A stretch of DNA of 64,000 nt from Marine Group I thaumarchaeote (GTDB taxonomy: Archaea > Thermoproteota > Nitrososphaeria > Nitrososphaerales > Nitrosopumilaceae). The stretch lies in the NCBI GenBank assembly GCA_013390745.1, contig JACASX010000002.1:62001-126000 (forward strand), in the 5' to 3' direction. The notes beneath the pieces were generated by a model that worked only from the letters and a program-made list of their open reading frames with translations, was not told where the DNA came from and made no database searches. Below are positions 1 to 64,000 of the stretch, in pieces. The position numbers and the translations under genes are program-made. Position 1 is the first letter of the stretch. The number at the start of each line of letters is the position of its first letter.

Positions 1-1289
1 GCAGGCTCTAAATCATCAAGCCAGATTGCATTTTCATCGTACTTTGCAAAGAATGGCACGCCTACCCATTCTGACTCTCTGCCTTGTAATAGCTGTAATA
101 CTATCACTTTCTGTCCATTAATTTCTGACACGCCGAGAACATGCACCTTGCCTGGAGTAGCTGACATGCTTGGTCCTCTAACGGTTCTTGCCAAACCACT
201 AACTTTTCTAAATGCAGTTCTAAAGATCTTTTCTGCCTTTACAAGAGGCACCCCGAAATACTGTTGGGCACCTGTATCTCTAACAACAAACATGTAGTAT
301 GGTATACAACCCAATGAAACCTGTTTTTGCCACATCTTTGCCCACATGTCTGCATCATCATTTATGTGAGCCAAAATAGGTGATTGAGTTCTGATTTGAG
401 CACCAGTATTTCTTATGCGTTTGATTGCTTCCTTTATTGGATCCGTTGAAAGCTCAACAAGATGATTAAAGTGAGCCATTATCGCCAAGTGTGTTCCGCT
501 TTTTACTATTTTTTCAAAATTTTTCAGAGTTTCATCAGCATCAGAATCGGTTAAAAATTTGTAAGGCCAGTAAGAGACAGCCTTAGTCCCAATCCTAATT
601 GTCTTAAGGTTGGGTAATTTGGCGTCAAGCAAGGCATCAGTATAAACAGAAAACATGCTGGCCTTCATAATCATAGGATCTCCACCAGTAAACAAAACGT
701 CCGATATTTCTGGATGCTCTTTTAGATACTGTATTAACTGCTCACCCTCTCTCATTGCAAATTTCATCTCATCCATGCCAACAAACTGCGGCCATCGAAA
801 ACAGAAGGTGCAGTAAGCATGACATGTTTGGCTCTGGCTTGGGAAGAAGAGGCAAGTTTCATCATACTTATGCTGCATTCCATAAAGTTTTGTTCCATCC
901 TTTAGCTCTGGAACATTGAGTTCCATCTGACCAGCTGGATGAGGATTTAATTGCAAACGACATTCGTTTGCAACACGTGCAATTTCTTTTTTATCTGCTC
1001 CACTTCTCAAAGTGCTTGCCATCTTATCATAATGCTCAGGAATCAACATGCCTTTCTGAGGAAATGTTAGAACATACATAGGATCATTTGGAACGTTATC
1101 CCAGTCAATAAGCTGCTCAACGACATAATTGTTCGTCTTAAAAGGAAGTACGTTGCCAACAACTTCCATTTGAAATTGTGTTTCCTCTGACATTTGCTGA
1201 ATTTGTGGAATGGTACGAAAATTTATCAAAGTATAAGTCTTGATCGAGGTGGTTTCGTCTACTGACCAAAGTGCTTGCTGTTCTGTCAT
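1..1289 (-). CDS. KamA-family radical SAM aminomutase (lysine 2,3-aminomutase-like), 3' end outside window
   Basis: About 429 codons are open from the ATG at 1289 to the window edge, so the C-terminus is missing. Around residues 153-164 the segment CHAYCTFCFRW carries the CxxxCxxC triad that binds the radical-SAM 4Fe-4S cluster. It is followed by FTGGDP, typical of KamA enzymes, and later by an HFNH segment. The family uses PLP and SAM to move amino groups, for example lysine to beta-lysine, but the substrate cannot be fixed from this sequence. It is divergent from an MscS channel, which would fit a role in osmolyte (acetyl-beta-lysine) metabolism; that link is inference. The PLP lysine may lie in the missing part. 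Confidence 0.85.
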   Translation of the reverse strand, partial: MTEQQALWSVDETTSIKTYTLINFRTIPQIQQMSEETQFQMEVVGNVLPFKTNNYVVEQLIDWDNVPNDPMYVLTFPQKGMLIPEHYDKMASTLRSGADKKEIARVANECRLQLNPHPAGQMELNVPELKDGTKLYGMQHKYDETCLFFPSQSQTCHAYCTFCFRWPQFVGMDEMKFAMREGEQLIQYLKEHPEISDVLFTGGDPMIMKASMFSVYTDALLDAKLPNLKTIRIGTKAVSYWPYKFLTDSDADETLKNFEKIVKSGTHLAIMAHFNHLVELSTDPIKEAIKRIRNTGAQIRTQSPILAHINDDADMWAKMWQKQVSLGCIPYYMFVVRDTGAQQYFGVPLVKAEKIFRTAFRKVSGLARTVRGPSMSATPGKVHVLGVSEINGQKVIVLQLLQGRESEWVGVPFFAKYDENAIWLDDLEP

Positions 1290-1465
1290 TACTTATTTTA
1301 TCACATAACATTGTTAAAGCTTGATAAAAAATGGCAAAATAGGCACGAATTTTTGTTTTCTAGGCATGTAAATTTATAAAAAATTTTGATTGGTGCTTAA
1401 ATAACTACTGACTGATTGGTATAATTCTGAGATTCAGCCTAATTTTTGATTAGTGAACAGGGAAA

Positions 1466-3202
1466 ATGGTTGAGGAAGGAGTTACGGAGATTTCTGTAGG
1501 AGAATTTGAAACAATTCCTCAGATTCTAGCTTCTTCAGAGTCTCTTCAACTAGCATTTGTTTTTTTAATCGTTGGTATGGTAGTTATCGGAATAATTTAC
1601 CGTAAATTTTCTCATTGGATTTCATCTCAAAAATTCAACTATACGCGACCACATTTTTCTCGATTTGTTCGTAAGGCAGTGCTACCATTTTTTGCATTAG
1701 CTTTAGTATCATCCATTAATGTATACATACAAACTACGGAGCTATTTGAGGCAGAGAATTTAACTGAGGGCACAGGTGAATTAGATCCTGCTGAAAAATT
1801 CGCAAAAATTCTTAATTCCATTAACATATTAGTAATTGGTTGGACAATATCACACCTAATTCCAATTGCTTTAACAAAACGTGATAAATCGATTCTGGAA
1901 AGACAAGATTACCAAAACTGGTATAACATGCAAGGATTTTCAGACGATGATGATTTATTCCACAAATGCTTCAAGTGGGTTCCACCCCAAACAACTCCTT
2001 ATGACATGAAAGATGATGAATTTCAAAAATATATTAAAACAAAGGACGGTCTTAAATTTCTTGAAAAATATCGTACTGCCAAGGGGTTAACTATCGGCAG
2101 TTATGATAAACTGGTAGATGATCCAACTGAAGAGTGGAAAAAATCAGAGAAAGCAAAGTATGAGAAATATTATAAAAATTGTATAACTGGACAAAACCAG
2201 TCTGGGCAAAAACTAAGACCTGGGGTTGTGCCACGAGAAATTTACCCTATCGATATATGGCGAGAACAAAAGAGACAAAGTAATTATGAGCCACTCATTC
2301 CAAGCTCGAAGCCACCAGGATTTGCAAAAAAGCAGAAAGAGGGAGCTCCAAAACCTGCAAAACAAATTCTCACAATAGGGATTTTTTTTGCTACAGTGCT
2401 AGGTGTAGTTACATGGTGGGGGGTAGACTTGGTGGTTTTGGCTACGGCAACTGGTGGCATGGCATTGGGTGTAGGACTTGCACTAAAAGAAACAATGGAA
2501 AATTACTTTGCATACATCATGATAAAAAAAGACAAGGTTATCAAAGAAGGTGATAGGATAACACTACCGAGTGGATACAATGGTTTAGTATACAAAATTA
2601 CACCCAGAGTTACCTATATCAGACATGGTCTCAATGAGTCTTTGGCTATTGTTCCCACAAAACTAATCATCTCACAAGAAATAATCAACTTTACTAAGGC
2701 TTTCAAGCTTGTTCCTGCCACTATTGAGGTTGGAGTTTCATATCTAAATGATCCTAAGCAAGTAGAAGCAATTCTAATTAAGATAGGTAGACGTGCCATG
2801 AAAGAAGTTATTGACGGTAATGGCATCCACCTCGCCAGACAGAAAAGATGCCCGTACCTTGATGAACACAAACCAAGTTGTGGATGTGATAAAGAATTAC
2901 TTGTAGATGTGGGAGATCCCGTCGTAAGGTTTAACAATTTTAACGATTCAGCACTTGATTTTGCACTTAGAGTGTTTGTGCGGGATTATGGTTCTCAGTT
3001 TAGAATGAAAAGTGAAATGAGAACAATCATGTACCAAGAATTCAAAAATTATGACATTAGGATACCGTGGCCTATCCGAACGATATACCAAGGAGATGAG
3101 AAAAGAGAAGCAATGGAAATTGAGAGATTCGATAAAGAGCGTAACCAAGTGGTTAAGGAACATGGTCCTAAAGAGACTGAGGGAGCGGCAGAAGAAGATT
3201 AG
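1466..3202 (+). CDS. MscS-family mechanosensitive ion channel with Cys-rich insertion
   Basis: The 578-residue protein has hydrophobic segments near residues 29-48, 69-88 and 113-134. A long charged loop follows (about 140-300), then a final pair of hydrophobic stretches around 303-350. The pore-lining region and beta domain show GGMALGVGLALKETMENY and GDRITLPSGYNGLVYKI, which are diagnostic of MscS. Such channels open under membrane tension and release solutes. The central loop is much longer than in E. coli MscS. The C-terminal domain has a CPYLDEHKPSCGCD segment at about residues 457-470, a possible metal or disulfide site not typical of the family. It stands alone after a roughly 175-bp intergenic region. 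Confidence 0.88.
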   Translation: MVEEGVTEISVGEFETIPQILASSESLQLAFVFLIVGMVVIGIIYRKFSHWISSQKFNYTRPHFSRFVRKAVLPFFALALVSSINVYIQTTELFEAENLTEGTGELDPAEKFAKILNSINILVIGWTISHLIPIALTKRDKSILERQDYQNWYNMQGFSDDDDLFHKCFKWVPPQTTPYDMKDDEFQKYIKTKDGLKFLEKYRTAKGLTIGSYDKLVDDPTEEWKKSEKAKYEKYYKNCITGQNQSGQKLRPGVVPREIYPIDIWREQKRQSNYEPLIPSSKPPGFAKKQKEGAPKPAKQILTIGIFFATVLGVVTWWGVDLVVLATATGGMALGVGLALKETMENYFAYIMIKKDKVIKEGDRITLPSGYNGLVYKITPRVTYIRHGLNESLAIVPTKLIISQEIINFTKAFKLVPATIEVGVSYLNDPKQVEAILIKIGRRAMKEVIDGNGIHLARQKRCPYLDEHKPSCGCDKELLVDVGDPVVRFNNFNDSALDFALRVFVRDYGSQFRMKSEMRTIMYQEFKNYDIRIPWPIRTIYQGDEKREAMEIERFDKERNQVVKEHGPKETEGAAEED

Positions 3203-3242
3203 TATTTTCTGAAGACTTAAGAATCTGTTTTATTCCGTTGAG

Positions 3243-4121
3243 ATGTTGGTTAAGTTTGCTGTAATAGCGGGAAGCGCATCTAAGGACCTAGGAAAACGAA
3301 TTGCTAGGAGGCTAAAGGCTCCATATGTAGAAGCAAAAACAAGGGTTTTCCCAGATGGTGAAAGCAAGATTACATTCGGGCGCATACCAAAAAATAGTGT
3401 CGTACTAGTGGTACAGTCCACATATCCACCAGTTGATACAAACCTATTGCAGACATTATCAATAATTTCCCAAGCCAGAAAGGCAGCCTCAAAGATCTAT
3501 GCAATAATACCCTACATGGGCTATGCGAGACAAGATAGGCAATTTCTAAGCGGGGAGATAGTTACCATGTCAATAGTTGCAAAGATGCTCGAGGCAGCAG
3601 GTGCAAAAAAAATTATTGTTGTTGATATACACAGCAAAACAGCACTAAATCACTTTAAAATTCCCAAGGAAAATGTCTCTGCTATTCCGGATCTTGCCAA
3701 ATATTTCAAAAAGATGAAATTGAAAAATGCGTTGGTTGTCTCGCCTGACACGGGTGGAGCTTTAAGAGCGAAAAAATTCGCCAGCCTATTAAACACTGAT
3801 TTTATTACATTAAAAAAATCTAGGAATAGAAAGACTGGGAAAGTACTGATTCAGTCTTCCAAAGTAGATGTTCATGGAAAAGATTTGATTTTGGTTGACG
3901 ACATAATAAGTACTGGTGGTAGTGTGATCAAGGCTACTCAGTTTCTCAAGAGGCAAAAATGTAAACGTGTTTTTGTTGCATGCACGCATGGACTGTTTAT
4001 AGGAGACGCAGAAAGGAAAATCAAAAAAGCTGGTGCATCCCAAATCATAAGCACAAACACCATACCTAGAGGCACTTCAAAAGTTGACGTGTCTGGAGTA
4101 ATAGCAGAATCAATTCGATAA
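3243..4121 (+). CDS. prs: Ribose-phosphate pyrophosphokinase
   Basis: This 292-residue protein converts ribose 5-phosphate and ATP to PRPP for nucleotide, histidine and cofactor synthesis. Visible signatures are the RQDRQF nucleotide loop near residue 96, VVDIHS around residues 128-133, and the PRPP-binding motif LILVDDIISTGGS near 217-229. The length matches the short archaeal class. The ATG at 3243 places the first beta strand (LVKFAVIAGS) right at the N-terminus. The stop is one base before the ATG of the tRNase Z gene, so the two are probably co-transcribed. Confidence 0.95.
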   Translation: MLVKFAVIAGSASKDLGKRIARRLKAPYVEAKTRVFPDGESKITFGRIPKNSVVLVVQSTYPPVDTNLLQTLSIISQARKAASKIYAIIPYMGYARQDRQFLSGEIVTMSIVAKMLEAAGAKKIIVVDIHSKTALNHFKIPKENVSAIPDLAKYFKKMKLKNALVVSPDTGGALRAKKFASLLNTDFITLKKSRNRKTGKVLIQSSKVDVHGKDLILVDDIISTGGSVIKATQFLKRQKCKRVFVACTHGLFIGDAERKIKKAGASQIISTNTIPRGTSKVDVSGVIAESIR

Positions 4122-4122
4122 A

Positions 4123-5025
4123 ATGATGGAACTTATTTTTTTAGGAACCGGTGGTGCGCAGCCTACACTTGAACGCTCCACTACATGCATTTGTTTAGTA
4201 AGAGATGGAGAAATCTTGATGTTTGATGCAGGAGAAGGTGCGCAAATTCCTTATCTAAAATCAAACCTAGGCTGGAACAAAAAAATGAAAATTTTTGTCA
4301 CACATTTGCACGGGGATCATTGTATTGGAATTTTAGGATTCCTGCAAACAATGACTTTGCAAAATAGAACGGAGCCAATCGAGATTTACGGTCCAAAAGG
4401 TATTGAAGATCTTATTGCTGCAAATATAAAAATTATGAATTTTGGTTTGTCGTTTCCTGTCCTAATAACACCAGTAAATGAAGGGACAGTTGTGAGTGAG
4501 GAAAAATATCAAGTTCATGCTTGTGAAGCGGAGCATTCCGTACCAACGTTTTCCTTCCTTTTTGAGGAAAAAGAAAAGCCTGGAACATTTTATCCTGAAA
4601 AAGCTAATTCGCTTGGCATTCCAAAGGGAGAATTATGGCATAAGTTGCAGCAGGGAGAAGAAGTTGTAATTGAAAATAAAACAATAAAACCTTCCGAAGT
4701 TATGGGACCAAACGTATCTGGAAAAAAGGTAGGAATATCTGGTGATACCAGACCCACAAAAAAACTAGAAGAGTTTTTTAAAAATTGTGACTATCTAGTT
4801 TTTGATTCAACTTATTTGGATGAGCTAAAGGAAAAGGCAATTCAAACTTGTCATTCTACGGCAAAAGAGGCTGCTACTTTTGCAAAAAATGCAAATGTTT
4901 CAAATTTAATTCTGACACATTTTTCTGCCAGGTATAAAGACAGTAATGTTTTGTTGGAAGAAGCAAAGACTATTCATAATTCTGTAATAGCTGCCAATGA
5001 TCAATTAAAAATCAATATTGTGTAA
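4123..5025 (+). CDS. rnz: Ribonuclease Z (tRNA 3' endonuclease)
   Basis: The 300-residue metallo-beta-lactamase-fold enzyme removes 3' trailers from pre-tRNA. It starts with the usual LIFLGTGGAQPT strand. The zinc-binding THLHGDHC motif lies at about residues 61-68, further ligands at ISGDTRP (about 206-212), and the distal His in LTHFSARY near 265. The length fits the short tRNase Z form. It follows prs after one base. On the far side, 6 bp separate its stop from the convergent UPF0201 gene. Confidence 0.93.
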   Translation: MMELIFLGTGGAQPTLERSTTCICLVRDGEILMFDAGEGAQIPYLKSNLGWNKKMKIFVTHLHGDHCIGILGFLQTMTLQNRTEPIEIYGPKGIEDLIAANIKIMNFGLSFPVLITPVNEGTVVSEEKYQVHACEAEHSVPTFSFLFEEKEKPGTFYPEKANSLGIPKGELWHKLQQGEEVVIENKTIKPSEVMGPNVSGKKVGISGDTRPTKKLEEFFKNCDYLVFDSTYLDELKEKAIQTCHSTAKEAATFAKNANVSNLILTHFSARYKDSNVLLEEAKTIHNSVIAANDQLKINIV

Positions 5026-5031
5026 TTGAAA

Positions 5032-5433
5032 TTATTCAGCATCAGATACAAGCCATTCTATCACATCTTCAATATTTGTAGAATGTAATACTACCTTTAT
5101 TGGACCCAAAGGTGATTCATCTGCTTCGTCACAGAGAACTGTAACATTTGCAAATGCAGCTTGTTTGTTAAGATAAAACCAGGTAGAGTCTTCCGTCATG
5201 TTACGCATTAGATGCCTACGATATGCACTTTTGGTCTTTCTTGATCTCATAGTTTCATAGATTTTTGTTAAGGATTCATAGTTGTTTGAATTTGCAACTA
5301 AAGAATCACCAGTTAATTTTTCATCCATATCAGTTAGAACATTTGATAGAGATGCTCGAACTTTGTTAATATCTTCTGATGCGTTTATGGTGCAATAAGC
5401 GGATACTTTACAATCTACATCTAAGGATTTCAA
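5032..5433 (-). CDS. UPF0201-family RNA-binding-like protein
   Basis: The 133-residue protein begins with alternating strands (DVDCKVSAYCTINASED) and a helix (INKVRASLSNVL), matching the archaeal UPF0201 family, for which no reaction is established. Its ATG overlaps the stop of the upstream UPF0200 kinase-like gene by four bases, indicating translational coupling. The same UPF0200/UPF0201 pairing, sometimes as a fusion, is known in other archaea, so the two products probably act together. The assignment rests on pattern plus neighbourhood. Confidence 0.75.
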   Translation of the reverse strand: MKSLDVDCKVSAYCTINASEDINKVRASLSNVLTDMDEKLTGDSLVANSNNYESLTKIYETMRSRKTKSAYRRHLMRNMTEDSTWFYLNKQAAFANVTVLCDEADESPLGPIKVVLHSTNIEDVIEWLVSDAE

Positions 5434-5981
5434 GTGTCAATCCATTTTTCGATTACTTTGTATGCTCGTTCAGTAAGTTCGTCTAGTGTAATGTCACTAT
5501 TAACAATGGTTTCGTCCGCTATTGCTATGGATTCACCAATTCCGACACCAAGCTCTCTGTTATCACGCTCTTCAAATTTTTCCCTTGTTGTAGGATCGTC
5601 TGAACGTCCACGGGAGCTCAAAAACTTGTAGCGAGTATCAGCTGCCGCATCTATAGATAATAGTTTGACGGAACCAACGTTCTTTAAAACTTCAATCTCT
5701 GCAGTTGACCTTACACCGTCAATAATAATTACTTTAGATTGAGAATTTTTTATTGGTTCGGTAAGTAGAATAGCAATAGCACCAGGTCCATTTTTCTCAC
5801 GTAATTCTAACATCAGCTTACCTAGATTGTCTCCAGTTGGTTCTATATTGCGTCTTTTTGCCTCAGCACGAACACCATCGCCTAAATTCAAAGCCTCAAG
5901 ACCTCTAGCCTTCAATGCAGATACGATGGTTGATTTACCAGAACCCGGCATGCCTGTGAGACAAACTATTAGCTTTGCCAA
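5430..5981 (-). CDS. UPF0200-family nucleotide kinase-like P-loop protein
   Basis: The 183-residue P-loop NTPase has Walker A GMPGSGKST at residues 10-18, a Walker B-like VIIIDGVRS near 88-96 and an SSRGRSDDPTTREKF lid segment near 117-131. The overall form resembles dephospho-CoA and adenylate kinases. The family (UPF0200) is archaeal and its substrate is unsettled. The gene overlaps the following UPF0201 gene by four bases. A role in RNA or nucleotide metabolism is plausible because rnz, thpR and cca lie on either side, but this is context only. Confidence 0.82.
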   Translation of the reverse strand: MAKLIVCLTGMPGSGKSTIVSALKARGLEALNLGDGVRAEAKRRNIEPTGDNLGKLMLELREKNGPGAIAILLTEPIKNSQSKVIIIDGVRSTAEIEVLKNVGSVKLLSIDAAADTRYKFLSSRGRSDDPTTREKFEERDNRELGVGIGESIAIADETIVNSDITLDELTERAYKVIEKWIDT

Positions 5982-6054
5982 GATGAAATTGTTTACTAAT
6001 TCTAGTCTATGAAGCTACCGGAATTCATTAAAAACATATTATCAAAAAAATATA

Positions 6055-6594
6055 ATGCGAACGTTTGTTGCAATTGAAGTAAGTGACAAAGATGTTTTAA
6101 ACTCCATTCATAAAATTCAGGCTGAATTAAACATCAAAGCTAAACCGGTAGAACTCCACAACATGCATTTTACTGTACAGTTTTTAGGAGAAGTTTCGGA
6201 GGAGATGATAGGAAAAATTTCTGATGCACTAAACAGTATAGAATTTTCTGCATTTTCAATAAGTTTTGCGAGCATTGGAGTTTTTCCCAAACCAAATTTC
6301 CCACGGGTAATTTGGATTGGAACCAATGATGGCGTCAATGAACTTGAAAAACTTGCAGAGATGATACGCTCGAAGCTGTCACAGCTTGGTTTTAGTCCAG
6401 ATAAAAAATTCAAGCCGCATGTAACCATATTCAGAGTAAAAAACAAGATTGAAGATCTGTCAAGCAAATTAGAGAAATTTTCATCATGTTATTTTGGGAA
6501 GCAAACAGTCTCAGAAATTAAATTAAAGAAAAGTGAACTTACGCCTAATGGTCCAATTTATACAGATCTGTTGGTTGTGAAAGGAAAGCAATGA
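6055..6594 (+). CDS. thpR: RNA 2',3'-cyclic phosphodiesterase / 2'-5' RNA ligase family
   Basis: The 179-residue 2H-phosphoesterase has both catalytic HxTx motifs: HFTVQFLG near residue 38 and HVTIF near residue 122. Members open 2',3'-cyclic phosphates or join RNA halves at 2'-5' bonds in vitro. It opens with MRTFVAIEV, the usual first strand. Its stop overlaps the ATG of the CCA-adding enzyme by four bases (6591-6594), so the two are translationally coupled, consistent with tRNA processing or repair. Confidence 0.92.
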   Translation: MRTFVAIEVSDKDVLNSIHKIQAELNIKAKPVELHNMHFTVQFLGEVSEEMIGKISDALNSIEFSAFSISFASIGVFPKPNFPRVIWIGTNDGVNELEKLAEMIRSKLSQLGFSPDKKFKPHVTIFRVKNKIEDLSSKLEKFSSCYFGKQTVSEIKLKKSELTPNGPIYTDLLVVKGKQ

Positions 6595-7919
6595 ATTCAA
6601 TCTTAAGCTACGCAAAAAAAGAGGCTACTCCATCAAAAAAATTGCAGCAAAAAAAACAGCGTGTTGCTAAAATTGCCTGTGATTTAGTAAGTCAATGTAT
6701 AGAAAAACATACTCAAGTAGTTGGGTTTGAGCTAGGTGGCTCATATGCTAAAGGTACATGGTTACCGGGAAAAGCTGACATTGACATATTTGTTAAATTC
6801 AACAAAAAAACATCTGAAAAGGATTTTAGAAATATTGGAACAAAGATAGGTTTTCAATCTTTAAAGAAACACAAGCCATACACTAGACATGCAGAGCATC
6901 CATTTGTAGAGGCAATTATTGACGGAACTAGAGTAAACATTGTTCCATGTTATGATGTAAGCAAAGGGGAATGGCAAAGCGCTACAGACAGATCCATCTA
7001 TCATACAAAATTCATGTCACAAAAATTATCTAACTCATTGAAGGGAGAGGTGAGAATTCTCAAAAAGTTTTTTCTTCACATTGATGTTTACGGAGCTGAA
7101 ATAGCAAAAGAAGGTTTTAGTGGGTATGTCTCAGAGGTACTAATTTCCTACCTTGGTAGCTTTGAAAAAACAATAAAGAAAATCTCAGAGTTGAAGAAAG
7201 GACAAGTTATTGGAAAATCTACAAAAAAATTTGATTCGCCTGTTGTGATCATTGACCCAATCGATAATAACAGAAATCTTGGAACTGCAATTTCGATGGA
7301 TAATTTAGGAAAGTTTGTTTTAGCTAGTAGAGCGTTTTTGAAAAAACCCTCTAAGAAATTTTTTAAAAAGCCTATTTCTAAGCGTATTATGAGAAATAAT
7401 GATAAAATCATTGTAGTGCAATTCAGGTTTAAGGATAGAAGTGATGATATCATCTGGGGCCAAATAAAACGTGCGTCAAATGCACTAAAAACTCAGTTAG
7501 AGCTGGGCGGATTTACTGTTTTAAGAAATTCGTCAACAAAGGATGAAAAGGAAAATGCGGCGTTGATCTTCTTGCTATATGCAAAAAAAATTGAAAATAA
7601 TTTGGTTCGAAGTGGACCAGAAATATCTAGTAAAGAACATTGTGAAAAATTCATTGCGGCAAACCTAAAAAAAAGCCAGCTTATGTGGATTAACGAGGAA
7701 GGTAAAATACAATCCTTACAGAAACGAAAACATGATGATGTAAAATTATTTTTGCGAGACATTTTGAAGAATAATCTAAAAAATTCTGGTATACCAAAGG
7801 GGCTTGAGAAGGATTTCAAAAAAGGTGTAAAAATTATTGATGCAAATAAGGTTTCAACAAAATCCATTAAAGAGGCAATTGCAAACATTGCCGTAACAGA
7901 TGAAACAATCTTTCGTTAA
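6591..7919 (+). CDS. cca: CCA tRNA nucleotidyltransferase (archaeal class I)
   Basis: The 442-residue enzyme adds or repairs the 3' CCA end of tRNA without a template. The nucleotidyltransferase signature GGSYAKGTWLPGKADIDIFV lies near residues 46-65, with the two catalytic Asp in DID and a third acidic residue expected in the VEAIIDGTRVNIVPCYD strand near 105-121. The length matches archaeal class I enzymes of about 440 residues. It overlaps thpR upstream and the kinase gene downstream by 20 bases, so the three genes form one unit. Confidence 0.95.
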   Translation: MNSILSYAKKEATPSKKLQQKKQRVAKIACDLVSQCIEKHTQVVGFELGGSYAKGTWLPGKADIDIFVKFNKKTSEKDFRNIGTKIGFQSLKKHKPYTRHAEHPFVEAIIDGTRVNIVPCYDVSKGEWQSATDRSIYHTKFMSQKLSNSLKGEVRILKKFFLHIDVYGAEIAKEGFSGYVSEVLISYLGSFEKTIKKISELKKGQVIGKSTKKFDSPVVIIDPIDNNRNLGTAISMDNLGKFVLASRAFLKKPSKKFFKKPISKRIMRNNDKIIVVQFRFKDRSDDIIWGQIKRASNALKTQLELGGFTVLRNSSTKDEKENAALIFLLYAKKIENNLVRSGPEISSKEHCEKFIAANLKKSQLMWINEEGKIQSLQKRKHDDVKLFLRDILKNNLKNSGIPKGLEKDFKKGVKIIDANKVSTKSIKEAIANIAVTDETIFR

Positions 7920-8658
7920 AATTAGTAAAATAACTGAACCTCCATATTCGGACATCTGGGTTTATCCAAAGGGAACTAGGGCACAGGTAAAATCACGAAT
8001 AAAAGAATTGAAGGCTCTTGGTGTAGAGAGTATTTCATTTCAAGGTGAGTTACAAGTAGGCACTATTAGCATACTAGGCAAGGGATACGTAGGGGTAGTA
8101 GTTTTAGGTAAAATAGGAAGAAAAAAAGTTGCTGTAAAAATCAGACGGAATGATTCTCCCAGAAAAAATTTGAAAAAAGAAGCAGAGTTGCTTGGAATAA
8201 CAAATCAATCCAATGTGGGACCGAAATTAGTAAATTTTAGTAAAAATTTCCTTGTGATGGAATATCTAGAAGGTAAAAAAATTGGTGATTGGGTTGGTAG
8301 TTTAAAGAAGAAAGGAAATTCCCCACAGCTTAAAACTGTAATTAAAAAAATTCTAGAAGATTGTTACAGTCTGGACAGAATCGGTTTGGATCATGGAGAG
8401 CTGAGCAATTTATCAAAACATGTGATTGTTGGTAGGAAAATTACCGTTATTGATTTTGAAAGTTCAAGTACAGATAGAAAAGTTTCAAATGTAACATCTG
8501 CAACTCAGGCCCTTTGCATCGGATCTGGAATTTCGAAAATCATAGGTCGTGTATATAAAATTCCTAAAAAACAAAAAATGATTACAGTGTTACGTAGATA
8601 CAAACGGGAAGGAACCAGAGAAAGTTTTGAGAACTTACTATCTGTTTTGAAACTATAA
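7900..8658 (+). CDS. Predicted Ser/Thr protein kinase (archaeal, COG2112-like)
   Basis: The 252-residue small kinase-fold protein has a glycine-rich loop LGKGYVGVV near residues 59-67, the ATP lysine in KKVAVKI near 74-80 and a hinge LVMEYLEG near 120-127. The catalytic loop is LDHGELSNLSKH near 165-176, and VIDFESSS near 183-190 takes the place of the DFG region. It fits the compact, RIO-like archaeal kinases. The substrate is unknown. The ATG lies inside the 3' end of cca (20-base overlap), so the start is inferred from the absence of another suitable codon. Confidence 0.8.
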   Translation: MKQSFVKISKITEPPYSDIWVYPKGTRAQVKSRIKELKALGVESISFQGELQVGTISILGKGYVGVVVLGKIGRKKVAVKIRRNDSPRKNLKKEAELLGITNQSNVGPKLVNFSKNFLVMEYLEGKKIGDWVGSLKKKGNSPQLKTVIKKILEDCYSLDRIGLDHGELSNLSKHVIVGRKITVIDFESSSTDRKVSNVTSATQALCIGSGISKIIGRVYKIPKKQKMITVLRRYKREGTRESFENLLSVLKL

Positions 8659-8733
8659 TGGGACCGGCAGGATTTGAACCTGCGACCTCCAGCACCCCAG
8701 GCTGGCATCATAACCAATCTAGACGACGATCCC
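8659..8733 (-). tRNA. tRNA-Pro (GGG)
   Basis: Read on the minus strand, the 75-nt cloverleaf has acceptor GGGATCG/CGGTCCC, anticodon stem CCAGC/GCTGG with loop CTGGGGT, and T arm GCAGG-TTCAAAT-CCTGC. The discriminator is A and no CCA is encoded. Loop position 33 is T and positions 34-36 are GGG, which reads CCC and CCU. No intron is present. It lies directly after the kinase stop. Confidence 0.95.
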
Positions 8734-8786
8734 TGTTTTAGGCACAAATTGTGAAATTATTAAACCGTCTGATAGTTTTGAGTTTT

Positions 8787-9530
8787 TTATCGTTCTTGAG
8801 TAGTAGGTCTTACCAGGATTTCATTCACATTCATATGTTCTGGTGATTGCACGGCAAATAAAATTGCGTTTGCAATATCATCTGCTTTGAGTCCTTGTGT
8901 TTTTTTTGACATCTCGATAAAACTTTGTAACGATTCATCAGTGATTGTGTTTAGCAGTTCTGTTTCAACCACTCCCGGTTCAATGCATGTTACTCTAATG
9001 TTTGAACGTGCGCTAAATTCTTGCCTTAATCCCTCGCTAAAAGCGGCAACAGCGTGCTTTGTTGCACAATATACGCTTCCAGATGGAAATACCACTCTGC
9101 CAGCAACTGATGAAATGTTAACTATATGACCTGATTTTTTTTCTTTCATATGTAAGATAACTGCTGCAGTACAAAATAATACTCCTTTAATGTTCACATC
9201 AATCATCTGTTCCCACTCGTCAACTTTGAGGCTTTTTACAAAGCTAAGTGGCATCAGGCCTGCGTTGTTTACTAAAATATCAACCGTCCCCCATTTTTTT
9301 ATTGTCTGATCAACAATGGCATCACAGTCAGTTTTTTTCGTAACGTCAAGCTTTTGTGATAACACATTGCCACCATTCTTTTTAATTTCATTTTCTAGCT
9401 GCTCCAGCTTATCAGTTCGTCTGGCGCCTATTGCCACTTTTACACCAACCTTGGACAGCGCTAATGCGGTAGCATAACCAATTCCACTGCTAGCTCCCGT
9501 AATAATAGCAACTTTGCCTTCTATCGACAT
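8787..9530 (-). CDS. SDR-family NAD(P)-dependent oxidoreductase
   Basis: The classical short-chain dehydrogenase has cofactor motif TGASSGIG near residues 11-18, NNAG near 87-90, a serine in NISSVAG near 138-144, and catalytic YxxxK in YCATK near 154-158. The basic residue in GARRTDK after the second strand suggests NADP. Specificity cannot be told; clavaldehyde and serine dehydrogenase-like members look similar. An upstream ATG at 9545 would add five residues; the ATG at 9530 (MSIEGKVAIITG) matches the family N-terminus. Confidence 0.9.
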   Translation of the reverse strand: MSIEGKVAIITGASSGIGYATALALSKVGVKVAIGARRTDKLEQLENEIKKNGGNVLSQKLDVTKKTDCDAIVDQTIKKWGTVDILVNNAGLMPLSFVKSLKVDEWEQMIDVNIKGVLFCTAAVILHMKEKKSGHIVNISSVAGRVVFPSGSVYCATKHAVAAFSEGLRQEFSARSNIRVTCIEPGVVETELLNTITDESLQSFIEMSKKTQGLKADDIANAILFAVQSPEHMNVNEILVRPTTQER

Positions 9531-9615
9531 TATCAATAATTCCAATAAACTCTGTAAATGTGTTTTTAAAATAATATGATAGCTACTTTATTAGGAAAAA
9601 ACCAAAAGCATAATC

Positions 9616-9843
9616 ATGCTGGAAGAAAAGTGCGCCTACTGTGGGGATATGACAGACATGCCTTTCGAGTGTAATTACTGTAAGGATCCGTTTTGCTCAG
9701 AACACAGACTGCCAGAAGACCATAGGTGTGTGAAGCTTACTCAACTCAGAGCAAAAAGATTTGGTGAAAAAAGAAAAATTATTCGTGATGGTGGAACAGG
9801 GAAAAAGAACAGATTCCGAAGAATGCTGGGCAGATTTGGCTAA
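9616..9843 (+). CDS. AN1-type zinc finger protein
   Basis: The 75-residue protein has an N-terminal AN1 finger built from CAYCGD, CNYCKDPFC, HRLPEDHRC, giving the C2-C2-C-H-H-C ligand order. A basic C-terminal tail (KRFGEKRKIIRDGG and KKNRFRRML) follows. AN1 fingers in eukaryotes are linked to stress response and ubiquitin binding; the role of the short archaeal forms is unknown. It is a single gene with a TATA-like region about 30 nt upstream. Confidence 0.88.
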   Translation: MLEEKCAYCGDMTDMPFECNYCKDPFCSEHRLPEDHRCVKLTQLRAKRFGEKRKIIRDGGTGKKNRFRRMLGRFG

Positions 9844-9846
9844 TAA

Positions 9847-10173
9847 TTAGTAAAGAGACGTTTCTGGATTAATTTTTGCACGTCTTGCCTGATAAAACAA
9901 GGCAACTGCAAGTGCAAGCAGACAAAATGCTGTGATAGTATGTGGTTCAGCAGTATGAGTGTCTTGATTTATGAAAAATGGTAAAAAAACAGTATAAGCC
10001 ACGGCAAACCCAACCATGGTTATACCCTGTATTGACAGTTTAAGCCATGAAGGAACTGGCTTGCTTGTTCTACTAATAATTCTACTTAAAATTTCAATGA
10101 TAAATAATCCCCCCACTGGATAAATTGTCAATAAAACAAAATCGACGATATCAACTGAGCCTGGATGCGACAT
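9847..10173 (-). CDS. Small multi-span membrane protein, function unknown
   Basis: The 108-residue protein has predicted membrane segments near residues 10-28, 44-66 and 74-92, with short basic loops (SRIISRTSK and YQARRAK). No known family is recognised. The ATG at 10173 is preferred over the in-frame GTG at 10182 because an AGGTG stretch lies about nine bases upstream of it. The next gene upstream (10191) is on the same strand 17 bp away, so the two may be co-transcribed. Confidence 0.7.
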   Translation of the reverse strand: MSHPGSVDIVDFVLLTIYPVGGLFIIEILSRIISRTSKPVPSWLKLSIQGITMVGFAVAYTVFLPFFINQDTHTAEPHTITAFCLLALAVALFYQARRAKINPETSLY

Positions 10174-10190
10174 TACAGACACCTGTTTTT

Positions 10191-10565
10191 TTATTGATCA
10201 TCTAAACTGTGTGGTTTTCCGTTTAAGATTCCAGAGAGTATTACATCTTTTCTCTCTAACATTTCCTTCTTAGAGTCAAGGATGTATTTTTCTTCATCAA
10301 GTAAGACTGATTGGTTCGAATTTTCTAAGGTGGCTTTTTCTAGCCTTAACTTCAGAAGCACTGACGTTGTATCAGATATCATCTTTATCATAGCTTGATT
10401 GATTTTTTCCTTAACACCATCATAACCCTCACTTTTCAAATTTTTAATTAAATCTGAAATTGAATTGTAAAGATTTGAATCGATTTTTTGTATTGTGTTG
10501 GTTTCAGACTCCTGTAAGGCAAGTCTGTGGAGATAGTTTATGTTGATTTTATTTTGTTCTGCCAT
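10191..10565 (-). CDS. Small helical protein, possible GINS (Gins51/Sld5-like) replication subunit
   Basis: The 124-residue protein is almost all helix. It has an early segment YLHRLALQESETNTIQKID, then FxxL-like helices, a central LLKLRLEKAT helix and a later LLDEEKYILDSKKEML. This order (an EE-type N-terminus, a KID turn before the long helices, and a conserved LRLEK helix before a variable tail) resembles the A domain of archaeal Gins51. I hold this as a suggestion, because short helical proteins are easily over-read. It is divergent from glnA. Confidence 0.55.
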   Translation of the reverse strand: MAEQNKININYLHRLALQESETNTIQKIDSNLYNSISDLIKNLKSEGYDGVKEKINQAMIKMISDTTSVLLKLRLEKATLENSNQSVLLDEEKYILDSKKEMLERKDVILSGILNGKPHSLDDQ

Positions 10566-10626
10566 TGAAACGCATCTAATAATCCTTAAATCACGGGGTT
10601 ATTTTTGTTCTGTTGAAGAAAAGAAA

Positions 10627-12087
10627 TTGCCATATAAAGTCATTGGTGGTAAACCAATTAGAATTGAATATTCTGCTGATGACGTCTTTGCTAAAATTAA
10701 GCAGAATGAAATAAAATTTATCGATCTACAATTTACCAGCCTGCCTGGACGTTTTCATCATACTACAATTTCTGCTAACACATTTACGCCTGATCAAATG
10801 GTAGATGGTCTTCCAAAACTTGATGGTTCTTCCATTGTGGGATTTACCAGTATTGATGATTCTGATCTAATACTAAAGCCTGATCCCAATACATATGCAA
10901 TAATTCCATGGGTGACAGAAAAAAAATCTGCTAGAATGTTGTGTGATATCTACTGGGGAGCTGATAGAGGAAGGTTAGACACCGACCCTAGGGGCATATG
11001 CCAAAATGCTGAGGAGTATCTGAAGACACAGGGATTTGACGACAGTTTTTGGGGACCAGAAGTAGAATTCTTTGTTTTTGATAAAATTCATTGGGATGTA
11101 TTAACTCCCTACAAGGGTCAGTCATACTCAATTGAATCAAATGAAGCCCCCTGGAGCCAAGAAGGAACTGGATATCCAATGGGACTGCAAGAAGGCTACT
11201 ATCCCAGCACGCCTTCAGACACGTTAACTGAGTACAGAAATGATTGTGTAGAAGTATTGAACGAGAATTTTGGGATTTTGTGTGATAACCATCATCACGA
11301 AGTAGCTACTGCAGGACAGTGTGAGATTGATATCATTTATGATAAAATGACGAACGCCGCAGACAGTGCACAGTCTTACAAGTATGTTATACGAAACATA
11401 GCAAAACAACACAAAAAGATTGCTACAATGATGCCCAAGCCAATCTCCATGGATTCAGGTTCAGGAATGCATACTAATGTCAGCCTTTGGAAGTCTGGAA
11501 AAAATATCTTCTTTGACAAAGACGACCCAATTGAATTAAGTCAGGTTGGGCGCTACTTTTGTGGTGGAATTATGGAGCATGCTAAGGGATTGGCTGCTAT
11601 TACAAATCCAACAACCAACTCATATCATAGACTTGTGCCAGGATATGAAGCACCTGTTTACATCGCATGGAGTACCGCCAACAGATCTGCAACAATAAGA
11701 GTTCCGGGTCACTTTAAAGGAGAAAAATATTCTCATTTGAAAAGACTGGAATATAGGGTTCCTGATCCATCGTCAAACCCATATCTTGTATTTTCTGCGG
11801 TTTTGTCTGCAGGTCTTGATGGGATAAAAAAGAAAACAGACCCTGGAGATCCAATTCATGAAGACATCTATAAAATGTCTAAAACAGAGAGAAAAAAGAA
11901 AGGTATTGGTGTTTTGCCTGCCAACTTGGGCGTAGCTTTGGACGAACTTGAAAGCGATAGAAGTTTTCTAAATCCAATTTTTACAGATCATGTGGTTGAC
12001 AGAATTATTGAGTTGGAGAGAAAGGATCAGCGCGAGATTTCTATCAGACCGCATCCTCACGAGTTTTATCTATATTTTGACGTCTAA
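10627..12087 (+). CDS. glnA: Glutamine synthetase, type I
   Basis: The 486-residue enzyme ligates ammonium to glutamate using ATP and is a main route of ammonium assimilation. It has the beta-grasp N-terminal domain (LPGRFHHTTISA), the DGSSIVGF segment, the catalytic pocket EVATAGQCEID near residues 223-233 and the glutamate flap region MDSGSGMHTNVS near 276-287. Starting at the TTG at 10627 gives the expected length. An in-frame ATG at 10540 would add 29 residues that overlap the divergent gene and look non-coding. A TATA-like TCCTTAAATC sits near 10580. Confidence 0.95.
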   Translation: MPYKVIGGKPIRIEYSADDVFAKIKQNEIKFIDLQFTSLPGRFHHTTISANTFTPDQMVDGLPKLDGSSIVGFTSIDDSDLILKPDPNTYAIIPWVTEKKSARMLCDIYWGADRGRLDTDPRGICQNAEEYLKTQGFDDSFWGPEVEFFVFDKIHWDVLTPYKGQSYSIESNEAPWSQEGTGYPMGLQEGYYPSTPSDTLTEYRNDCVEVLNENFGILCDNHHHEVATAGQCEIDIIYDKMTNAADSAQSYKYVIRNIAKQHKKIATMMPKPISMDSGSGMHTNVSLWKSGKNIFFDKDDPIELSQVGRYFCGGIMEHAKGLAAITNPTTNSYHRLVPGYEAPVYIAWSTANRSATIRVPGHFKGEKYSHLKRLEYRVPDPSSNPYLVFSAVLSAGLDGIKKKTDPGDPIHEDIYKMSKTERKKKGIGVLPANLGVALDELESDRSFLNPIFTDHVVDRIIELERKDQREISIRPHPHEFYLYFDV

Positions 12088-12088
12088 T

Positions 12089-12550
12089 TCAAAAGTAATG
12101 GGACATAAACACTTCTCGTAATTGGTAAATCAATACCAGGGAGATGGTAATTAATGCAAAGCCTACAACAGTAAAAATTCCTTGCCTTGTATCTGATGTT
12201 ACAGCTTTGAATAATAGTATAGCCCCAACTAGTCCAAGGAACAGTGTTGCTACTCCTTGGATGATATGATCAAAAGGTATTCCTGGTGTTATTAGCGGGA
12301 AAAAAACGCCTGAAAGTAACGCAAAAATTGCCAGCAGGTAAGCATATCGAGGAATTTGAGCAAGAATTGTCATTGGCTTGGAATTTTTAGTGTTATCAAG
12401 TTTTTCAATTTCCTGAGATTGCTGAATGTTTTTAGAAATCTTTTCTGGTTCGGTTTGTTTTACCTCTTCTCCTTCAGCTTTGGGTCTTAGTATCTCTGCA
12501 TCAAATCTTTTTTTTTCCCTTAGTTTTCTCAAACGTTTCCATTTAGTCAT
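12089..12550 (-). CDS. Membrane protein with long charged N-terminus, unknown
   Basis: The 153-residue protein has a cytoplasmic-looking basic and acidic N-terminal half (residues 1-60, starting TKWKRLRKLREKKRF). Three predicted membrane helices follow, near 71-90, 94-116 and 125-146. No catalytic motif or family is recognised. Its stop is one base from the stop of glnA, so the two genes converge. There is no sign of transfer or damage. Confidence 0.7.
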   Translation of the reverse strand: MTKWKRLRKLREKKRFDAEILRPKAEGEEVKQTEPEKISKNIQQSQEIEKLDNTKNSKPMTILAQIPRYAYLLAIFALLSGVFFPLITPGIPFDHIIQGVATLFLGLVGAILLFKAVTSDTRQGIFTVVGFALITISLVLIYQLREVFMSHYF

Positions 12551-12641
12551 CTTAATCTCTCATTGCAGATATCGTTTGTATATTAACCATTAAAAAATAG
12601 ATTGCTAAAGTTTTGTAATAATTTTCATAAAATAATAGAAT

Positions 12642-14330
12642 CTACATCATTCCGCCCATTCCGGGTGGCATTCCGCCCATTCCGCCCATTCCGCCCATTC
12701 CGGGTGGCATTCCACCTTCTGCGCCAGGTGGCGGGCCTGCTGACTTTGCAGTTGCGATAACATCATCAATACGTAAAATCATACATGCTGCCTCGGCAGC
12801 GGCTGAGATAATTTGGTGTTTAACTGCAAGAGGTTCAATAATATCGCTCGACTTCATATCTACTACTTTTCCTTTCATTACATCAATGCCTGTCCATTTG
12901 TTGCCATTCAGCTGTTTTGAACGAAGTGAAGCAAGTGTGTCAATTGGATCCATTCCTGCATTTTCGCTAAGTGCGAGCGGAATGGCCTCCAGAGCCTCTG
13001 CAAATTTTCCTGCTGCAAGTTGCTCACGACCTTCAAGTGATTTTGCCCAGCTTCTAATCTTAGTTGCAGCAAATGTTTCAGGTGCTCCACCGCCGGCTAC
13101 AATTAACGGTAATTCCATAACGTCTTTTACTACCATGATGGCATCGTGTACAGATCTTTCTGCTTCATCTACAACCCTTTGCGAGCCTGCTCTCAGTAAA
13201 AGAGTCACAGATTTTGGATGCTTACAGTCCTCGATAAAGACCCATCTGTCCTCTTCAATTTTTCTTTCCTCAACTAAACCAGCAACGCCCAAATCCTTTT
13301 CAAATAAATCATCTAGATTTGTTATGATTCTTCCACCAGTAGCTTTTGCTAGTTTTGTTAAATCACTTTCCTTTACTCTTCTGACAGCAAGTATACCTGC
13401 CTTGGATAAATAATGCTGAGACATATCATCAATTCCTTTTTGACAAAAGACAACTGAGGCGCCAGAGCCAACAACCTTGTCAACCATTTTTTCGAGCATC
13501 TTACTTTCTTCATCTAAGAATGATTTCATTTGTTGTGGATTTGAGATGTTTATCTTAGCGTCGGTTTCTGGTTTACTGATTTCTAATGCAGTATTAATAA
13601 GAGCGATTTTAGCACCAGTTATTTTTTTTGGCATTCCTGAATGAACTACTTCCTTATCAAGAATAATTCCCTGTAAAATTGAAGAGTCCGCAATTGACCC
13701 ACCTGATTTCTTTTCCACTTTAATGTCATCTATATCCACGGTGTAATTACTATCATTTTTTTCAGCAACAGCCAGTACAGACTGCACAACCATATCAGCA
13801 AGTTGATCAGAATTTTTCCTTACCAATTTTGTTTGCATGGCTGTCTTTGCGATCTTTAGTAGGGTTGATTTATTGTCAGCAGTAACCTGATCAGCAATAT
13901 CTTTGATGTATTCTTTGGCTTTGTTTGCCGCTTTCCTGTAGCCATCAACAATTACTGTAGGATGAACGTCCTGCAACAAAAGTGATTCAGCTTGTTCTAA
14001 AAGTGCACCTGCTAAAACTACCGCAGATGTTGTACCATCACCCACTTCGTTGTCGGTTGATTTTGCGATCTCAACGAGCATTTTTGCCGCCGGGTGTTGA
14101 ACGTCAATTTCTTTTAGAATGGTAGCCCCATCATTTGTAATTGTAACATCGCCTAACGAGTCAACAAGCATCTTATCCATGCCTCTTGGACCTAGGCTAG
14201 TACGCACTATTTCAGCAATAATTTTTGCTGCCGCAATGTTGTTTTTTTGTGCATCTCTGCCCTTAGTTTGACTTGCACCATCTTTAAGCAAAACAACCGG
14301 CATATTTGCTCCTGAAGCTTGAACTGTCAT
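12642..14330 (-). CDS. thsA: Thermosome subunit (group II chaperonin)
   Basis: The 562-residue chaperonin subunit forms the double-ring ATP-driven folding machine of archaea. Visible features are [11 protein letters not shown] near residues 47-57, the ATPase motif NDGATIL near 66-72, [12 protein letters not shown] near 97-108, and the apical region in the middle. The C-terminus is rich in repeated GGM and PPGM units (last 30 residues), typical of archaeal group II subunits. It is divergent from glyA with about 94 bp of shared promoter region. Whether other paralogues exist lies outside the window. Confidence 0.96.
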
Positions 14331-14424
14331 GTCACAAAAATCCCGTTTGCCTATTTTATACTTATTTTATTTCATGCCTCAAAACCATAGGTATTTTTTA
14401 ATTGGGAAAAATAAGGTGAATTAC

Positions 14425-15747
14425 ATGACAAATAGTTCAAATAAAGACGCTTATGATGAAGTTTTTGCAAGTTTGGAAAAACATAACAAATGGTTTGAAA
14501 ACTCGATTCCTTTGATCGCTAGTGAAAACATTCCAAGCCCAGCTGTGAGAGAAGCAATAATCTCCGATTTTGGTAACAGATATGCTGAAGGTTGGCCTGG
14601 AGAACGAGTTTATGCTGGCTGTACCTACATTGATGAAGTTGAGATTCAATGTATGGATCTTGCTAAAAAACTGTTTAAATCAGAGTTTGCAGATGTAAGA
14701 CCGATTTCTGGAGTTGTTGCTAACCTAGCAATTTATTCAGCTTTTTCAAATCCTGGTGATGTTATGTTAGCTCCATCAATTCCAGCTGGTGGTCATATCT
14801 CGCATGGTAAAAAGGAGCATTCAGGAACTGCGGGTCTTGTTCATGGTCTAGAAATTGAGTTTTTCGCGTTTGACTCTGAAGAGATGAACATTGATGTTGA
14901 GAAAACAAAAGTGAAGATTGAAGAGTTGAAAAAGCAGAACAGGTTACCAAAAATAGCTATGTTTGGTGGCTCTGTGTTTTTATTTCCGCACCCAGTCAAA
15001 GAGTTGGCTGACTTTCTGAAAAGCTATGACATACACATCAATTATGATGCTGCGCATGTTGCTGGATTAATAGCTGGAGGCAAGTTTCAGGATCCGTTAA
15101 GAGAAGGAGTAGATACCATAACCATGAGTACGCACAAGACGTTGTTTGGTCCACAGGGTGGGCTTGTTTTGGCATTTGAGAAAGATGCGGAAGCGATTAA
15201 AAAAGCAACGTTTCCAGGACTTACCAGTTCTCACCACATTCATCATATGGCTGCAAAGGCAGTTACGTTTGCAGAGGCGTTAGAGTTTGGAAAAGATTAT
15301 GCAGCACAAACAGTCAAAAACGCAAAAGCTTTAGCTGTGGCGCTAAACGGTTTTGGCTTCAAGGTTTTGGGTGAAAAAAAAGGTTTCACACAATCGCACC
15401 AAGCTGTTGTAAACGTGCTAGACTATGGTGACGGCGGTAAAATTGAAGCCGATTTGGAAAAGGCAAACATCATTGTAAACCGCCAGCTTATACCAGGTGA
15501 CATAAAAGCGAAGAGACATTATATGCACCCAGGCGGAATTAGGCTTGGAACTTCCGAGGTGACGCGTTTGGGAATGAAGGAATCAGAAATGGAACAAATT
15601 GCGTCTTTCATAAAAAGTGTGGTTGTTGATAACAAAGACGCAAAAGATATTGCAAAACAAATTGCTGAATTTCGAAAAAATTATCAGAAGGTGCAGTATT
15701 GTTTTGACAACAAGCTTGGTGCGTATGAATACGTAAAACTAAGATAG
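14425..15747 (+). CDS. glyA: Serine hydroxymethyltransferase
   Basis: The 440-residue PLP enzyme interconverts serine and glycine with a C1 carrier. IPLIASENIPS near residue 27 and the PLP lysine motif TMSTHKTLFGPQGG near residues 231-244 are clear. The ATG at 14425 is chosen because it has an AAGGTGAA ribosome-binding stretch just upstream and begins at the family N-terminus. The longer in-frame ATG at 14329 would overlap the divergent thermosome start. Carrier (tetrahydrofolate or a methanopterin-type) cannot be inferred. Confidence 0.95.
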   Translation: MTNSSNKDAYDEVFASLEKHNKWFENSIPLIASENIPSPAVREAIISDFGNRYAEGWPGERVYAGCTYIDEVEIQCMDLAKKLFKSEFADVRPISGVVANLAIYSAFSNPGDVMLAPSIPAGGHISHGKKEHSGTAGLVHGLEIEFFAFDSEEMNIDVEKTKVKIEELKKQNRLPKIAMFGGSVFLFPHPVKELADFLKSYDIHINYDAAHVAGLIAGGKFQDPLREGVDTITMSTHKTLFGPQGGLVLAFEKDAEAIKKATFPGLTSSHHIHHMAAKAVTFAEALEFGKDYAAQTVKNAKALAVALNGFGFKVLGEKKGFTQSHQAVVNVLDYGDGGKIEADLEKANIIVNRQLIPGDIKAKRHYMHPGGIRLGTSEVTRLGMKESEMEQIASFIKSVVVDNKDAKDIAKQIAEFRKNYQKVQYCFDNKLGAYEYVKLR

Positions 15748-15749
15748 TT

Positions 15750-15944
15750 TTATCCGGCAGATACGTTTCGATCCTTTCTGTTTGTGGTTTTGATGGTTCC
15801 CCATGTTTCCTTCTTGGTCTGAGTTTTTGAGCTCTTAGGATGTGCCTTTTCAGTGTGACGTTCCAATCGTTCAGGCGAAGAAAACTCTAGATTGCATTTC
15901 TTGCATTTTGTCTCATCGTTGTTTTTTTTACCAAATAGCCCCAT
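15750..15944 (-). CDS. Small C2H2 zinc finger protein
   Basis: The 64-residue protein carries one classical C2H2 finger: CKKCNLEFSSPERLERHTEKAH at about residues 14-35, read as C-x2-C then H-x4-H. The rest is Lys, Thr and Ser rich with a WGTIKTT segment. Single-finger proteins of this type are frequent in this lineage and probably bind nucleic acid or protein. The stop lies two bases from the convergent glyA stop. Confidence 0.8.
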   Translation of the reverse strand: MGLFGKKNNDETKCKKCNLEFSSPERLERHTEKAHPKSSKTQTKKETWGTIKTTNRKDRNVSAG

Positions 15945-15994
15945 TTCGCTCTATTAGTATGGACTTACTTTCAAATAAAGTGGATCGTTGAAGA

Positions 15995-16318
15995 TTAAAC
16001 GCCTGAACTTTCAGCCTTTGTAAGATCTAAAAAGACTTTATCGCCTACTGAAAGACCAAGTTTTTTGTATTCAATCATGTCTAGTTTTATGGACGTTGTG
16101 TTGCCCATCATACCAAGTCCTCCACCAGACATCATTTTGTTAAGCTCTTTAGCCATGTCATTCATGTTGGAAAATCCCATAACGTTAGTCTTGCCAAACG
16201 GAGAAGATAATGGTCCGTTTTTTTCTTGGACCTCTTTTTTGGAAGATAAAGAAACTATCACGGAAGGAGAGGCATCAGGTGCGGCGTCAACACGCACTAC
16301 AACGTATTCTTTTCTCAT
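15995..16318 (-). CDS. Conserved-looking hypothetical protein with beta-strand ends and Met/Gly centre
   Basis: The 107-residue protein begins KEYVVVRVDAAPDASPSVIVSLSS and ends with a strand-turn-strand unit (LDMIEYKKLGLSVGDKVFLDL) reminiscent of a small beta-barrel such as AbrB or translation-factor domains. The centre is Met and Gly rich (MMSGGGLGMMG). I do not recognise a family. It is transcribed in the same direction as the secreted cyclophilin upstream (25 bp gap) and may share its transcript. Confidence 0.65.
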   Translation of the reverse strand: MRKEYVVVRVDAAPDASPSVIVSLSSKKEVQEKNGPLSSPFGKTNVMGFSNMNDMAKELNKMMSGGGLGMMGNTTSIKLDMIEYKKLGLSVGDKVFLDLTKAESSGV

Positions 16319-16343
16319 ACAGATGACACTATTTTTGAGTATT

Positions 16344-18071
16344 TTATTGTAACTTGTAAAAACTTCTGATCTTCGTTATCAGAACAGCTGGAGCAATAAA
16401 ATACATGCCTATGTTTAGTGATATTATAGCAATTCCATATCCAAGCATATCATACTCAGAGTCAATGTCTGCATGTTGCAGTAGAGTTAATGACACCAAG
16501 AGAGGAGTAAGTATCAATTTCACTGTCTCTTTGAAGACAGCGTTCTCCCTTTCATAGTCAGCTATTGCTGGGCTAAATGAATAGTAGAATTGGTTGAATG
16601 CTGTCATGAATGATGTTCCTGATTGTGTTTGGAGCACAGTGTTATCACGTATTTCTCTTAAGAGCTGAACTTGTGGTGCAAGCTCAGAACCATAAGTTGC
16701 CGTAGCTATTAGACAACCACCGATTCTTACTGGTGGTAGTGATTCAGGCTCGGGTTCTACCTTTGCGTCGGCTATCAGCTGTCTAAAAATGGGACTGTCA
16801 TCAAAATTTATGGGCTGCATTCTCCCGTCAATCATAATTTCAAAGTTATCTACCGTTTGAAGGAAGGCGTTGAGTTCGTATCTAAACCATTCTGTAACAT
16901 TGACATAGATTATAGAGTACTGTAACTCTGAATTGATAAAGGAGAGTTGTAATATTTTGAATTGGACGGTTCCTCTTTCGGTGTCGTGCAAGTCTTGGGT
17001 TGTAGTTTTCAGAACAACTTTTCTTCCATCCTCATTTTCAAATACGTAATTACCTAAAATTTTAGGATCATCTCCTCCTTCTACTGAAAAGAATGCGGTA
17101 CTAACACTGGCGGATTCCCTAGGATCTCTTTTTTCTGAAGTTATAATCACTTTTGGAACAAATCCACTTTTTTCTATCTGAGCTTTTACGTTATGTTCCA
17201 GGTCAGTAGGTTCTATTATAATGCCCAAGTGTTCTCCTACTGCTTCAGTAACAGACCATCGGTATGGAATATCAAATTTGACTTTATGAAGAGAGTTATA
17301 ATAAACTTCAGCTGTACCGCCTTCTCGTTTTTCTTTTTTTATAATTGATTGGTTTCTGTCTGCTGGCACCAAACCGGAGCTGGTATAAGGGTCAAGTATT
17401 GTTGCTGTCAGAATTGTAGCTTCTAAAAGGTTTAGTGGTGCATCATTAGCGTCTGTACCAAGGGTTTCAATAAGATCGAGTGCGTAAAAAGAAGAGGGGA
17501 TGCCCGGTATTAATCTTCCAAAGGCTGTATATTCACCGTCTAGACGGTTCGAATCTTCAAGCACGATAAAAAACTGTGAGCCGGCTGTGTCAGGATGATT
17601 AGACCTTGCCATAGAAACAATGCCACGGTCATGTTGTATGGTGTTAAATTCTTCATTGATTTGATATCCCGGTCCTCCCTGTCCCCATAAGCTTCGATCA
17701 GCGTCAGGATCTTTGGTGTTTGGATCCCCAGCCTGGATCATAAATCCGGGTATAATTCGATGAAAAACTATACCATCATAATAGCCGCTTTCAACTAATT
17801 TCAAAAAATTATGGACTGTGTTAGGGGCGTCTTCAGGAAAAAACTCGATCAGAAAAGTTCCTCCGTTCATAGTAATGAGAACTGCCTTGTGTTTCATTTC
17901 GTCTATCTCCTCCTGGCTAAATTCTTTTTGCGGTGCATAAGCTTCGGGCAGAACAGACGTACATACACCGTTAGTGTATTCAAGACATCGGTCTACGTGT
18001 TCCTCTGCAAATGCACTGCCTGCAAAGCCAGATAATATTACAATAGAAATTATTAAAAATTTAAAATACAT
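16344..18071 (-). CDS. Secreted cyclophilin-type peptidyl-prolyl isomerase with CFI-box-like C-terminus
   Basis: The start at 18071 gives 575 residues with a signal peptide (MYFKFLIISIVILSGFAGSAFAE, hydrophobic residues 2-19). A cyclophilin domain follows at about residues 40-230 with IVFHRIIPGFMIQAGDP, GSQFFI and FGRLIPG. A middle beta-rich domain (about 260-430) has a PsbP-like ending. Near residue 456 is GGCLIATATYGSEL, then LREIRDN, FYYSFSP and C-terminal membrane helices. That tail matches the CFI-box-CTERM pattern seen in exported bacterial and archaeal proteins. The enzyme probably acts at the outer face of the membrane. The ATG at 18104 would place 11 extra residues before the signal. 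Confidence 0.88.
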   Translation of the reverse strand: MYFKFLIISIVILSGFAGSAFAEEHVDRCLEYTNGVCTSVLPEAYAPQKEFSQEEIDEMKHKAVLITMNGGTFLIEFFPEDAPNTVHNFLKLVESGYYDGIVFHRIIPGFMIQAGDPNTKDPDADRSLWGQGGPGYQINEEFNTIQHDRGIVSMARSNHPDTAGSQFFIVLEDSNRLDGEYTAFGRLIPGIPSSFYALDLIETLGTDANDAPLNLLEATILTATILDPYTSSGLVPADRNQSIIKKEKREGGTAEVYYNSLHKVKFDIPYRWSVTEAVGEHLGIIIEPTDLEHNVKAQIEKSGFVPKVIITSEKRDPRESASVSTAFFSVEGGDDPKILGNYVFENEDGRKVVLKTTTQDLHDTERGTVQFKILQLSFINSELQYSIIYVNVTEWFRYELNAFLQTVDNFEIMIDGRMQPINFDDSPIFRQLIADAKVEPEPESLPPVRIGGCLIATATYGSELAPQVQLLREIRDNTVLQTQSGTSFMTAFNQFYYSFSPAIADYERENAVFKETVKLILTPLLVSLTLLQHADIDSEYDMLGYGIAIISLNIGMYFIAPAVLITKIRSFYKLQ

Positions 18072-18145
18072 AATGTGGGTTTTTCCAACTCCAATAAAAG
18101 CCAAACGTAGGATGAGTTTTTATCAAGTTAAAATTATGTTGCCAT

Positions 18146-18637
18146 GTGGAAGCGGACGAAAAAATTCAGGCGCATGTTCTCTCAATTTGGAGAGAGGGTA
18201 GAGGATTTTTCAGTGGCAAAGGCCGTGAGGGAATGTTGATTTTAACCAACAAAAACTTGTGTTTTATTAAAAAAACTGAGGCGCCCATGAGGTGGTGGGG
18301 TGCCATTAGGACCAGACAGATAGTTAGGTTGTTGCAATCTAAGGATGTAATGATTGTAGAGGATGGATATGGTGAAGAAAACTTGAGAGAAGATTTAGAA
18401 AATAAGAAAAACCAAAAAATTAGTTTTAATAATATCTTAAGCATTGAATCAAAAGAAAAGGTTTGGGGCAGTGTATTATTTTTAGATATGATTGAAGGTG
18501 GAAAGGAGAAGAAACTTCAGTTTTCTGTTGTGCAGGATTGGGTAAAATATCCACTTAGTGCTCCGACGAAGTTTTTGAAGGTTGACTGGTCAGGGTTTGT
18601 AAAATATATTAAAGATAGACAAATTGTGATGAAATAA
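18146..18637 (+). CDS. PH/GRAM-like small protein, function unknown
   Basis: The 163-residue protein shows a pleckstrin-like strand pattern: GREGMLILTNKNLCFIKK near residues 27-44, ISFNNILSIESKEK near 90-103, then SVLFLDMIEG, KKLQFSVVQDW and a final helix. This is how bacterial and archaeal PH-like or GRAM-like domains look, but no family is certain. Its stop is one base before the cbiE ATG (18639), so the two genes are co-transcribed; a functional link is not established. Confidence 0.7.
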   Translation: MEADEKIQAHVLSIWREGRGFFSGKGREGMLILTNKNLCFIKKTEAPMRWWGAIRTRQIVRLLQSKDVMIVEDGYGEENLREDLENKKNQKISFNNILSIESKEKVWGSVLFLDMIEGGKEKKLQFSVVQDWVKYPLSAPTKFLKVDWSGFVKYIKDRQIVMK

Positions 18638-18638
18638 A

Positions 18639-19337
18639 ATGGGTAAGGTTTTTGCCGTTGGGGTTGGTCCCGGCTCCCCGAATTATGTTACAGAAATAGT
18701 AAGAAAAATTGTTGCTGATGCAGATATTGTTGTTGGTTACAAATACACGCTTGATGTTATAGCCGATTTGATCAAGGATAAAAAAACTCATGTAATTACA
18801 ATGGCGGATCAGGAAAAAACATACCAACGTGTTAAGAAAGAGTTAGGGGATGGGGTTTTGGTTATCCCATTCACTGGAGACGTGAACTTTTCTGAATCTG
18901 AGGTTGTAGACAGGTTGATTGAGATTTTCGGTGATGTTGAGTTGGTTCCTGGAATTAGTTCGATTCAAGTTGCTGCCTCAAAAGCTCAAGTGCCGTTGGA
19001 TAAATCCAAAGTAATTACAATGCATGTTACCACGTCGATTGAAGAAAAGAAGTTGGAGCTTCAAAAAGCTGTGATTGATGGGCAAAGTGTTATACTAATT
19101 CCCAGACCTTGGCCAAATGATCCTCAAAAACATTTCATGCCGTCAGAAGTCGCGTTTTATCTTAAGAAAAACGGTTTTGACACACCTAAAATTCCCGTTC
19201 ACGTCTTCGAGTCGCTGACTAATGGAAAAGAGCAAACCTTCACTGGAAGTGTACAGGATTTGGAGGGAAAGGAGTTTTCTGATCTAGCAGTAATGGTAAT
19301 CAGCCAGACGAAGCCGGAATCCTATATTAATTTCTGA
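18639..19337 (+). CDS. cbiE: Cobalt-precorrin-7 (C5)-methyltransferase
   Basis: The 232-residue tetrapyrrole methylase has the N-terminal SAM-binding AVGVGPGSPNYVT near residues 5-17, a central GDVNFSESE and LVPGISSIQVAASK near 107-120. These mark the CbiE (CobL N-half) branch of corrin synthesis, which methylates C5 (and C15 together with CbiT). A second corrin methylase, CobJ-like, is at 33276, so the organism likely makes its own cobalamin. It ends at the stop of the convergent orc1 gene with no spacer. Confidence 0.9.
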   Translation: MGKVFAVGVGPGSPNYVTEIVRKIVADADIVVGYKYTLDVIADLIKDKKTHVITMADQEKTYQRVKKELGDGVLVIPFTGDVNFSESEVVDRLIEIFGDVELVPGISSIQVAASKAQVPLDKSKVITMHVTTSIEEKKLELQKAVIDGQSVILIPRPWPNDPQKHFMPSEVAFYLKKNGFDTPKIPVHVFESLTNGKEQTFTGSVQDLEGKEFSDLAVMVISQTKPESYINF

Positions 19338-20573
19338 TTATAAAATATCCACGAATATTTCGTTAGGTTTGAGAGTGTTTTTTACCAAATCTGGTGAAAC
19401 TGTGAGGTTGAACTTCTTCGTGTTCCCATGAATTCCTTGGTGTATCATTTTGCCAGTAATGAGTCCAGATAGTTCTATTTCGTTAAGCATCTGCGTTACC
19501 CTCCTTTGTGTGAGTGTGTTTTGTTGTATTACTTTACAAAGTGATTTGTAGGCAGCATATACATCTCCTGTCGAAATGTTAGGTGATTTCATTATGGCTA
19601 TTACAAGTAGTTTTTCGTGAAGAGAAAAAGCGTTGAGTTGTTGTGACTCCTTGTCTACCTCAATTCTTTGTGATGCTAAACGTATGTGTTCGTCGGTTAT
19701 AGAACTGTCTTGTTTTAACTCTGCAGTCTTTGCTGCTACATCTAATAGTTTTATTGCTCTCCTGGCGTCACCATGTTCTCTGCATGCCATAGACGCACAT
19801 AGATTCAAAGCGCCGCTTGAAACTGAGTTTTCTTCAAAGGCTAGTGGTACTCTGTCTTCTAAAATTTCTTTTATTTCGTTTGTTTCATAGCCAGGGAACA
19901 CAAGCTCTTCCTCGCTTAGTGTGCTAATGACTCTAGGATCTAATTTTTCTTTGAATCTAACATCGTTAGAAATTCCAATCAATGATAACGAGCCATTTTT
20001 TAGTTTTAGGTTTGCCCTAGTAATTGAGTAAAGTATATCCTTGCCTGTCTTGTCAACAAGCTTAGCAAGATGATCTATTTCGTCAATTACAAAAATAGTG
20101 TTTAGTTTGTTTTTTTCAATAATGTAAAGAATGCGATTAAAGACTTCACTGATTGATAGGCCTGTACTTGGTAACCAAAGTTTGTCGTCAGGTGTTTTTT
20201 TTGATTTAAGACCAAGTTGTCTGCCCAAGTCAACCAATACATTGTAAAGGTTTGATTGGTCCTTCGCGTTTGTGGTTGCGATTTTAATTTGGTATGAGTT
20301 CTTATCAACCCTGTTTTGGATTTGGTTTAACACTTTTCTTACAACAAGTGTCTTGCCCGTACCAGGTTTACCATAAACTAACAAGTTTGGTGGTATTGAT
20401 TTTTTGTATAGCGGAATTAATGATTGTGCTACCAACTCTTGTTGTTTGTCTCTGTGTAAAATTCGCGCTGGGATGTAATCATGGCGCAACACGTTTGGGT
20501 TTTTGATTATCGTGTTACCGTGTTCTGCACTGTCAAGCAAACGTTCCACTGGATCTAGAGTTGTTGTGCTCAT
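19338..20573 (-). CDS. cdc6: Orc1/Cdc6 replication initiator
   Basis: The 411-residue AAA+ ATPase recognises replication origins and loads MCM. Walker A GKPGTGKT lies near residues 62-69, Walker B FVIDEIDHL near 139-147, sensor 1 ISN near 179-181 and a sensor 2 region GDARRAIKLLD near 263-273. A C-terminal winged helix (QRRVTQMLNEIELSGLI) follows. The ATG at 20573 (MSTTTLDPVERLLDS) starts a typical N-terminus; the 37-residue extension to 20684 is Cys and His rich and overlaps the putative origin. The gene is read away from that repeat-rich block. Confidence 0.95.
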   Translation of the reverse strand: MSTTTLDPVERLLDSAEHGNTIIKNPNVLRHDYIPARILHRDKQQELVAQSLIPLYKKSIPPNLLVYGKPGTGKTLVVRKVLNQIQNRVDKNSYQIKIATTNAKDQSNLYNVLVDLGRQLGLKSKKTPDDKLWLPSTGLSISEVFNRILYIIEKNKLNTIFVIDEIDHLAKLVDKTGKDILYSITRANLKLKNGSLSLIGISNDVRFKEKLDPRVISTLSEEELVFPGYETNEIKEILEDRVPLAFEENSVSSGALNLCASMACREHGDARRAIKLLDVAAKTAELKQDSSITDEHIRLASQRIEVDKESQQLNAFSLHEKLLVIAIMKSPNISTGDVYAAYKSLCKVIQQNTLTQRRVTQMLNEIELSGLITGKMIHQGIHGNTKKFNLTVSPDLVKNTLKPNEIFVDIL

Positions 20574-20601
20574 TTTGAGATCATTTTTTATTGTGATTTG
20601 G

Positions 20602-20616
20602 CACTTGAATGGATCC
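20602..20616. repeat. Left copy of 15-bp inverted repeat flanking putative origin
   Basis: CACTTGAATGGATCC on the plus strand, 29 bp upstream of the orc1 start codon. Its exact reverse complement is at 21064-21078. The pair encloses 447 bp. Confidence 0.85.
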
Positions 20617-20907
20617 AGTAGTTCGTTTTTACAACCTTGATCGTTCTGGTTGACATGCGCTGATCGACCTGATCGATGACACACACACCATTATTTCTTA
20701 TCTGTTTTTAGAATAATATGTTGTTTTGTTTTGGTTTTTGTTAGTTTGTTACTATCATAAAAAAATTTTTTTAAAACAAAAAGAGTAGAAACCACGGTGT
20801 GTGGGTTCACAACAAAAGGTTTTGTTAATTATAGGCTATATTTTTGTAAAAGGAGGACAAAACGGGCTTATTTGGTTGTTATTGGTGTTAATGAAGGCCT
20901 TAACAAC

Positions 20908-20930
20908 TGTTAACAGACCAAAAACACCCC
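20908..20930. repeat. Origin direct repeat copy 1
   Basis: The unit starts with TGTTAACA, then GA, then CCAAAAACACCCC. It matches the unit at 20989-21010 except for the short spacer and one C/A change. The TGTTAACA part is extended here to the 10-bp palindrome CTGTTAACAG. Confidence 0.8.
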
Positions 20931-20988
20931 ATAATTTCCAGTCTAGGCATAAATCTAAACCCTACCCCCATCTTTCCAATCCAGGCTC

Positions 20989-21010
20989 TGTTAACATCCA
21001 AAAACACACC
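20989..21010. repeat. Origin direct repeat copy 2
   Basis: TGTTAACA, then T, then CCAAAAACACACC, same orientation as copy 1 and 81 bp away. Further TGTTAACA palindromes at 21047-21054 and 21077-21084 lack the C-rich half. Confidence 0.8.
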
Positions 21011-21063
21011 AACGTGGACCAGGCAGTCAATCTTAACAAATTCGTTTGTTAACAAAACTTGTA

Positions 21064-21078
21064 GGATCCATTCAAGTG
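21064..21078. repeat. Right copy of 15-bp inverted repeat flanking putative origin
   Basis: GGATCCATTCAAGTG, exact reverse complement of 20602-20616. It runs into GTGTTAACAC (21076-21085), the last of the TGTTAACA palindromes, and lies about 30 bp before the next gene start. Confidence 0.85.
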
Positions 21079-21106
21079 TTAACACAAGATCCTCATAGAT
21101 CTCGAT

Positions 21107-21490
21107 ATGAAACAGAGAAGGATACGAATAAACCTAGAGGACACCGAAGGCGTCAAATTCAAGTTTGACATTGAGGGCAACGTGACAAAGGACAAAGTCC
21201 TAAAACTATTCGAATTAATGGATTTGATGAATATGGAGGAAGAACAGACGCCCGACTTGGAATCTGTAGGAGGCAAGATATGGAATGTTGTAGAGAATCA
21301 CTTCCCTGCAGGCAAATTCACCTCTTCGGGCGTGCTTGAAAAGTATGAGGATGAGTACAACGAGCCTATCAAACTAAGCATAATTTCAACATATTTGGCT
21401 AGATTTGCTTCACGAAACAGGATTGAGCGTGCACGTATAGGAAGGGAATGGTCCTACCAAATCATTCGTATAGCGCAAAAACATCCTTAG
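21107..21490 (+). CDS. Winged-helix-like hypothetical protein beside origin
   Basis: The 127-residue protein has an N-terminal part (1-50) alternating strands and acidic helices. Its C-terminal half reads as a helix-turn-helix or winged helix (LSIISTYLARFASRNRIERAR, then strand EWSYQIIRI). No known family is recognised. Because it begins immediately after the repeat block opposite orc1, a role at the origin (binding or regulation) is possible but only inferred. It ends 4 bp before the convergent stop at 21495. Confidence 0.7.
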   Translation: MKQRRIRINLEDTEGVKFKFDIEGNVTKDKVLKLFELMDLMNMEEEQTPDLESVGGKIWNVVENHFPAGKFTSSGVLEKYEDEYNEPIKLSIISTYLARFASRNRIERARIGREWSYQIIRIAQKHP

Positions 21491-21494
21491 AGAC

Positions 21495-22070
21495 TTACTG
21501 TGAAACGGCGTAAACAACATCACCTTCACCAGAACCAACACGTTCTCTACCTTTATCGGTAATTGTGTATCTGTAAGGCCTGATAGAAGTATCTCGTCCA
21601 ACAAAACCATCCTCAAACAACTTTTTCATCAACCGCGAAACATGTTCGCGTGATTTTCCAAAAATCACTTCAATATCACGTGATGTCATCGGACCTTCTG
21701 TGATTTTTTTCAACACAAATGTAACCGAATCTTCAAAGCTCATGTTAGGAACTCGTGGTGCCGCTTTTGGTTTTGGAGCAACAAATTCTGGTTCCTCCAC
21801 TTCTGGTACATCGAACGACTTGACTTTTTTCGTAGGCAAATCAGGTTTGGTGAACGTTTCGCCATCCAACTCCATAGCATCTAGGCGTATTTTCATATCA
21901 ATTAACTCCTTTTCATAGTAGTCGATGCGTTCAACGTTTGTTGGAGCAATCTTTTCCGACACTCCAACCGAACGTGTCTTGCCATACAAGTACAAAGTTA
22001 CAAGACCGCTAAGAAATGCTAGCACTGCAACCAATATGATGCCAGCATCTGGAAGATCAATTATCATCAC
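21495..22070 (-). CDS. Membrane-anchored winged-helix transcription regulator
   Basis: The 191-residue protein has one N-terminal membrane helix (GIILVAVLAFLSGLVTLYL, about residues 9-27) and a short coiled region (YYEKELIDMKIRLDAMEL). A Pro and Glu rich linker follows, then a C-terminal winged helix (about 120-185): GPMTSRDIEVIFGKSREHVSRLM, then the wing RPYRYTITDKGRERV. It resembles MarR-like domains that read DNA. A membrane-tethered regulator is unusual; the signal it senses is unknown. Confidence 0.78.
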   Translation of the reverse strand: MMIIDLPDAGIILVAVLAFLSGLVTLYLYGKTRSVGVSEKIAPTNVERIDYYEKELIDMKIRLDAMELDGETFTKPDLPTKKVKSFDVPEVEEPEFVAPKPKAAPRVPNMSFEDSVTFVLKKITEGPMTSRDIEVIFGKSREHVSRLMKKLFEDGFVGRDTSIRPYRYTITDKGRERVGSGEGDVVYAVSQ

Positions 22071-22180
22071 AACAAACTAACCACGAAATGATTTATCATA
22101 ACGGGACAACTATAATTTACAATTTTACGAATAAAAAATCATAACATCACAAATTTTGTTAACTTAACTCACAAACAAAA

Positions 22181-22540
22181 TCACATGTTAACTAATTGTT
22201 TTACTGCCTTCTGTATGACATCCATAATCTGACCTTCGTTTTCAGGCGCGAAGTCACCATCTTTCATCACACCAAGCTGTTCTGCAAGCCTAAACATCAC
22301 ATCACTCTCAGGAAGTATCACATCATACGCCTGTAGGAGGAGTATTGTATAGTATAGGCTCTCAATCTTACTTCGTGCCTGACCCAACTGCCTGTAGTAG
22401 GCGCCCTTAGACACACCAAACTCTACATCCAACATTTTCTTCTGTTTTAGAATAATTTCAATTTGTCGCTCTGTAAACAGTGATTTTTTGATAATTTCCC
22501 TAATAATTGTATTAAAATTAGATTTATCAGGGTCGCTCAT
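22181..22540 (-). CDS. Small HTH-like protein, unknown
   Basis: The 119-residue protein from the ATG at 22540 (MSDPDKSNFNTII). The centre (LFTERQIEIILKQKKM, then VSKGAYYRQLGQARSKIESL) reads like a sigma-region-4 type helix-turn-helix with a recognition helix at SKGAYYRQL. The remainder is helical. An upstream ATG at 22570 would leave only 10 bp to the divergent GGGP synthase gene, so the internal start is preferred. GTTAAC boxes follow the gene near 22159 and 22184. Confidence 0.7.
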   Translation of the reverse strand: MSDPDKSNFNTIIREIIKKSLFTERQIEIILKQKKMLDVEFGVSKGAYYRQLGQARSKIESLYYTILLLQAYDVILPESDVMFRLAEQLGVMKDGDFAPENEGQIMDVIQKAVKQLVNM

Positions 22541-22580
22541 AGCTATACAAAACAGTATAGCTTCTTTCAATTAAGTTTTA

Positions 22581-23372
22581 ATGTCACGTCTCGATCGTAC
22601 CGTAGGTATGCGAAATAAGGTCGAAACTAAGCTAAAAAAGTGCAAAAAGGGGGGTAAAACGACCATATTTTTGCTAGTTGACTCTGAGAACTTTAGCTCC
22701 ACATCCAGTGTCGAAAAGATGGCAAAAGATCTTTTCAACGCAACTAAAAACATGAAGGATTTTTACCCCGTAATTCTGGTTGGTGGCTCTTCCGCCACAG
22801 ATCAAATGGGGATGGACAGAGCTGTCAGAATCTTGAGAAGAAGGACCAAACTTGACATCGTACTATTTCCTGGAAACATTACGGGAGTCGTCCCAAAAGC
22901 ACATGCAATTCTGTTTAGTTGTTTGATGAACTCTGAAAACCCATATTACATCACCCAGGCCCAAGCGCTTGGAGCGCCCCTGATAAGGAAGATGAAATTG
23001 GAGGCTCTCCCAACAGCATATCTGATAATTGGAGAAGGCACATCAGCTTGGTTCTTTGGAAATGCCAGAGGGATACCTTTTGACAAGCCAAAAATTGCTG
23101 CAGCTTATGCAATGGCCGCCCAATACATGGGTATGAGATTCGTATATTTAGAAGCGGGATCCGGAGCTAAGCAAAACGTCACACCAGAGATGGTCAAAAC
23201 TGTACGTGCAGTCTTTGACGGGTTTCTCATGGTTGGCGGAGGCATTAAATCGGCAAAAACTGCAAGCTCCCTGATCAAGGCCGGAGCAGACGGATTGGTA
23301 ATCGGAACGTTGTTGGAGCAAACCAGCGGTTTAAAAAAATTCACAGAAATGGTCAAATCAATCGGAAAATAA
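22581..23372 (+). CDS. Geranylgeranylglyceryl phosphate synthase
   Basis: The 263-residue TIM-barrel enzyme joins geranylgeranyl diphosphate to sn-glycerol-1-phosphate, the first ether bond of archaeal lipids. Diagnostic segments are FPGNITGV near residue 95, YLEAGSGA near 189-196, MVGGGIKSAKTA near 216-227 and the phosphate-binding GADGLVIGTLLE near 234-245. Its substrate is made by the G1P dehydrogenase encoded at 44043-45086. The N-terminus has an extra basic stretch compared with bacterial PcrB. Confidence 0.93.
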   Translation: MSRLDRTVGMRNKVETKLKKCKKGGKTTIFLLVDSENFSSTSSVEKMAKDLFNATKNMKDFYPVILVGGSSATDQMGMDRAVRILRRRTKLDIVLFPGNITGVVPKAHAILFSCLMNSENPYYITQAQALGAPLIRKMKLEALPTAYLIIGEGTSAWFFGNARGIPFDKPKIAAAYAMAAQYMGMRFVYLEAGSGAKQNVTPEMVKTVRAVFDGFLMVGGGIKSAKTASSLIKAGADGLVIGTLLEQTSGLKKFTEMVKSIGK

Positions 23373-23390
23373 ACTCCTACTGGGAGCATT

Positions 23391-23657
23391 ATGATTTGTA
23401 AAATATGTGGCATAGACGGTAATTTCGTTTGGGATCAACAGCATAACGAAAATACTGGAAAATGGAGACTTTACGATCTTAGCATGGAAAGACCACACGA
23501 GTGTTCTCATGAAAAAACAGAAGAATCTTCGTTGGAGACAACAATGCAAACCCCACGTGTAAAATGCCCAAAATGTGATCCTCTAAAGGACAGCGCCTGG
23601 ATAGAACGCGAAAAGCTTCAGGAGCACATCAAGACCGCACATTTCGGTTTTTGGTAG
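23391..23657 (+). CDS. Small zinc-finger protein
   Basis: The 88-residue protein has CKICG at residues 3-7, a middle W/Y-rich segment with PHECSHEK, then CPKCDP and a HIKTAHFGFW end. The second CxxC plus two His gives a C2H2-like site. Function is unknown. It follows GGGP synthase after 18 bp on the same strand and may share its transcript. Confidence 0.7.
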   Translation: MICKICGIDGNFVWDQQHNENTGKWRLYDLSMERPHECSHEKTEESSLETTMQTPRVKCPKCDPLKDSAWIEREKLQEHIKTAHFGFW

Positions 23658-23658
23658 C

Positions 23659-23771
23659 TTTTATGCCTAGATTTGGTACAAAAAATAGCCTGTTTTAGTA
23701 GTTTTTGACATGTTTTTTGTCTTAAAATGTTATGTTAATGCATACATTTTGTATACATTTTATGCCTAGAT
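23659..23771. repeat. Direct repeats of TTTTATGCCTAGAT
   Basis: The 14-mer TTTTATGCCTAGAT occurs at 23659-23672 and 23758-23771, in the short intergenic gap. Its core ATGCCTAGA also appears at 24072, and in reverse at 1359-1367 and 20942-20950, always between genes. Confidence 0.7.
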
Positions 23772-23782
23772 CAAGCTCATGT

Positions 23783-23995
23783 TTACAGATAACAGCTAGT
23801 CTGCTGAATTACCTTCTCTTCCTTTACATCATCATCATAATCAAGAGGCCCTGCCGCTGTTAGCTGAATCACGTATTTTCTTGTTCCACAATGACAGCCC
23901 TTTTCCTGCACATCATCAACAACAAGGAAATCGCCTTTCTCTACCTTTACTGGCGTTTCCACATATATTTTCATAAAGATAGTTTTTTCCGTCAT
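23783..23995 (-). CDS. Small hypothetical protein with CHC motif
   Basis: The 70-residue protein, mainly beta strands: IFMKIYVETPVKVEKGDFLVVDDV, then GCHCGTRKYVIQL, then an acidic DYDDDVKEEK tail. No family is recognised. An internal ATG would remove the first seven residues. The upstream region carries repeated TACTTAAT boxes that could be operators. Coding evidence is the open frame plus strand-like composition only. Confidence 0.5.
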   Translation of the reverse strand: MTEKTIFMKIYVETPVKVEKGDFLVVDDVQEKGCHCGTRKYVIQLTAAGPLDYDDDVKEEKVIQQTSCYL

Positions 23996-24012
23996 ATTTA
24001 GTCATTTAGTGA

Positions 24013-24051
24013 TACTTAATCATAGTAATAGTGTATTAAGTAATACTTAAT
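24013..24051. promoter_or_regulatory. TACTTAAT / ATTAAGTA operator-like cluster
   Basis: A 17-bp perfect palindrome (ATTAAGTA, central A, TACTTAAT at 24035-24051) is preceded by another TACTTAAT half site at 24013-24020. It lies upstream of the small gene starting at 23995. Its core GTAATACT recurs in the hsp20 promoter at 26185 and 26205. Confidence 0.6.
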
Positions 24052-24075
24052 CTAAATGGACACTACGAAACATGC

Positions 24076-24288
24076 CTAGAAAATTCTAAGGACGGAAGAA
24101 TAGACGTGTTTCAAAATACTATATGGTTGCTCAAAGAGCTTGTAAAATGGACTAACAAACAACCCGGTTAGAAAGTGCCATCTTTGCGTTCGCTGAATTC
24201 TGAGACGAGATGCCTCTAGGCGATCTAGGAACTCTTGGTGTTCCAGCAAATATTCCCGGCGTCTGTAATCGTAAGAGACACTAGCCAT
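24076..24288 (-). CDS. Small basic hypothetical protein
   Basis: The 70-residue protein rich in Arg, Tyr and Phe: YDYRRREYLLEHQEFLDRLE, then RLRIQRTQRW and a hydrophobic LTGLFVSPFYKLF segment. Support for expression is a TTAAATAC TATA-like box on the minus strand at 24311-24318, about 25 nt upstream of the ATG. No family is recognised; it might be spurious. Confidence 0.45.
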   Translation of the reverse strand: MASVSYDYRRREYLLEHQEFLDRLEASRLRIQRTQRWHFLTGLFVSPFYKLFEQPYSILKHVYSSVLRIF

Positions 24289-24402
24289 AACCTACCATGC
24301 GAAATTTGTATTTAAGACAAGATTTGAACCACCATTTTACTAGCATTTTACATACATTTCATGCCTAATTCAGACTTATCATAAACAAAGAAAACACAAC
24401 AC

Positions 24403-25173
24403 ATGAAAAAGCAGTTTATTCTAATCCTCGGCGTTCTTGGATTAGGATTTCTTGTTGTATTTGGGATTTTTACATCTGAAAAACAAGACTTGGTTTTTGA
24501 TGGAAATGACAACTCCGTTTTCTTTGATTTTAATGATGATGTCGAAAATTCGGAAACTACTATTTGCGGAGAGACGTGTAACGGTATAGAAAAAAACACT
24601 TCGTTTGTCCAAGGTGTTACCGGATCAGCTGTAAAATTTGAAGTCCAGAATGAATTATGGCTTACAGTTCCACACCACCCCTCGTTATCATTTGGAGAAG
24701 AGGGCGGCGCAACAATCGCATTTTATGTAAAAGTAGACACCCATTCTTACAAACATAATATGATTTACAATAAAGGCGATGTTGGATGGGGGCACTTCTA
24801 TAATCCATCATATGATGGGTTGTATGAAGGGGAATTTCTTGAATTCCAAGCAATTTGGACTGGAGATGAGCCAGGAAAGTATGTTAACGTACACTGTAAC
24901 GATGGGAAAGAAATTGAACTAAACAAGTGGTATTTTGTGGCCCATGTTTTAGAATCAGACCATAAAACGTTAAAGCAGTACATAAACGGAATTGAGATGT
25001 GTTCATCCACATCCAAAAAACCACTAAATACAGATAGCCTTGACGATCTAAACTTAGGTCATGTTGAGGGAACCTATAATGATTTTAGTCAATTAGCGCT
25101 GGATAATTTTACTATTTTTAACTATAGCTTGACCGCGGACGAAATATCAATATTGTATCAAAAACTCTCCTAG
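24403..25173 (+). CDS. LamG-domain extracellular protein with N-terminal anchor
   Basis: The 256-residue protein has a single N-terminal hydrophobic segment (FILILGVLGLGFLVVFGIF, residues 4-22) without a clear signal-peptidase site, so it is probably membrane-anchored with the rest outside. From about residue 55 it forms a concanavalin-like jelly roll: SGxxVKF, AFYVKVDT, WYFVAHVLE, YINGIEM, LNLGHVEG and LDNFTIFNYSLTADEI. These are the LamG/laminin-G-like strand motifs. Such domains bind glycans or proteins at the cell surface. It sits alone in a region with dispersed repeats, suggesting accessory status. Confidence 0.82.
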   Translation: MKKQFILILGVLGLGFLVVFGIFTSEKQDLVFDGNDNSVFFDFNDDVENSETTICGETCNGIEKNTSFVQGVTGSAVKFEVQNELWLTVPHHPSLSFGEEGGATIAFYVKVDTHSYKHNMIYNKGDVGWGHFYNPSYDGLYEGEFLEFQAIWTGDEPGKYVNVHCNDGKEIELNKWYFVAHVLESDHKTLKQYINGIEMCSSTSKKPLNTDSLDDLNLGHVEGTYNDFSQLALDNFTIFNYSLTADEISILYQKLS

Positions 25174-25261
25174 GTCATAGAAAACTACTAATCTACATTT
25201 AGTACAAAAAACAGCTAATTTTACTATATTATAGACACTTTTTTGTCCAAAAACACTAGTT

Positions 25262-25486
25262 TTAGACAGTTTTTGGAATTGCTTCCTGCAACGAGTCTAC
25301 CATCAATTGTTTGAGTCCTTTTCGTCTAGGACCAGCTCGCAGCTTTGTTGAACAGCATGGACATCTGATGCCCTCCCAGTGGATGAAAAGGTCACAGTTT
25401 TGGCAGCGCTTCTGGCCATTCAAATATCTCATGCCGCCGACCGGTTTCTTTGCCTTGTAATCTACACAGATATTTTTACAAACCAT
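25262..25486 (-). CDS. Zinc-ribbon protein
   Basis: The 74-residue protein has a well-formed ribbon: CQNCDLF near residue 33 and CPCCSTKLRAGPR near 47, preceded by CKNICVDYKAKKP at the N-terminus. Such short zinc-ribbon proteins are numerous in this lineage, possibly as transcription-associated factors. It lies 5 bp after the stop of the ACT-domain gene on the same strand, so the two are probably co-expressed. Confidence 0.75.
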   Translation of the reverse strand: MVCKNICVDYKAKKPVGGMRYLNGQKRCQNCDLFIHWEGIRCPCCSTKLRAGPRRKGLKQLMVDSLQEAIPKTV

Positions 25487-25491
25487 TTTTA

Positions 25492-26148
25492 CTACCTCGG
25501 AATCTGGGATCTAAGTTTTTCATAAGCTATTGGAGCTTGGTCTGCTTTCAAAATTAATACAATGCCATCTCGGCTAAACAACGCATCAACCAGGTCTATA
25601 CCGTTTCGATGTAAAATCTCAGTTACATAGGAAACAACATCTGCTCTATTTTGCTCTGGCACTTGAATTCTGATTTTTGCCAGTCCGGAACTGTACACGT
25701 TTTCTTTTGGAAAGTTTTGGAATATTCTTCTGGTAACATCAGAGTCGTCAGCTAAAATTCTAAAGGAATCACCAAGCCTGAAAAACTCAGAGTTGGTGAG
25801 CGCCTTTTCAGCTTCGCCCAACATCTTGGCTATGTCCTGATCAAGAATATCTTTCATTGTCCATTGCATTCCCATTATTCTGTCTGTCATCGAAAGTCTT
25901 GCATCTTTCAATACGGGCTCAACTATGACGTTCTCGTTTTTCTCAAACGCATCAGCATATCGCTTAATCGCTACAACAATGGTATTCAGATGAATTGGAT
26001 TGCCAATCTGTTTTTCAACTTCAGGATGGATTTTGACAGCAAGGGCGGTATAGTTAATGACATCCATAGCCATACAGTCATGAATAGACCTGTTTCTGGT
26101 AATTATCTCACGCACAACATCAGGAACAGATAGACCCACAGTTCTCAT
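25492..26148 (-). CDS. ACT-domain regulatory protein, unknown ligand
   Basis: The 218-residue protein has an N-terminal HTH-like helical segment (VREIITRNRSIHDCMAM, INYTALAVKIHPEVEKQIG) and a central helical region. Two consecutive C-terminal strand-helix units (AKIRIQVPEQNRADVVSYVTEIL, DALFSRDGIVLILK) look like an ACT fold. This HTH plus ACT arrangement suggests a ligand-sensing regulator. It is divergent from hsp20 across an operator-rich region; it might control that promoter, which is inference. Confidence 0.65.
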   Translation of the reverse strand: MRTVGLSVPDVVREIITRNRSIHDCMAMDVINYTALAVKIHPEVEKQIGNPIHLNTIVVAIKRYADAFEKNENVIVEPVLKDARLSMTDRIMGMQWTMKDILDQDIAKMLGEAEKALTNSEFFRLGDSFRILADDSDVTRRIFQNFPKENVYSSGLAKIRIQVPEQNRADVVSYVTEILHRNGIDLVDALFSRDGIVLILKADQAPIAYEKLRSQIPR

Positions 26149-26151
26149 AAA

Positions 26152-26247
26152 AACTATATATTATGTCAGTTATATTAATATTATGTAATACTAGTATTAC
26201 ACATGTAATACTACCTACGAATAAGAAATAAACTATATATAATGTCA
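26152..26247. promoter_or_regulatory. Divergent promoter with 16-bp palindrome and duplicated TATA module
   Basis: Between the ACT-domain gene and hsp20 there is a perfect palindrome GTAATACTAGTATTAC (26185-26200) and an extra GTAATACT at 26205. Two nearly identical 17-mers (26152-26168, 26231-26247; one mismatch) each carry a TATATA box. The rightmost TATA box is about 37 nt before an AGGTGA ribosome-binding site of hsp20. Confidence 0.7.
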
Positions 26248-26279
26248 TAGATATTACATACTTAGGTGAAATATGACAA

Positions 26280-26774
26280 ATGTTCCACGATGATGAGTTC
26301 GACAGGATCTTTAGGCAGATGTCAGGTTCTTTCATGAACCTGGATAATGTCTTTGAGATGCTAAAGAATACAGGAAACATTTCAGGTCCAGTTTTTTATG
26401 GCTATACCATGACTACTGGTCTTGATGGTAAGCCTGTAGTACAAGAGTACGGAAATGTCCAGCCAGACACACTTCCAATTGAAAACAAAAGAGAACCATT
26501 GATTGACACTCTAGTTGACGAGAAAGAAAAGACACTGAAGATTGTTGCAGAAATGCCAGGTGTTGAGAAAAATGACGTCAGCGTAGTTGTGGGAGATGAC
26601 AAAGTAATTCACATTGACGCAGAACGTGGCGAGAAAAACTACCACGTAAAAGTGCCAATCAAGCACAAAGTCGATGCAGAATCTCCCAAGGCCACATACA
26701 AAAACGGCATACTTGAACTAGTGTTCAAGCTAGAGGACGAAAAATCAAAGGGAAAAGCCATAGACGTACTCTAA
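26280..26774 (+). CDS. Hsp20/alpha-crystallin small heat shock protein
   Basis: The 164-residue protein has a Phe-rich flexible N-terminus (DEFDRIFRQMSGSFMN), then the alpha-crystallin domain at about residues 72-160. Within the domain are LIDTLVDEKEKTLKIVAEMPGVEK, NYHVKVPIKH and the conserved AxYKNGILELVF motif. It holds unfolding proteins, in oligomers, for refolding by the thermosome. The start ATG at 26280 has AGGTGA 11 bases upstream. A T-rich stretch directly after the stop is a probable terminator. Confidence 0.92.
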   Translation: MFHDDEFDRIFRQMSGSFMNLDNVFEMLKNTGNISGPVFYGYTMTTGLDGKPVVQEYGNVQPDTLPIENKREPLIDTLVDEKEKTLKIVAEMPGVEKNDVSVVVGDDKVIHIDAERGEKNYHVKVPIKHKVDAESPKATYKNGILELVFKLEDEKSKGKAIDVL

Positions 26775-26778
26775 ACTC

Positions 26779-26791
26779 TTTTTTTCTTTTT
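26779..26791 (+). terminator. Poly-T transcription terminator of hsp20
   Basis: A run of T broken by one C begins a few bases past the hsp20 stop. Archaeal termination commonly uses such U-tracts, and this genome encodes aCPSF1/FttA, which acts at them. Confidence 0.6.
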
Positions 26792-26836
26792 AAAAACATA
26801 ATAACGTTTTAATCCTAATTTCTGATTTTATAATCT

Positions 26837-26971
26837 ATGGATAAAAAGGACTGGATTAGCTATAACAAAAAAAACATAGGTTGGGCTATTGGGTTAGTTG
26901 TTATGACTGTCACATTTTACTTCCTTGTAACTAACTTTGGATTAGGAATGTTTTCTAATTTTATGAATTAA
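26837..26971 (+). CDS. 44-residue single-span membrane microprotein
   Basis: ATG at 26837 opens 44 codons. A charged N-terminus (MDKKDWISYNKKNIG) precedes one membrane helix (WAIGLVVMTVTFYFLVTNF) and a short end. A TTATAATC-like box lies close upstream, and it overlaps the 3' end of the convergent cyclase gene by 30 bp. Small single-span proteins of this form are common in archaea; function is unknown. Confidence 0.6.
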   Translation: MDKKDWISYNKKNIGWAIGLVVMTVTFYFLVTNFGLGMFSNFMN

Positions 26972-27616
26972 ATCAACAAACGCAATAGCCCTAACGGGCG
27001 AACCTGTGGCATTCTTCAATTTTAGCGGTAAAACTACAAGGTGAAATTTTGATGATTTTATTTTGTCCAGATTGGCTAAATTCTCAACAACCAACATTCC
27101 TTTTTTAGCAAAGATCTGATGAACAGAAAATTTAGAGTCCGTACCCAAATCAATACTTGGTGAATCAATGCCTACCAGACTGACCTTTTTTGATGCAAGA
27201 TATTTTGCAGCTGAAACTGAAAGTCCGGGGTTCTTTGTAAAGTAGTATTTTTTTTGTAAATTTCTCTGCCATCCCGTGTAGAAAATAACGGAAGAAAAAC
27301 CATCAATTTTTCCATGTTTTTTTTCAAATTTTTGAATGTCTGTTTTTGTTATAGAATCGCCACCATTTTTCTTAGATTTTATCAAAACCGCTTCTGACAC
27401 CAGTTTTTCGAGACTAATTTCGTGAATTTTTGCCCCTTTTTCTAGAAAATGGTGTGGTGCATCCATATGGGTTCCTGTATGTGTACTAAAAAACAGTAGT
27501 TCCAAATTGTAACTGTCATCTTTGATCTTTTCCCACGGAATAAAGTGTGGATGCGGAGAACCCGGAAAGACAGGAATCTTATCTGAGATTGTTAGTGTAA
27601 GATCTAAAATCTTCAT
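26942..27616 (-). CDS. Cyclase-family (kynurenine formamidase-like) metal hydrolase
   Basis: The 224-residue enzyme has the family metal-binding motif HTGTHMDAPHHF near residues 46-57 and the start DLTLTISDKIPVFPGSP. GIDSPSIDLGTDSKFSVHQIF is near 148-168. Members hydrolyse formylkynurenine or similar cyclic amides with divalent metal; the exact substrate is unknown. No tryptophan-degradation genes are visible nearby. It is a single gene with an upstream AT-rich promoter. Confidence 0.88.
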   Translation of the reverse strand: MKILDLTLTISDKIPVFPGSPHPHFIPWEKIKDDSYNLELLFFSTHTGTHMDAPHHFLEKGAKIHEISLEKLVSEAVLIKSKKNGGDSITKTDIQKFEKKHGKIDGFSSVIFYTGWQRNLQKKYYFTKNPGLSVSAAKYLASKKVSLVGIDSPSIDLGTDSKFSVHQIFAKKGMLVVENLANLDKIKSSKFHLVVLPLKLKNATGSPVRAIAFVDLIHKIRKHS

Positions 27617-27664
27617 AACAAAAAACCCACGATCTCTTAAATATCATTTTGCTAATTTTTAGTA

Positions 27665-27919
27665 TTGTCAACTTCGTACATCCTCATTAATTCTGATCTG
27701 GGAACTGACGAAGCAATAATTGAAAAAATCAAAGAAATCTTAGACGGTGAAAAAAACATACAATATGAAATTCAGGGCGTGTATGGAGTTTATGATATTG
27801 TTCTCAAACTGAGCTCAGACGACATCAATACTTTGAGGTCTACCATCACAAACAAGATTAGAAAAATTACCTCCGTTCAGTCAACGCTAACTATGATGGT
27901 TATAGAAGGGCAAGAATAA
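27665..27919 (+). CDS. Stand-alone Lrp/AsnC ligand-binding (RAM) domain protein
   Basis: The 84-residue protein is only the regulatory half of an Lrp/AsnC regulator: strand SYILINSDLG, helix DEAIIEKIKEIL, strand VYGVYDIVLKL, helix and strand STLTMMVIEGQ. No DNA-binding domain is present. Such proteins assemble with full Lrp subunits or act as amino-acid sensors. It begins with TTG. A paralogue lies at 53248. Confidence 0.85.
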   Translation: MSTSYILINSDLGTDEAIIEKIKEILDGEKNIQYEIQGVYGVYDIVLKLSSDDINTLRSTITNKIRKITSVQSTLTMMVIEGQE

Positions 27920-27951
27920 CCACTTCCTGGATTAAAACAAAACCAAATAAC

Positions 27952-28515
27952 ATGGACCCAAACAATTCATCAATTCAAAACACACTTGAACAAAACACAA
28001 CCAACATGATTTTCTATGAGGATTCTTTTGCAAAAACATCTTTTTTTACAAAGGAAATACCAAACTGGAAAACTCCCATATTTTATTTTGATTTTGATTT
28101 ACAATATACCGGTTTTGTAAATGCTGGAATCACACCACCACTCAAAAATCTAACAATGCTTTATCCAGAAAATGGCAGCTTGCGTGAAGACCTAAAATCT
28201 GTAATTGAGAAAATTTCAAAGACAAAATCACTTGTAATCATAGATTCGTTAAATGGATTTTTCAATCTTTTAGAGGGCAAAAAAGATGTTGGACGATTGG
28301 TTAATTCATTTTTGATGTTACTTGCTTCATCCGCAAAACATACTAAATCTACCGTAGTTTTGGGGATCTTGTCAAGACTGAACGATGAAGATAAGTGGGT
28401 TTTGTACAATACTGGAAGACATGTTATAGACAATGAGCATTTCACAAAAATCCAGCTAACTAGATCAGGAAATAGCATATCCACTAAAATATTAAATTCT
28501 GACAGCGCGTGTTAA
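27952..28515 (+). CDS. KaiC/RadA-like ATPase-fold protein without Walker A
   Basis: The 187-residue protein has a Walker B-like strand SLVIIDSLNGFFNLL near residues 94-108. A following helix and strand (TKSTVVLGILSRL) resemble the RecA/KaiC core. No GxxxxGKT motif is visible, so nucleotide binding is doubtful. It may be a degenerate, regulatory member of the superfamily. It follows the RAM-domain gene by 32 bp on the same strand. Confidence 0.6.
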   Translation: MDPNNSSIQNTLEQNTTNMIFYEDSFAKTSFFTKEIPNWKTPIFYFDFDLQYTGFVNAGITPPLKNLTMLYPENGSLREDLKSVIEKISKTKSLVIIDSLNGFFNLLEGKKDVGRLVNSFLMLLASSAKHTKSTVVLGILSRLNDEDKWVLYNTGRHVIDNEHFTKIQLTRSGNSISTKILNSDSAC

Positions 28516-28522
28516 CCATGCC

Positions 28523-28544
28523 TCATTCTATAAACTTAGAATGA
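28523..28544. terminator. Stem-loop after 27952-28515 gene
   Basis: An 8-bp perfect hairpin TCATTCTA / TAGAATGA with a 6-nt loop begins 8 nt after the stop. It lacks an adjacent T-run, so it may be a processing or stability element instead of a terminator. Confidence 0.45.
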
Positions 28545-28626
28545 CAAATATCTGCGATCATAATGAGAAACAGCGTTATGCTTTTTGGGGAAATTATATT
28601 AAGCATGGATTATTAGTTGAATTACA

Positions 28627-28926
28627 ATGCCAGTAGCAATATTACCAGACATCAGTGAACAGATGTGTATAGGATGTGCACTTTGTGTAGAAATCTGTAC
28701 AACTTTAGGACCTGATGTTTTAAGAGTAAAACCAGTAGAAGGCTGGAAACGAGGTAAAGCATTTGTATTTTATCCAGAGAGATGTATCTCAGACGGTGCA
28801 TGCATCGGTGTATGCCCAACAAAGGCAATCTTTTGGATGAGACCAATGGACTTTACTGTAGGTCAACCAGTACCACTTTACAAAAACTCAGTTTTCGTAA
28901 AAGGCTGGACTGAACTAATCGACTAA
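28627..28926 (+). CDS. Ferredoxin with one 4Fe-4S and one probable 3Fe-4S site
   Basis: The 99-residue protein has CIGCALCVEIC at residues 14-24 for a 4Fe-4S cluster. The second motif CISDGACIGVCP near 53-64 has C-x5-C-x3-CP with Asp, as in the 7Fe zinc-ferredoxins of Sulfolobales. Seven cysteines in all support a 3Fe-4S plus 4Fe-4S pair. It is a cytosolic electron carrier. TATA-like AATTATATTA lies about 30 nt upstream. Confidence 0.88.
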   Translation: MPVAILPDISEQMCIGCALCVEICTTLGPDVLRVKPVEGWKRGKAFVFYPERCISDGACIGVCPTKAIFWMRPMDFTVGQPVPLYKNSVFVKGWTELID

Positions 28927-28996
28927 ATCCACCCCTTTAACTTCTTTTTATTATTTGACTAACCAATCTTATATTACAAATTCCTTATTTTCTGCT

Positions 28997-29491
28997 ATGA
29001 CCATCTATGGTGATGTTTGGAGGAAGGTTCATGGAACGGTTACCGGAAGACCAGACAATTTTTCTTGGCTAATTGAAAACAAACTTGCTGGCAGTGCAAT
29101 TCCAACCTCAATCGATGAGGTAAAGTGGGTAATAGATCAAGGCATAAAGTCTATTGTTACTGTTAGAGAAGAACCACTTGACGATGAATGGGTTAAAGAA
29201 GTAAAATATCTTCATATCATGTCAAACGATATGGGCGTTCCTGAATTTGTTGATCTTGGTTCAACCGTGGATTTTATCCATAGTAGAATAACTAACAACG
29301 AACCAGTCATGGTTCATTGTCTTGCTGGTCTAGGAAGAACTGGAACCTTGTTAGCATGCTATCTTATAAAATACCAAAAAATGCCTGCTGACGAAGCTAT
29401 ACAAAAAATACGTGAAGAAAGACCAGGCTCGATTCAGTCATTTCCACAAGAGGAAATAATTTTTCAGTTCGCGAAATCTGTTCAAAGTTAG
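28997..29491 (+). CDS. Dual-specificity protein phosphatase (PTP superfamily)
   Basis: The 164-residue protein from the ATG at 28997 carries the catalytic loop VHCLAGLGRTGTL (C-x5-R), with the general-acid Asp probably in MSNDMGVPE. The fold resembles archaeal tyrosine/dual-specificity phosphatases. An upstream TTG (28955) would add 14 residues; a TATA-like TTTTTATTA at about 28945 fits the later start. Substrates unknown; the kinase at 7900 is not adjacent. Confidence 0.88.
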   Translation: MTIYGDVWRKVHGTVTGRPDNFSWLIENKLAGSAIPTSIDEVKWVIDQGIKSIVTVREEPLDDEWVKEVKYLHIMSNDMGVPEFVDLGSTVDFIHSRITNNEPVMVHCLAGLGRTGTLLACYLIKYQKMPADEAIQKIREERPGSIQSFPQEEIIFQFAKSVQS

Positions 29492-29492
29492 T

Positions 29493-29645
29493 TTATTCCG
29501 GAACTGATTCTGTTACAATCTTTCCATCCACTAATTTTATGTGAAGGAATTTATCTTCTTTAAAAACAAGCGTTATGCCACCATCCTTATCCGGATCTTG
29601 CACTTCAACAAGATCAGCCATTCTTATTCCATCAAACTTTACCAT
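29493..29645 (-). CDS. 50-residue protein, downstream member of tandem pair
   Basis: The 50-residue product begins MVKFDGIRMADLVEV and shares DPDKDGG, TLVFKEDKF, IKL.DGK with the neighbouring copy at 29650-29802. About half of the positions are identical. Likely a small beta-barrel. The ATG at 29645 lies four bases after the stop of the upstream copy. A longer open frame to 29690 runs into that copy and is not credible. Confidence 0.75.
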   Translation of the reverse strand: MVKFDGIRMADLVEVQDPDKDGGITLVFKEDKFLHIKLVDGKIVTESVPE

Positions 29646-29649
29646 ACAA

Positions 29650-29802
29650 TCACTCCGGAATTGAAATAGTAGACAGCTTGCCATCTTCAAGTTTGATAAA
29701 CATAAATCTATTATCTTTGAAAATTAGTGTAACACCGCCTTCTTTATCTGGTTCTTCCACTTCTAACAATGGTTGACCTAGCAAACCGTCGTATTTTGTC
29801 AT
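29650..29802 (-). CDS. 50-residue protein, upstream member of tandem pair
   Basis: ATG at 29802 opens 50 codons ending IPE-stop: TKYDGLLGQPLLEVEEPDKEG then GVTLIFKDNRFMFIKLEDGK. It is the paralogue of 29493-29645, equal in length, with the same PDK-x-GG core and PE end. Two such genes in a row, 4 bp apart, indicate a recent tandem duplication. Function unknown. Confidence 0.75.
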   Translation of the reverse strand: MTKYDGLLGQPLLEVEEPDKEGGVTLIFKDNRFMFIKLEDGKLSTISIPE

Positions 29803-29832
29803 AACAAGTTTTGAAAGTTCGTACTTATATCC

Positions 29833-30366
29833 CTAATTAATTTCGACTTCGATTTCTTCCGAATGTGTTTTTTCCTCATTTTTTTCAATGTAGGTGTGTT
29901 TGTTCCATGAGACGAAAACCTCCGCACTAATTTTGTGTTTTCCTTTTCCAAGCTCTGATGCACTTAAAATAACAGGTTCATCAAAATCAAACAACTCTTT
30001 TTGTACGTCTTCCTCCGTTAATTTTATAATTGGCTCGAAATTCTTTGCAACTTGAACCCAAATTCTTTTTTCTTTCACAGGGTTTACAAGCTTAGGATTC
30101 CTAGTCCAGAAAATCGATGCTTTTCTATAAGTGTCGATTGGCTTTACGATATCATGTTTTCTTAGTCCGCTGGAGACAAGCTTGATTCCATACTTTAGTT
30201 TGAATTGGTTATCATTCTTTTCGTACGCATCGGTCCAATTCTTTTCATTAAAAACATCACGCATTTCCCCGCTTAATGAAAATTTAACATTTAGAGTAAT
30301 ACTATCATCAACTGAATACGCATCCTTATCCTTAACCAAGATCAAGTTTGAAATTTCGCTAGCCAA
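29833..30366 (-). CDS. Hypothetical protein, immunoglobulin-like strands
   Basis: The 177-residue protein has a beta-rich pattern: ISNLILVKDKDAYSVDDSITLNVKFSL at the N-terminus and KHKISAEVFVSW near the C-terminus, like an Ig or bacterial-Ig fold. The middle is charged (VKEKRIWVQVAK). No signal peptide. It is divergent from rpo11 with only 49 bp between the start codons. Family not recognised. Confidence 0.65.
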   Translation of the reverse strand: MASEISNLILVKDKDAYSVDDSITLNVKFSLSGEMRDVFNEKNWTDAYEKNDNQFKLKYGIKLVSSGLRKHDIVKPIDTYRKASIFWTRNPKLVNPVKEKRIWVQVAKNFEPIIKLTEEDVQKELFDFDEPVILSASELGKGKHKISAEVFVSWNKHTYIEKNEEKTHSEEIEVEIN

Positions 30367-30415
30367 GTCTGTGCTTATAATGATTTATATCCACAATAAG
30401 TGGTTTTTCGCTTGG

Positions 30416-30685
30416 ATGGAAGTTCAGTTAAGGGATTTAACCAAAAAAGAGGCAAATTTATCAATATTTGGTGGAGATGCTGCTATCTTGAATGTTATAC
30501 AAGACGAATTACTGGAGAGTCCCGGCACCAAATTTGCAGGTGTGATAACTAAACATCCACTTACAGACGAAATATGGATGCGTGTGGTTTCTACCAATCC
30601 ACTAAAAGACATCATTAAAGCGACAAGTGCCGCAATCGAAGATACTGCCGAATTAAAAAAACTGTTAGTCTCTAAGATAGGGTAA
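30416..30685 (+). CDS. rpoL: DNA-directed RNA polymerase subunit Rpo11 (RpoL)
   Basis: The 89-residue protein pairs with Rpo3 to nucleate RNA polymerase assembly. MEVQLRDLTKKEANLSIFGGD, AAILNVIQDELLESPG, AGVITKHPLTDEIWMRV and the last helix follow the Rpo11 fold order. The ATG at 30416 lies about 28 nt after a TATA-like GATTTATATCC (30381-30391), so the transcript is probably leaderless. The longer frame to 30131 overlaps the opposite gene. It heads a group with tfs and pcn. Confidence 0.88.
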   Translation: MEVQLRDLTKKEANLSIFGGDAAILNVIQDELLESPGTKFAGVITKHPLTDEIWMRVVSTNPLKDIIKATSAAIEDTAELKKLLVSKIG

Positions 30686-30690
30686 ACTGA

Positions 30691-31014
30691 ATGGAATTTT
30701 GCCCTAATTGTGAAATACGACTAAAAAAAAACGATAGTGGATTACTTCATTGTCCAAAATGTCAATATCTCAAAGAAAAAACTGTTGAATCCGCTAAAGA
30801 AGAACTTGAAGAAGCTAACTCCGAACTTCTAGTTATGGGGGAGGATGACGTGAAGCAAGCAAAAGGATTAGAATCAACTATAAAGATTGATTGTGAAAAA
30901 TGTCATAACCAGGAAGGAGTCTGGTGGACTTTCCAAACACGCAGTGCAGACGAACCTGAAACTAAATTTTATAGGTGTACAAAATGTAACCACACTTGGC
31001 GAGACTACACATAA
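30691..31014 (+). CDS. tfs: Transcription elongation/cleavage factor TFS
   Basis: The 107-residue protein has an N-terminal zinc ribbon (CPNCEIRLKK, CPKCQYL) and a C-terminal ribbon (CEKCHNQEGVWW, CTKCNHTWRDYT). The catalytic loop between the C-terminal Cys pairs reads RSADEPETKFYRC, with the Asp-Glu pair that activates RNA cleavage in backtracked polymerase. Five bases after rpo11, so co-transcribed. Confidence 0.92.
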   Translation: MEFCPNCEIRLKKNDSGLLHCPKCQYLKEKTVESAKEELEEANSELLVMGEDDVKQAKGLESTIKIDCEKCHNQEGVWWTFQTRSADEPETKFYRCTKCNHTWRDYT

Positions 31015-31039
31015 CTTTTAACTTCGACATTATAATTAT

Positions 31040-31795
31040 TTGATTAAATTGGAATTTTCAGCTAAAACAAACACTTCTGATGAATGGAAGGCCATAATCT
31101 CTGCAATATCAACATTAGTTGAAGAAGCAACTTTTGAAGCAACAGTTGAAGGCATCTCATTTAGAGGAATGGATCCATCACATGTTGCGCTGATAGATAT
31201 TTCCTGGCCTAACTCTGCGTTTGAAAAATACAGTTGTGATAGCGACATAAAATTTGGGGTTCGCATAGACGAATTTTCTAAACTAATCAAACGAGCTGAA
31301 AAAAGCGAATCCATTGAAATCAATATATCGGAAGACAGCATGTTACACGTATCAATAGGGAAAAACAAAAAATACAAAATGAGATTAATTGAAAGTTCCG
31401 TCTCTGATACACCACTACCAAAAATTTCTTATGATTCTAAAATTGCTTTATCTTCAACAAGGTTTGATAAAATTTTAGGAGACATCGAGGTGGTCTCAGA
31501 TTATTTGTCAATAAAAACAACATCTGAAAATGTAGAATTCTCTGGAAAAGGAGATTCTGGAGAAGCCACCATAAATCTTGAAAAAGGCACAGAAGAATTA
31601 CAAGAAATCTCTGTAACTCAAGAAAGTACTGGTACATACAGCCTAGAATATCTTAATCCCATCGTAAAGGCGGTAGGTGGAACGGCAGGCTCAATAATAT
31701 GTGAATTTTCCAGCGCAAAACCATTACGAATTGAATTCAAGGTTACAAATATTGGAAGAATACACTTCTATCTGGCACCTCGTGTTGAAAGTTAA
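31040..31795 (+). CDS. pcn: DNA polymerase sliding clamp (PCNA)
   Basis: The 251-residue protein has two similar halves as in trimeric clamps. N-terminal half: ISAISTLVEEATFEATVEGISFRGMDPSHVALIDISWP. C-terminal half ends with RIEFKVTNIGRIHFYLAPRVES. PCNA tethers polymerases, FEN1 and ligase to DNA. TTG start at 31040 is the only one that keeps the first strand. It is within the rpo11-tfs group, an information-processing cluster. Confidence 0.93.
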   Translation: MIKLEFSAKTNTSDEWKAIISAISTLVEEATFEATVEGISFRGMDPSHVALIDISWPNSAFEKYSCDSDIKFGVRIDEFSKLIKRAEKSESIEINISEDSMLHVSIGKNKKYKMRLIESSVSDTPLPKISYDSKIALSSTRFDKILGDIEVVSDYLSIKTTSENVEFSGKGDSGEATINLEKGTEELQEISVTQESTGTYSLEYLNPIVKAVGGTAGSIICEFSSAKPLRIEFKVTNIGRIHFYLAPRVES

Positions 31796-31830
31796 CGAAT
31801 TTATTGATTAACTAAATCAGGTATACTACT

Positions 31831-33234
31831 TTGAAACTAGTGTTAAAATTCGGTGGAACATCACTCGCATCTTCTAAAGATATTATAGGTGTTGCAAAAA
31901 CTGTTGTTTCGTTTTCCAAAGCTAATGAGATTGTTGTAGTTTGCTCAGCAGTTGATGGGGTAACCGACGATCTCATCCTAATCTCAAGAATGATTGAGCA
32001 GAGAAAGAAAGATGCCGCCGCTAAAGTATTAGACGAATTAATCAAAAAACACAGAAAACTTGCTGATCAAACTATAAAAAATTCTACGATAAAAAAACAA
32101 CTGTTAGAAAAACTAAGTACTGACGTTTCCGAGCTGCAGGAACTGGTACGTGGACTTACATTATTGAAAGAAGTATCAGCCCGCTCGTTGGATTATTTGG
32201 TTTCTTTTGGTGAACGACTTTCGGACGATTTAGTGTCTTTTGCATTACAGGATCTTAAGAAAAAATCTACAGCATTGAACGGCAAAGAAGTTGGAATAGT
32301 TACTGATTCTAATTTTGGTGAATCAAGGCCATTAATGGATACTACCAGAATTCGCATTTCTAAGACACTAGGATCTTTGTTATCAAAAAAAATAATTCCT
32401 GTTGTGGGTGGTTTTACAGGCGCTGATCAGCATGGCAACATAACCACATTTGGTAGGGGTGGCTCAGATTACACTGCTACAATAATTGCTTCCTGCATAA
32501 ATGCAGATGAAGTTTGGTTAATGAGTGATGTTGACGGCTTGATGACTGCTGATCCTAAGATGGTAAAAAATGCCAAGCTACTCAAAGAGGTTTCATACGC
32601 TGAAGCAATAGAAATGGCACAGTTTGGCGCAAAACAAATCCATCCTAAAACCTTCGAACCATTACTGTCAAAAAAAATCCCCATGCGAATTAGAAGCACA
32701 TTTGATATAACGAATGATGGAACATTTGTAACCCCATCGCCCTCGACAGCAACCAAAAAAACTGTCAAATGCGTTTCTGCAATTCGAAACATAGGTTTGA
32801 TGGATCTAAGTGGGGGCATATTGTTTGCCGCGCCTGGCTCTGCAGCAAAAATATTCACAATTCTAGCAGAGAAAAACATTAACGTATTGATGGTTTCTTC
32901 CAACCCATCCGAGGCAAGCATCTCAATAATTGTCAAAAAACCAGATCTTGCAGAGGCTGTCAACGCACTTGAAATGAATCTGTTGGGAAAGATGGTTAAA
33001 AAAATTGAAGCGACACAAAATGCCTCAATAATAGCCGTTATTGGCTCAGGCATGAAAGGCACAGTAGGCGTAGCTGCCAAAGTGTTTTCTGCCGCACAAA
33101 AAAGAAACGTCAATGTAATGATGATAGCGCAGGGATCCTCAGAACTTAATCTGGCATTTGTTGTAAAGGACTCTGACTGCGAGTCTGTTATTCAATCACT
33201 TCATGAAGAATTCCAGCTGGATAAGATCAACTAA
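31831..33234 (+). CDS. Aspartate kinase
   Basis: The 467-residue enzyme phosphorylates aspartate, committing it to Lys, Thr and Met synthesis. Catalytic N-terminus KFGGTSLAS near residues 6-14, FGRGGSDYTATIIA near 208-221 and LMSDVDGLMTADPK near 230-243. Two ACT domains follow (about 310-460: GGILFAAPGSAAKIFTILAEKNIN, VAAKVFSAAQKRNVN), which confer feedback control. TTG start. No other pathway genes adjacent. Confidence 0.94.
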   Translation: MKLVLKFGGTSLASSKDIIGVAKTVVSFSKANEIVVVCSAVDGVTDDLILISRMIEQRKKDAAAKVLDELIKKHRKLADQTIKNSTIKKQLLEKLSTDVSELQELVRGLTLLKEVSARSLDYLVSFGERLSDDLVSFALQDLKKKSTALNGKEVGIVTDSNFGESRPLMDTTRIRISKTLGSLLSKKIIPVVGGFTGADQHGNITTFGRGGSDYTATIIASCINADEVWLMSDVDGLMTADPKMVKNAKLLKEVSYAEAIEMAQFGAKQIHPKTFEPLLSKKIPMRIRSTFDITNDGTFVTPSPSTATKKTVKCVSAIRNIGLMDLSGGILFAAPGSAAKIFTILAEKNINVLMVSSNPSEASISIIVKKPDLAEAVNALEMNLLGKMVKKIEATQNASIIAVIGSGMKGTVGVAAKVFSAAQKRNVNVMMIAQGSSELNLAFVVKDSDCESVIQSLHEEFQLDKIN

Positions 33235-33275
33235 ATGTTGAAAGAGATAAATTAATTGTAAATTCATTCAAGATT

Positions 33276-34064
33276 ATGGCTGGCAAGTTATACGTAGTAG
33301 GTGTTGGTCCAGGTCATCATGACCACATGACTTTTCGTGCAAAACAAGTAATTGAAGAAAGTGACACCATTGTTGGGTATTCTACATATGTAAATTTGGT
33401 TGAAGATCTAATTGATGGGAAAGATGTTTACAAATATGATATGACACAAGAAGTTGAGCGTGCACAACAATGTATCAAATCAGCTAAAGACGGAAAAATT
33501 GTTTCGTTAGTTTCTAGCGGAGATCCTGGAATTTATGGTATGGCAGGATTGATTTTTGAGATACTTGCAGAATCTGGCTGGGATCCTAAAACAGGACTAC
33601 AGGTAGAAATTGTACCAGGCGTTTCCGCACTAAACTCTTGTGCATCATTAATTGGTTCTCCATTAATGACAGACTTTGCAGTAGTAAGTATGAGTGATCT
33701 ACTTGTTCCTTGGGAAATAATTGTTAAAAGAGTAAAAGCTGCAGCAGTTGGAGATTATGTAATAGTAATTTACAACCCATCAAGCAAAAAAAGAATACAC
33801 CAATTACAGGACACCAGAAAACTTTTGTTGGAACACCGTTCCCCAAAAACACCTGTAGCAATCATCAAGGGCGCATATAGAGAATCTCAATCTATAGTTA
33901 TTACTGATCTAGAACACATGGAAGAGTATGCTGACAAGTTGGGCATGATAAGCACTGTTATTATTGGAAACTCGTCAACCTACAACTTTAACGATTTAAT
34001 GATAAATCCAAGAGGCTACAAATCAAAGTACAGTCTTCAGGCACAGCAAAAAATGCAGAACTAA
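33276..34064 (+). CDS. cobJ: Precorrin-3B C17-methyltransferase (CobJ/CbiH)
   Basis: The 262-residue tetrapyrrole methylase has LYVVGVGPGHHDHMT near residues 5-19, YSTYVNLVEDLI, and VSSGDPGIYGMAGL near 78-91, then IVPGVSALNSCASLIG. It methylates C17 during ring contraction of cobalamin. Together with cbiE (18639) it indicates corrin synthesis. The genes are scattered and not in one operon. Confidence 0.93.
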   Translation: MAGKLYVVGVGPGHHDHMTFRAKQVIEESDTIVGYSTYVNLVEDLIDGKDVYKYDMTQEVERAQQCIKSAKDGKIVSLVSSGDPGIYGMAGLIFEILAESGWDPKTGLQVEIVPGVSALNSCASLIGSPLMTDFAVVSMSDLLVPWEIIVKRVKAAAVGDYVIVIYNPSSKKRIHQLQDTRKLLLEHRSPKTPVAIIKGAYRESQSIVITDLEHMEEYADKLGMISTVIIGNSSTYNFNDLMINPRGYKSKYSLQAQQKMQN

Positions 34065-34065
34065 C

Positions 34066-35112
34066 CTAGTAACTATTTTTAATTAAATCAGACAGTTCAT
34101 CACTCAATGCCAATTGCTCCCTAATTGGAGACACAATCTTGACCAAAGATTCCCCAACAGCCTGCTTTAGGTCAGCAGGATGAAGCTTCTTTTGTGAAAA
34201 ATCAGACTCCAAGCTTTCAAAATTATTATAACTAACATTACCACCAAACTTTTCAGGTCGCTCAATAGATATGGCATCAAATTCATGAAATACTACATGC
34301 TTTGCAATTTCTAATATTGGATTGTTTTCTGTGACTCCTTCATCACAGAATCCCTTCTTAATTTTAGTTCTAATTTCATCATCTGAGTTGTGGACGAAAA
34401 CTCCAGCGTTGGGGTCAGACTTGCTCATCTTTACTACTTCACCATCGGGTTTTACTTCTGTTGGTTTGGTTAGACCAGGCAGTAATTTATGATGAACAGC
34501 TACCGGAACCTTCCATTTCATTTTTGGAAAAACGTCTTTAACCAACATGTGAATTTTTCTTTGATCCATTCCTGCATGCACTATATCCAAATCAAGCGAG
34601 TGTATGTCTGCTGCCTGCATTGCAGGATAGATGAGTTTTGCAAGATCAATCTTGTCATCCTTCTCCGACCTTCCCATTATGGTAAGCGTTCTCATGGTTC
34701 TAGCCAACGACATATGTTTTGCAATCTGTACAAGCTCAGACCAGTATTCTTTTTTGGAGTTATAAAGGTCAGTTCCTAAAACCACGTTTGCCTTAGGGCA
34801 AACCAATCTGAATGCATCCTCATAATATTTTGAAACTTTTCTAATAGTTTCAAAATTGCCTCCTAGCTTTTCATTTAACAAAGTGTGCCAGTCAGCCAAA
34901 AATACAGTACAATCAACACCTGCCTTTACAAAATCGTTAATCTTGAAGCCGGTGCTTATCAAACTACCAAGATGCAAGAAGCCAGAAATTTCTATACCAA
35001 TGTAGTGTTTTGGTTTTGAGTTTGTTTTGAATAACTCTAATAGCTCTTCCTGTGTTACCACTTCTTCTGTTGGCGGTCTTGAGACCAGACCAACTTTTTC
35101 AGTTACATCCAT
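34066..35112 (-). CDS. tyrS: Tyrosyl-tRNA synthetase
   Basis: The 348-residue class I enzyme has HIGH-like GFLHLGSL near residues 44-51 and KMSKSDPN near 228-235, and binds tyrosine via VFLADWH and related segments. The short length without a C-terminal S4 domain is the archaeal/eukaryotic form. Start ATG at 35112 preceded by AT-rich promoter. Convergent with cobJ, 1 bp apart. Confidence 0.92.
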   Translation of the reverse strand: MDVTEKVGLVSRPPTEEVVTQEELLELFKTNSKPKHYIGIEISGFLHLGSLISTGFKINDFVKAGVDCTVFLADWHTLLNEKLGGNFETIRKVSKYYEDAFRLVCPKANVVLGTDLYNSKKEYWSELVQIAKHMSLARTMRTLTIMGRSEKDDKIDLAKLIYPAMQAADIHSLDLDIVHAGMDQRKIHMLVKDVFPKMKWKVPVAVHHKLLPGLTKPTEVKPDGEVVKMSKSDPNAGVFVHNSDDEIRTKIKKGFCDEGVTENNPILEIAKHVVFHEFDAISIERPEKFGGNVSYNNFESLESDFSQKKLHPADLKQAVGESLVKIVSPIREQLALSDELSDLIKNSY

Positions 35113-35169
35113 TTTAATTGAATTTTTTCTGAAAGCCTATAAAGTTTGCAGATTACTGATAATCCTAAA

Positions 35170-35739
35170 TTATGATTCTAGTTCTTCTAAGGATTTTCTT
35201 GGTTTTGTGCTAAGATAGAATGCATGACCACTAATTAGAGTAGCAGCGAGCCACATCTTTGTTCCAAAAATTAGGTTCCACGGTCGCAGTACATCTGGAT
35301 ATTGCACCGTAAGCGCATCAATGTCTGGCGTCTGCCCACTCAAGATCATCTGTGAAGTAATTTCAGCATTCAATATTGTAAAAGTCCATAATACCTCATA
35401 CAAGCAAATTATAGTAAACCCTACTAACATTAGTTGAAGAAACCCCATTCTATAGGAGCGTAAATTGGCTGTCTTTTTCCAACCAATTCTGGAAACACAA
35501 TACCAACCTATTACTGTGGAGAAGAAGAGCCATGTTGAAAGATTTGCAAAGTTTTCAAACGGAACTTGGGTTTGGACCAGAATATCTCCCATGATGAACG
35601 TCCCTTCTTCGTTCCAGTCTTGTGTCATAGAGTAAATACCAAAGAATGTTATGGAACCCATTATTACCATACATGCATAGAAAACGTAGAGAAATACCTT
35701 ATACTGTCTGTCATGTTCCTGCAGATGCCGCCCTTTCAT
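35170..35739 (-). CDS. Four-span membrane protein, unknown
   Basis: The 189-residue protein has hydrophobic segments near residues 17-37, 64-83, 99-122 and 155-174. A short acidic loop (TQDWNEEGTF) and a longer loop (MILSGQTPDIDALTVQYPDVLRP) lie on the outside. Tryptophans are frequent at the interfaces. It is not similar in sequence to AmoC or other ammonia monooxygenase subunits I know. No known family. Confidence 0.7.
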   Translation of the reverse strand: MKGRHLQEHDRQYKVFLYVFYACMVIMGSITFFGIYSMTQDWNEEGTFIMGDILVQTQVPFENFANLSTWLFFSTVIGWYCVSRIGWKKTANLRSYRMGFLQLMLVGFTIICLYEVLWTFTILNAEITSQMILSGQTPDIDALTVQYPDVLRPWNLIFGTKMWLAATLISGHAFYLSTKPRKSLEELES

Positions 35740-35823
35740 TTACTGCGCTAGCAATAATCACTATAAAAACTCATAGAATTTCTCAATGAAATTTATTAAA
35801 GAAACAATTACCAAGTCCACTAA

Positions 35824-36909
35824 TTGAAAATTCCTATAAATATTCCTGATATTGATAAAGAAGAAATTCGTGAGGTCACTGCAGTTTTATCAGAAAAGTC
35901 ACTCACTTCATCCTCATTTGAAGGCGGAAAACGCGTCCAACAGTTTGAAAAACTATTATCAAAATTTGTCAAATCAAAGTTTGCGGTGGCAGTTAATTCT
36001 GGAACTGCTGCACTACAGGCTTCTTTATACGCTATTGATATCAAGCCTGGAGATGAAGTGCTTGTGCCATCATTCACTTTTGTTGCCACGGCAAATTCAG
36101 TTAAGTCTGTTGGAGCCAAACCAGTTTTTGTCGATATTCTAAATGACAACTATACAATGGATCCAGACGATTTAAGAAAGAAAATTACAAGAAGAACAAA
36201 AGCAATAATCCCAGTTCATCTATACGGTCACATGGCTTACATGGATGAGATTTTAGAAATGGCAAAGAAGAAAAATATCAAAATTATCGAAGATGCCTCA
36301 CAATCATTAGGCTCAAAACTTAAAGGAAAACATTCTGGAACTTTTTCCCATCTTGGTTGCTTTAGTCTGTATGCTGGCAAGGTGATTACATCTGGTGAGG
36401 GTGGTGCTATTGTAACTGATGATAAAAAACTGTTTGAAAAACTGAGACAGATTCGTAACCATGGTCTGGCTAAGAACAACCTTATAACTAGACTAGGTCT
36501 GAATCTTAGGCTTTCTGAGATTAGTGCAGCTATAGCAAAAATTCAAATGAAAAAATTACCTCGCCTAATAAGCCAGCGAAAAAAGAACGCGCAGATTCTT
36601 ACTGATCTTTTAAAAAATGATGATGTAATTCTACCACAGCAACGAAAAAACGAAACTACAAACTGGTATCTGTACACCATTGCTGTAAAAAACAGGGACA
36701 AAATAATGAAGAAACTAAACTCTTCTGGAATAGGAGCAAGAATTTACTATTCTCCACCTATTCACAAAACACCATATTACAAAACCGAATTCCACCTTCC
36801 AAATACAGAGTGGGCAGCTTTTCATGTCCTAAGCTTACCAATACATCCAAAAGTAAGAAAACAAGATTTGGCAAGAATGAGAAAGATTCTCTCAGACAGC
36901 ATAAACTAA
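35824..36909 (+). CDS. DegT/DnrJ/EryC1/StrS-family PLP aminotransferase
   Basis: The 361-residue sugar aminotransferase-type enzyme has AVNSGTAALQASLYA near residues 56-70, PVHLYGHMAYMDEI near 135-148 and EDASQSLGSK. The PLP lysine is in SLYAGKVITSGEGGAI near 182-197. Such enzymes transfer amino groups to keto-sugars in cell-surface glycan synthesis. TTG start. No glycosyltransferases adjacent, so pathway unknown. Confidence 0.92.
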   Translation: MKIPINIPDIDKEEIREVTAVLSEKSLTSSSFEGGKRVQQFEKLLSKFVKSKFAVAVNSGTAALQASLYAIDIKPGDEVLVPSFTFVATANSVKSVGAKPVFVDILNDNYTMDPDDLRKKITRRTKAIIPVHLYGHMAYMDEILEMAKKKNIKIIEDASQSLGSKLKGKHSGTFSHLGCFSLYAGKVITSGEGGAIVTDDKKLFEKLRQIRNHGLAKNNLITRLGLNLRLSEISAAIAKIQMKKLPRLISQRKKNAQILTDLLKNDDVILPQQRKNETTNWYLYTIAVKNRDKIMKKLNSSGIGARIYYSPPIHKTPYYKTEFHLPNTEWAAFHVLSLPIHPKVRKQDLARMRKILSDSIN

Positions 36910-36910
36910 T

Positions 36911-37243
36911 CTAATAACCATCTTTTTGCCGCTGTCTATTAATTTCATTTTTCCTTTGATATTCCTTCAAAATGTCATCTGGAGTTAGACCTAGCTCTAA
37001 CGATGCTTGAATCAGAAAATGCCAAATGTCTGCCAGCTCTTCCCTAGCTTCCGCTTGATTAAACTCCATAGGTTTTTTCCACCATTTCCAGTTTGTAGTA
37101 CGTTGTAGTTCTATTGCCTCATGGATCATTGCGGTACATAAAGCAGAAATCCTACCTTCAATGTCATCTGGATATCTATCCAAGTTCATCATTTCAGTTA
37201 GTCCCTTTTGAAGAGAAAAAATTTCCTCTAACTTATCTTTCAT
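36911..37243 (-). CDS. All-alpha NTP pyrophosphatase, dUTPase/MazG-like
   Basis: The 110-residue helical protein has CTAMIHEAIELQRTTNWKWWKK and EELADIWHFLIQASLELG, which hold the acidic E-x2-E/E-x2-D metal ligands. The ending YQRKNEINRQRQKDGY is typical of dimeric dUTPase-like proteins. It probably removes dUTP or damaged nucleotides. ATG at 37243 preferred over GTG at 37252. Convergent with the aminotransferase, 1 bp apart. Confidence 0.82.
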   Translation of the reverse strand: MKDKLEEIFSLQKGLTEMMNLDRYPDDIEGRISALCTAMIHEAIELQRTTNWKWWKKPMEFNQAEAREELADIWHFLIQASLELGLTPDDILKEYQRKNEINRQRQKDGY

Positions 37244-37275
37244 ACCACACACATCTTGTTAACATGTATAACTTT

Positions 37276-38169
37276 TCAGAAATGAGTCATTTTTTCATAC
37301 TGTGTCATTCTTTTCTTAATATCTGATTTTTTTATTCGTAACAATACTTCAGGACCGTAGCCTTCAACGGCAAACGAACCCATTACGTTGCCATAGATCA
37401 CAGATTTTTTAATTGCGGCAAGATCTGTTTTGTTCTTACTGGTGAGGTATCCCATCATGGCGCCAGCAAACGAGTCACCCGCACCGGTAGGATCAACGAT
37501 TTTTTCTAGGGAAAACGCAGCGGAAGAAAAAACAACATCCTCAAAGAACAAAAGTGAACCATGCTCGCCCTTTTTAATAATAACATACTTCGTTCCCCAA
37601 CCCATAATTTTTTTTGCGCACTTGATTAGATTGAATTCCTTTGTTAGTAATTTTGCCTCCTCATCATTAATCACTACTGCATCGACGCTTTTGAACATCT
37701 TCACGACGGACGCTCTCTTAGCAGATATCCAAAAATCTATTGTGTCACACATTGAAAACTTGACATTATCAAATTCTTTAATCAATGATCTGTTTTGATC
37801 AGGATCATTGTTCGCAAGATACACAAACTTGGATTTTTTATATTCTTCCGGTACAACAGGTTTGAAGTTCTTTAGTACGTTTAGATCTGTGCGCAACGTA
37901 GTTCTCAAGCTTAAAGTGTTGTCATAGCTTCCAGAGTATCGAAAAGTTTTGCCATCTTTTATAGAAAGACCGCTTAAGTCAAGGCGTTCAGCTAAAATTT
38001 TATGATATTTTTTTGGGAAATCTTTTCCTACAACTGCAATCAGTCCTGGTTTTACAAAAAAACTGGCTGAAATACTAGCAAAGGTTGCAGCGCCACCAAG
38101 TACATCTTTTAACACCTTGGTTGGTGTCCTGATGGTATCAAGCGCTGTTGAGCCAAAAACAGTTAGCAT
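37276..38169 (-). CDS. PfkB-family sugar/nucleoside kinase
   Basis: The 297-residue ribokinase-like enzyme has an N-terminal GGAATFASISASFF (residues 25-38) and the C-terminal signature VDPTGAGDSFAGAMMGYL near 231-248 with the catalytic Asp in GAGD. Middle segments DFWISAKRAS and VINDEEAKLL fit the family. Substrate uncertain (ribose, adenosine or a sugar phosphate). TATA GGATTTATAC lies about 25 nt upstream. Confidence 0.88.
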   Translation of the reverse strand: MLTVFGSTALDTIRTPTKVLKDVLGGAATFASISASFFVKPGLIAVVGKDFPKKYHKILAERLDLSGLSIKDGKTFRYSGSYDNTLSLRTTLRTDLNVLKNFKPVVPEEYKKSKFVYLANNDPDQNRSLIKEFDNVKFSMCDTIDFWISAKRASVVKMFKSVDAVVINDEEAKLLTKEFNLIKCAKKIMGWGTKYVIIKKGEHGSLLFFEDVVFSSAAFSLEKIVDPTGAGDSFAGAMMGYLTSKNKTDLAAIKKSVIYGNVMGSFAVEGYGPEVLLRIKKSDIKKRMTQYEKMTHF

Positions 38170-38301
38170 TATTATCGTGGCTTATTATTTCGTATAAATC
38201 CCTTTCAAAAGGCTAGCAGGAATAATGTGTAAAAATTTTGATGCATTCTTTAAGCTACTTAGAGCTAACCAAATAAATGAAAATTTAAGGCTATCATCTC
38301 A

Positions 38302-38769
38302 TTGGCTAAGATTAAACTCAGAATTGGAGATAATGAAATTGAAATTGACTCCAGAGATTTTTACGTAGATAACAACACCATAAGAAAAGTCATTGAAGAT
38401 ATTTCTACACTTTTACAAGAAAGTAGTGCAAGAATCATGCCGTATCCAAATGAGTACAGTCTTGGAGAAAGTAATGCCCTAGATTCGCTCGAAAACGCTG
38501 AAGTTTATGAGCCAGAGTTTGGCGAACCGGTTTTTGTTCCAATAAATGAATTACGTGGGAAACTGCTGATCCTATCAAAAAATTCTTTTTTTGATAAACC
38601 TAGAACTGTATCAGAAACCGTAAATGAGTTGAGAGAACAAGGTTGGGTTGTAAACCCATTAGACGCATCCAAAATACTTGCAGAGATGGCATTTAGTAAG
38701 GAACTTACAAAAGGCAAACAATCTGATAGAAGTTTTTACTTTGTACAAAAAGAATTGTTAGCAAATTAG
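38302..38769 (+). CDS. Hypothetical acidic protein
   Basis: The 155-residue protein starts with strands KIKLRIGDNEIEIDSRDFYVD, then a helix, a negatively charged linker, and a C-terminal winged-helix-like half (VSETVNELREQGWVVNPLDASKILAEMAF). No family recognised. TTG start. It might regulate or adapt a protein complex, but this is speculation. Confidence 0.65.
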   Translation: MAKIKLRIGDNEIEIDSRDFYVDNNTIRKVIEDISTLLQESSARIMPYPNEYSLGESNALDSLENAEVYEPEFGEPVFVPINELRGKLLILSKNSFFDKPRTVSETVNELREQGWVVNPLDASKILAEMAFSKELTKGKQSDRSFYFVQKELLAN

Positions 38770-38778
38770 GCTTATTTA

Positions 38779-39267
38779 TTATTCAGATATTGTAACTTCA
38801 AGCATTTTGGCTTCCTGCTTTGGACAATCATTACCATCTCTAGGAAGGTTTTCTATCTTATGTGCAACATCCATTCCTTCTGTAACTTTCCCAAACACGG
38901 TATATTGTCGATCTAATGCTTCTGTGTTATTATCTGATGTAACTATGAAAAATTGTGAGCCTGCACTGTCAGGATCTGTTGCTCTTGCCATTGAAACAAT
39001 TCCTTCTAAATGTGACCTTGAACTAAATTCTGCTTTAATAGTGTGCCCTGGTCCGCCCATTCCCCATTGACTTTTCTTGTTTGGGTCTTTTGTATTTGGG
39101 TCTCCACCTTGAATCATAAATCCAGGAATGACTCTATGAAACAAAGTTCCATCATAAAACCCCTTTTTTGCTAGTGTGACAAAATTTCTTACAGTTTCTG
39201 GCGCTATATCTGGCAGCAAACTAAATTTTATACTTCCAAAATCTGTTTTTATTATAGCATCAGTCAT
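38779..39267 (-). CDS. Cytosolic cyclophilin-type peptidyl-prolyl isomerase
   Basis: The 162-residue enzyme covers a single cyclophilin domain: FGSIKFSLLPDIAPETVRNF, LFHRVIPGFMIQGGDPN, EFSSRSHLEGIVSMARA, GSQFFIV and FGKVTEGMDV. All catalytic residues (Arg, Phe, Gln, Phe) are present. No signal peptide, unlike the long paralogue at 16344. It catalyses proline isomerisation during folding. Confidence 0.94.
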   Translation of the reverse strand: MTDAIIKTDFGSIKFSLLPDIAPETVRNFVTLAKKGFYDGTLFHRVIPGFMIQGGDPNTKDPNKKSQWGMGGPGHTIKAEFSSRSHLEGIVSMARATDPDSAGSQFFIVTSDNNTEALDRQYTVFGKVTEGMDVAHKIENLPRDGNDCPKQEAKMLEVTISE

Positions 39268-39407
39268 TTTATTTGATTTTTAATTTTGGGTTAAGAGTCT
39301 TTGGGATCTGTTTATAAAAAAAACCCTCTAACACTTCCTAAAATAAATAACTATCTTTGGCAGATTTTTCAAAGTAATCTTATATAGATCAACGGAAAAC
39401 CATTTTT

Positions 39408-39629
39408 GTGAATCGTACCAATCAAAGCACAGTTATCAAAGAAGCAATCAATTCCTTGCTTGATGAAGGCGTTACAGACAAGCAAGACATTTACTCGAAA
39501 GTTGTTGATAAGCTGGGTGTTCCGAGACCTACTGTCAGACGCGTAGCTAGAGATCTAAGAAACGAATTGCTAACAAAAATTAAAATATTACAATCTGAAG
39601 CCCAGCAAACTATTATTCCTAGCGTTTAA
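39408..39629 (+). CDS. Small helix-turn-helix protein
   Basis: The 73-residue protein, likely DNA-binding: IKEAINSLLDEGVTDKQDIYSKVVDKL then VPRPTVRRVARDLRNELLTKI as recognition helix. GTG start with TATATAGA box (TTATATAGATC) about 25 nt upstream, so leaderless. Conserved short HTH proteins of this kind are abundant in this lineage. Target unknown. Confidence 0.75.
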   Translation: MNRTNQSTVIKEAINSLLDEGVTDKQDIYSKVVDKLGVPRPTVRRVARDLRNELLTKIKILQSEAQQTIIPSV

Positions 39630-39708
39630 AACACAGTTTTGGGTTAGTTTTTTACCATTCTAAAAAATTAACATTACCGTTATATTCAACCAATTTTTTT
39701 TGAACCAT

Positions 39709-39993
39709 ATGGGCTTACTCTATAATCACCTAGCCACCCTGGTTTGCGCTGTCTTTGCATCAGTTTTGACTTTACTTTGGCCTATGTTCGTGGATTATGC
39801 CGATGTGTTTGATGTAGTATTTGTTTTGGCTGTACCAATCATGTGGTTCTTAACTGTTGTCTGTTTTGTAGCCCAGAGAAGTGCAGACTATATGCATGGC
39901 GGTCATAAACCTAGTCATAAACCTAGCAAAAAACCTAGTAAAAAATTAAGCAAAAATATTGTTTATACTGCTGACGGAAGATTAGCTGAATAA
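39709..39993 (+). CDS. Small two-span membrane protein with Lys/Ser/Pro tail repeats
   Basis: The 94-residue protein has two helices (LATLVCAVFASVLTLLWPMF and VFDVVFVLAVPIMWFLTVVCF) and a cytosolic tail of HKPS/KKPS tandem repeats (HKPSHKPSKKPSKKLSK). TTG at 39700 would add three residues. Such basic repeats can arise by repeat slippage. Function unknown. Confidence 0.65.
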   Translation: MGLLYNHLATLVCAVFASVLTLLWPMFVDYADVFDVVFVLAVPIMWFLTVVCFVAQRSADYMHGGHKPSHKPSKKPSKKLSKNIVYTADGRLAE

Positions 39994-40000
39994 AACGTCA

Positions 40001-40108
40001 TTAACAACACTCACACTGGTGCCCATCACTATGGTTTTCTTTGCAGCTAGGGCAACTCACAGCACCACCAAGGTGACACTTGCAAACACAAACACCAGAT
40101 TTATCCAC
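40001..40108 (-). CDS. 35-residue Cys-rich microprotein
   Basis: GTG at 40108 opens MDKSGVCVCKCHLGGAVSC, then PSCKENHSDGHQCECC-stop, with eight cysteines and three histidines in 35 residues. The spacing C-x-C-x-C-H then CPSC is like a metal-binding ribbon and is unlikely by chance. It runs opposite to the preceding small membrane gene. The plus-strand frame over this DNA looks non-coding. Confidence 0.5.
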   Translation of the reverse strand: MDKSGVCVCKCHLGGAVSCPSCKENHSDGHQCECC

Positions 40109-40174
40109 ACGCTGATAATTACAATAGCCCTAATAGGTTTTGAAATTGTTAGAAACTATAACCAAATTCAAAGA

Positions 40175-40266
40175 CGGGCTTGGAGGGCTTCGATCCCTCG
40201 ACCTGTAACTTAGGAGGCTACCACGCTATCCATATTGCGCGTCTTTCGACTCTGCGCCACAAGCCC
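40175..40266 (-). tRNA. tRNA-Arg (CCT) with D-loop intron
   Basis: Minus-strand cloverleaf: acceptor GGGCTTG/CAAGCCC, D stem GCGC/GCGT, anticodon stem GTAGC/GTTAC with loop CTCCTAA (anticodon CCT, reads AGG), T arm GAGGG-ATCGAAG-CCCTC, discriminator G. The D-loop is too long (27 nt). A 17-nt intron at 40251-40235 can be removed: GCGC pairs with intron GCGC to form the 4-bp centre of a bulge-helix-bulge, with bulges AGA and AAT and a GAAA-capped GTC/GAC stem. The mature tRNA is then 75 nt. Confidence 0.9.
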
Positions 40267-40360
40267 AGCAAAAAAAACACATGTAACAATTTAAGCTTAA
40301 TCAAATCTGGCTAATTTTTTGTTAAACGTTAATAATCTACCAATAATGTTTTGCTGACAT

Positions 40361-40434
40361 GGGCCGATGGTCTAGTTGGTTAGGATACTGCCTCGACACG
40401 GCAGTGGTCGAGAGTTCGAATCTCTCTCGGCCCA
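40361..40434 (+). tRNA. tRNA-Val (GAC) with C at position 33
   Basis: The 74-nt cloverleaf: acceptor GGGCCGA/TCGGCCC, D arm GTCT-AGTTGGTTA-GGAT, anticodon stem CTGCC/GGCAG with loop TCGACAC, T arm GAGAG-TTCGAAT-CTCTC, discriminator A. Positions 34-36 are GAC, reading GUC and GUU. Position 33, nearly always U, is C here; in other archaeal tRNA-Val genes the loop is CTGACAC. The tRNA-Asp alternative would need GTC. Confidence 0.9.
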
Positions 40435-40466
40435 TTTGTTTTACAGATATTAAATTTAATTAAAAA

Positions 40467-40988
40467 CTAAATTGAGCTATCAAACTGGATATCAATTACC
40501 TGCCAAGCAGTTTCAATTGTGTATTGCCCCGTTACCCTATAATCAAGGCTTTCTCCGGCAGCTATTGCTTCATAGACATCTTTTATGTCATCAGTTAGAT
40601 TAATTGTTATTTCACCTACTAATGGTACCTGCATTCCTGACAGCATCAGAGCTCTCCCATTCAACGGAATGTCTGAAATATCATACGAAGAACTTCCCAA
40701 TGATTTTCCATTGGCAAAAAGCTCATAAGAAATTACCGGAACAGTAACTGTCCTCTCACCATGATTTGTTACTCCAAAAACAAGCTCCAAATACATACGG
40801 TTGCTAATACTATCTATTTCTACAACATCAACAGAAACCAGCTCAAGCTCTGATTTTTCTAATTCTGGAAAGTCTAAAGTGGAATAATATACTATGCCAC
40901 CCAAAAACGCAAATAACGCTCCTATTGCAACATACACAATTATTTTTGTAGGTTTTATGAGCAAGTCATTTTTTCCTTTTTCATACAA
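40467..40988 (-). CDS. Membrane-anchored LEA14/WHy-like protein
   Basis: The 173-residue protein has one N-terminal helix (IIVYVAIGALFAFLGGIVYY, residues 15-34) and an exported beta-sandwich: LELVSVDVVEIDSISN, MYLELVFGVTNHGERTVTVPVISYEL, then PLVGEITINL. This is the LEA-type-2/WHy pattern found in stress proteins. Role unknown, probably cell envelope. Confidence 0.72.
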   Translation of the reverse strand: MYEKGKNDLLIKPTKIIVYVAIGALFAFLGGIVYYSTLDFPELEKSELELVSVDVVEIDSISNRMYLELVFGVTNHGERTVTVPVISYELFANGKSLGSSSYDISDIPLNGRALMLSGMQVPLVGEITINLTDDIKDVYEAIAAGESLDYRVTGQYTIETAWQVIDIQFDSSI

Positions 40989-41045
40989 CTAAAAAACCTT
41001 GCCAGAATTCATATGGCTAATATTTGAATAAAAAAAGGAGTTTTT

Positions 41046-41540
41046 ATGGCAATTGAACAGGTTATAGTTACTTGGGCTCATCTTGTTAGCGCATCAATTT
41101 GGGTGGGCGGTGGAATATTTCTTGGTGTTGTATTAGCTCCGCTTTTGAAAAGAATGTCATTTTCTACTGAAGAAAGACTAGAGTTAATGATCAAGACAGG
41201 CAGACGATTTAACAAAATTGCTCTCCCTTCGCTTGTAATTTTGATTGCTACAGGAATTTATAATTCTCATTTGGTATTACAGTCTCCTGAAATATTATTC
41301 TCAAGCAGCTACGGAGCATTTCTGATAACAAAAATCATTCTTGTTATTGCCTTGATTGTAACTTTTGCTGTTCATATTCGAGTGTTTAGCAAGGATGTTG
41401 AGAAAAAAATAACGGAAAGGCAAATTGCAGACAATGAATTGCAAAAACTCAACAAAAAAGGAATGATCTTGGGCGAAACTACAGTTGTACTCTCTGTAGC
41501 CATATTATTTTTTGCTGCCTTGCTTGACGCGGGAATTTAA
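41046..41540 (+). CDS. CopD-family (copper resistance D domain) membrane protein
   Basis: The 164-residue protein has four membrane spans near residues 5-30, 52-72, 84-105 and 140-163. The start VTWAHLVSASIWVGGGIF holds a conserved His in helix 1, and later VHIRVF. This is like CopD/YebZ or hemin/copper transport domains. Copper handling is relevant for ammonia oxidisers but is not proved here. Confidence 0.78.
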   Translation: MAIEQVIVTWAHLVSASIWVGGGIFLGVVLAPLLKRMSFSTEERLELMIKTGRRFNKIALPSLVILIATGIYNSHLVLQSPEILFSSSYGAFLITKIILVIALIVTFAVHIRVFSKDVEKKITERQIADNELQKLNKKGMILGETTVVLSVAILFFAALLDAGI

Positions 41541-41574
41541 ACATATTTTTTAAAGATACTTTAAAGCTAGTTTC

Positions 41575-42069
41575 ATGGACGGACTTTTAATTGGAAGGTT
41601 TCAGCCATTTCATTTAGGCCATCTTGACGCTGTGCTGTTTGGATTGTCAAGGGCAGAAAATTTGTTCATTGGCATTGGCAGTTCAAACAAATCAAACGAA
41701 AGGAAAAATCCTTTTTCTGCTGAGGAAAGAACGGAGATGATTATTTCATCCATTGAATCCTCGATGATTGATCGGCTCAAAATTTTTGATATACCTGATG
41801 TTGATAACCATGAAAAATGGACTTTTGAGATTGATCAAATAGTACCGAAATATGACGTTGTTTTTACAAATGACGGGTTTACTAAAACTTTGTTTGAAAA
41901 GCGCAAGATAGATGTGATTCCAGTAGTACTGAAAGATCGCGAAAAATTTTCAGGAACAAACATACGCCAACTAATTGCAGACGATAAAAACTGGCAGGAT
42001 TTGGTTCCACGTGGGACCAGAAATGTGCTGGAGAAGATTAACGCCAAAGAGCGTCTAAAAAATCTGTAA
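41575..42069 (+). CDS. nadM: Nicotinamide-nucleotide adenylyltransferase
   Basis: The 164-residue archaeal NMN adenylyltransferase has GRFQPFHLGHLDAVLFGL (HxGH) near residues 7-24, IGSSNKS near 39-45 and SGTNIRQLI near 128-136 for ATP. It makes NAD from NMN. The length equals that of other archaeal NadM. Stand-alone with an upstream TATA-like region. Confidence 0.93.
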   Translation: MDGLLIGRFQPFHLGHLDAVLFGLSRAENLFIGIGSSNKSNERKNPFSAEERTEMIISSIESSMIDRLKIFDIPDVDNHEKWTFEIDQIVPKYDVVFTNDGFTKTLFEKRKIDVIPVVLKDREKFSGTNIRQLIADDKNWQDLVPRGTRNVLEKINAKERLKNL

Positions 42070-42108
42070 TTATAAATAAAGCCCATTATCAATCCGATAG
42101 GAAGCTAT

Positions 42109-43254
42109 TTGGAATATCTAGTAATGTTGCCAGGACCAACAAATGTTCCTGAAAGAGTTATGCGCGCGATGCATGTACCAATAATCAATCATAGAAGTGA
42201 TGATTTTGTAGAGCTGTATGAAGACTGTGTAGAAAAAACAAAAAAGGTGTTTATGACAGATGGTGAGGCAGTATGTCTCTCTGCGTCTGGAACTGGTGCG
42301 GTAGAAGCCAGCGTTGTGAACCTCATAAAAAAAGGAGATAAGGTAATCATTCCGGTAAACGGTGAGTTTAGCAGCAGACTGTCACAAATGTTAGAATGGG
42401 CTGGTGCTAGCGTCATAAAACTTGAAACACAACCGGGCGAAAACGCCAGCTTTGAATCTGTAAAAGAGGCATTTGATAATAACAAAGATGTCAAGGCATT
42501 CTATTGTGTATGGAACGAAACATCTACTGGAACAATGATAAATTATCTTGACAAGGTAAAGGATCTTACTTCCAGAAATGATTCCTATTATGTTGTTGAT
42601 GGCGTTTCAATAGTCGGTGGCGAGGAGCTTAAGGTAGACAAATGGGGTGTTGATATTGCAACGACTGGCGCACAAAAGGCATTTGCAGCTCCACCAGGAA
42701 TTTCGCCCATTGTTGTTAATGAGAGAACCAAAAAATACATGATTGAAAATCCTCCCAACACAATGTACTTCAATCTACCACGCTATTTCAAATATTACGA
42801 AGAGTCAAAACATACTCCGTTTACTCCTGCGTTGCCGTTACTTTATGCTTACAGAGAGGCAATGAACATGATTCTAGAAGAGGGACTGGACAACAGAATT
42901 AAAAGACACAGAATATGTTCAGACGCTTTGTATTCAGGTTTGAGTGCAATAGGACTGACACCATTTGCAAAAGAGAACGCTCGCTCTACAGTAGTTATTG
43001 CATTAAACTATCTTGAAGGATTGGAAGATAAAACATTCCGAGATACTCTAGCACAGAAATTCCGAGTTCTTGTAGCAGGCGGATTTGGAAATTTGAAGGG
43101 AAAAGTTTTCCGAGTTGGTTGTATGGGAGAGGTTAATCGATATCATGTCATGAGAACGGTTTCTTCCATTGCGTCTACACTAGATATGATGGGGTACAAT
43201 GTTGATGCAAAGGCAGGCCTTAAAACTGCAGAAGAAAAATTAAAAGATCTCTAA
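42109..43254 (+). CDS. Class V aminotransferase (alanine-glyoxylate/serine-pyruvate type)
   Basis: The 381-residue PLP enzyme begins MLPGPTNVPERVMRAMHVPIINHR, followed by LSASGTGAVEASVVNL, YVVDGVSIVGGEEL, then the PLP lysine in TTGAQKAFAAPPG near residues 185-197. It may transfer amino groups between serine, alanine and glyoxylate; substrate is unresolved. TTG start at 42109. Confidence 0.9.
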   Translation: MEYLVMLPGPTNVPERVMRAMHVPIINHRSDDFVELYEDCVEKTKKVFMTDGEAVCLSASGTGAVEASVVNLIKKGDKVIIPVNGEFSSRLSQMLEWAGASVIKLETQPGENASFESVKEAFDNNKDVKAFYCVWNETSTGTMINYLDKVKDLTSRNDSYYVVDGVSIVGGEELKVDKWGVDIATTGAQKAFAAPPGISPIVVNERTKKYMIENPPNTMYFNLPRYFKYYEESKHTPFTPALPLLYAYREAMNMILEEGLDNRIKRHRICSDALYSGLSAIGLTPFAKENARSTVVIALNYLEGLEDKTFRDTLAQKFRVLVAGGFGNLKGKVFRVGCMGEVNRYHVMRTVSSIASTLDMMGYNVDAKAGLKTAEEKLKDL

Positions 43255-43297
43255 CCCACGTTAACTTATATAAGGAAATTCAAAAACGCAGTATACA

Positions 43298-44056
43298 ATG
43301 GCTTTCAGTAAAGGATCATTAATTTTAGTTGATTACACTTCCAAAGTAAAAGACACCGGAGAAGTTTTCGAGACAACCATTGAGGAAGAAGCAAAAAAGC
43401 ATTCCTTTCATGATCCTAACGTAAAATATCAGCCAAAACTTGTTTCGGTTGGAGAATCATGGGTAATCAAAGGATTAGATGAAGCGTTAGAAAAAACTTC
43501 TGTAGGGGATAAAAAAACCATAGAGATCACACCAGACAAAGGATTTGGAGAAAGGGACACAGGAAAAGTTAGAATGATTCCACTACGTAAGCTTGGAGAA
43601 GATGCAGAAAAGGTTTCAATCGGTGATGTGATTGAAGTTGACAACAAGAAAGGAGTTGTGAGATTTATTGGATCTGGTAGAGTTCAGATAGACTATAACC
43701 ATAGATTCGCAGGTAAAACCGTTCTTTATGATATCAACGTCTTAAAGGAATTAAAAACAGATGACGAAAAAACATCTGGAATTTTAAAAAGATATCTTCC
43801 AGTAAAAGAAGACAAAATTTTATTCAAAAAAACTGGAAACATATTAGATATTACCATACCAGAAGAGATGTTTCGTGCTGACGGCTTGCATGCTATAAAG
43901 CACTTTGTTCAAACTGATGTTTTCAAGTTTATCCCTACATTGGAAAAGGTAAACTTTGTTGAAACGCATGTAAAACAGCAAACAAAACCAGAAGAAAAAA
44001 CTTCCAAGAAAAAAACAGAGCCAAAAACTAAAACAAAAAAAACTAAAGCACCTTAG
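43298..44056 (+). CDS. FKBP-type peptidyl-prolyl isomerase (SlyD-like)
   Basis: The 252-residue protein: LVDYTSKVKDTGEVFETT then the insert-in-flap region with GLDEALEKTSVGDKKTIEITPDKGFGERD, FIGSGRVQIDYNHRFAGKTVLYDI, as in archaeal FKBPs. A second C-terminal domain (150-230) and a Lys-rich tail (last 25 residues). TATA box CTTATATAAG is about 27 nt before ATG, so leaderless. Third isomerase in the window. Confidence 0.92.
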   Translation: MAFSKGSLILVDYTSKVKDTGEVFETTIEEEAKKHSFHDPNVKYQPKLVSVGESWVIKGLDEALEKTSVGDKKTIEITPDKGFGERDTGKVRMIPLRKLGEDAEKVSIGDVIEVDNKKGVVRFIGSGRVQIDYNHRFAGKTVLYDINVLKELKTDDEKTSGILKRYLPVKEDKILFKKTGNILDITIPEEMFRADGLHAIKHFVQTDVFKFIPTLEKVNFVETHVKQQTKPEEKTSKKKTEPKTKTKKTKAP

Positions 44057-45086
44057 TGCTTTTAGCAAGTGAGATGGCTTTCTTTTCAGTCATATCAACT
44101 TCCTTCAATATGGTATATCTTTCCGGTCTTAATGACTGAGCAATGGTTAGTGCCTTTGCAAGAACTTCAGGCTTCAATCCTATCTCTTTTGCAGTAGTTG
44201 GAGCACCTACATCCTTCAATGCCTTTACAATTTGTTTCCAGTTCTGTCCCTGCAGTTTTGAGATCAATATTGTTCCAATTCCACATTTTTCGCCATGAAG
44301 ACCTACTCCTGGCTCTAATTTGTCAACAGCATGTGAGAACAAATGTTCTGCACCTGAACACGGTCTGCTGCTGCCAGCTATGCATGATGCAACTCCCGCA
44401 CTGATAAGCGCCTCTACAATTTCTCTAACATGAAGACCTTTTTTTGAAAAACGCACAGAATTTTTTAGTAAAAATTTTGCGCTCATCAATGCTAATTCAG
44501 CAGAATATCTTCCATAATATTCACCAGTCTTATCTCTGCCGAGTTGCCAGTCTCGTACTGCTGTAATTTTTGCTATAAGATCTCCACAACCGCTTGCAAG
44601 TAGTCTTTTAGGCGCTTTTTTTATAATGTCTACATCTACAAAAACTCCAAGTGGAGCAGTAGCTACTAGTGAATGTGGTTTGTCGCCCTTAACCGATACA
44701 AATGGACTAGCTATGCCATCGTGCGAGGCAGATGTTGGTATACTGACAAACGGCTTGTTGAGATTAAATCCAATCAGCTTGGCTATATCTACGGAACGCC
44801 CACCACCAATTCCAATAACCAGTTCGCTTTTGCTTTGGCGTACTTTTTTTTCAATATCTTGTATTGTTTTTTGGTCATTTGTTTTAGCCAAATACCAATA
44901 ACATTTAATTTTAGATGCAATGAGGGACGCTTCAATTTTCTTTTGAACTATTTTTTTAACATTGCTTCCTGAAACCAAGGAAATTTTTTTTGTTTTTTTT
45001 AGTGAGTTTAGAAAACTTCCTACACTATCAATGTTTTTTTCTCCGACAACAATTTGGCGGGGCAGTTCCATTGTATGTGAAGGCAT
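44043..45086 (-). CDS. egsA: sn-Glycerol-1-phosphate dehydrogenase
   Basis: The 347-residue zinc-dependent enzyme reduces DHAP to G1P, the chirality-defining step of archaeal lipids. ELVIGIGGGRSVDIAKL near residues 92-108 binds NAD(P), FVSIPTSASHDGIASPF near 116-132, and ASCIAGSSRPCSGAEHLFSHA near 240-260 holds metal-binding His. The ATG at 45086 begins the family N-terminus; the frame from 45308 overlaps psmB. Pairs functionally with GGGP synthase at 22581. Confidence 0.93.
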   Translation of the reverse strand: MPSHTMELPRQIVVGEKNIDSVGSFLNSLKKTKKISLVSGSNVKKIVQKKIEASLIASKIKCYWYLAKTNDQKTIQDIEKKVRQSKSELVIGIGGGRSVDIAKLIGFNLNKPFVSIPTSASHDGIASPFVSVKGDKPHSLVATAPLGVFVDVDIIKKAPKRLLASGCGDLIAKITAVRDWQLGRDKTGEYYGRYSAELALMSAKFLLKNSVRFSKKGLHVREIVEALISAGVASCIAGSSRPCSGAEHLFSHAVDKLEPGVGLHGEKCGIGTILISKLQGQNWKQIVKALKDVGAPTTAKEIGLKPEVLAKALTIAQSLRPERYTILKEVDMTEKKAISLAKSTKVL

Positions 45087-45180
45087 ATTTTTTTTCCCTT
45101 TCAAGTGCTTATTATTTGCCTCACAAAAGTTATTTAAAGGGTGAAAATAACTTGAAAATATCTCAAGCGAGGTATATTCT

Positions 45181-45813
45181 ATGACTACGAATATTGAAGA
45201 TAAAATATTACACGGTACAACTACAGTAGGGATAAAGGCATCAGATGGTGTTGTACTATGTGCTGATATGAGGGCAAGCGCTGGATATTTTATTGCCAAT
45301 AACAACACAATGAAGATACAAAAGATTTACGATCATGCTGGCTTAACATTAGCTGGTGGGGTTGCAGATGCACAAAACCTAACAGACATTTTGAGATATC
45401 ATGCAAATATACACGCTATTCAAACAAACGAAAACATTCCGATAAAATCACTAGCAAGACTCTGCTCTCTCGTATTTCATCAAAATAGAGGTTATCCATT
45501 TATTGCTGACATCTTACTTGGTGGTTATGATCGTGACGGACCTGAATTAATTAATATAGATCAATTCGGCTCTGTGGAAAAAAAATCCTATGTAACAACT
45601 GGAAGCGGTTCACCTGTTGCATATGGTCTTTTAGAAAATGAGTATCGTAATGATCTTACTCTTGAAGATGCAAAAGCAATTGCTCTTCGTGCAGTGAAGG
45701 CTGCTATTGTAAGAAACATTGGAACCGGTGATGGAATCAACATCGCAACAATCGACAAAAATGGATTCCAACTTTTGACAAAGGAACAAAAAAAATCTAT
45801 CATTTCGCTTTAG
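45181..45813 (+). CDS. psmB: Proteasome subunit beta
   Basis: The 210-residue subunit has a 12-residue propeptide ending HG before TTTVGIKASDGVVLCADMR, so Thr13 is the likely catalytic N-terminus. Lys and Asp of the catalytic set are seen in ADMRAS and MKIQKIYDH, then TGSGSPVAYGLLE. It degrades unfolded or tagged proteins with alpha rings. Followed by fttA after 7 bp. Confidence 0.95.
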   Translation: MTTNIEDKILHGTTTVGIKASDGVVLCADMRASAGYFIANNNTMKIQKIYDHAGLTLAGGVADAQNLTDILRYHANIHAIQTNENIPIKSLARLCSLVFHQNRGYPFIADILLGGYDRDGPELINIDQFGSVEKKSYVTTGSGSPVAYGLLENEYRNDLTLEDAKAIALRAVKAAIVRNIGTGDGINIATIDKNGFQLLTKEQKKSIISL

Positions 45814-45820
45814 TGATTTA

Positions 45821-47755
45821 ATGCAAAAAAAGCAACAGCAGGAATTATCTAATAGCCAAAATATTATGGCAACCATACTGGCAAGTATACCCAAAGAAGC
45901 CAACGTGACCAAAATTGATTACGAGGGTCCACGATTTGCACTTTACACAAAAACTCCAAGATTCTTGATGGAAAATAATACTATAATTTCAAATCTGGTT
46001 AAGGAGATCAAAAAGCGAATTGTAATTCGAATAGATGAATCAATCAGAAAAAACGAAGACGATACAAGGAAAATTCTTATCGAAAATGTACCAAAGGAGG
46101 CAAACCTACAAGCATTGTTTTTTGATACTGCTACAGGCGAAGTCTCGATAGAGGTAAAACGTCCATGGCTTTGTCAGAGAAATGCTGAAGAGTTTAACCA
46201 TGCTGAAATTGCTGAAAAAACAGGCTGGAAGCCACGTATAAGAAAATCTACAACTAAACCATCAAACACAATCAAGGCGATAAACTACCAGCTTAAGATT
46301 TCATCATCTGATAGGATAAAGCACCTCAAACAAGTTGGCGAACAAATTTTCAGACCGCGTCTTGCACAAAAATCTGAAGTATCACTGCTAACACTTGGAG
46401 GTTTTGGCCAGGTTGGTAGGTCATGCATGTTGTTAACTACACCTGACAGCAAGGTTTTGGTTGATTGTGGAATAAACCCTGGTGCGCGCACTTCCAGAGA
46501 ATCATTTCCACGTCTTGACTGGGCAAACATAACTCTTGATGAACTAGACGCCGTGGTAATAGGTCATGCACATCTTGACCACTCGGGGTTTTTGCCAGTG
46601 CTGCTTAAGTATGGATACAAGGGCCCAATTTTCTGCACGGAACCAACGCTTCCTATGATGAATCTCATACAGCTAGATGCAATCAAGGTTGCATTAGCTC
46701 AAGGAAGAATACCGATGTATGCAGACAGAGATGTCTTTCAAGTGATGAGACAGACGATTACTATTCCTTATGGGGCAGTAACTGACATCTCACCAGACAT
46801 CAAACTGGTACTGTCAAATGCTGGACATATTTTGGGTTCTGCAACGTGTCATTTTCACATAGGCAATGGCGAGCACAACTTTGTGTACACTGGTGATATC
46901 AAATATGGCAAAAGCATGCTTCTTGAAAGTGCCAACACAAACTATCCACGGGTAGAAACCTTGCTTATCGAAAGTACATATGGTCTGAAAGAAGACATAC
47001 AACCAGATAGACAAGAAGTCGAATCCACATTTGTCGCCTCGGTCAATTCAATTCTCAAAGAGGGAGGTAAGGTTCTCATTCCTATACCTGCAGTTGGAAG
47101 GGCACAAGAGCTTATGTTAGTTATCGATCAGTATATGAAATCAGGCGATCTTGTTGAAGCTCCAGTCTTTATGGAAGGAATGATACAGGAAGCTACTGCA
47201 ATACATGAAGCTTTTCCAGAATATCTAGTAAGGGATCTCAAAAAGAAAATTTTAGAAACTGATGACAATCCATTTGATTCTGAGTACTTTACAAACATTG
47301 AACATCAGAACGGGAGGGACGAAGCGTTACGAGAAGATTCGCCATGTATTATTATTGCAACATCTGGAATGCTTGAGGGTGGACCAGTTCTTGAGTACTT
47401 TAGGAACATTGCACCACACACAAAAAACAAGATCTTGTTTGTCTCCTATCAGGTGAATGGTACACTAGGTAGAAGGGTGATGGATGGAGCCAGACAAGTT
47501 TCAATATTGGGAAAAGATGGAAAGATTGAAGTGGTTTCGATAAACTGCAGTACAGAAAGACTTGATGGTTTTAGTGGACATAGCGACTACAATCAGCTCA
47601 TGTCGTTTGTTCACAGACTACGACCTAAACTAAGACGCGTTCTTGTAAATCATGGCGAAAAGAGAAAATCGGAAAATCTGTCAATGTCAATTCGCAGAAT
47701 GTACAGAGTTTCGTCACATTACCCACAAGTTCAAGAAGCGATTAAATTATTTTAG
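45821..47755 (+). CDS. fttA: aCPSF1/FttA beta-CASP transcription termination nuclease
   Basis: The 644-residue protein has N-terminal KH-like domains (residues 1-170). The metallo-beta-lactamase core has LTLGGFGQVGRSCMLL near 191-206, zinc motif GHAHLDHSG near 247-255 and HILGSATCHF. The beta-CASP insert and the C-terminal FSGHSDYNQL and VNHGE His motif follow. It cleaves nascent RNA at U-rich ends and terminates transcription. A second ATG (MATILASIP) 16 codons in could be used. Confidence 0.95.
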   Translation: MQKKQQQELSNSQNIMATILASIPKEANVTKIDYEGPRFALYTKTPRFLMENNTIISNLVKEIKKRIVIRIDESIRKNEDDTRKILIENVPKEANLQALFFDTATGEVSIEVKRPWLCQRNAEEFNHAEIAEKTGWKPRIRKSTTKPSNTIKAINYQLKISSSDRIKHLKQVGEQIFRPRLAQKSEVSLLTLGGFGQVGRSCMLLTTPDSKVLVDCGINPGARTSRESFPRLDWANITLDELDAVVIGHAHLDHSGFLPVLLKYGYKGPIFCTEPTLPMMNLIQLDAIKVALAQGRIPMYADRDVFQVMRQTITIPYGAVTDISPDIKLVLSNAGHILGSATCHFHIGNGEHNFVYTGDIKYGKSMLLESANTNYPRVETLLIESTYGLKEDIQPDRQEVESTFVASVNSILKEGGKVLIPIPAVGRAQELMLVIDQYMKSGDLVEAPVFMEGMIQEATAIHEAFPEYLVRDLKKKILETDDNPFDSEYFTNIEHQNGRDEALREDSPCIIIATSGMLEGGPVLEYFRNIAPHTKNKILFVSYQVNGTLGRRVMDGARQVSILGKDGKIEVVSINCSTERLDGFSGHSDYNQLMSFVHRLRPKLRRVLVNHGEKRKSENLSMSIRRMYRVSSHYPQVQEAIKLF

Positions 47756-48025
47756 ATCGTAATCAGGCTTCCAAATTTTTATTCGTGGTGGAGTTACAAC
47801 AATTCTCTCTTCACCAAGTCGTGCAATGTCTGCACCTGAATCTCTTGCGATTACATATAGCTCCTCCACAATCTTCCTCAGTTTCTCAACATCCTTGTGA
47901 GCAAGTGGTGTAACGCGGAGGATTAGGATCATACCCTTTTTGATATCTTCCCTGATTGTGTGGATGTCACTAGGGTCTCTAATTGTAATTGCCTTTAGAT
48001 ATGTGGGATTTGCCTGCTTTTGCAT
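47747..48025 (-). CDS. sepF: SepF-like cell division protein
   Basis: The 92-residue protein fits SepF: YLKAITIRDPSDIHTIREDI then GMILILRVTPLAHKDVEKLRKIVEEL and ARDSGADIARLGEERIVVTPPRIKIW. The first strand-helix and the last GADIAxLGxxRIVVTP unit are characteristic. SepF anchors FtsZ in euryarchaea; this lineage divides with Cdv proteins, so its role here is open. 3' end overlaps fttA by nine bases, convergent. Confidence 0.85.
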   Translation of the reverse strand: MQKQANPTYLKAITIRDPSDIHTIREDIKKGMILILRVTPLAHKDVEKLRKIVEELYVIARDSGADIARLGEERIVVTPPRIKIWKPDYDLK

Positions 48026-48094
48026 CAGCTATCTGCGATCAGCTTCTCAAAAAAGTCTTTCTTATTTTTTTACTAGTAAATAGTAATTTGATGA

Positions 48095-49108
48095 CTAAAT
48101 TCTCAATTTTATATATGAAGTTTCTTCGGCAGGCTTTATCGAAATTTCTCTACCATCTTCATTTTTATGAACAGTAACAACACCGGTTTCATTTTTTGGT
48201 GCGTCAGAGTAACGCAGTGTAACACTAGCTGAAAACTCTACATGTTTGCCTGTGTTGTCTCCTCTTAACAAAACAGTTGGCCCAACATGTTCTTTATCTT
48301 CAAGCAAGATGTCATTCGGTAACGCCAGTACCTTGATCATCTCATTTTCATCTTTGTTTCTTCCAACAATCAGCTTTACATTTTCATCCAGCCTAAAGTG
48401 CCTTCCAATTTTTAACAAGTCTATGTCGTTTGTTGTTGGTGTTTCAATATGTTTGAACAAATCTTTAGCTCTTAACGAGAATGCAGGGTCTGTCAGGAGA
48501 CAACCTCCCCCCGCATTGGGTGGATCTTCAATACCAAATTCTTTTGCCATTTGCAGCTGTTCTTTTCTTGAACGACCTCTTATCATGCCAAGGTCTTTTC
48601 TTTTTATCAAGCCGTTCTTTTCAGGATCAGTGGCAGGCAACAATCCAGCAGACAATGGTCTGACAATTTTACCTTCCAAGCCAGACATCTTTTCAATTTT
48701 TTTTAACGCGGGTGCAAACTGACTCATAGGTCTTTGTCCAAGCACTTCGCCCGAAATAATAAATTCTGCACCAATCTCTTCCATGTGTTTCTTACCAGCT
48801 TCAAACATCATTGCTCTACAATCAATACATGGATTCATTCCAGAACCAAAACCATACTTTGGATGTTTTAGCATCTCAATGTATTCGTCTCCAAGATAAA
48901 CTGTTTTTAGATCAACTCCTAGATTATCTGCCCTTTCTCTAATCTCAAAGCCACAACCTCTACCACAATCGAAATCACAAAACGGTGTTTTGATCGCAAC
49001 TGCTGAAACTTCAAAGCCCTGCTTCTGCATTGTTTTTACAGCAAGTGTACTATCTAATCCACCAGAAAGCAATGCAACAACTTTCTTTTTCCCTTGCTTT
49101 TCTGCCAT
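48095..49108 (-). CDS. PP-loop ATPase, tRNA thiolation-like (ThiI/MnmA-like)
   Basis: The 337-residue protein has ALLSGGLDSTLAVKTM near residues 12-27 for ATP pyrophosphatase, CDFDCGRGCGFEIRERAD near 46-63, then NPCIDCRAMMFEAG near 93-106 with a CxxC pair. An NAGGGCLLTDP segment follows. These Cys suggest tRNA 2- or 4-thiouridine chemistry, perhaps via an Fe-S centre. A frame to 49153 exists; ATG at 49108 (MAEKQGKKKVVALL) is preferred. Confidence 0.8.
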   Translation of the reverse strand: MAEKQGKKKVVALLSGGLDSTLAVKTMQKQGFEVSAVAIKTPFCDFDCGRGCGFEIRERADNLGVDLKTVYLGDEYIEMLKHPKYGFGSGMNPCIDCRAMMFEAGKKHMEEIGAEFIISGEVLGQRPMSQFAPALKKIEKMSGLEGKIVRPLSAGLLPATDPEKNGLIKRKDLGMIRGRSRKEQLQMAKEFGIEDPPNAGGGCLLTDPAFSLRAKDLFKHIETPTTNDIDLLKIGRHFRLDENVKLIVGRNKDENEMIKVLALPNDILLEDKEHVGPTVLLRGDNTGKHVEFSASVTLRYSDAPKNETGVVTVHKNEDGREISIKPAEETSYIKLRI

Positions 49109-49180
49109 TAAACTTACAGAATAATATGCATATACAAACTTTGCAACATACATAAATTCACAAAAACATCTTTTTGAACA

Positions 49181-50242
49181 ATGAAGACACGCAGAAAGAG
49201 ACTGGAAAAATATTGCAATGCACTTAACTGTGATACTCTTGTGGCGTTTGAACCTGAGAACCTATTCTATCTGACTGGCTTTTGGGGAGAGGCAATAGGC
49301 ATTTTAGAAAAGGGCGGAAAAACCACGATCATTGCTCCAGAACTAGAGGCACAAAGGGCAAAGGAAGATTCAGTCAACTGCAATGTTATAACTTCGCAAA
49401 GGGGCGGTCTGGTTTCTACATTAGCTTCTACCATGAAGAAGAAAAAAATCTGCACCGATTGTCAGAACTATTCTGTAATGCAGTCATTAAAAAAATCAAT
49501 TTTAAAACTAAAACAGTCTTCTGCGCCTTTTTACAACGCACGTATAATCAAAGATTCAGAAGAGATTCGTATCTTGAAAAAAGCATCTTCTGTGATAGAT
49601 GAGATGTTTGAGCTCTGCATGCAGACAATCAAGAAAGGCAGAACGGAGTCGGAACTGCAAACAATTTTGATGTCATTTGCAAATGCAAATGATCTCTTTG
49701 ACACTGGCTATCGTTCAACTTTGAATCCATTGATAATAGCTAGCGGTACAAATTCTTCACTTCCGCATGCACAGGTTACCAAGAGAAAATTTGCAGACGG
49801 CGACATGATTACGGTAGATTTGACCTTGCGATACAAAGGATATGTGTCTGATGCAACCAGAACGTTTGGACTCGGTACCATCTCTAAGGAAAAAAGAACA
49901 GTTTACGAAATTGTAAAAGAATCGCAAAAAGTCGGACTGAAAGCTGTAAAACCACAAAAAACATGTGCATCGGTAGACCACGCATGCAGAAAAATTATAG
50001 AGGAACACAACTATGGACCACATTTCATTCATTCAACGGGTCACGGAATTGGTTTGAATGTACATGAAAACCCAAACATTTCTGGCAAAAGCAAAGAAAA
50101 GCTGAAAAAAGACATGGCAATCACAGTCGAGCCTGGTATCTATATACCAAAAAAGTTTGGTGTTCGTATCGAGGACTCGCTAATAGTAAAGGATAGCGCA
50201 TCTGTGATGCACAAATTTACAAAAGACTTGATTGTAATTTAG
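49181..50242 (+). CDS. M24 family Xaa-Pro dipeptidase
   Basis: The 353-residue metallopeptidase has an N-terminal creatinase-like domain (1-120) and a pita-bread domain: the metal ligands are in VDLTLRYKGYVSDATRTFG (Asp, Asp), HSTGHGIGLNVHENP (His), TVEPGIYIP (Glu) and VRIEDSL (Glu). It splits X-Pro dipeptides. Divergent from the PP-loop gene, sharing about 70 bp. Confidence 0.9.
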   Translation: MKTRRKRLEKYCNALNCDTLVAFEPENLFYLTGFWGEAIGILEKGGKTTIIAPELEAQRAKEDSVNCNVITSQRGGLVSTLASTMKKKKICTDCQNYSVMQSLKKSILKLKQSSAPFYNARIIKDSEEIRILKKASSVIDEMFELCMQTIKKGRTESELQTILMSFANANDLFDTGYRSTLNPLIIASGTNSSLPHAQVTKRKFADGDMITVDLTLRYKGYVSDATRTFGLGTISKEKRTVYEIVKESQKVGLKAVKPQKTCASVDHACRKIIEEHNYGPHFIHSTGHGIGLNVHENPNISGKSKEKLKKDMAITVEPGIYIPKKFGVRIEDSLIVKDSASVMHKFTKDLIVI

Positions 50243-50249
50243 TGATTAT

Positions 50250-50342
50250 TGTCTCCTAAATTATCTTAAAGCAGTATCAACAGGCTTCTTTTCTTTACAG
50301 CTTAGAATTTCCAGCGGTGGAATTTAGGAGACATTAGGAGAC
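50250..50342. repeat. 13-bp inverted repeat plus direct copy between 49181 and 50437 genes
   Basis: TGTCTCCTAAATT (50250-50262) and AATTTAGGAGACA (50321-50333) are exact reverse complements around 58 nt; ATTAGGAGAC follows at 50333-50342. The stretch between 50243 and 50436 has no gene. A long stem-loop or protein-binding site is possible. Confidence 0.65.
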
Positions 50343-50436
50343 ATTGTTCTACGACATAAAAAACAAAACCAAAACAGACTGGTTTGTCTATCTTTGTCGA
50401 CTTTTTTCTACTTTAACAATTTTTTCTAGAGAAACC

Positions 50437-50715
50437 ATGAGCAATTGGTACGACCCAGATCACCTTTCTGAGGGAAAAGTAAGAGACATCAGTGTACACG
50501 AAGAGAACCCTGACGATTGGGACTGCGAGATAGAGTTGAATTGCCATAAGACAGAAAACAGCGGCCGCGTGTCAACTGTGTTTATGAGATATTTACGCGA
50601 TAAATATGGCGAAAGCACAGCCGATAGAGCACTCAAACGCGCTCAGAAAAGAGAGCAACGTGCGAGAGGAGGAGACATGTCAACTATCTCAACAAAAATG
50701 GCAGGCGTTTTCTAG
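50437..50715 (+). CDS. Small charged hypothetical protein
   Basis: The 92-residue protein (MSNWYDPDHLSEGKVRD start) has an acidic N-terminal part with ENPDDWDCEIEL, a strand NSGRVSTVFMRYL and a basic coiled end ADRALKRAQKREQRAR. An upstream in-frame ATG at 50344 adds a Phe/Thr-rich stretch not likely coding. Family unknown. Confidence 0.6.
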   Translation: MSNWYDPDHLSEGKVRDISVHEENPDDWDCEIELNCHKTENSGRVSTVFMRYLRDKYGESTADRALKRAQKREQRARGGDMSTISTKMAGVF

Positions 50716-50764
50716 ACAAAACACATTTTGCAAACTTCATAAAGCCAGAAAAATCTGATAAATC

Positions 50765-50848
50765 ATGCCATTACGAAAAACAGGAAAGCATAAGAGATTT
50801 GCTGACCAAAAGGCTGATCGCAGAAGAAGCAAGCAGAAAAAACGCTAG
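50765..50848 (+). CDS. 27-residue basic microprotein
   Basis: ATG at 50765: MPLRKTGKHKRFADQKADR, then RRSKQKKR-stop. More than half of the residues are Lys or Arg. It could bind RNA or DNA, but no RBS or TATA is evident and the call is weak. A Cys-rich gene begins 38 bp later. Confidence 0.35.
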   Translation: MPLRKTGKHKRFADQKADRRRSKQKKR

Positions 50849-50885
50849 CTAAAAAAATTATATAATTTGTAGAAGGTTGTTTTTT

Positions 50886-51032
50886 GTGGAAGTTGAAAGT
50901 TGTGAGAACTGTAAGGATTGGCATAAAAATTTAGATTTGAAAGCAGACAAGTATGGTCAAAGTTTTCCTCTGACAAAAAATCCATTCAAGAAATGGCACG
51001 TTAACTGCAGATGCTCTTGCCATAAAAGCTAG
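50886..51032 (+). CDS. 48-residue zinc-binding microprotein
   Basis: GTG at 50886 opens 48 codons with CENCKDWHKNL at residues 6-16 and CRCSCHKS at 41-48; CxxC and CxCxCH make a likely zinc site. TTATATAA at 50858-50865 lies about 25 nt upstream of the GTG, supporting a leaderless promoter. Below typical ORF cut-offs, so often missed. Confidence 0.65.
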   Translation: MEVESCENCKDWHKNLDLKADKYGQSFPLTKNPFKKWHVNCRCSCHKS

Positions 51033-51035
51033 GGT

Positions 51036-51476
51036 CTAGTTTCTTTGAATATTTGATTTTAGATTATGTAATGATTTTGTGTAAAACTGATTCAGGAATT
51101 TAGAAAACTCTAAAAATTCTTTTTTCTTTTTATCACTAACAAAGTAAGATTGCCATGTAACTTTGACTCTACCACTGCTAACTTTTTTCATTGAGATGGT
51201 TGCTAAATACGCAAGCAATGGCAACCCTGTAATTGCAATGTAAGAAAAACCTTTTTTTGTAGACCACTCTACAACATGTTCTTCAACGTCAGAACCGTCT
51301 TCAAATGAAATTAATCTTATTGCACCAACCCCATATTTTTTTTGTGACAAAAATTTAGATGATTTTTGTTCTTCCAACCAATCTAGTTTTGTAATCTTGC
51401 TCAGTTTTTTCCAAACTGTTTCTACACTAGCTTTAATAATCACACTTCTTTTTGCTGATCCTACATGTTTTTCCAT
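51036..51476 (-). CDS. SRPBCC (START-like) family protein
   Basis: The 146-residue protein has KRSVIIKASVETVWKKLSKITKL, VGAIRLISFEDGSDVEEHVVEW, YIAITGLPLLAYLATISMK and VKVTWQSYF, then a long C-terminal helix. This is the polyketide cyclase/START-like pattern with a hydrophobic pocket. Ligand unknown. Ends three bases from the zinc microprotein gene stop, convergent. Confidence 0.75.
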   Translation of the reverse strand: MEKHVGSAKRSVIIKASVETVWKKLSKITKLDWLEEQKSSKFLSQKKYGVGAIRLISFEDGSDVEEHVVEWSTKKGFSYIAITGLPLLAYLATISMKKVSSGRVKVTWQSYFVSDKKKKEFLEFSKFLNQFYTKSLHNLKSNIQRN

Positions 51477-51486
51477 GTCAAATCTC

Positions 51487-52158
51487 TCATTGGCCTCCTA
51501 TTTTACCAGTTTTGTACTCTTCAATCATCTCTTCCAGCCTTCCTACATGATTTGATGGGTCGTCCCTGTACACGTCAAGCTTGCCGTCTTCCGTCGTGGT
51601 AAGAATTGCTATCTGGTTTACCTTCTCGCCTGTCCGCTCCTCCCAAGCGATGGAATAAAAGCTGGCTTGAACAAGATAGTTCTCATTTCTTTCATCCCTT
51701 TTTCGCGTGGCAGTTTTGAAATCGATCACAGTTAATTCCTTGTCATATTCCGCTATGCAGTCAACCCTTCCGGCAATGCCAAGACTGGTGCTGTACAATC
51801 CTTGCTCTAATGCCCTGATTCTGTCAATCTTGTCTATAGCCGGCATCATTTGGCTGAACATTCTAGATGCAAGCTCACCATAATTCCCAACAAGGTCAGT
51901 TTCAGGCTTGTTTGACAGACAGTTTTCAATTATTTGATGAACCTTTGAGCCTCTATCGGTAGCAGCTATCATGACTGCATTTGCAACCTCTTCTCCAACT
52001 GCTTTTCTCCAATCTAAAATGCCCTGAGGCGTGAAATTCTTCAAAAGCGAGGTGATCGAGATGAGTGTTCCATCTGGTGTCTCATAGTGCCGGATACCAT
52101 CAATATTGATCTGCTTAATTTTTGGAATTTCTGGATGGAGTAGGTGCGTAAATGTCAT
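51487..52158 (-). CDS. PD-(D/E)XK nuclease, phage/MGME1-like exonuclease
   Basis: The 223-residue nuclease has DRGSKVHQIIENCL near residues 68-81, then catalytic GIAGRVDCIAEYDKELTVIDFKTAT near 132-155 (Asp, Asp-x-Lys) and NYLVQASFYSIAWEE near 164-178. Such enzymes are found in phages and mitochondria and often process DNA ends. Overlaps the 3' end of the upstream gene by four bases. Slightly richer in G/C than neighbours. Confidence 0.82.
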   Translation of the reverse strand: MTFTHLLHPEIPKIKQINIDGIRHYETPDGTLISITSLLKNFTPQGILDWRKAVGEEVANAVMIAATDRGSKVHQIIENCLSNKPETDLVGNYGELASRMFSQMMPAIDKIDRIRALEQGLYSTSLGIAGRVDCIAEYDKELTVIDFKTATRKRDERNENYLVQASFYSIAWEERTGEKVNQIAILTTTEDGKLDVYRDDPSNHVGRLEEMIEEYKTGKIGGQ

Positions 52159-52457
52159 ACCTCTAATGATTTTTTGAGCGCTTTAAGAATCTCATCCCTC
52201 TGCATTTCAATCACACCTCTAATATCAAACGTGTCAACATATCCGCCAGCTGAGGCTCTAGTTGCTTTCAGCAAATAGCGAAGTGCACCCTCTTCAATCT
52301 TCCCGACATAATATCCGTACAAAAAGTCCAGCTTGCTTTCACACTTCCAAACTTTCTGAACGTCAGGAAACGTTTGGCTTACCTCCATTGGAATTTCCAT
52401 TATCCTGCTCTTGATGTAACCGTCCAATGACTTTCGTATCGTAGAGTCCCGAAGCAT
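52155..52457 (-). CDS. Hypothetical partner of PD-(D/E)XK nuclease
   Basis: The 100-residue protein from ATG at 52457 (MLRDSTIRKSLDGYIKSRIM), mainly helical with YGYYVGKIEEGALRYLLKAT. No family recognised. Overlaps the nuclease ATG by four bases, so translationally coupled. GTG at 52478 would add seven residues. Probably binds or guides the nuclease. Confidence 0.65.
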   Translation of the reverse strand: MLRDSTIRKSLDGYIKSRIMEIPMEVSQTFPDVQKVWKCESKLDFLYGYYVGKIEEGALRYLLKATRASAGGYVDTFDIRGVIEMQRDEILKALKKSLEV

Positions 52458-52515
52458 GATTTTACAACATACTGCCACCTAAAGACTATTTTATTTCTTG
52501 GACGTATTTTTTTTG

Positions 52516-52755
52516 ATGGTAAACCAAGTTCTCGTAAATGTAAAGACATCAAAAGGAACATGGGAAACCACGTTTCAGAAATCAACCAGAATAAAGGACG
52601 TGATACTTGGTTCAAGGATGCATTTTCGGTTGCCAAAAGAAGCCAATCTTGTTTTATGCAAGCAAGAGTCGCCCCATGCAGATTTTGACCTGGACCGGGC
52701 GCTGGTAAATTATAATGTTATAGACGGTGACGTCTTGCTTCTAAGAGAGGTGTGA
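52516..52755 (+). CDS. Ubiquitin-fold (beta-grasp) protein
   Basis: The 79-residue protein begins NQVLVNVKTSKGTWETTFQK, then STRIKDVILGSRMHFRLPKEANL and ends DRALVNYNVIDGDVLLLREV. The strand, helix and terminal IxDGDxLxL turn match ubiquitin-like folds such as YukD. It lacks a C-terminal GG, so it is not obviously a conjugated modifier. ATG at 52516 is preferred to 52498. Confidence 0.68.
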   Translation: MVNQVLVNVKTSKGTWETTFQKSTRIKDVILGSRMHFRLPKEANLVLCKQESPHADFDLDRALVNYNVIDGDVLLLREV

Positions 52756-52773
52756 TGATTGTTCTCTAACGGA

Positions 52774-53079
52774 ATGAATAGGAGTTATGACGATTTTATG
52801 AAAGATACCAATCCCAAGGTTCAGCCCTTGATGGATTCGCTTAGGAAGTTTTGTTTTTCGCTGGGAAGCAACGTAGTAGAGGATGTTCGGATGCATAGGG
52901 TTGTCTTTTGCAAGTCGTTTGCGTTCAGGTGGTTTGTCGACGTAGAGCCACAGAACGACTTGGTTCTTCTTAAGATTCAAAAGAGCAGGAAGGAGACGCA
53001 AACTGTTCAGCTTGGACTGGACCAAAACTTGGCCGAGACGCAGGCACTAATCCGTGAAGCGTACAGTTCTATTCACTGA
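52774..53079 (+). CDS. DUF5655-like small protein
   Basis: The 101-residue protein has VQPLMDSLRKFCFSLGSNVVEDVRMHRVVFC, FRWFVDVEPQNDLVLLKIQ, a pattern reminiscent of DUF5655 domains (AAA partners). TTG at 52759 gives five more residues. Encoded right after the ubiquitin-fold gene, same strand (gap about 18 bp), so a functional pair is likely. Confidence 0.55.
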   Translation: MNRSYDDFMKDTNPKVQPLMDSLRKFCFSLGSNVVEDVRMHRVVFCKSFAFRWFVDVEPQNDLVLLKIQKSRKETQTVQLGLDQNLAETQALIREAYSSIH

Positions 53080-53093
53080 GTTTTGAGACTAGG

Positions 53094-53125
53094 CCACCGC
53101 CCCATGGCATCTTGAACGGGCGTGG
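53094..53125. terminator. GC-rich hairpin after DUF5655-like gene
   Basis: CCA-C-CGCCC pairs with GGGCG-TGG around a 15-nt loop, starting 15 nt past the stop of the 52774 gene. Could act as an RNA end or regulatory hairpin. No T-run adjacent. Confidence 0.4.
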
Positions 53126-53247
53126 AATCTTCCTCATTCATTTACGTTTTACTTCATTTCTGATAAAGCTGATCAGATTTCGTTTTTATTATTAAAATGA
53201 CTGCGAATCACAAGTGGGATTAAATACTTTCAAGACGATATGGTATT

Positions 53248-53487
53248 ATGGCACAAGCATATGTTTTACTGAATTGTGAATTGGGTGCTGAAGAAGAAAT
53301 AATTGGTAAACTGAAGGAACTTGCAAACGTCAAGGAAGTACATGGAACTTTTGGTGCTTACGATATAACTGCAAAGCTTGAGGCGGAAACAGCCGAAAAG
53401 CTTAGAGAAACCATCACACAAAATCTAAGGAAGATGGACAAAATACGTTCAACCCTAACACTAACAGTAGTGGAAGGACAGGGATAA
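53248..53487 (+). CDS. Stand-alone Lrp/AsnC ligand-binding domain protein
   Basis: The 79-residue RAM domain without DNA-binding part: AYVLLNCELGAEEEIIGKLKEL, VHGTFGAYDITAKLEA, TLTLTVVEGQ. Paralogue of 27665-27919; both keep the ligand-binding turn GxYD. Could sense amino acids or modulate full Lrp proteins. Its ncRNA-like downstream neighbour begins about 45 bp after the stop. Confidence 0.87.
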   Translation: MAQAYVLLNCELGAEEEIIGKLKELANVKEVHGTFGAYDITAKLEAETAEKLRETITQNLRKMDKIRSTLTLTVVEGQG

Positions 53488-53531
53488 CAACTATCTTACA
53501 ACATTAAATATCATAATACCGTATTGTATAT

Positions 53532-53660
53532 GCCGATGGCTGACAAAGCTAACGACTAAAAGAGTGTGGCCTCGCAAAACAAAAAAAATCAGAGCTTTCG
53601 CAGTAAAGCAATTGGAGGTAGTCTCCAAAAGACGTTTTGCCTGAAGGGGTCACACATAAT
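53532..53660 (+). ncRNA. Candidate structured non-coding RNA
   Basis: An ATTAAATA TATA-like box (53503-53510) lies about 25 nt before 53532, as for independent transcripts. The body folds into a 10-bp helix GTGTGGCCTC (53564-53573) with GGGGTCACAC (53646-53655, with G-T pairs) and a 7-bp helix GCAAAAC/GTTTTGC (53574-53580, 53634-53640). Two inner hairpins, GCTTT/AAAGC and GGAG/CTCC, complete it. A 5-bp hairpin TGGCT/AGCTA lies before it. No long reading frame fits. It is not tRNA, 5S, SRP or RNase P RNA by the motifs I know. Confidence 0.65.
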
Positions 53661-53676
53661 ATTATCATTTAGTGTT

Positions 53677-54393
53677 CTAACTAACCACTATTATCCCAAT
53701 ACTGACTAAATACTGAATTCCTGAAATGTATGTAATATTATCAATTTGGTCTGTTGCCCACCACCCAGCACTGTTCTTAATCCAGCCTGGAACTTCCTGT
53801 GATCCTGAAGACTCGGATCTTTCAGTAGAAGGTATAACAATTATGCCCTCTTTGATAAGATACTGAATTCCTAGAAGATATGCCGAGTCATCAATCTGTC
53901 CACCAGCCCACCACCCAGCATGAGTTTTGATCCAGTTTGGAATGACAGTTACAGGTTCTGCAGTTAGTGTATCTGTTGGCTGTGATTTGGGTTTTGCACT
54001 AACATCAATGGTTGCGGTTCCAATATGATATCCTTTCCACTCGACATAGGCACTATATGTGCCAGCTTTGTTACAGCAAATTAGTATAAAATTTTCATAG
54101 TGGCCCTGCTTATTTGTATCCGCAACCACTCTAACCTTTACTTGGTAAGTTTTGCCATCGGGTTCTGAAATTGTCATATAAACAAATATAGTTGATCTCG
54201 GTTCTTCAACAGTTCCGAAAATTTTTATTTTTTCATATTGTGTATTACTGGTCGTTGTGTAAGGAAGTTCTAATGTAGGTTTGTCAACGGAGACTGTTCC
54301 CCATTGTTTATCACTATCATGACTAGCTAATGCATTTGGAATGATCATAATACTAACTAAAATTATGAAAATTGAGAAATGCAAAACTCTCAT
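53677..54393 (-). CDS. Secreted protein with WIKxxAGWW repeats
   Basis: The 238-residue protein has a signal peptide (FSIFIILVSIMIIPNALASHD, cut near 23), a beta-sandwich (30-130) and two C-terminal copies of the lineage-typical repeat: WIKTHAGWWAGGQIDDSAY and WIKNSAGWWATDQIDNITY, each followed by GIQYLIxxGII. Such repeats are frequent at cell-surface proteins of ammonia-oxidising Nitrososphaerota and may bind envelope. Function unknown. Confidence 0.82.
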   Translation of the reverse strand: MRVLHFSIFIILVSIMIIPNALASHDSDKQWGTVSVDKPTLELPYTTTSNTQYEKIKIFGTVEEPRSTIFVYMTISEPDGKTYQVKVRVVADTNKQGHYENFILICCNKAGTYSAYVEWKGYHIGTATIDVSAKPKSQPTDTLTAEPVTVIPNWIKTHAGWWAGGQIDDSAYLLGIQYLIKEGIIVIPSTERSESSGSQEVPGWIKNSAGWWATDQIDNITYISGIQYLVSIGIIVVS

Positions 54394-54430
54394 TGATCTT
54401 TATGAGCATGGTTTTTAGTTAATCTTTTCA

Positions 54431-54685
54431 CTAAAAATCGTCTTTTCCCACCCAGCCATCTTTCTTGTCAGGCTTTGGTTGTGGTTCTGGCGGTTCCTTT
54501 TCTCTAAATCTTAGCGGCTCTGGCATTCTCTCATTTGCGAAAAATCCCTTCTGAGAATATAGCTTATCTGGTTCAGGTTCAGGACTTTTGTTCCTATATT
54601 TGCGTAGTAAACGAGGAAGTATTCGTGCTAATGGAATTATTAGAAATATCAAATAAATCCACATTCCGCCAGTAGGATCTTCCAT
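54431..54685 (-). CDS. Small single-span membrane protein with proline-rich tail
   Basis: The 84-residue protein: one helix near residues 8-22 (MWIYLIFLIIPLARILP), then basic RLLRKYRNK and a tail rich in Pro, Glu and Lys (EPPEPQPKPDKKDG). Located in the same direction as the WIK-repeat gene downstream. Unknown function. Confidence 0.65.
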   Translation of the reverse strand: MEDPTGGMWIYLIFLIIPLARILPRLLRKYRNKSPEPEPDKLYSQKGFFANERMPEPLRFREKEPPEPQPKPDKKDGWVGKDDF

Positions 54686-54757
54686 ACTGAATTACGATAA
54701 AAATTTCATTATTATGTTTTCCATTCTCTATAAATACAGGCATTAGTTAATTTTTGC

Positions 54758-54922
54758 ATGGGAAAAATGACATGTATCGTATGCGGAGTTGGATTCTTTA
54801 GTCCTGACGATTCTCCAAAGTGTGGAAAGTGCAGAGAGCAAATGTCACAAGAAGGTCATGAAGAAGGTCATGAAGAAGGTCATGGAGAAGGACATTCTTG
54901 CGGTTGTGGACACAGCCACTAG
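54758..54922 (+). CDS. 54-residue His/Cys-rich metal-binding protein
   Basis: ATG at 54758 opens a zinc-ribbon (CIVCG and CGKC at residues 6-10 and 22-25), then EEGH-type tandem repeats (four copies from 12-bp DNA units) and HSCGCGHSH end. This composition suits nickel, zinc or copper binding. TATA-like TCTATAAATA at about 54727 lies 25 nt before ATG, supporting leaderless expression. Confidence 0.75.
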   Translation: MGKMTCIVCGVGFFSPDDSPKCGKCREQMSQEGHEEGHEEGHGEGHSCGCGHSH

Positions 54923-54970
54923 ATTCACAAAACAATTCTTTTTATTGTTTAGAAAAGGCGTAAGTTTGAT

Positions 54971-55285
54971 TTGGTTGTACTAGAACTTCATGGCTCTGGC
55001 GGTCATATTTTTGCAGACGTTACAGATGAACAGGCAAAAAAGGCAGACCTTGGTGTTGGTAAGTGTTTTCTTGCTCCAATTGGCAAACTTGAGGAGCAAA
55101 AGATGCAAAAATATTTTTGCAAGAAATGCGAATCTGAGTTTGACGGTTCGCCTAAAATTCAGATCGAAGAAAGTCCTAACGAACCGGTTGCAGACGGATT
55201 GATTCTGAAAGAGAGAGGTCAATACACATGTGGTAAATGCAGTTCAATAATTGGCGAATACCGCGTATTTGAGAAAGGACAGTAA
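54971..55285 (+). CDS. Zinc-ribbon hypothetical protein
   Basis: The 104-residue protein starts VVLELHGSGGHIFADVTDEQAKK and has CKKCESEF near 50 and CGKCSSIIGEYRVF near 86, two knuckles of a ribbon with a Glu and Pro rich link. TTG start. Possibly co-transcribed with the His-rich gene upstream (48 bp). Unknown function. Confidence 0.72.
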   Translation: MVVLELHGSGGHIFADVTDEQAKKADLGVGKCFLAPIGKLEEQKMQKYFCKKCESEFDGSPKIQIEESPNEPVADGLILKERGQYTCGKCSSIIGEYRVFEKGQ

Positions 55286-55287
55286 GA

Positions 55288-56211
55288 CTAGCTAATTTTT
55301 GTAAATGAATCTTCTGGTAACTGCAAGTCACCAAAAACATCTGGATGAATAATTTTGGCTAGGACTTCAATTCCAGTTATGGTTCGAAGACTTGGTTTGC
55401 TAAAATACGAGTTTGCATCAACCGCGTAAACATTATTCTCCTTAACAGCCTTCAGTTCATTCCAATCTGGATTCTCTGCCAACACACTATTGTATTCAGA
55501 TATGGTTCGCTTTACATCAAAACCGCATGGCATCATTACAATAATGTCAGGGTTTACTTCTTGAATCTCTTCTAACTTCATTTTTCTTGATGGCATTTTT
55601 TCTGTACTTATGAGATTTTCTCCGCCCGCACTCTCAATCATTTCCGGAATCCAGTGACCTGAAGTAAAAAATGGATCCACCCACTCTATCGCAACTACTT
55701 TTGGTCTTTCTTCAAACGTTTTGCTCTTGACAAAACCTAGCCTCTTTGATAGTGAATCAACCAGATCATTACCCTCCTTTTCCTTGCCAATCATCTTTGA
55801 GATATCCCTGATGCTTACCAAAATTTCATCAACACCGTGAGGATCCATCGTATAAACCTCGGGTTTTTTTTCCAACATATCCACGGCTATTTTGACATGT
55901 TCTGTATGAGCAGAGCAGACCTCACAAATATTTTGAGAAATAATTAGATCCGGTTTTGCGTTGAGTAAATTTTCCCTGTTTAGATTGTAAATCTCCTTGC
56001 CGTCAGTCATTAACTGGCAGATTTTGTCATCAATTTGCTTGCTTGACATTGAAGTTGGATCGAACACAGAACTGATGACTCGCGGTTTGGTTTTTGCGCC
56101 GCTTGGATAGTTGCACTCATGTGTTACACCAAAAAGCTTGTCATCCGCACCCAAGCTGTAAATTAGCTCAGTTGCGCTGGGCAGAAAAGTTACAATTCTT
56201 TCTGGTTCCAT
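55288..56211 (-). CDS. BtuF-like cobalamin-binding protein without signal peptide
   Basis: The 307-residue protein has the periplasmic-binding-protein-2 fold: RIVTFLPSATELIYSLGADDKLFGVTHECNYP, PDLIISQNICEVCSAHT, GFVKSKTFEERPKVVAIEWVDPFFTSGHW and PDIIVMMPCGF. These are typical of vitamin B12-binding BtuF proteins. No signal sequence or lipobox, so it acts inside. It may help with corrinoid handling; no ABC partners nearby. Confidence 0.82.
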   Translation of the reverse strand: MEPERIVTFLPSATELIYSLGADDKLFGVTHECNYPSGAKTKPRVISSVFDPTSMSSKQIDDKICQLMTDGKEIYNLNRENLLNAKPDLIISQNICEVCSAHTEHVKIAVDMLEKKPEVYTMDPHGVDEILVSIRDISKMIGKEKEGNDLVDSLSKRLGFVKSKTFEERPKVVAIEWVDPFFTSGHWIPEMIESAGGENLISTEKMPSRKMKLEEIQEVNPDIIVMMPCGFDVKRTISEYNSVLAENPDWNELKAVKENNVYAVDANSYFSKPSLRTITGIEVLAKIIHPDVFGDLQLPEDSFTKIS

Positions 56212-56229
56212 AACTTAATCCATTCACAC

Positions 56230-56670
56230 TTAGGAACTCATCAGCCTTTTGATCTCTATCTTTTGACCATATTTTTCCAACAAATCGTCATAAAGTTTTT
56301 TCCGTTCTAACTTGAGATTTTTATCTTCATCGTACATTTTTGTAAAGAAACACGCGAGAATCCTCTCATCATCGTTATCAAAAAACCTGACACTGAAGCT
56401 AGTACGTTCTGGTTTTTCCTCCATGACAAACTCTGCGTGTTTTATCATGTAAGGGTTAACGTGCATATGGCACGGACCGTCGTTATCTCCTATTGTTATC
56501 CACTGATCTTTTTGTCTTATACTTAGGGAATTACTTCTCATCTCGCTGGTAGCTCCATTTGATTTTACCACCAACAAAACGTCATCGACACTAATTATGT
56601 CTGACAAAAGTTCTTTCAGCATTATGTGTTCTGAAGAGATGCTTGCTTTTAATCTGGCTAGTATTTCCAT
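56230..56670 (-). CDS. Hypothetical protein
   Basis: The 146-residue protein has helices at start (LARLKASISSEHIMLKELLSDI), strands VLLVVKSNGATSEM and the segment ITIGDNDGPCHMHVNPYMIKHAEFV, which may hold metal or haem-like His, and RFFDNDDERILACFF. Not recognised. Its ATG overlaps the 3' end of the gene upstream (56658) by 13 bases. Confidence 0.65.
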   Translation of the reverse strand: MEILARLKASISSEHIMLKELLSDIISVDDVLLVVKSNGATSEMRSNSLSIRQKDQWITIGDNDGPCHMHVNPYMIKHAEFVMEEKPERTSFSVRFFDNDDERILACFFTKMYDEDKNLKLERKKLYDDLLEKYGQKIEIKRLMSS

Positions 56671-56909
56671 TTGTCAGAAAACCCATTCCATAATGGACGG
56701 AAAGGCGCTATGTCCTTCTCTATCTCACCTTGAATCCTATTTGAGATTGCAAAATAGAAATTTTCCAAGGCATCAACTCCACCATCATCAAAGATTTCCT
56801 TGCCAACTTCGGTAATTCGCGATTTTTTTTGTTCTACTTCCGGCGAATCTGGATTTTGCAGGCAGAAAGTATAGAGGTCAATCAGTTCCTCCTCCAGCAT
56901 AAAATCCAT
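56658..56909 (-). CDS. Small hypothetical helical protein
   Basis: The 83-residue acidic helical protein (EEELIDLYTFCLQNPDSPEVEQKK, then DDGGVDALENFYFAISNRIQGEIEKD). A GTG at 56918 would add three residues. It overlaps the gene at 56230 and both lie with the BtuF-like gene, possibly one operon. No family recognised. Confidence 0.62.
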   Translation of the reverse strand: MDFMLEEELIDLYTFCLQNPDSPEVEQKKSRITEVGKEIFDDGGVDALENFYFAISNRIQGEIEKDIAPFRPLWNGFSDKWKY

Positions 56910-56980
56910 GAATCCCACACGTAAAATAGCAATAAAAACTGTCTAAATCTCTAAATTGATCCTCGAATCTCATTGATTAC

Positions 56981-58510
56981 ATGTCTGAAGGAACTGACAA
57001 CGCTCTGCTTGAGCGCTTTGAACAGGAGATATGGAGCAAGGTTCCACATCTGGAAGAAGGAAGCGAGACAAAGGTTGTCAATGCAACACCGCTTGTTGAC
57101 ATGACTGTAGATTTCAAGGAATGTGCAAAAAGCGTCTTCAAACTGGACCTTGACAACGCAGACCTGAAGGTTTTCGGCAAAATGGATTCTACCTTACTGA
57201 CAGGCTCGATTAAAGTCAGACCTGCGGCTAACATCATCCACGACGCTATTGTTACGGGGAAGCTCAAGAGTGGACAGACAGTAATAGAAGCCACATCAGG
57301 CAACTTTGGGATAGCACTTGGACTGTTGTCTAAACTTGAACTAAATGTAATTGCGCTTGTCTCAAGAAAGCTACAGGAGGGGGTATTTGAGGAGTTAAGA
57401 AATGTGAATATACATACCATGGATCTTGACATGGACATTTGCCCTGCACCAGGAATGGAAGGCAAGCAAGATCTTTTGGTTGCAAAAGCAAGCGCCGCTA
57501 ACATTCGCTCACAGTTATCTAATTTTGGGTTTGACACTGACATTTTTGACAAAGCAGGCTCTGAGATAGAATCGCTTTTAGCTAGCCAAGACATCATAAA
57601 CTTGGCAAAGTTTCTTGCCAAGATATACGGTTTCTTCTGTCCAGCACAGTATGACAACCAGCTGAACATTGAGGCGCACAGAACTGTTACCGCAGCTGAG
57701 ATTGACCAACAACTTCACGAAAAGGGAGATTCGCTGGAAGGCTACAACATCTTCTGTACATTCGGGACGGGCGGAACATCTGGTGGTTTGAGCAGATACA
57801 TCTCTGAAAAATATGGAAAGAAGTCAGTTTATGTAATATTTCCACCTACCAATCAAGACGTTGCAGGAATTAGGACAAAAGCCAATGCAGATGGCTTGAC
57901 GTTATACGAGCCTGAGATTTATGCTGCAGAGCAAGAAATGGATTGGGAGCAGGCAAAACTTCTTCTAAAGTTTTTTGTAGAGAAAGGTCACGACATAGGC
58001 GAAAGCAGCGCCCTTGAACTTTATGCAGCCTTGCAGAAGGCAAGCTCCGAAGGCGGTGGAAAGTTTGTCGTAATGATTTGTGACGGAATTGAAAAGTACA
58101 AAAAGAATCTGGCATCGATTGGACAGGAAGGTCCTATGCAGGTATCCCTGCAGGAAGCAAACGCAGGCAATTATGATAGAGTAATCTGGATTCATGCTCA
58201 GTATACTCCACTGGAACAAGGAATAGAGCTAATTGCAAAGTCTCTAGGCATCGACAAGAGCAAGATTTCTGTGCCGGATGCAAGAACTGCGCAGGAACTG
58301 CTGACAACTCGGCAAATTCCAGAATCGCTAAGCAAGGACCTGGAAGGTGACGGCAAACCGTTGCTGGTCTGTATGGCTGGGAAAACTTCACTGATGGCTG
58401 CCAAAGTGCTTGCGACCAAGGGCGTTATCACCGACAGCTTGATTGGTGGAATAACAGAACTGCCCGAAGGAAAAACCAAACAACTTTCTGAATTAATCAG
58501 ACAAGCTTGA
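56981..58510 (+). CDS. PLP-dependent cysteine synthase-like enzyme fused to rhodanese-like domain
   Basis: The 509-residue protein: N-terminal fold type II PLP domain (35-390) with LLTGSIKVRPAANII near 71-85 (PLP Lys), ATSGNFGIALGL near 104-115 and FGTGGTSGG near 263-271. C-terminal domain about 395-509 is like a rhodanese with the sulfur-carrying Cys in LLVCMAGKTSLMAA near 458-471. A substrate other than O-acetylserine is possible, because the usual SVKDR becomes SIKVR. Sulfur transfer from or to cysteine is likely. Confidence 0.85.
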   Translation: MSEGTDNALLERFEQEIWSKVPHLEEGSETKVVNATPLVDMTVDFKECAKSVFKLDLDNADLKVFGKMDSTLLTGSIKVRPAANIIHDAIVTGKLKSGQTVIEATSGNFGIALGLLSKLELNVIALVSRKLQEGVFEELRNVNIHTMDLDMDICPAPGMEGKQDLLVAKASAANIRSQLSNFGFDTDIFDKAGSEIESLLASQDIINLAKFLAKIYGFFCPAQYDNQLNIEAHRTVTAAEIDQQLHEKGDSLEGYNIFCTFGTGGTSGGLSRYISEKYGKKSVYVIFPPTNQDVAGIRTKANADGLTLYEPEIYAAEQEMDWEQAKLLLKFFVEKGHDIGESSALELYAALQKASSEGGGKFVVMICDGIEKYKKNLASIGQEGPMQVSLQEANAGNYDRVIWIHAQYTPLEQGIELIAKSLGIDKSKISVPDARTAQELLTTRQIPESLSKDLEGDGKPLLVCMAGKTSLMAAKVLATKGVITDSLIGGITELPEGKTKQLSELIRQA

Positions 58511-58512
58511 AA

Positions 58513-58677
58513 ATGATACTATCTAATCAGGAAAAAATCGAATCTTACAGGGAAAACATCACAGAAGCCTTACGAATACTAGATGAAATTATTGAAATTA
58601 TCAGGTTTCAAGATAACCCCGAGGATACAATAATTGATCAAAAGTTGGAAGAAATCAAAAAAATATTAAATCAATAA
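58513..58677 (+). CDS. 54-residue helical microprotein
   Basis: ATG at 58513, two bases after the stop of the PLP-rhodanese gene. MILSNQEKIESYRENITEA, then a long helix and IIDQKLEEIKKILNQ end; likely coiled coil. Same transcript is probable. Unknown role. Confidence 0.55.
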   Translation: MILSNQEKIESYRENITEALRILDEIIEIIRFQDNPEDTIIDQKLEEIKKILNQ

Positions 58678-58692
58678 TTTCTGAGGTAAGAT

Positions 58693-58803
58693 ATGAAAAA
58701 AACGGATGAATGCAATGGTAAGTATTGGTTTACCTGCACCAGATGTTTACGACTTCTTGTAAAAGATTTACGTGATATTGTTGGACGACCTAAAGACGAT
58801 TAA
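58693..58803 (+). CDS. 36-residue microprotein with CxxC
   Basis: ATG at 58693 after AGGTAAG. MKKTDECNGKYWFTCTRC, then LRLLVKDLRDIVGRPKDD-stop; three Cys with one CxxC. Continues the series downstream of the PLP-rhodanese gene. Function unknown. Confidence 0.5.
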   Translation: MKKTDECNGKYWFTCTRCLRLLVKDLRDIVGRPKDD

Positions 58804-58873
58804 AAAAATTAATAATTCTATAGCGTATCTAGAATAGTGAAATTTATTAACGGAAATTAAAACCAGGATTTGT

Positions 58874-58939
58874 TTGAAGCCAATTATGATAGACGACGAT
58901 GAGGAACGCCCAGAATGGGATTGGTTAAAGAAAAAATAA
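58874..58939 (+). CDS. 21-residue acidic/basic peptide candidate
   Basis: TTG at 58874: MKPIMIDDDEERPEWDW, then LKKK-stop. An AATTTATT box lies about 27 nt upstream. Very short; coding by composition only. Confidence 0.3.
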   Translation: MKPIMIDDDEERPEWDWLKKK

Positions 58940-58961
58940 TTTCTTTTTACAATATACTTGG

Positions 58962-59204
58962 TTACAGTGAGCTGTGAGTTCCGTCACACTTTCCGGTTTC
59001 ATCTTTGCTGTGTTTGCATCCACAGAAAGCTATGAATCCTGCTTCGGTAGCTTTGAAAATTCTTGGTCCAAGGCCTGATCCTGCATGAGAACCATCACAT
59101 AACGGCTGGTTCTGGGATTTTCCACACATACAAACATGATATTCCTTTCCCGCTTCAACTTGCATTGGGTATGGTTTTTTCTGTGGTATTTCTGGCTCTG
59201 TCAT
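58962..59204 (-). CDS. CDGSH iron-sulfur domain protein
   Basis: The 80-residue protein has two CDGSH motifs: CMCGKSQNQPLCDGSH near residues 25-40 and CGCKHSKDETGKCDGTH near 61-77. Each can bind a 2Fe-2S cluster with three Cys and one His, as in mitoNEET. A role in Fe-S transfer or redox sensing. No membrane anchor. Confidence 0.93.
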   Translation of the reverse strand: MTEPEIPQKKPYPMQVEAGKEYHVCMCGKSQNQPLCDGSHAGSGLGPRIFKATEAGFIAFCGCKHSKDETGKCDGTHSSL

Positions 59205-59241
59205 AATTTCTTCATATTCATCTTATTTGTAAAGGTAATTA

Positions 59242-59364
59242 TCATGTCTTTGCCTGTTTTCGTGAACACTCTATACAGAACTCGCCAACTTCAAAAACGT
59301 AAAGTAGTTTGTTACAATCCTTGCATCTTCTTTCTGATCTAGTTTTGTCATATCCGTATGGCAT
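59242..59364 (-). CDS. 40-residue zinc-ribbon microprotein
   Basis: ATG at 59364: MPYGYDKTRSERRCKDCNK, LLYVFEVGEFCIECSRKQ; CxxC pairs at residues 14-17 and 31-34 form a ribbon. Below usual length filters. It is oriented like the CDGSH gene and may follow the same promoter region. Confidence 0.68.
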   Translation of the reverse strand: MPYGYDKTRSERRCKDCNKLLYVFEVGEFCIECSRKQAKT

Positions 59365-59402
59365 CCTAGAAATGATAAATGTCGCACATGTGTTATAATG
59401 TT

Positions 59403-59528
59403 ATGAAACCGGACAGCGGCGGAAAGTCATTTTTTTCTGCTGGCAAACCAAAGAATTTACCTGCGTTTTATTTTCTTGTTGTGGCAGGCATCATTTTGAT
59501 GGTTTTACTGTTCAAGTGGTTTGATTAG
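59403..59528 (+). CDS. 41-residue tail-anchored membrane protein (possible Sec61-beta-like)
   Basis: ATG at 59403. MKPDSGGKSFFSAGKPKNLP, then one C-terminal helix AFYFLVVAGIILMVLLFKWF. A short polar N-terminus with SAG and a single terminal helix resembles archaeal Sec61 beta, but the conserved middle is short; hence only a suggestion. Confidence 0.55.
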   Translation: MKPDSGGKSFFSAGKPKNLPAFYFLVVAGIILMVLLFKWFD

Positions 59529-59601
59529 TTTTTAACATTAATTTATGGCTTTCCGAGCTCTATTTTTGGCTTTTTAACATCAATTTTAGACTTTTAGAGT
59601 C

Positions 59602-59949
59602 TCATTTCATTAGCCAGCTCCAGTATCTGCGCATCAGCGGATAATCGTCAAAGAATCTGATTCTGGCCTTGGACTTTCTTTTCTTCAACTGCTCCTCGAT
59701 ATACTTGAGGATTCTGCCGCGTTCCTTTTTTTTGCTGATCAGATCACTCTCAATTATTTTCCTAGCAAATTCCTGCTCCATGTAAATCTCAAAAAACCAC
59801 CAGCCTGCAGCCATCTTGGCATCAGGGCTAAACTTGTAGCCATTCTTTGTGTGTGTCCTGAGCTCCAGCTCGTTTAGTATCTCCTTGAAATTTTTGATGT
59901 CTGCATCAAAGTCTGTCGTCATGGCAGAAAACAGAGGTTGCTTGGTCAT
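59602..59949 (-). CDS. Hypothetical helical basic protein
   Basis: The 115-residue protein is helical and charged: DADIKNFKEILNELELRTH, AAGWWFFEIYMEQEFARKIIES, KKKERGRILKYIEEQLKKRKSKARIRF and a YPLMRRYWSWL end. Later ATG at 59922 also possible. No family recognised; RNA or DNA binding is imaginable. Confidence 0.65.
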   Translation of the reverse strand: MTKQPLFSAMTTDFDADIKNFKEILNELELRTHTKNGYKFSPDAKMAAGWWFFEIYMEQEFARKIIESDLISKKKERGRILKYIEEQLKKRKSKARIRFFDDYPLMRRYWSWLMK

Positions 59950-59968
59950 TTCTCGTCTGTATGATAAT

Positions 59969-60142
59969 TTAGTCGAAAATTAGGCATTGCTCGCAATCAC
60001 AGCTTGGCTGCTTCTTTGTCTTTGCCAGACAATTTCTGTGCTGACCAGCCTGGCACTGAACGCAGACTTTTTCCAGATTGTCAACAGACGAGTATTTTTT
60101 GGATTGGTCAAATCCGAATCCGCCATCTTGTGGTCCTACCAT
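59969..60142 (-). CDS. 57-residue Cys-rich zinc protein
   Basis: ATG at 60142: MVGPQDGGFGFDQSKKYSS, VCVQCQAGQHRNC, CDCEQC end; three CxxC-like pairs suggest zinc. Located 20 bp after the stop of coaBC on the same strand, maybe co-transcribed. Confidence 0.65.
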   Translation of the reverse strand: MVGPQDGGFGFDQSKKYSSVDNLEKVCVQCQAGQHRNCLAKTKKQPSCDCEQCLIFD

Positions 60143-60162
60143 AATATCATCATCACTTGGTT

Positions 60163-61377
60163 TTAGTTAAGATTTTTTTCAATGTTTTTACGGATAATTT
60201 TTACAATCTTAGCCTTGGTTTTACGACCAGTCTTTACCACATTCTTCGAGTCTACCAGAAAGACCTCATTATAATCGGAGTTATTGTATCTAGAACCAAT
60301 ATCGTTGGCTATCATCAGGTCAGCATCAGATTCCTTCAGTTTCTTCCTTGCCCTGGAAACAAGCTCCTTTTTCGATACATTGGCTTCAGCCTTGAAACCG
60401 ATGAGAATTCCCTTATGTAATTTTTTGATATGATCTATGATCTTTGGGGCTCTGGTAAGTTTGATGACAGTGTTCCTGTTGCTCTTAATCTTGGAGTTTG
60501 AGTTTTTTGGGATAAAATCAGATACGGCAGCAGCCAGAATCACAACATCAAATTTCTTCCTGAGTTCCTTTTTGACCGCACTAAACATCTCTGAAACCGT
60601 CTTTACACGAATGATTTTGGCACCTTTTGGAGGTTCGGCAGTTCCAGGTCCATAAACTAGGGTCACTTTGGCGCCTGCTGAAACCAGTTCAGAAGCCAAT
60701 AGAGTTCCAGTCTTTCCTGTACTGATGTTTGTCATGACGCGTACAGGATCAATCTTCTCAACTGTGGGACCTGCTGTCATCAACACCTTCTTTCCTTTCA
60801 GCTTTTTTGACTGACCAAACTTGGTCAAAACAAAGTCCAATACGTCTTCTGGTTCTGGCGCCTTTGCCTTTCCCTCAATCATTTGCGGAGATACGAAATC
60901 TACCTTCTTTCTCAAAAACTGCATGTTTTTGCGAATTGCAAGATTTTCGTACATCGATGCGTGCATGGCAAGACCCATCAATATTGGAGTCTTTGAACCA
61001 AACGCCACGGTGAGCACCGTGGAGATTGGCGTGTCATCTATGCCATTTGCCAGCTTGCCCAAGGTGTTGGCAGTTGAAGGGTATACGATAATCAGATCAG
61101 ACCTTTTGTAATCTGCAAGATCAATGTGTTCCATGTTTCCAGTGAGTTTTGTAACGACGTGATTTCCAGTTGCCCATTTCATGTAATCTGGCTTGATCAG
61201 CTTTGTGCTGGCACTGCTCATTACGCACTTGACATTGGCACCATGTCGCATCAGCAGCCTTGCAAGTTCGATTGACTTGTATGCCGCAACCGAACCGGCA
61301 ACGCACAGGACAATCCTCTTTCCAGAAAGCTCGGTGCCATGACTTTCCACAATGTCCAAGGATGGATGTTTGCTCAT
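60163..61377 (-). CDS. coaBC: Phosphopantothenoylcysteine decarboxylase/phosphopantothenate-cysteine ligase
   Basis: The 404-residue bifunctional CoA enzyme has an N-terminal flavoprotein half (GKRIVLCVAGSVAAYKSIELARLLM near 18-38; the active-site His-Asn pair region, MGLAMHASMYEN). Its C-terminal ligase half starts KGKKVLMTAGPTVEKIDPVR near 197-215. It adds cysteine to phosphopantothenate and decarboxylates it. The ATG overlaps the panB stop by four bases. Confidence 0.93.
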   Translation of the reverse strand: MSKHPSLDIVESHGTELSGKRIVLCVAGSVAAYKSIELARLLMRHGANVKCVMSSASTKLIKPDYMKWATGNHVVTKLTGNMEHIDLADYKRSDLIIVYPSTANTLGKLANGIDDTPISTVLTVAFGSKTPILMGLAMHASMYENLAIRKNMQFLRKKVDFVSPQMIEGKAKAPEPEDVLDFVLTKFGQSKKLKGKKVLMTAGPTVEKIDPVRVMTNISTGKTGTLLASELVSAGAKVTLVYGPGTAEPPKGAKIIRVKTVSEMFSAVKKELRKKFDVVILAAAVSDFIPKNSNSKIKSNRNTVIKLTRAPKIIDHIKKLHKGILIGFKAEANVSKKELVSRARKKLKESDADLMIANDIGSRYNNSDYNEVFLVDSKNVVKTGRKTKAKIVKIIRKNIEKNLN

Positions 61378-62156
61378 TTCTGGGCCTCCATATGGAAAGT
61401 ATGCTCTTCAGCTGGAAATGTACGATTTTCGACGTTTTCCACGTATTCAGCCACGGCTTTTTTGATCGTTTCCGACAAAGAGAGGTATTTTTTGACGAAT
61501 TTCGGTGTCATCTTCTCATAAAGCCCTAACATATCATGAATCACTAGAACTTGGCCATCACAATCCTTTCCGCAGCCTATGCCGATTGTTGGAACATAAA
61601 CTGCTTCTGTGATGTGTTTTGTGGTTTCAGCCGCTACCATCTCCAAGACAATGCTAAAGACTCCTGCTTCTTGTAATGCCTTGGCATCAGCTAACAGTAC
61701 TTTGGCATCCTCTTCTGTCTTTCCTTGAACCGTATATTTTTTGGCTGTTTGTGGCAAAAGCCCAAGATGACCCATGACGGGTATTCCGGCATTGATAATC
61801 GCCCTGATGATATCTGGTAACCTTCCCTCCAGTTTTACGGCATCTGCTCCAGCCCTGATTAGACGTTCAGAATTTGCTACTGCGTCAGCCTCATTTTCAT
61901 ATGACTTGTTTGGAAGGTCAGCCACAATTAGGGCATTTTCCCTTGCGTTGCTGACTGCCTTTGTAAACAGCACCATTTCATCCATGGTTACATGAACAGT
62001 GTTTTCATATCCAAGCATGACCATTCCGGCACTGTCTCCTACAAGCAAAATATCGACCTGATCACAAAGTGTTGCCATTGTATAGTCATAGCTGGTAACT
62101 ACGGAGATCTTCTTGCTGCCCTTTTTTGCTATAATGTCATTTACTGTCTTATGCAA
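61374..62156 (-). CDS. panB: 3-methyl-2-oxobutanoate hydroxymethyltransferase
   Basis: The 260-residue enzyme makes ketopantoate from 2-ketoisovalerate and a C1 donor. LVGDSAGMVMLGYENTVHVTMDEM near 36-59, AGADAVKLEGR and GIPVMGHLGLLPQ near 107-119. Part of the CoA operon; its ATG overlaps the upstream phosphopantothenate synthetase gene by eight bases. Confidence 0.95.
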   Translation of the reverse strand: MHKTVNDIIAKKGSKKISVVTSYDYTMATLCDQVDILLVGDSAGMVMLGYENTVHVTMDEMVLFTKAVSNARENALIVADLPNKSYENEADAVANSERLIRAGADAVKLEGRLPDIIRAIINAGIPVMGHLGLLPQTAKKYTVQGKTEEDAKVLLADAKALQEAGVFSIVLEMVAAETTKHITEAVYVPTIGIGCGKDCDGQVLVIHDMLGLYEKMTPKFVKKYLSLSETIKKAVAEYVENVENRTFPAEEHTFHMEAQK

Positions 62157-62889
62157 GGGATCCTTTCCTCCTCAAATTATTCTTGATTTCTGAAACTGCA
62201 GAGGACAAAGCCCTTCTGTTGTTAAAGTTAGTTTTTGCTGATTTTGATTTCTTACAAGCCGAGACGAGAAGTCTCATTCCACGGATGACATTGTCCACAA
62301 TTGTAATGTCCGCTTTCTGGGCAGTTCTGGAGAGCGGATTAAGATCAAACGTAATGACAGTTTTCCCCATTTTTTGTAGTGCTTCTGTTCTGTCTCCATC
62401 TTCAAGTGGAACTAGTACGACATCTGCTGCAAAAATTCCATCCTTATCTACTATGCGTCTAGGGCTGTCCAGATCACCAATTTTGCGATATGACCTTGGA
62501 TTTGTGCCTAAAACCTGCTTTGCACCAGCCTTTTTCAGTGATTTTTCAATCTTTTTCTTCCTAACTTCGTCATAGTAAAACAGGTTTACCTCAATCTTTG
62601 CTTGGGTAGCTTTGGCAAGCTGAACGACCTCTTTTGGGCAAAGTGCTGCCACATTTCCATTTACCGAGATTACCGGATTCTGGGCAGAAAGCAATTTGAC
62701 AGCAGCGGCCATGATAGCAGCCTTTGCGGTTTTGCTGGTTTTTTCTCCTACCAGATAATCAAATGCCTCCCCACGTCCGTGTGCCAAAAGACCCTCTTTT
62801 GCAACAAGACCATCGTTATACCCCTTGACAATTTTCTCGCGTATACTGAGAGAAACAAAACGCGGATGAGATTTAGGAATATTCAACAA
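62149..62889 (-). CDS. 4-phosphopantoate--beta-alanine ligase (archaeal PPS)
   Basis: The 246-residue enzyme of the archaeal CoA path has IPKSHPRFVSLSIREKIVKG, AHGRGEAFDYLVGE, VISVNGNVAALCPKEVVQLA, and DGDRTEALQKMGKTVITFDLNPLSRTAQ near 170-196. It joins phosphopantoate to beta-alanine. Lies between pantoate kinase and panB in one operon. Confidence 0.93.
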   Translation of the reverse strand: MLNIPKSHPRFVSLSIREKIVKGYNDGLVAKEGLLAHGRGEAFDYLVGEKTSKTAKAAIMAAAVKLLSAQNPVISVNGNVAALCPKEVVQLAKATQAKIEVNLFYYDEVRKKKIEKSLKKAGAKQVLGTNPRSYRKIGDLDSPRRIVDKDGIFAADVVLVPLEDGDRTEALQKMGKTVITFDLNPLSRTAQKADITIVDNVIRGMRLLVSACKKSKSAKTNFNNRRALSSAVSEIKNNLRRKGSLA

Positions 62890-62905
62890 ACCACCACAAA
62901 AATCT

Positions 62906-63802
62906 TTAATCTAGCCTAGCACCGGAATTATCAATCTTTGAAGACAAAACGAAACCATCGTATTTTTCTAAGATTTGCAAAGCCTTCTTTTTTTCACTGC
63001 AAGGTACCAATGAAAAGATGGTCTCGCCAAACAGCGCAACGCCGCATTTTATTCCATTTTTACGAAGCTCGCTAACCACCTTTTCCATTTTTGGGGTTAC
63101 GATCTTGATGTATCTTGCAAATTTTATCGATTTATCCTGAAACTCGTTTATGTCCTTAGACTTGATCAGTTCCTGAACCATCTTGCCTCCCAATCCATTC
63201 ACTAGGGAAATTTTCTCGCCTAGGAACTTCTTGGTAGAGATTGGGTTAAAGCAGACTATCAGGGCATCAAGCTTCTGCTTGGGCTCTATTTTTTCTAGTT
63301 TGCCAACCCCAGGTGCGCCAGATTTGGTACGAATCTCGAATCCACCGTGATATGATGCCAAGACATCACCAAGACCAGTCTTACATCTTATTTCAGCCAA
63401 GTGAGCGATCTGTGCTACATCAGTTTTTGAGTAGCCTGTATTGAGTGCCTGATTCAGCGCAAGTGCCAATGACAATGCAACGGCGGCGCTACAGCCAAGG
63501 CCGTATCCCACAGGCACATCCAGCTCATGAACCACGTCAACAAAATGATCATCATCGTCGGCAAGAAACTCATTCAGTACATATTCAGAAACGCGGACAT
63601 CGCCAGTCTTGAATCCCTTGATTTGGATATGGAATTTTGCAGTATTGCTAGGATTCCTAGAACTTAGAACGACTGTTGTCTTTACTCCCTTTTGAATTGA
63701 AAACCCAGCACCCAACGAACCAAGACGGTTTGGATCATTCCCATCAAGCTCCGCCTTGAAAAAGCCTGTAATGTGAGCTGGACAAAATGCGCTTGCTATC
63801 AT
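62906..63802 (-). CDS. Pantoate kinase (GHMP superfamily)
   Basis: The 298-residue kinase phosphorylates pantoate. FCPAHITGFF near the N-terminus, VPVGYGLGCSAAVALSLALALNQ near 95-117 (GHMP ATP loop) and C-terminal KCGVALFGETIFSL. First gene of the four-gene CoA set (kinase, ligase, panB, coaBC), divergent from the AbrB-type gene. Confidence 0.93.
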   Translation of the reverse strand: MIASAFCPAHITGFFKAELDGNDPNRLGSLGAGFSIQKGVKTTVVLSSRNPSNTAKFHIQIKGFKTGDVRVSEYVLNEFLADDDDHFVDVVHELDVPVGYGLGCSAAVALSLALALNQALNTGYSKTDVAQIAHLAEIRCKTGLGDVLASYHGGFEIRTKSGAPGVGKLEKIEPKQKLDALIVCFNPISTKKFLGEKISLVNGLGGKMVQELIKSKDINEFQDKSIKFARYIKIVTPKMEKVVSELRKNGIKCGVALFGETIFSLVPCSEKKKALQILEKYDGFVLSSKIDNSGARLD

Positions 63803-63810
63803 GGATCAAT

Positions 63811-63864
63811 TTAAACTAAAACAAAAATATAAAAATATGGCTTATACTAATTAAACTAGTTTAA
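63811..63864. promoter_or_regulatory. TTAAACTA repeats and 14-bp palindrome in CoA operon promoter
   Basis: TTAAACTAGTTTAA (63851-63864) is a perfect palindrome two bases before the TTG start of the divergent gene. Its half TTAAACTA also occurs at 63811-63818. TATAAAAATA lies near 63830. The site could be bound by a regulator of either gene. Confidence 0.6.
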
Positions 63865-63865
63865 A

Positions 63866-64000
63866 TTGTCTAAATTTACGCGACGCCTGCAGAAGATTGG
63901 TAGCAGTATGTTGGTCTCACTTCCAAAGCAGTGGGTTGATGACCATAATCTGGTCAAGAGCTCACAGGTCCAGATTGAGACTTTAGAAAACAGCCTCTCA
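63866..64000 (+). CDS. AbrB-type N-terminal domain protein (PhoU-like regulator), partial
   Basis: TTG at 63866 opens 45 codons up to the window end. SKFTRRLQKIGSSMLVSLPKQ and WVDDHNLVKSSQVQIE match the SpoVT/AbrB swapped-hairpin DNA-binding domain, as in archaeal phosphate-uptake regulators with PhoU domains. The rest is beyond the window. Confidence 0.8.
   Translation, partial: MSKFTRRLQKIGSSMLVSLPKQWVDDHNLVKSSQVQIETLENSLS

Follow-up and report, generated by a model that had tools for sequence, protein, structure and literature searches.

What kind of gene occupies the short interval between two protein-coding genes of a Marine Group I thaumarchaeote? The interval lies in a 64,000-nucleotide stretch of the genome, termed the window here, to which all unprefixed coordinates refer. 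It is preceded by a gene for a stand-alone Lrp/AsnC ligand-binding domain (PF01037) with no DNA-binding part (53248-53487, + strand) and followed by a convergent gene (53677-54393, - strand), whose product is probably secreted, has no Pfam match and carries two similar C-terminal repeats, around GWWAGGQIDD and GWWATDQIDN. A first-pass annotation had proposed that the interval encodes a new lineage-specific RNA. This proposal stands insofar as the RNA belongs to no Rfam family, shows compensatory changes and is, as far as was searched, restricted to one archaeal family. However, the RNA is not simply noncoding, because its 5′ hairpin lies within a conserved, apparently leaderless ORF of nine codons.

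The family member in the window spans 53530-53655 on the + strand, as do all of the features described below, and the predicted RNA is about 125-135 nt long (~130 nt). The TATA-like box reported upstream is present as TTAAATA at 53504-53510, recognized by its sequence and spacing. The following ~125 nt had been described as lacking a usable reading frame, which is incorrect: a nine-codon mini-ORF (ATG CCG ATG GCT GAC AAA GCT AAC GAC TAA, encoding MPMADKAND*) occupies 53530-53559, at or near the predicted 5′ end of the transcript, and its start, stop and length are conserved while its peptide is not. The separate hairpin that had been placed ahead of the main stem (P1, 53534-53554, from folding) does form in the prediction, but entirely within codons 2-9 of this mini-ORF. 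A spacer of 4 nt (53560-53563) then leads from the stop codon to the main stem.

The 17-bp, two-part stem is as first described. Its outer helix, P2, pairs 53564-53573 with 53646-53655 over 10 bp, and its inner helix, P2b, pairs 53574-53580 (consensus GCAGAAC) with 53634-53640 (GUUUUGC) over 7 bp; folding and covariation place all four strands, and spacing also places the 3′ strand of P2. On the 3′ side, the two helices are separated by an asymmetric bulge (53641-53645, from folding and alignment) whose sequence is not conserved. Inside the stem are the two further hairpins of the original description. P3 (53594-53609, from folding and covariation) varies in sequence and length, while P4 (53612-53628, from folding, covariation and alignment) has a conserved five-nucleotide loop, which is GUAGU in the window and GNAAU in most members, and is followed by an A-rich linker. 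The folded RNA has a minimum free energy of -39.7 kcal/mol (z = -3.9), and none of 200 dinucleotide shuffles folds as well. By eye, the A-rich linker could plausibly pair with the T-rich tail in a pseudoknot (AAAAAGG/CCTTTT) in part of the family; it is absent in the window and does not co-vary, and is therefore not claimed.

Measured from base 4 of the TATA box, the mini-ORF start is 26 nt away in 137 of the 156 members. This is the usual distance from the TATA box to the transcription start in archaea, and the mini-ORF is therefore probably leaderless. Conservation of the promoter likewise suggests that the RNA would be transcribed from its own TATA box. The 3′ end is probably just past the 3′ strand of P2, where relatives are T-rich. 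In the window and its own lineage, the promoter spacing is shortened to 23 nt and the T-rich end is weakly developed, so the exact ends are uncertain.

The fold is supported by the compensatory changes that had been sought in homologues. Among 100 diverse members aligned to a covariance model, 29 of the 33 pairs show double-sided changes. Compensatory cells number 347, compared to 90 ± 9 in shuffled alignments and at most 90 when the pairing partner is slid, and 89% of cells pair, a share that falls to 79% after shuffling and to 58% or less after sliding. In P2, 96% of cells are paired and 8 of 10 pairs have double changes; in P2b, the corresponding values are 97% and 7 of 7. Because an alignment guided by a model is biased towards that model, the analysis was repeated on 58 members aligned by MAFFT alone. 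From this alignment, RNAalifold recovered P2, P2b and P4, again with double changes, and P1 and P3 were more variable than the other helices.

No known RNA family accounts for the locus. A search of the window with Rfam returned two tRNAs only, the RNA region itself had no covariance-model match in Rfam 15 up to E = 10, and the loci of seven relatives gave nothing at the gathering score. This agrees with the initial failure to match the sequence to tRNA, SRP RNA or RNase P RNA. RNase P RNA and SRP RNA are each usually encoded by one gene per genome, and the genome's own copies lie elsewhere (RF00373 at G000:C12:26700-26979 and RF01857 at G000:C9:37641-37952, respectively). Archaeal H/ACA guide RNAs have an ACA-type box just 3′ of a stem and a bulged guide pocket; in the alignment, the 3′ side of P2 is followed by a C and variable bases, and the 5′ side of the P2/P2b junction is empty. 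A tmRNA likewise combines RNA structure with an internal reading frame of about 10 codons, but it has a tRNA-like fold and its tag frame is resumed without a start codon, whereas the present RNA has its own start codon and no detected tRNA-like end. It is called neither by Rfam nor by ARAGORN, whose only calls in the window are tRNA-Pro and tRNA-Val, and we know of no tmRNA in archaea. A search of the open-access literature found no description of such an ncRNA in Nitrosopumilus or Thaumarchaeota. We know of no class that unites the features of this mini-ORF RNA.

The family is broadly distributed within narrow taxonomic limits. Comparison with 150 related genomes by blastn identified close relatives from within the genus, plus two that are distant, and a first covariance model was built from ten of the relatives found in this way. 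It detected the RNA in 223 of 250 Nitrosopumilaceae genomes, at 1-5 copies each, including 125 of the 131 that are at least 90% complete, and in 18 of 22 genera. In a 201-genome sample of the order, the sole match outside Nitrosopumilaceae had E = 0.06. A second model, built from 58 diverse members and applied to 30 genomes from other families, gave no credible match (best E = 0.16), and the non-Nitrosopumilaceae genomes in a 150-genome sample of the class gave none either (best E = 0.06). Matches outside the family to models R1 and R2 were weak (E = 0.06-0.98), and two of them (L206 and L207) did not resemble the RNA by eye. A pattern scan of named genomes found chiefly Nitrosopumilus, Nitrosarchaeum, Marine Group I and other thaumarchaeal assemblies; it also matched three bins labelled Nitrososphaeraceae, Hyphomicrobiales and Chitinophagaceae, which are probably mis-binned contigs. 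No match came from phage records, nor from IMG/VR when scanned with a strict pattern. As far as was searched, the RNA thus appears restricted to one archaeal family, Nitrosopumilaceae. One genome (G077) contains two tandem copies about 310 nt apart (L249:1501-1624 and 1810-1932), with different mini-ORF peptides (MPMIVTPIN and MPIVPTVD).

The mini-ORF is retained throughout the family. All 156 members of the first set have an ORF of 9 codons (151 members) or 8 codons (5 members), beginning with ATG in 149, GTG in 5 and TTG in 2, and ending in TAA in 107, TAG in 26 and TGA in 23. The rule behind this ORF test is loose: it is also satisfied in 6% of shuffled 5′ regions and, away from the immediate surroundings of the ORF, at no more than 10% of positions. 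Codon changes were tallied along a minimum spanning tree that links the distinct ORFs; since these sequences are related, the counts are not strictly independent. On this tree, the stop codon changed 17 times, a frequency similar to that of the codons nearby, and every change gave another stop, where the chance for a blind change is 0.25 each. The start codon changed once, compared to 12-35 changes per codon in codons 2-9. In-frame stops within codons 2-9 occur in none of 81 ORFs, compared to 53 and 25 of the 81 in the other two frames. Among ORFs of normal size, length varies by exactly one codon, and the stop lies 2-5 nt from the foot of P2 in all 100 members examined.

A follow-up set of distinct loci, mostly new to the ORF analysis apart from a few that duplicate first-set genomes or sequences (e.g., L234 and the MLVQCRMMD group), has an 8- or 9-codon ORF in 47 of 49 cases. 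In five of its members (L237, L238, L245, L257 and L258), ATG has become ACA and codon 2 is TTG or GTG, which indicates that the start has been relocated by one codon. The two exceptions are L244, in which the stop is lost, and a divergent copy (L256:1221-1341, genome G023), which keeps a start and a stop around a four-codon mini-ORF (MQMI*). For one paralogue, from genome G057, the ORF that was selected automatically lies in an alternative frame (MNNAERCKF).

The encoded peptide behaves very differently from its frame. Synonymous changes in the mini-ORF number 33 where 38 are expected, and codons 5-8 show 70 non-synonymous compared to 6 synonymous changes. Wherever a genome with several copies was examined (26 of 26), its paralogues encode more than one peptide, and unrelated peptides such as MLVQCRMMD, MFTKPQKMA and MPCVSADN fill the same slot. 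This pattern of change indicates that the peptide itself is not under selection. The hairpin within the ORF is also kept, with a mean z of -2.4 over 85 distinct ORFs, so part of the ORF pattern could be structural. However, the register of P1 shifts between lineages while reading frame and length stay fixed.

Structure, ORF and promoter spacing are thus conserved without the peptide. Given that start, stop and length persist although the peptide does not, the passage of a ribosome seems to matter, rather than its product. Our preferred reading, held tentatively and with slightly less than even confidence, is that of a free-standing structured RNA that is engaged and gated by ribosomes, and in which translation itself is selected. 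Such an RNA would serve as both an RNA machine and a minimal mRNA, expressed from its own TATA promoter. The transcript would begin at the AUG or a few bases from it, and a ribosome would load at this 5′ end in leaderless fashion, read 8-9 codons while melting P1 underway, and terminate at the stop 2-5 nt ahead of the foot of the main stem. From ribosome geometry, the leading edge of the terminating ribosome would abut the stem, with the P2-P4 domain still wound. The selected trait would then be the passage of the ribosome and its end point. Loading or arrest at the 5′ end might switch the RNA, for example between P1 folded and P1 melted; alternatively, the P2-P4 domain might be presented at the mRNA entry side. 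In either case, the RNA may act as a sensor or regulator of the translation state.

The main rival, which we consider possible but doubtful, is a dual-function or ribosome-protected sRNA with a trans-acting 3′ domain. In this case, the 3′ domain would work as a conventional regulator in trans or as an RNP scaffold, and the mini-ORF would only keep a ribosome at the 5′ end against decay or block a longer frame from entering the structure. The stop codon always just ahead of the stem, and a structured domain conserved independently of P1, would fit such a role. Insulation alone needs no conserved start, however, and the start is not only kept but even relocated. Moreover, the window's genome contains no match of at least 16 nt elsewhere on either strand, and hence no obvious antisense target. 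Archaeal precedents do favour this rival: a leaderless 20-aa sORF has led to a dual-function proposal for sRNA154 of Methanosarcina mazei (PMC11456600), and ribosome-associated sRNAs, mostly without evidence of coding potential, are described in Haloferax volcanii (PMC12482152). Dual-function sRNAs such as bacterial SgrS/SgrT and, as proposed, M. mazei sRNA154 (PMC11456600) are likewise free-standing with a small ORF at or near the 5′ end. In these, however, the peptide is conserved, whereas in the Nitrosopumilaceae RNA only start, stop and length are; its ORF is also only 8-9 codons long, encloses a hairpin that covaries and ends right beside the structured domain. The Haloferax RNAs (PMC12482152) resemble it as archaeal sRNAs that engage ribosomes, as the present RNA would, and differ in that a strict mini-ORF is here conserved across a whole archaeal family.

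A bioactive peptide of 8-9 residues could instead be the product, with the remainder of the RNA serving as a structured 3′ UTR. This would explain why start, stop and length are kept, and in two paralogue types (MPKDIIPID and MSLVxKSxx) the peptides are indeed alike across species. This likeness within types can be attributed to conservation of P1, however, and the lack of a synonymous excess, the loop codons that freely change amino acid and the unrelated peptides in the same slot make this disfavoured explanation improbable.

Conversely, the RNA might be plainly noncoding and the ORF a by-product of a conserved P1 and fixed flanking motifs. P1 is real and the flanking positions are conserved. 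Even so, motifs of this kind would not account for stops that interchange only among the three stop codons, starts that interchange only among ATG, GTG and TTG, lengths that among normal-size ORFs shift by exactly one codon, a frame that stays fixed while the hairpin register shifts, or the relocation to GTG or TTG. This explanation is quite improbable.

The surroundings of the RNA bear on whether it serves a neighbouring gene. The downstream neighbour is convergent and only a few bases away in 66 of ~94 loci, as it is in the window, and in 45 of ~94 loci a divergent short-chain dehydrogenase (SDR) gene, identified by Pfam, lies upstream. Neighbours vary between lineages and between paralogues. 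The dominant locus in many relatives (e.g., L079) consists of the divergent SDR gene, the RNA and a convergent gene for a small membrane protein, followed about 0.8 kb further by a co-directional gene whose product looks like a putative ESCRT-III/CdvB-type protein. In the window, the PF01037 gene ends 42 nt ahead of the mini-ORF, an arrangement found in the closest relatives only; this gene is incidental, and in most relatives the RNA lies between other genes. Because neighbours differ and the downstream gene is mostly convergent, the RNA is, on this comparative evidence, a free-standing gene, neither the leader of one gene nor tied to the Lrp gene. A cis-acting leader or attenuator of a neighbour is accordingly disfavoured and most improbable: leader-peptide attenuators likewise pair a very short ORF with an alternative-looking structure, for which the position of the ribosome would matter, but this RNA stands alone, mostly with no co-directional gene downstream.

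Our confidence is evenly balanced as to whether the family is a new class of archaeal RNA that needs translation over a fixed 8-9 codons of any peptide, as a stand-alone ribosome-gated switch or ribosome-docking RNA universal in Nitrosopumilaceae. Few cells in the ocean are as abundant as these ammonia-oxidizing archaea, which drive nitrification and of whose regulatory RNAs, to our knowledge, little is known. The occurrence of the RNA in nearly every good genome, often in several copies, makes it a strong candidate for a core function. If the preferred reading is true, the mini-ORF would be a clean example from nature of selection on the act of translation rather than on its product. The family would also supply natural variants, including GTG and TTG starts, a relocated start and 8-codon forms, for the study of archaeal leaderless initiation and of the coupling between ribosome and RNA.
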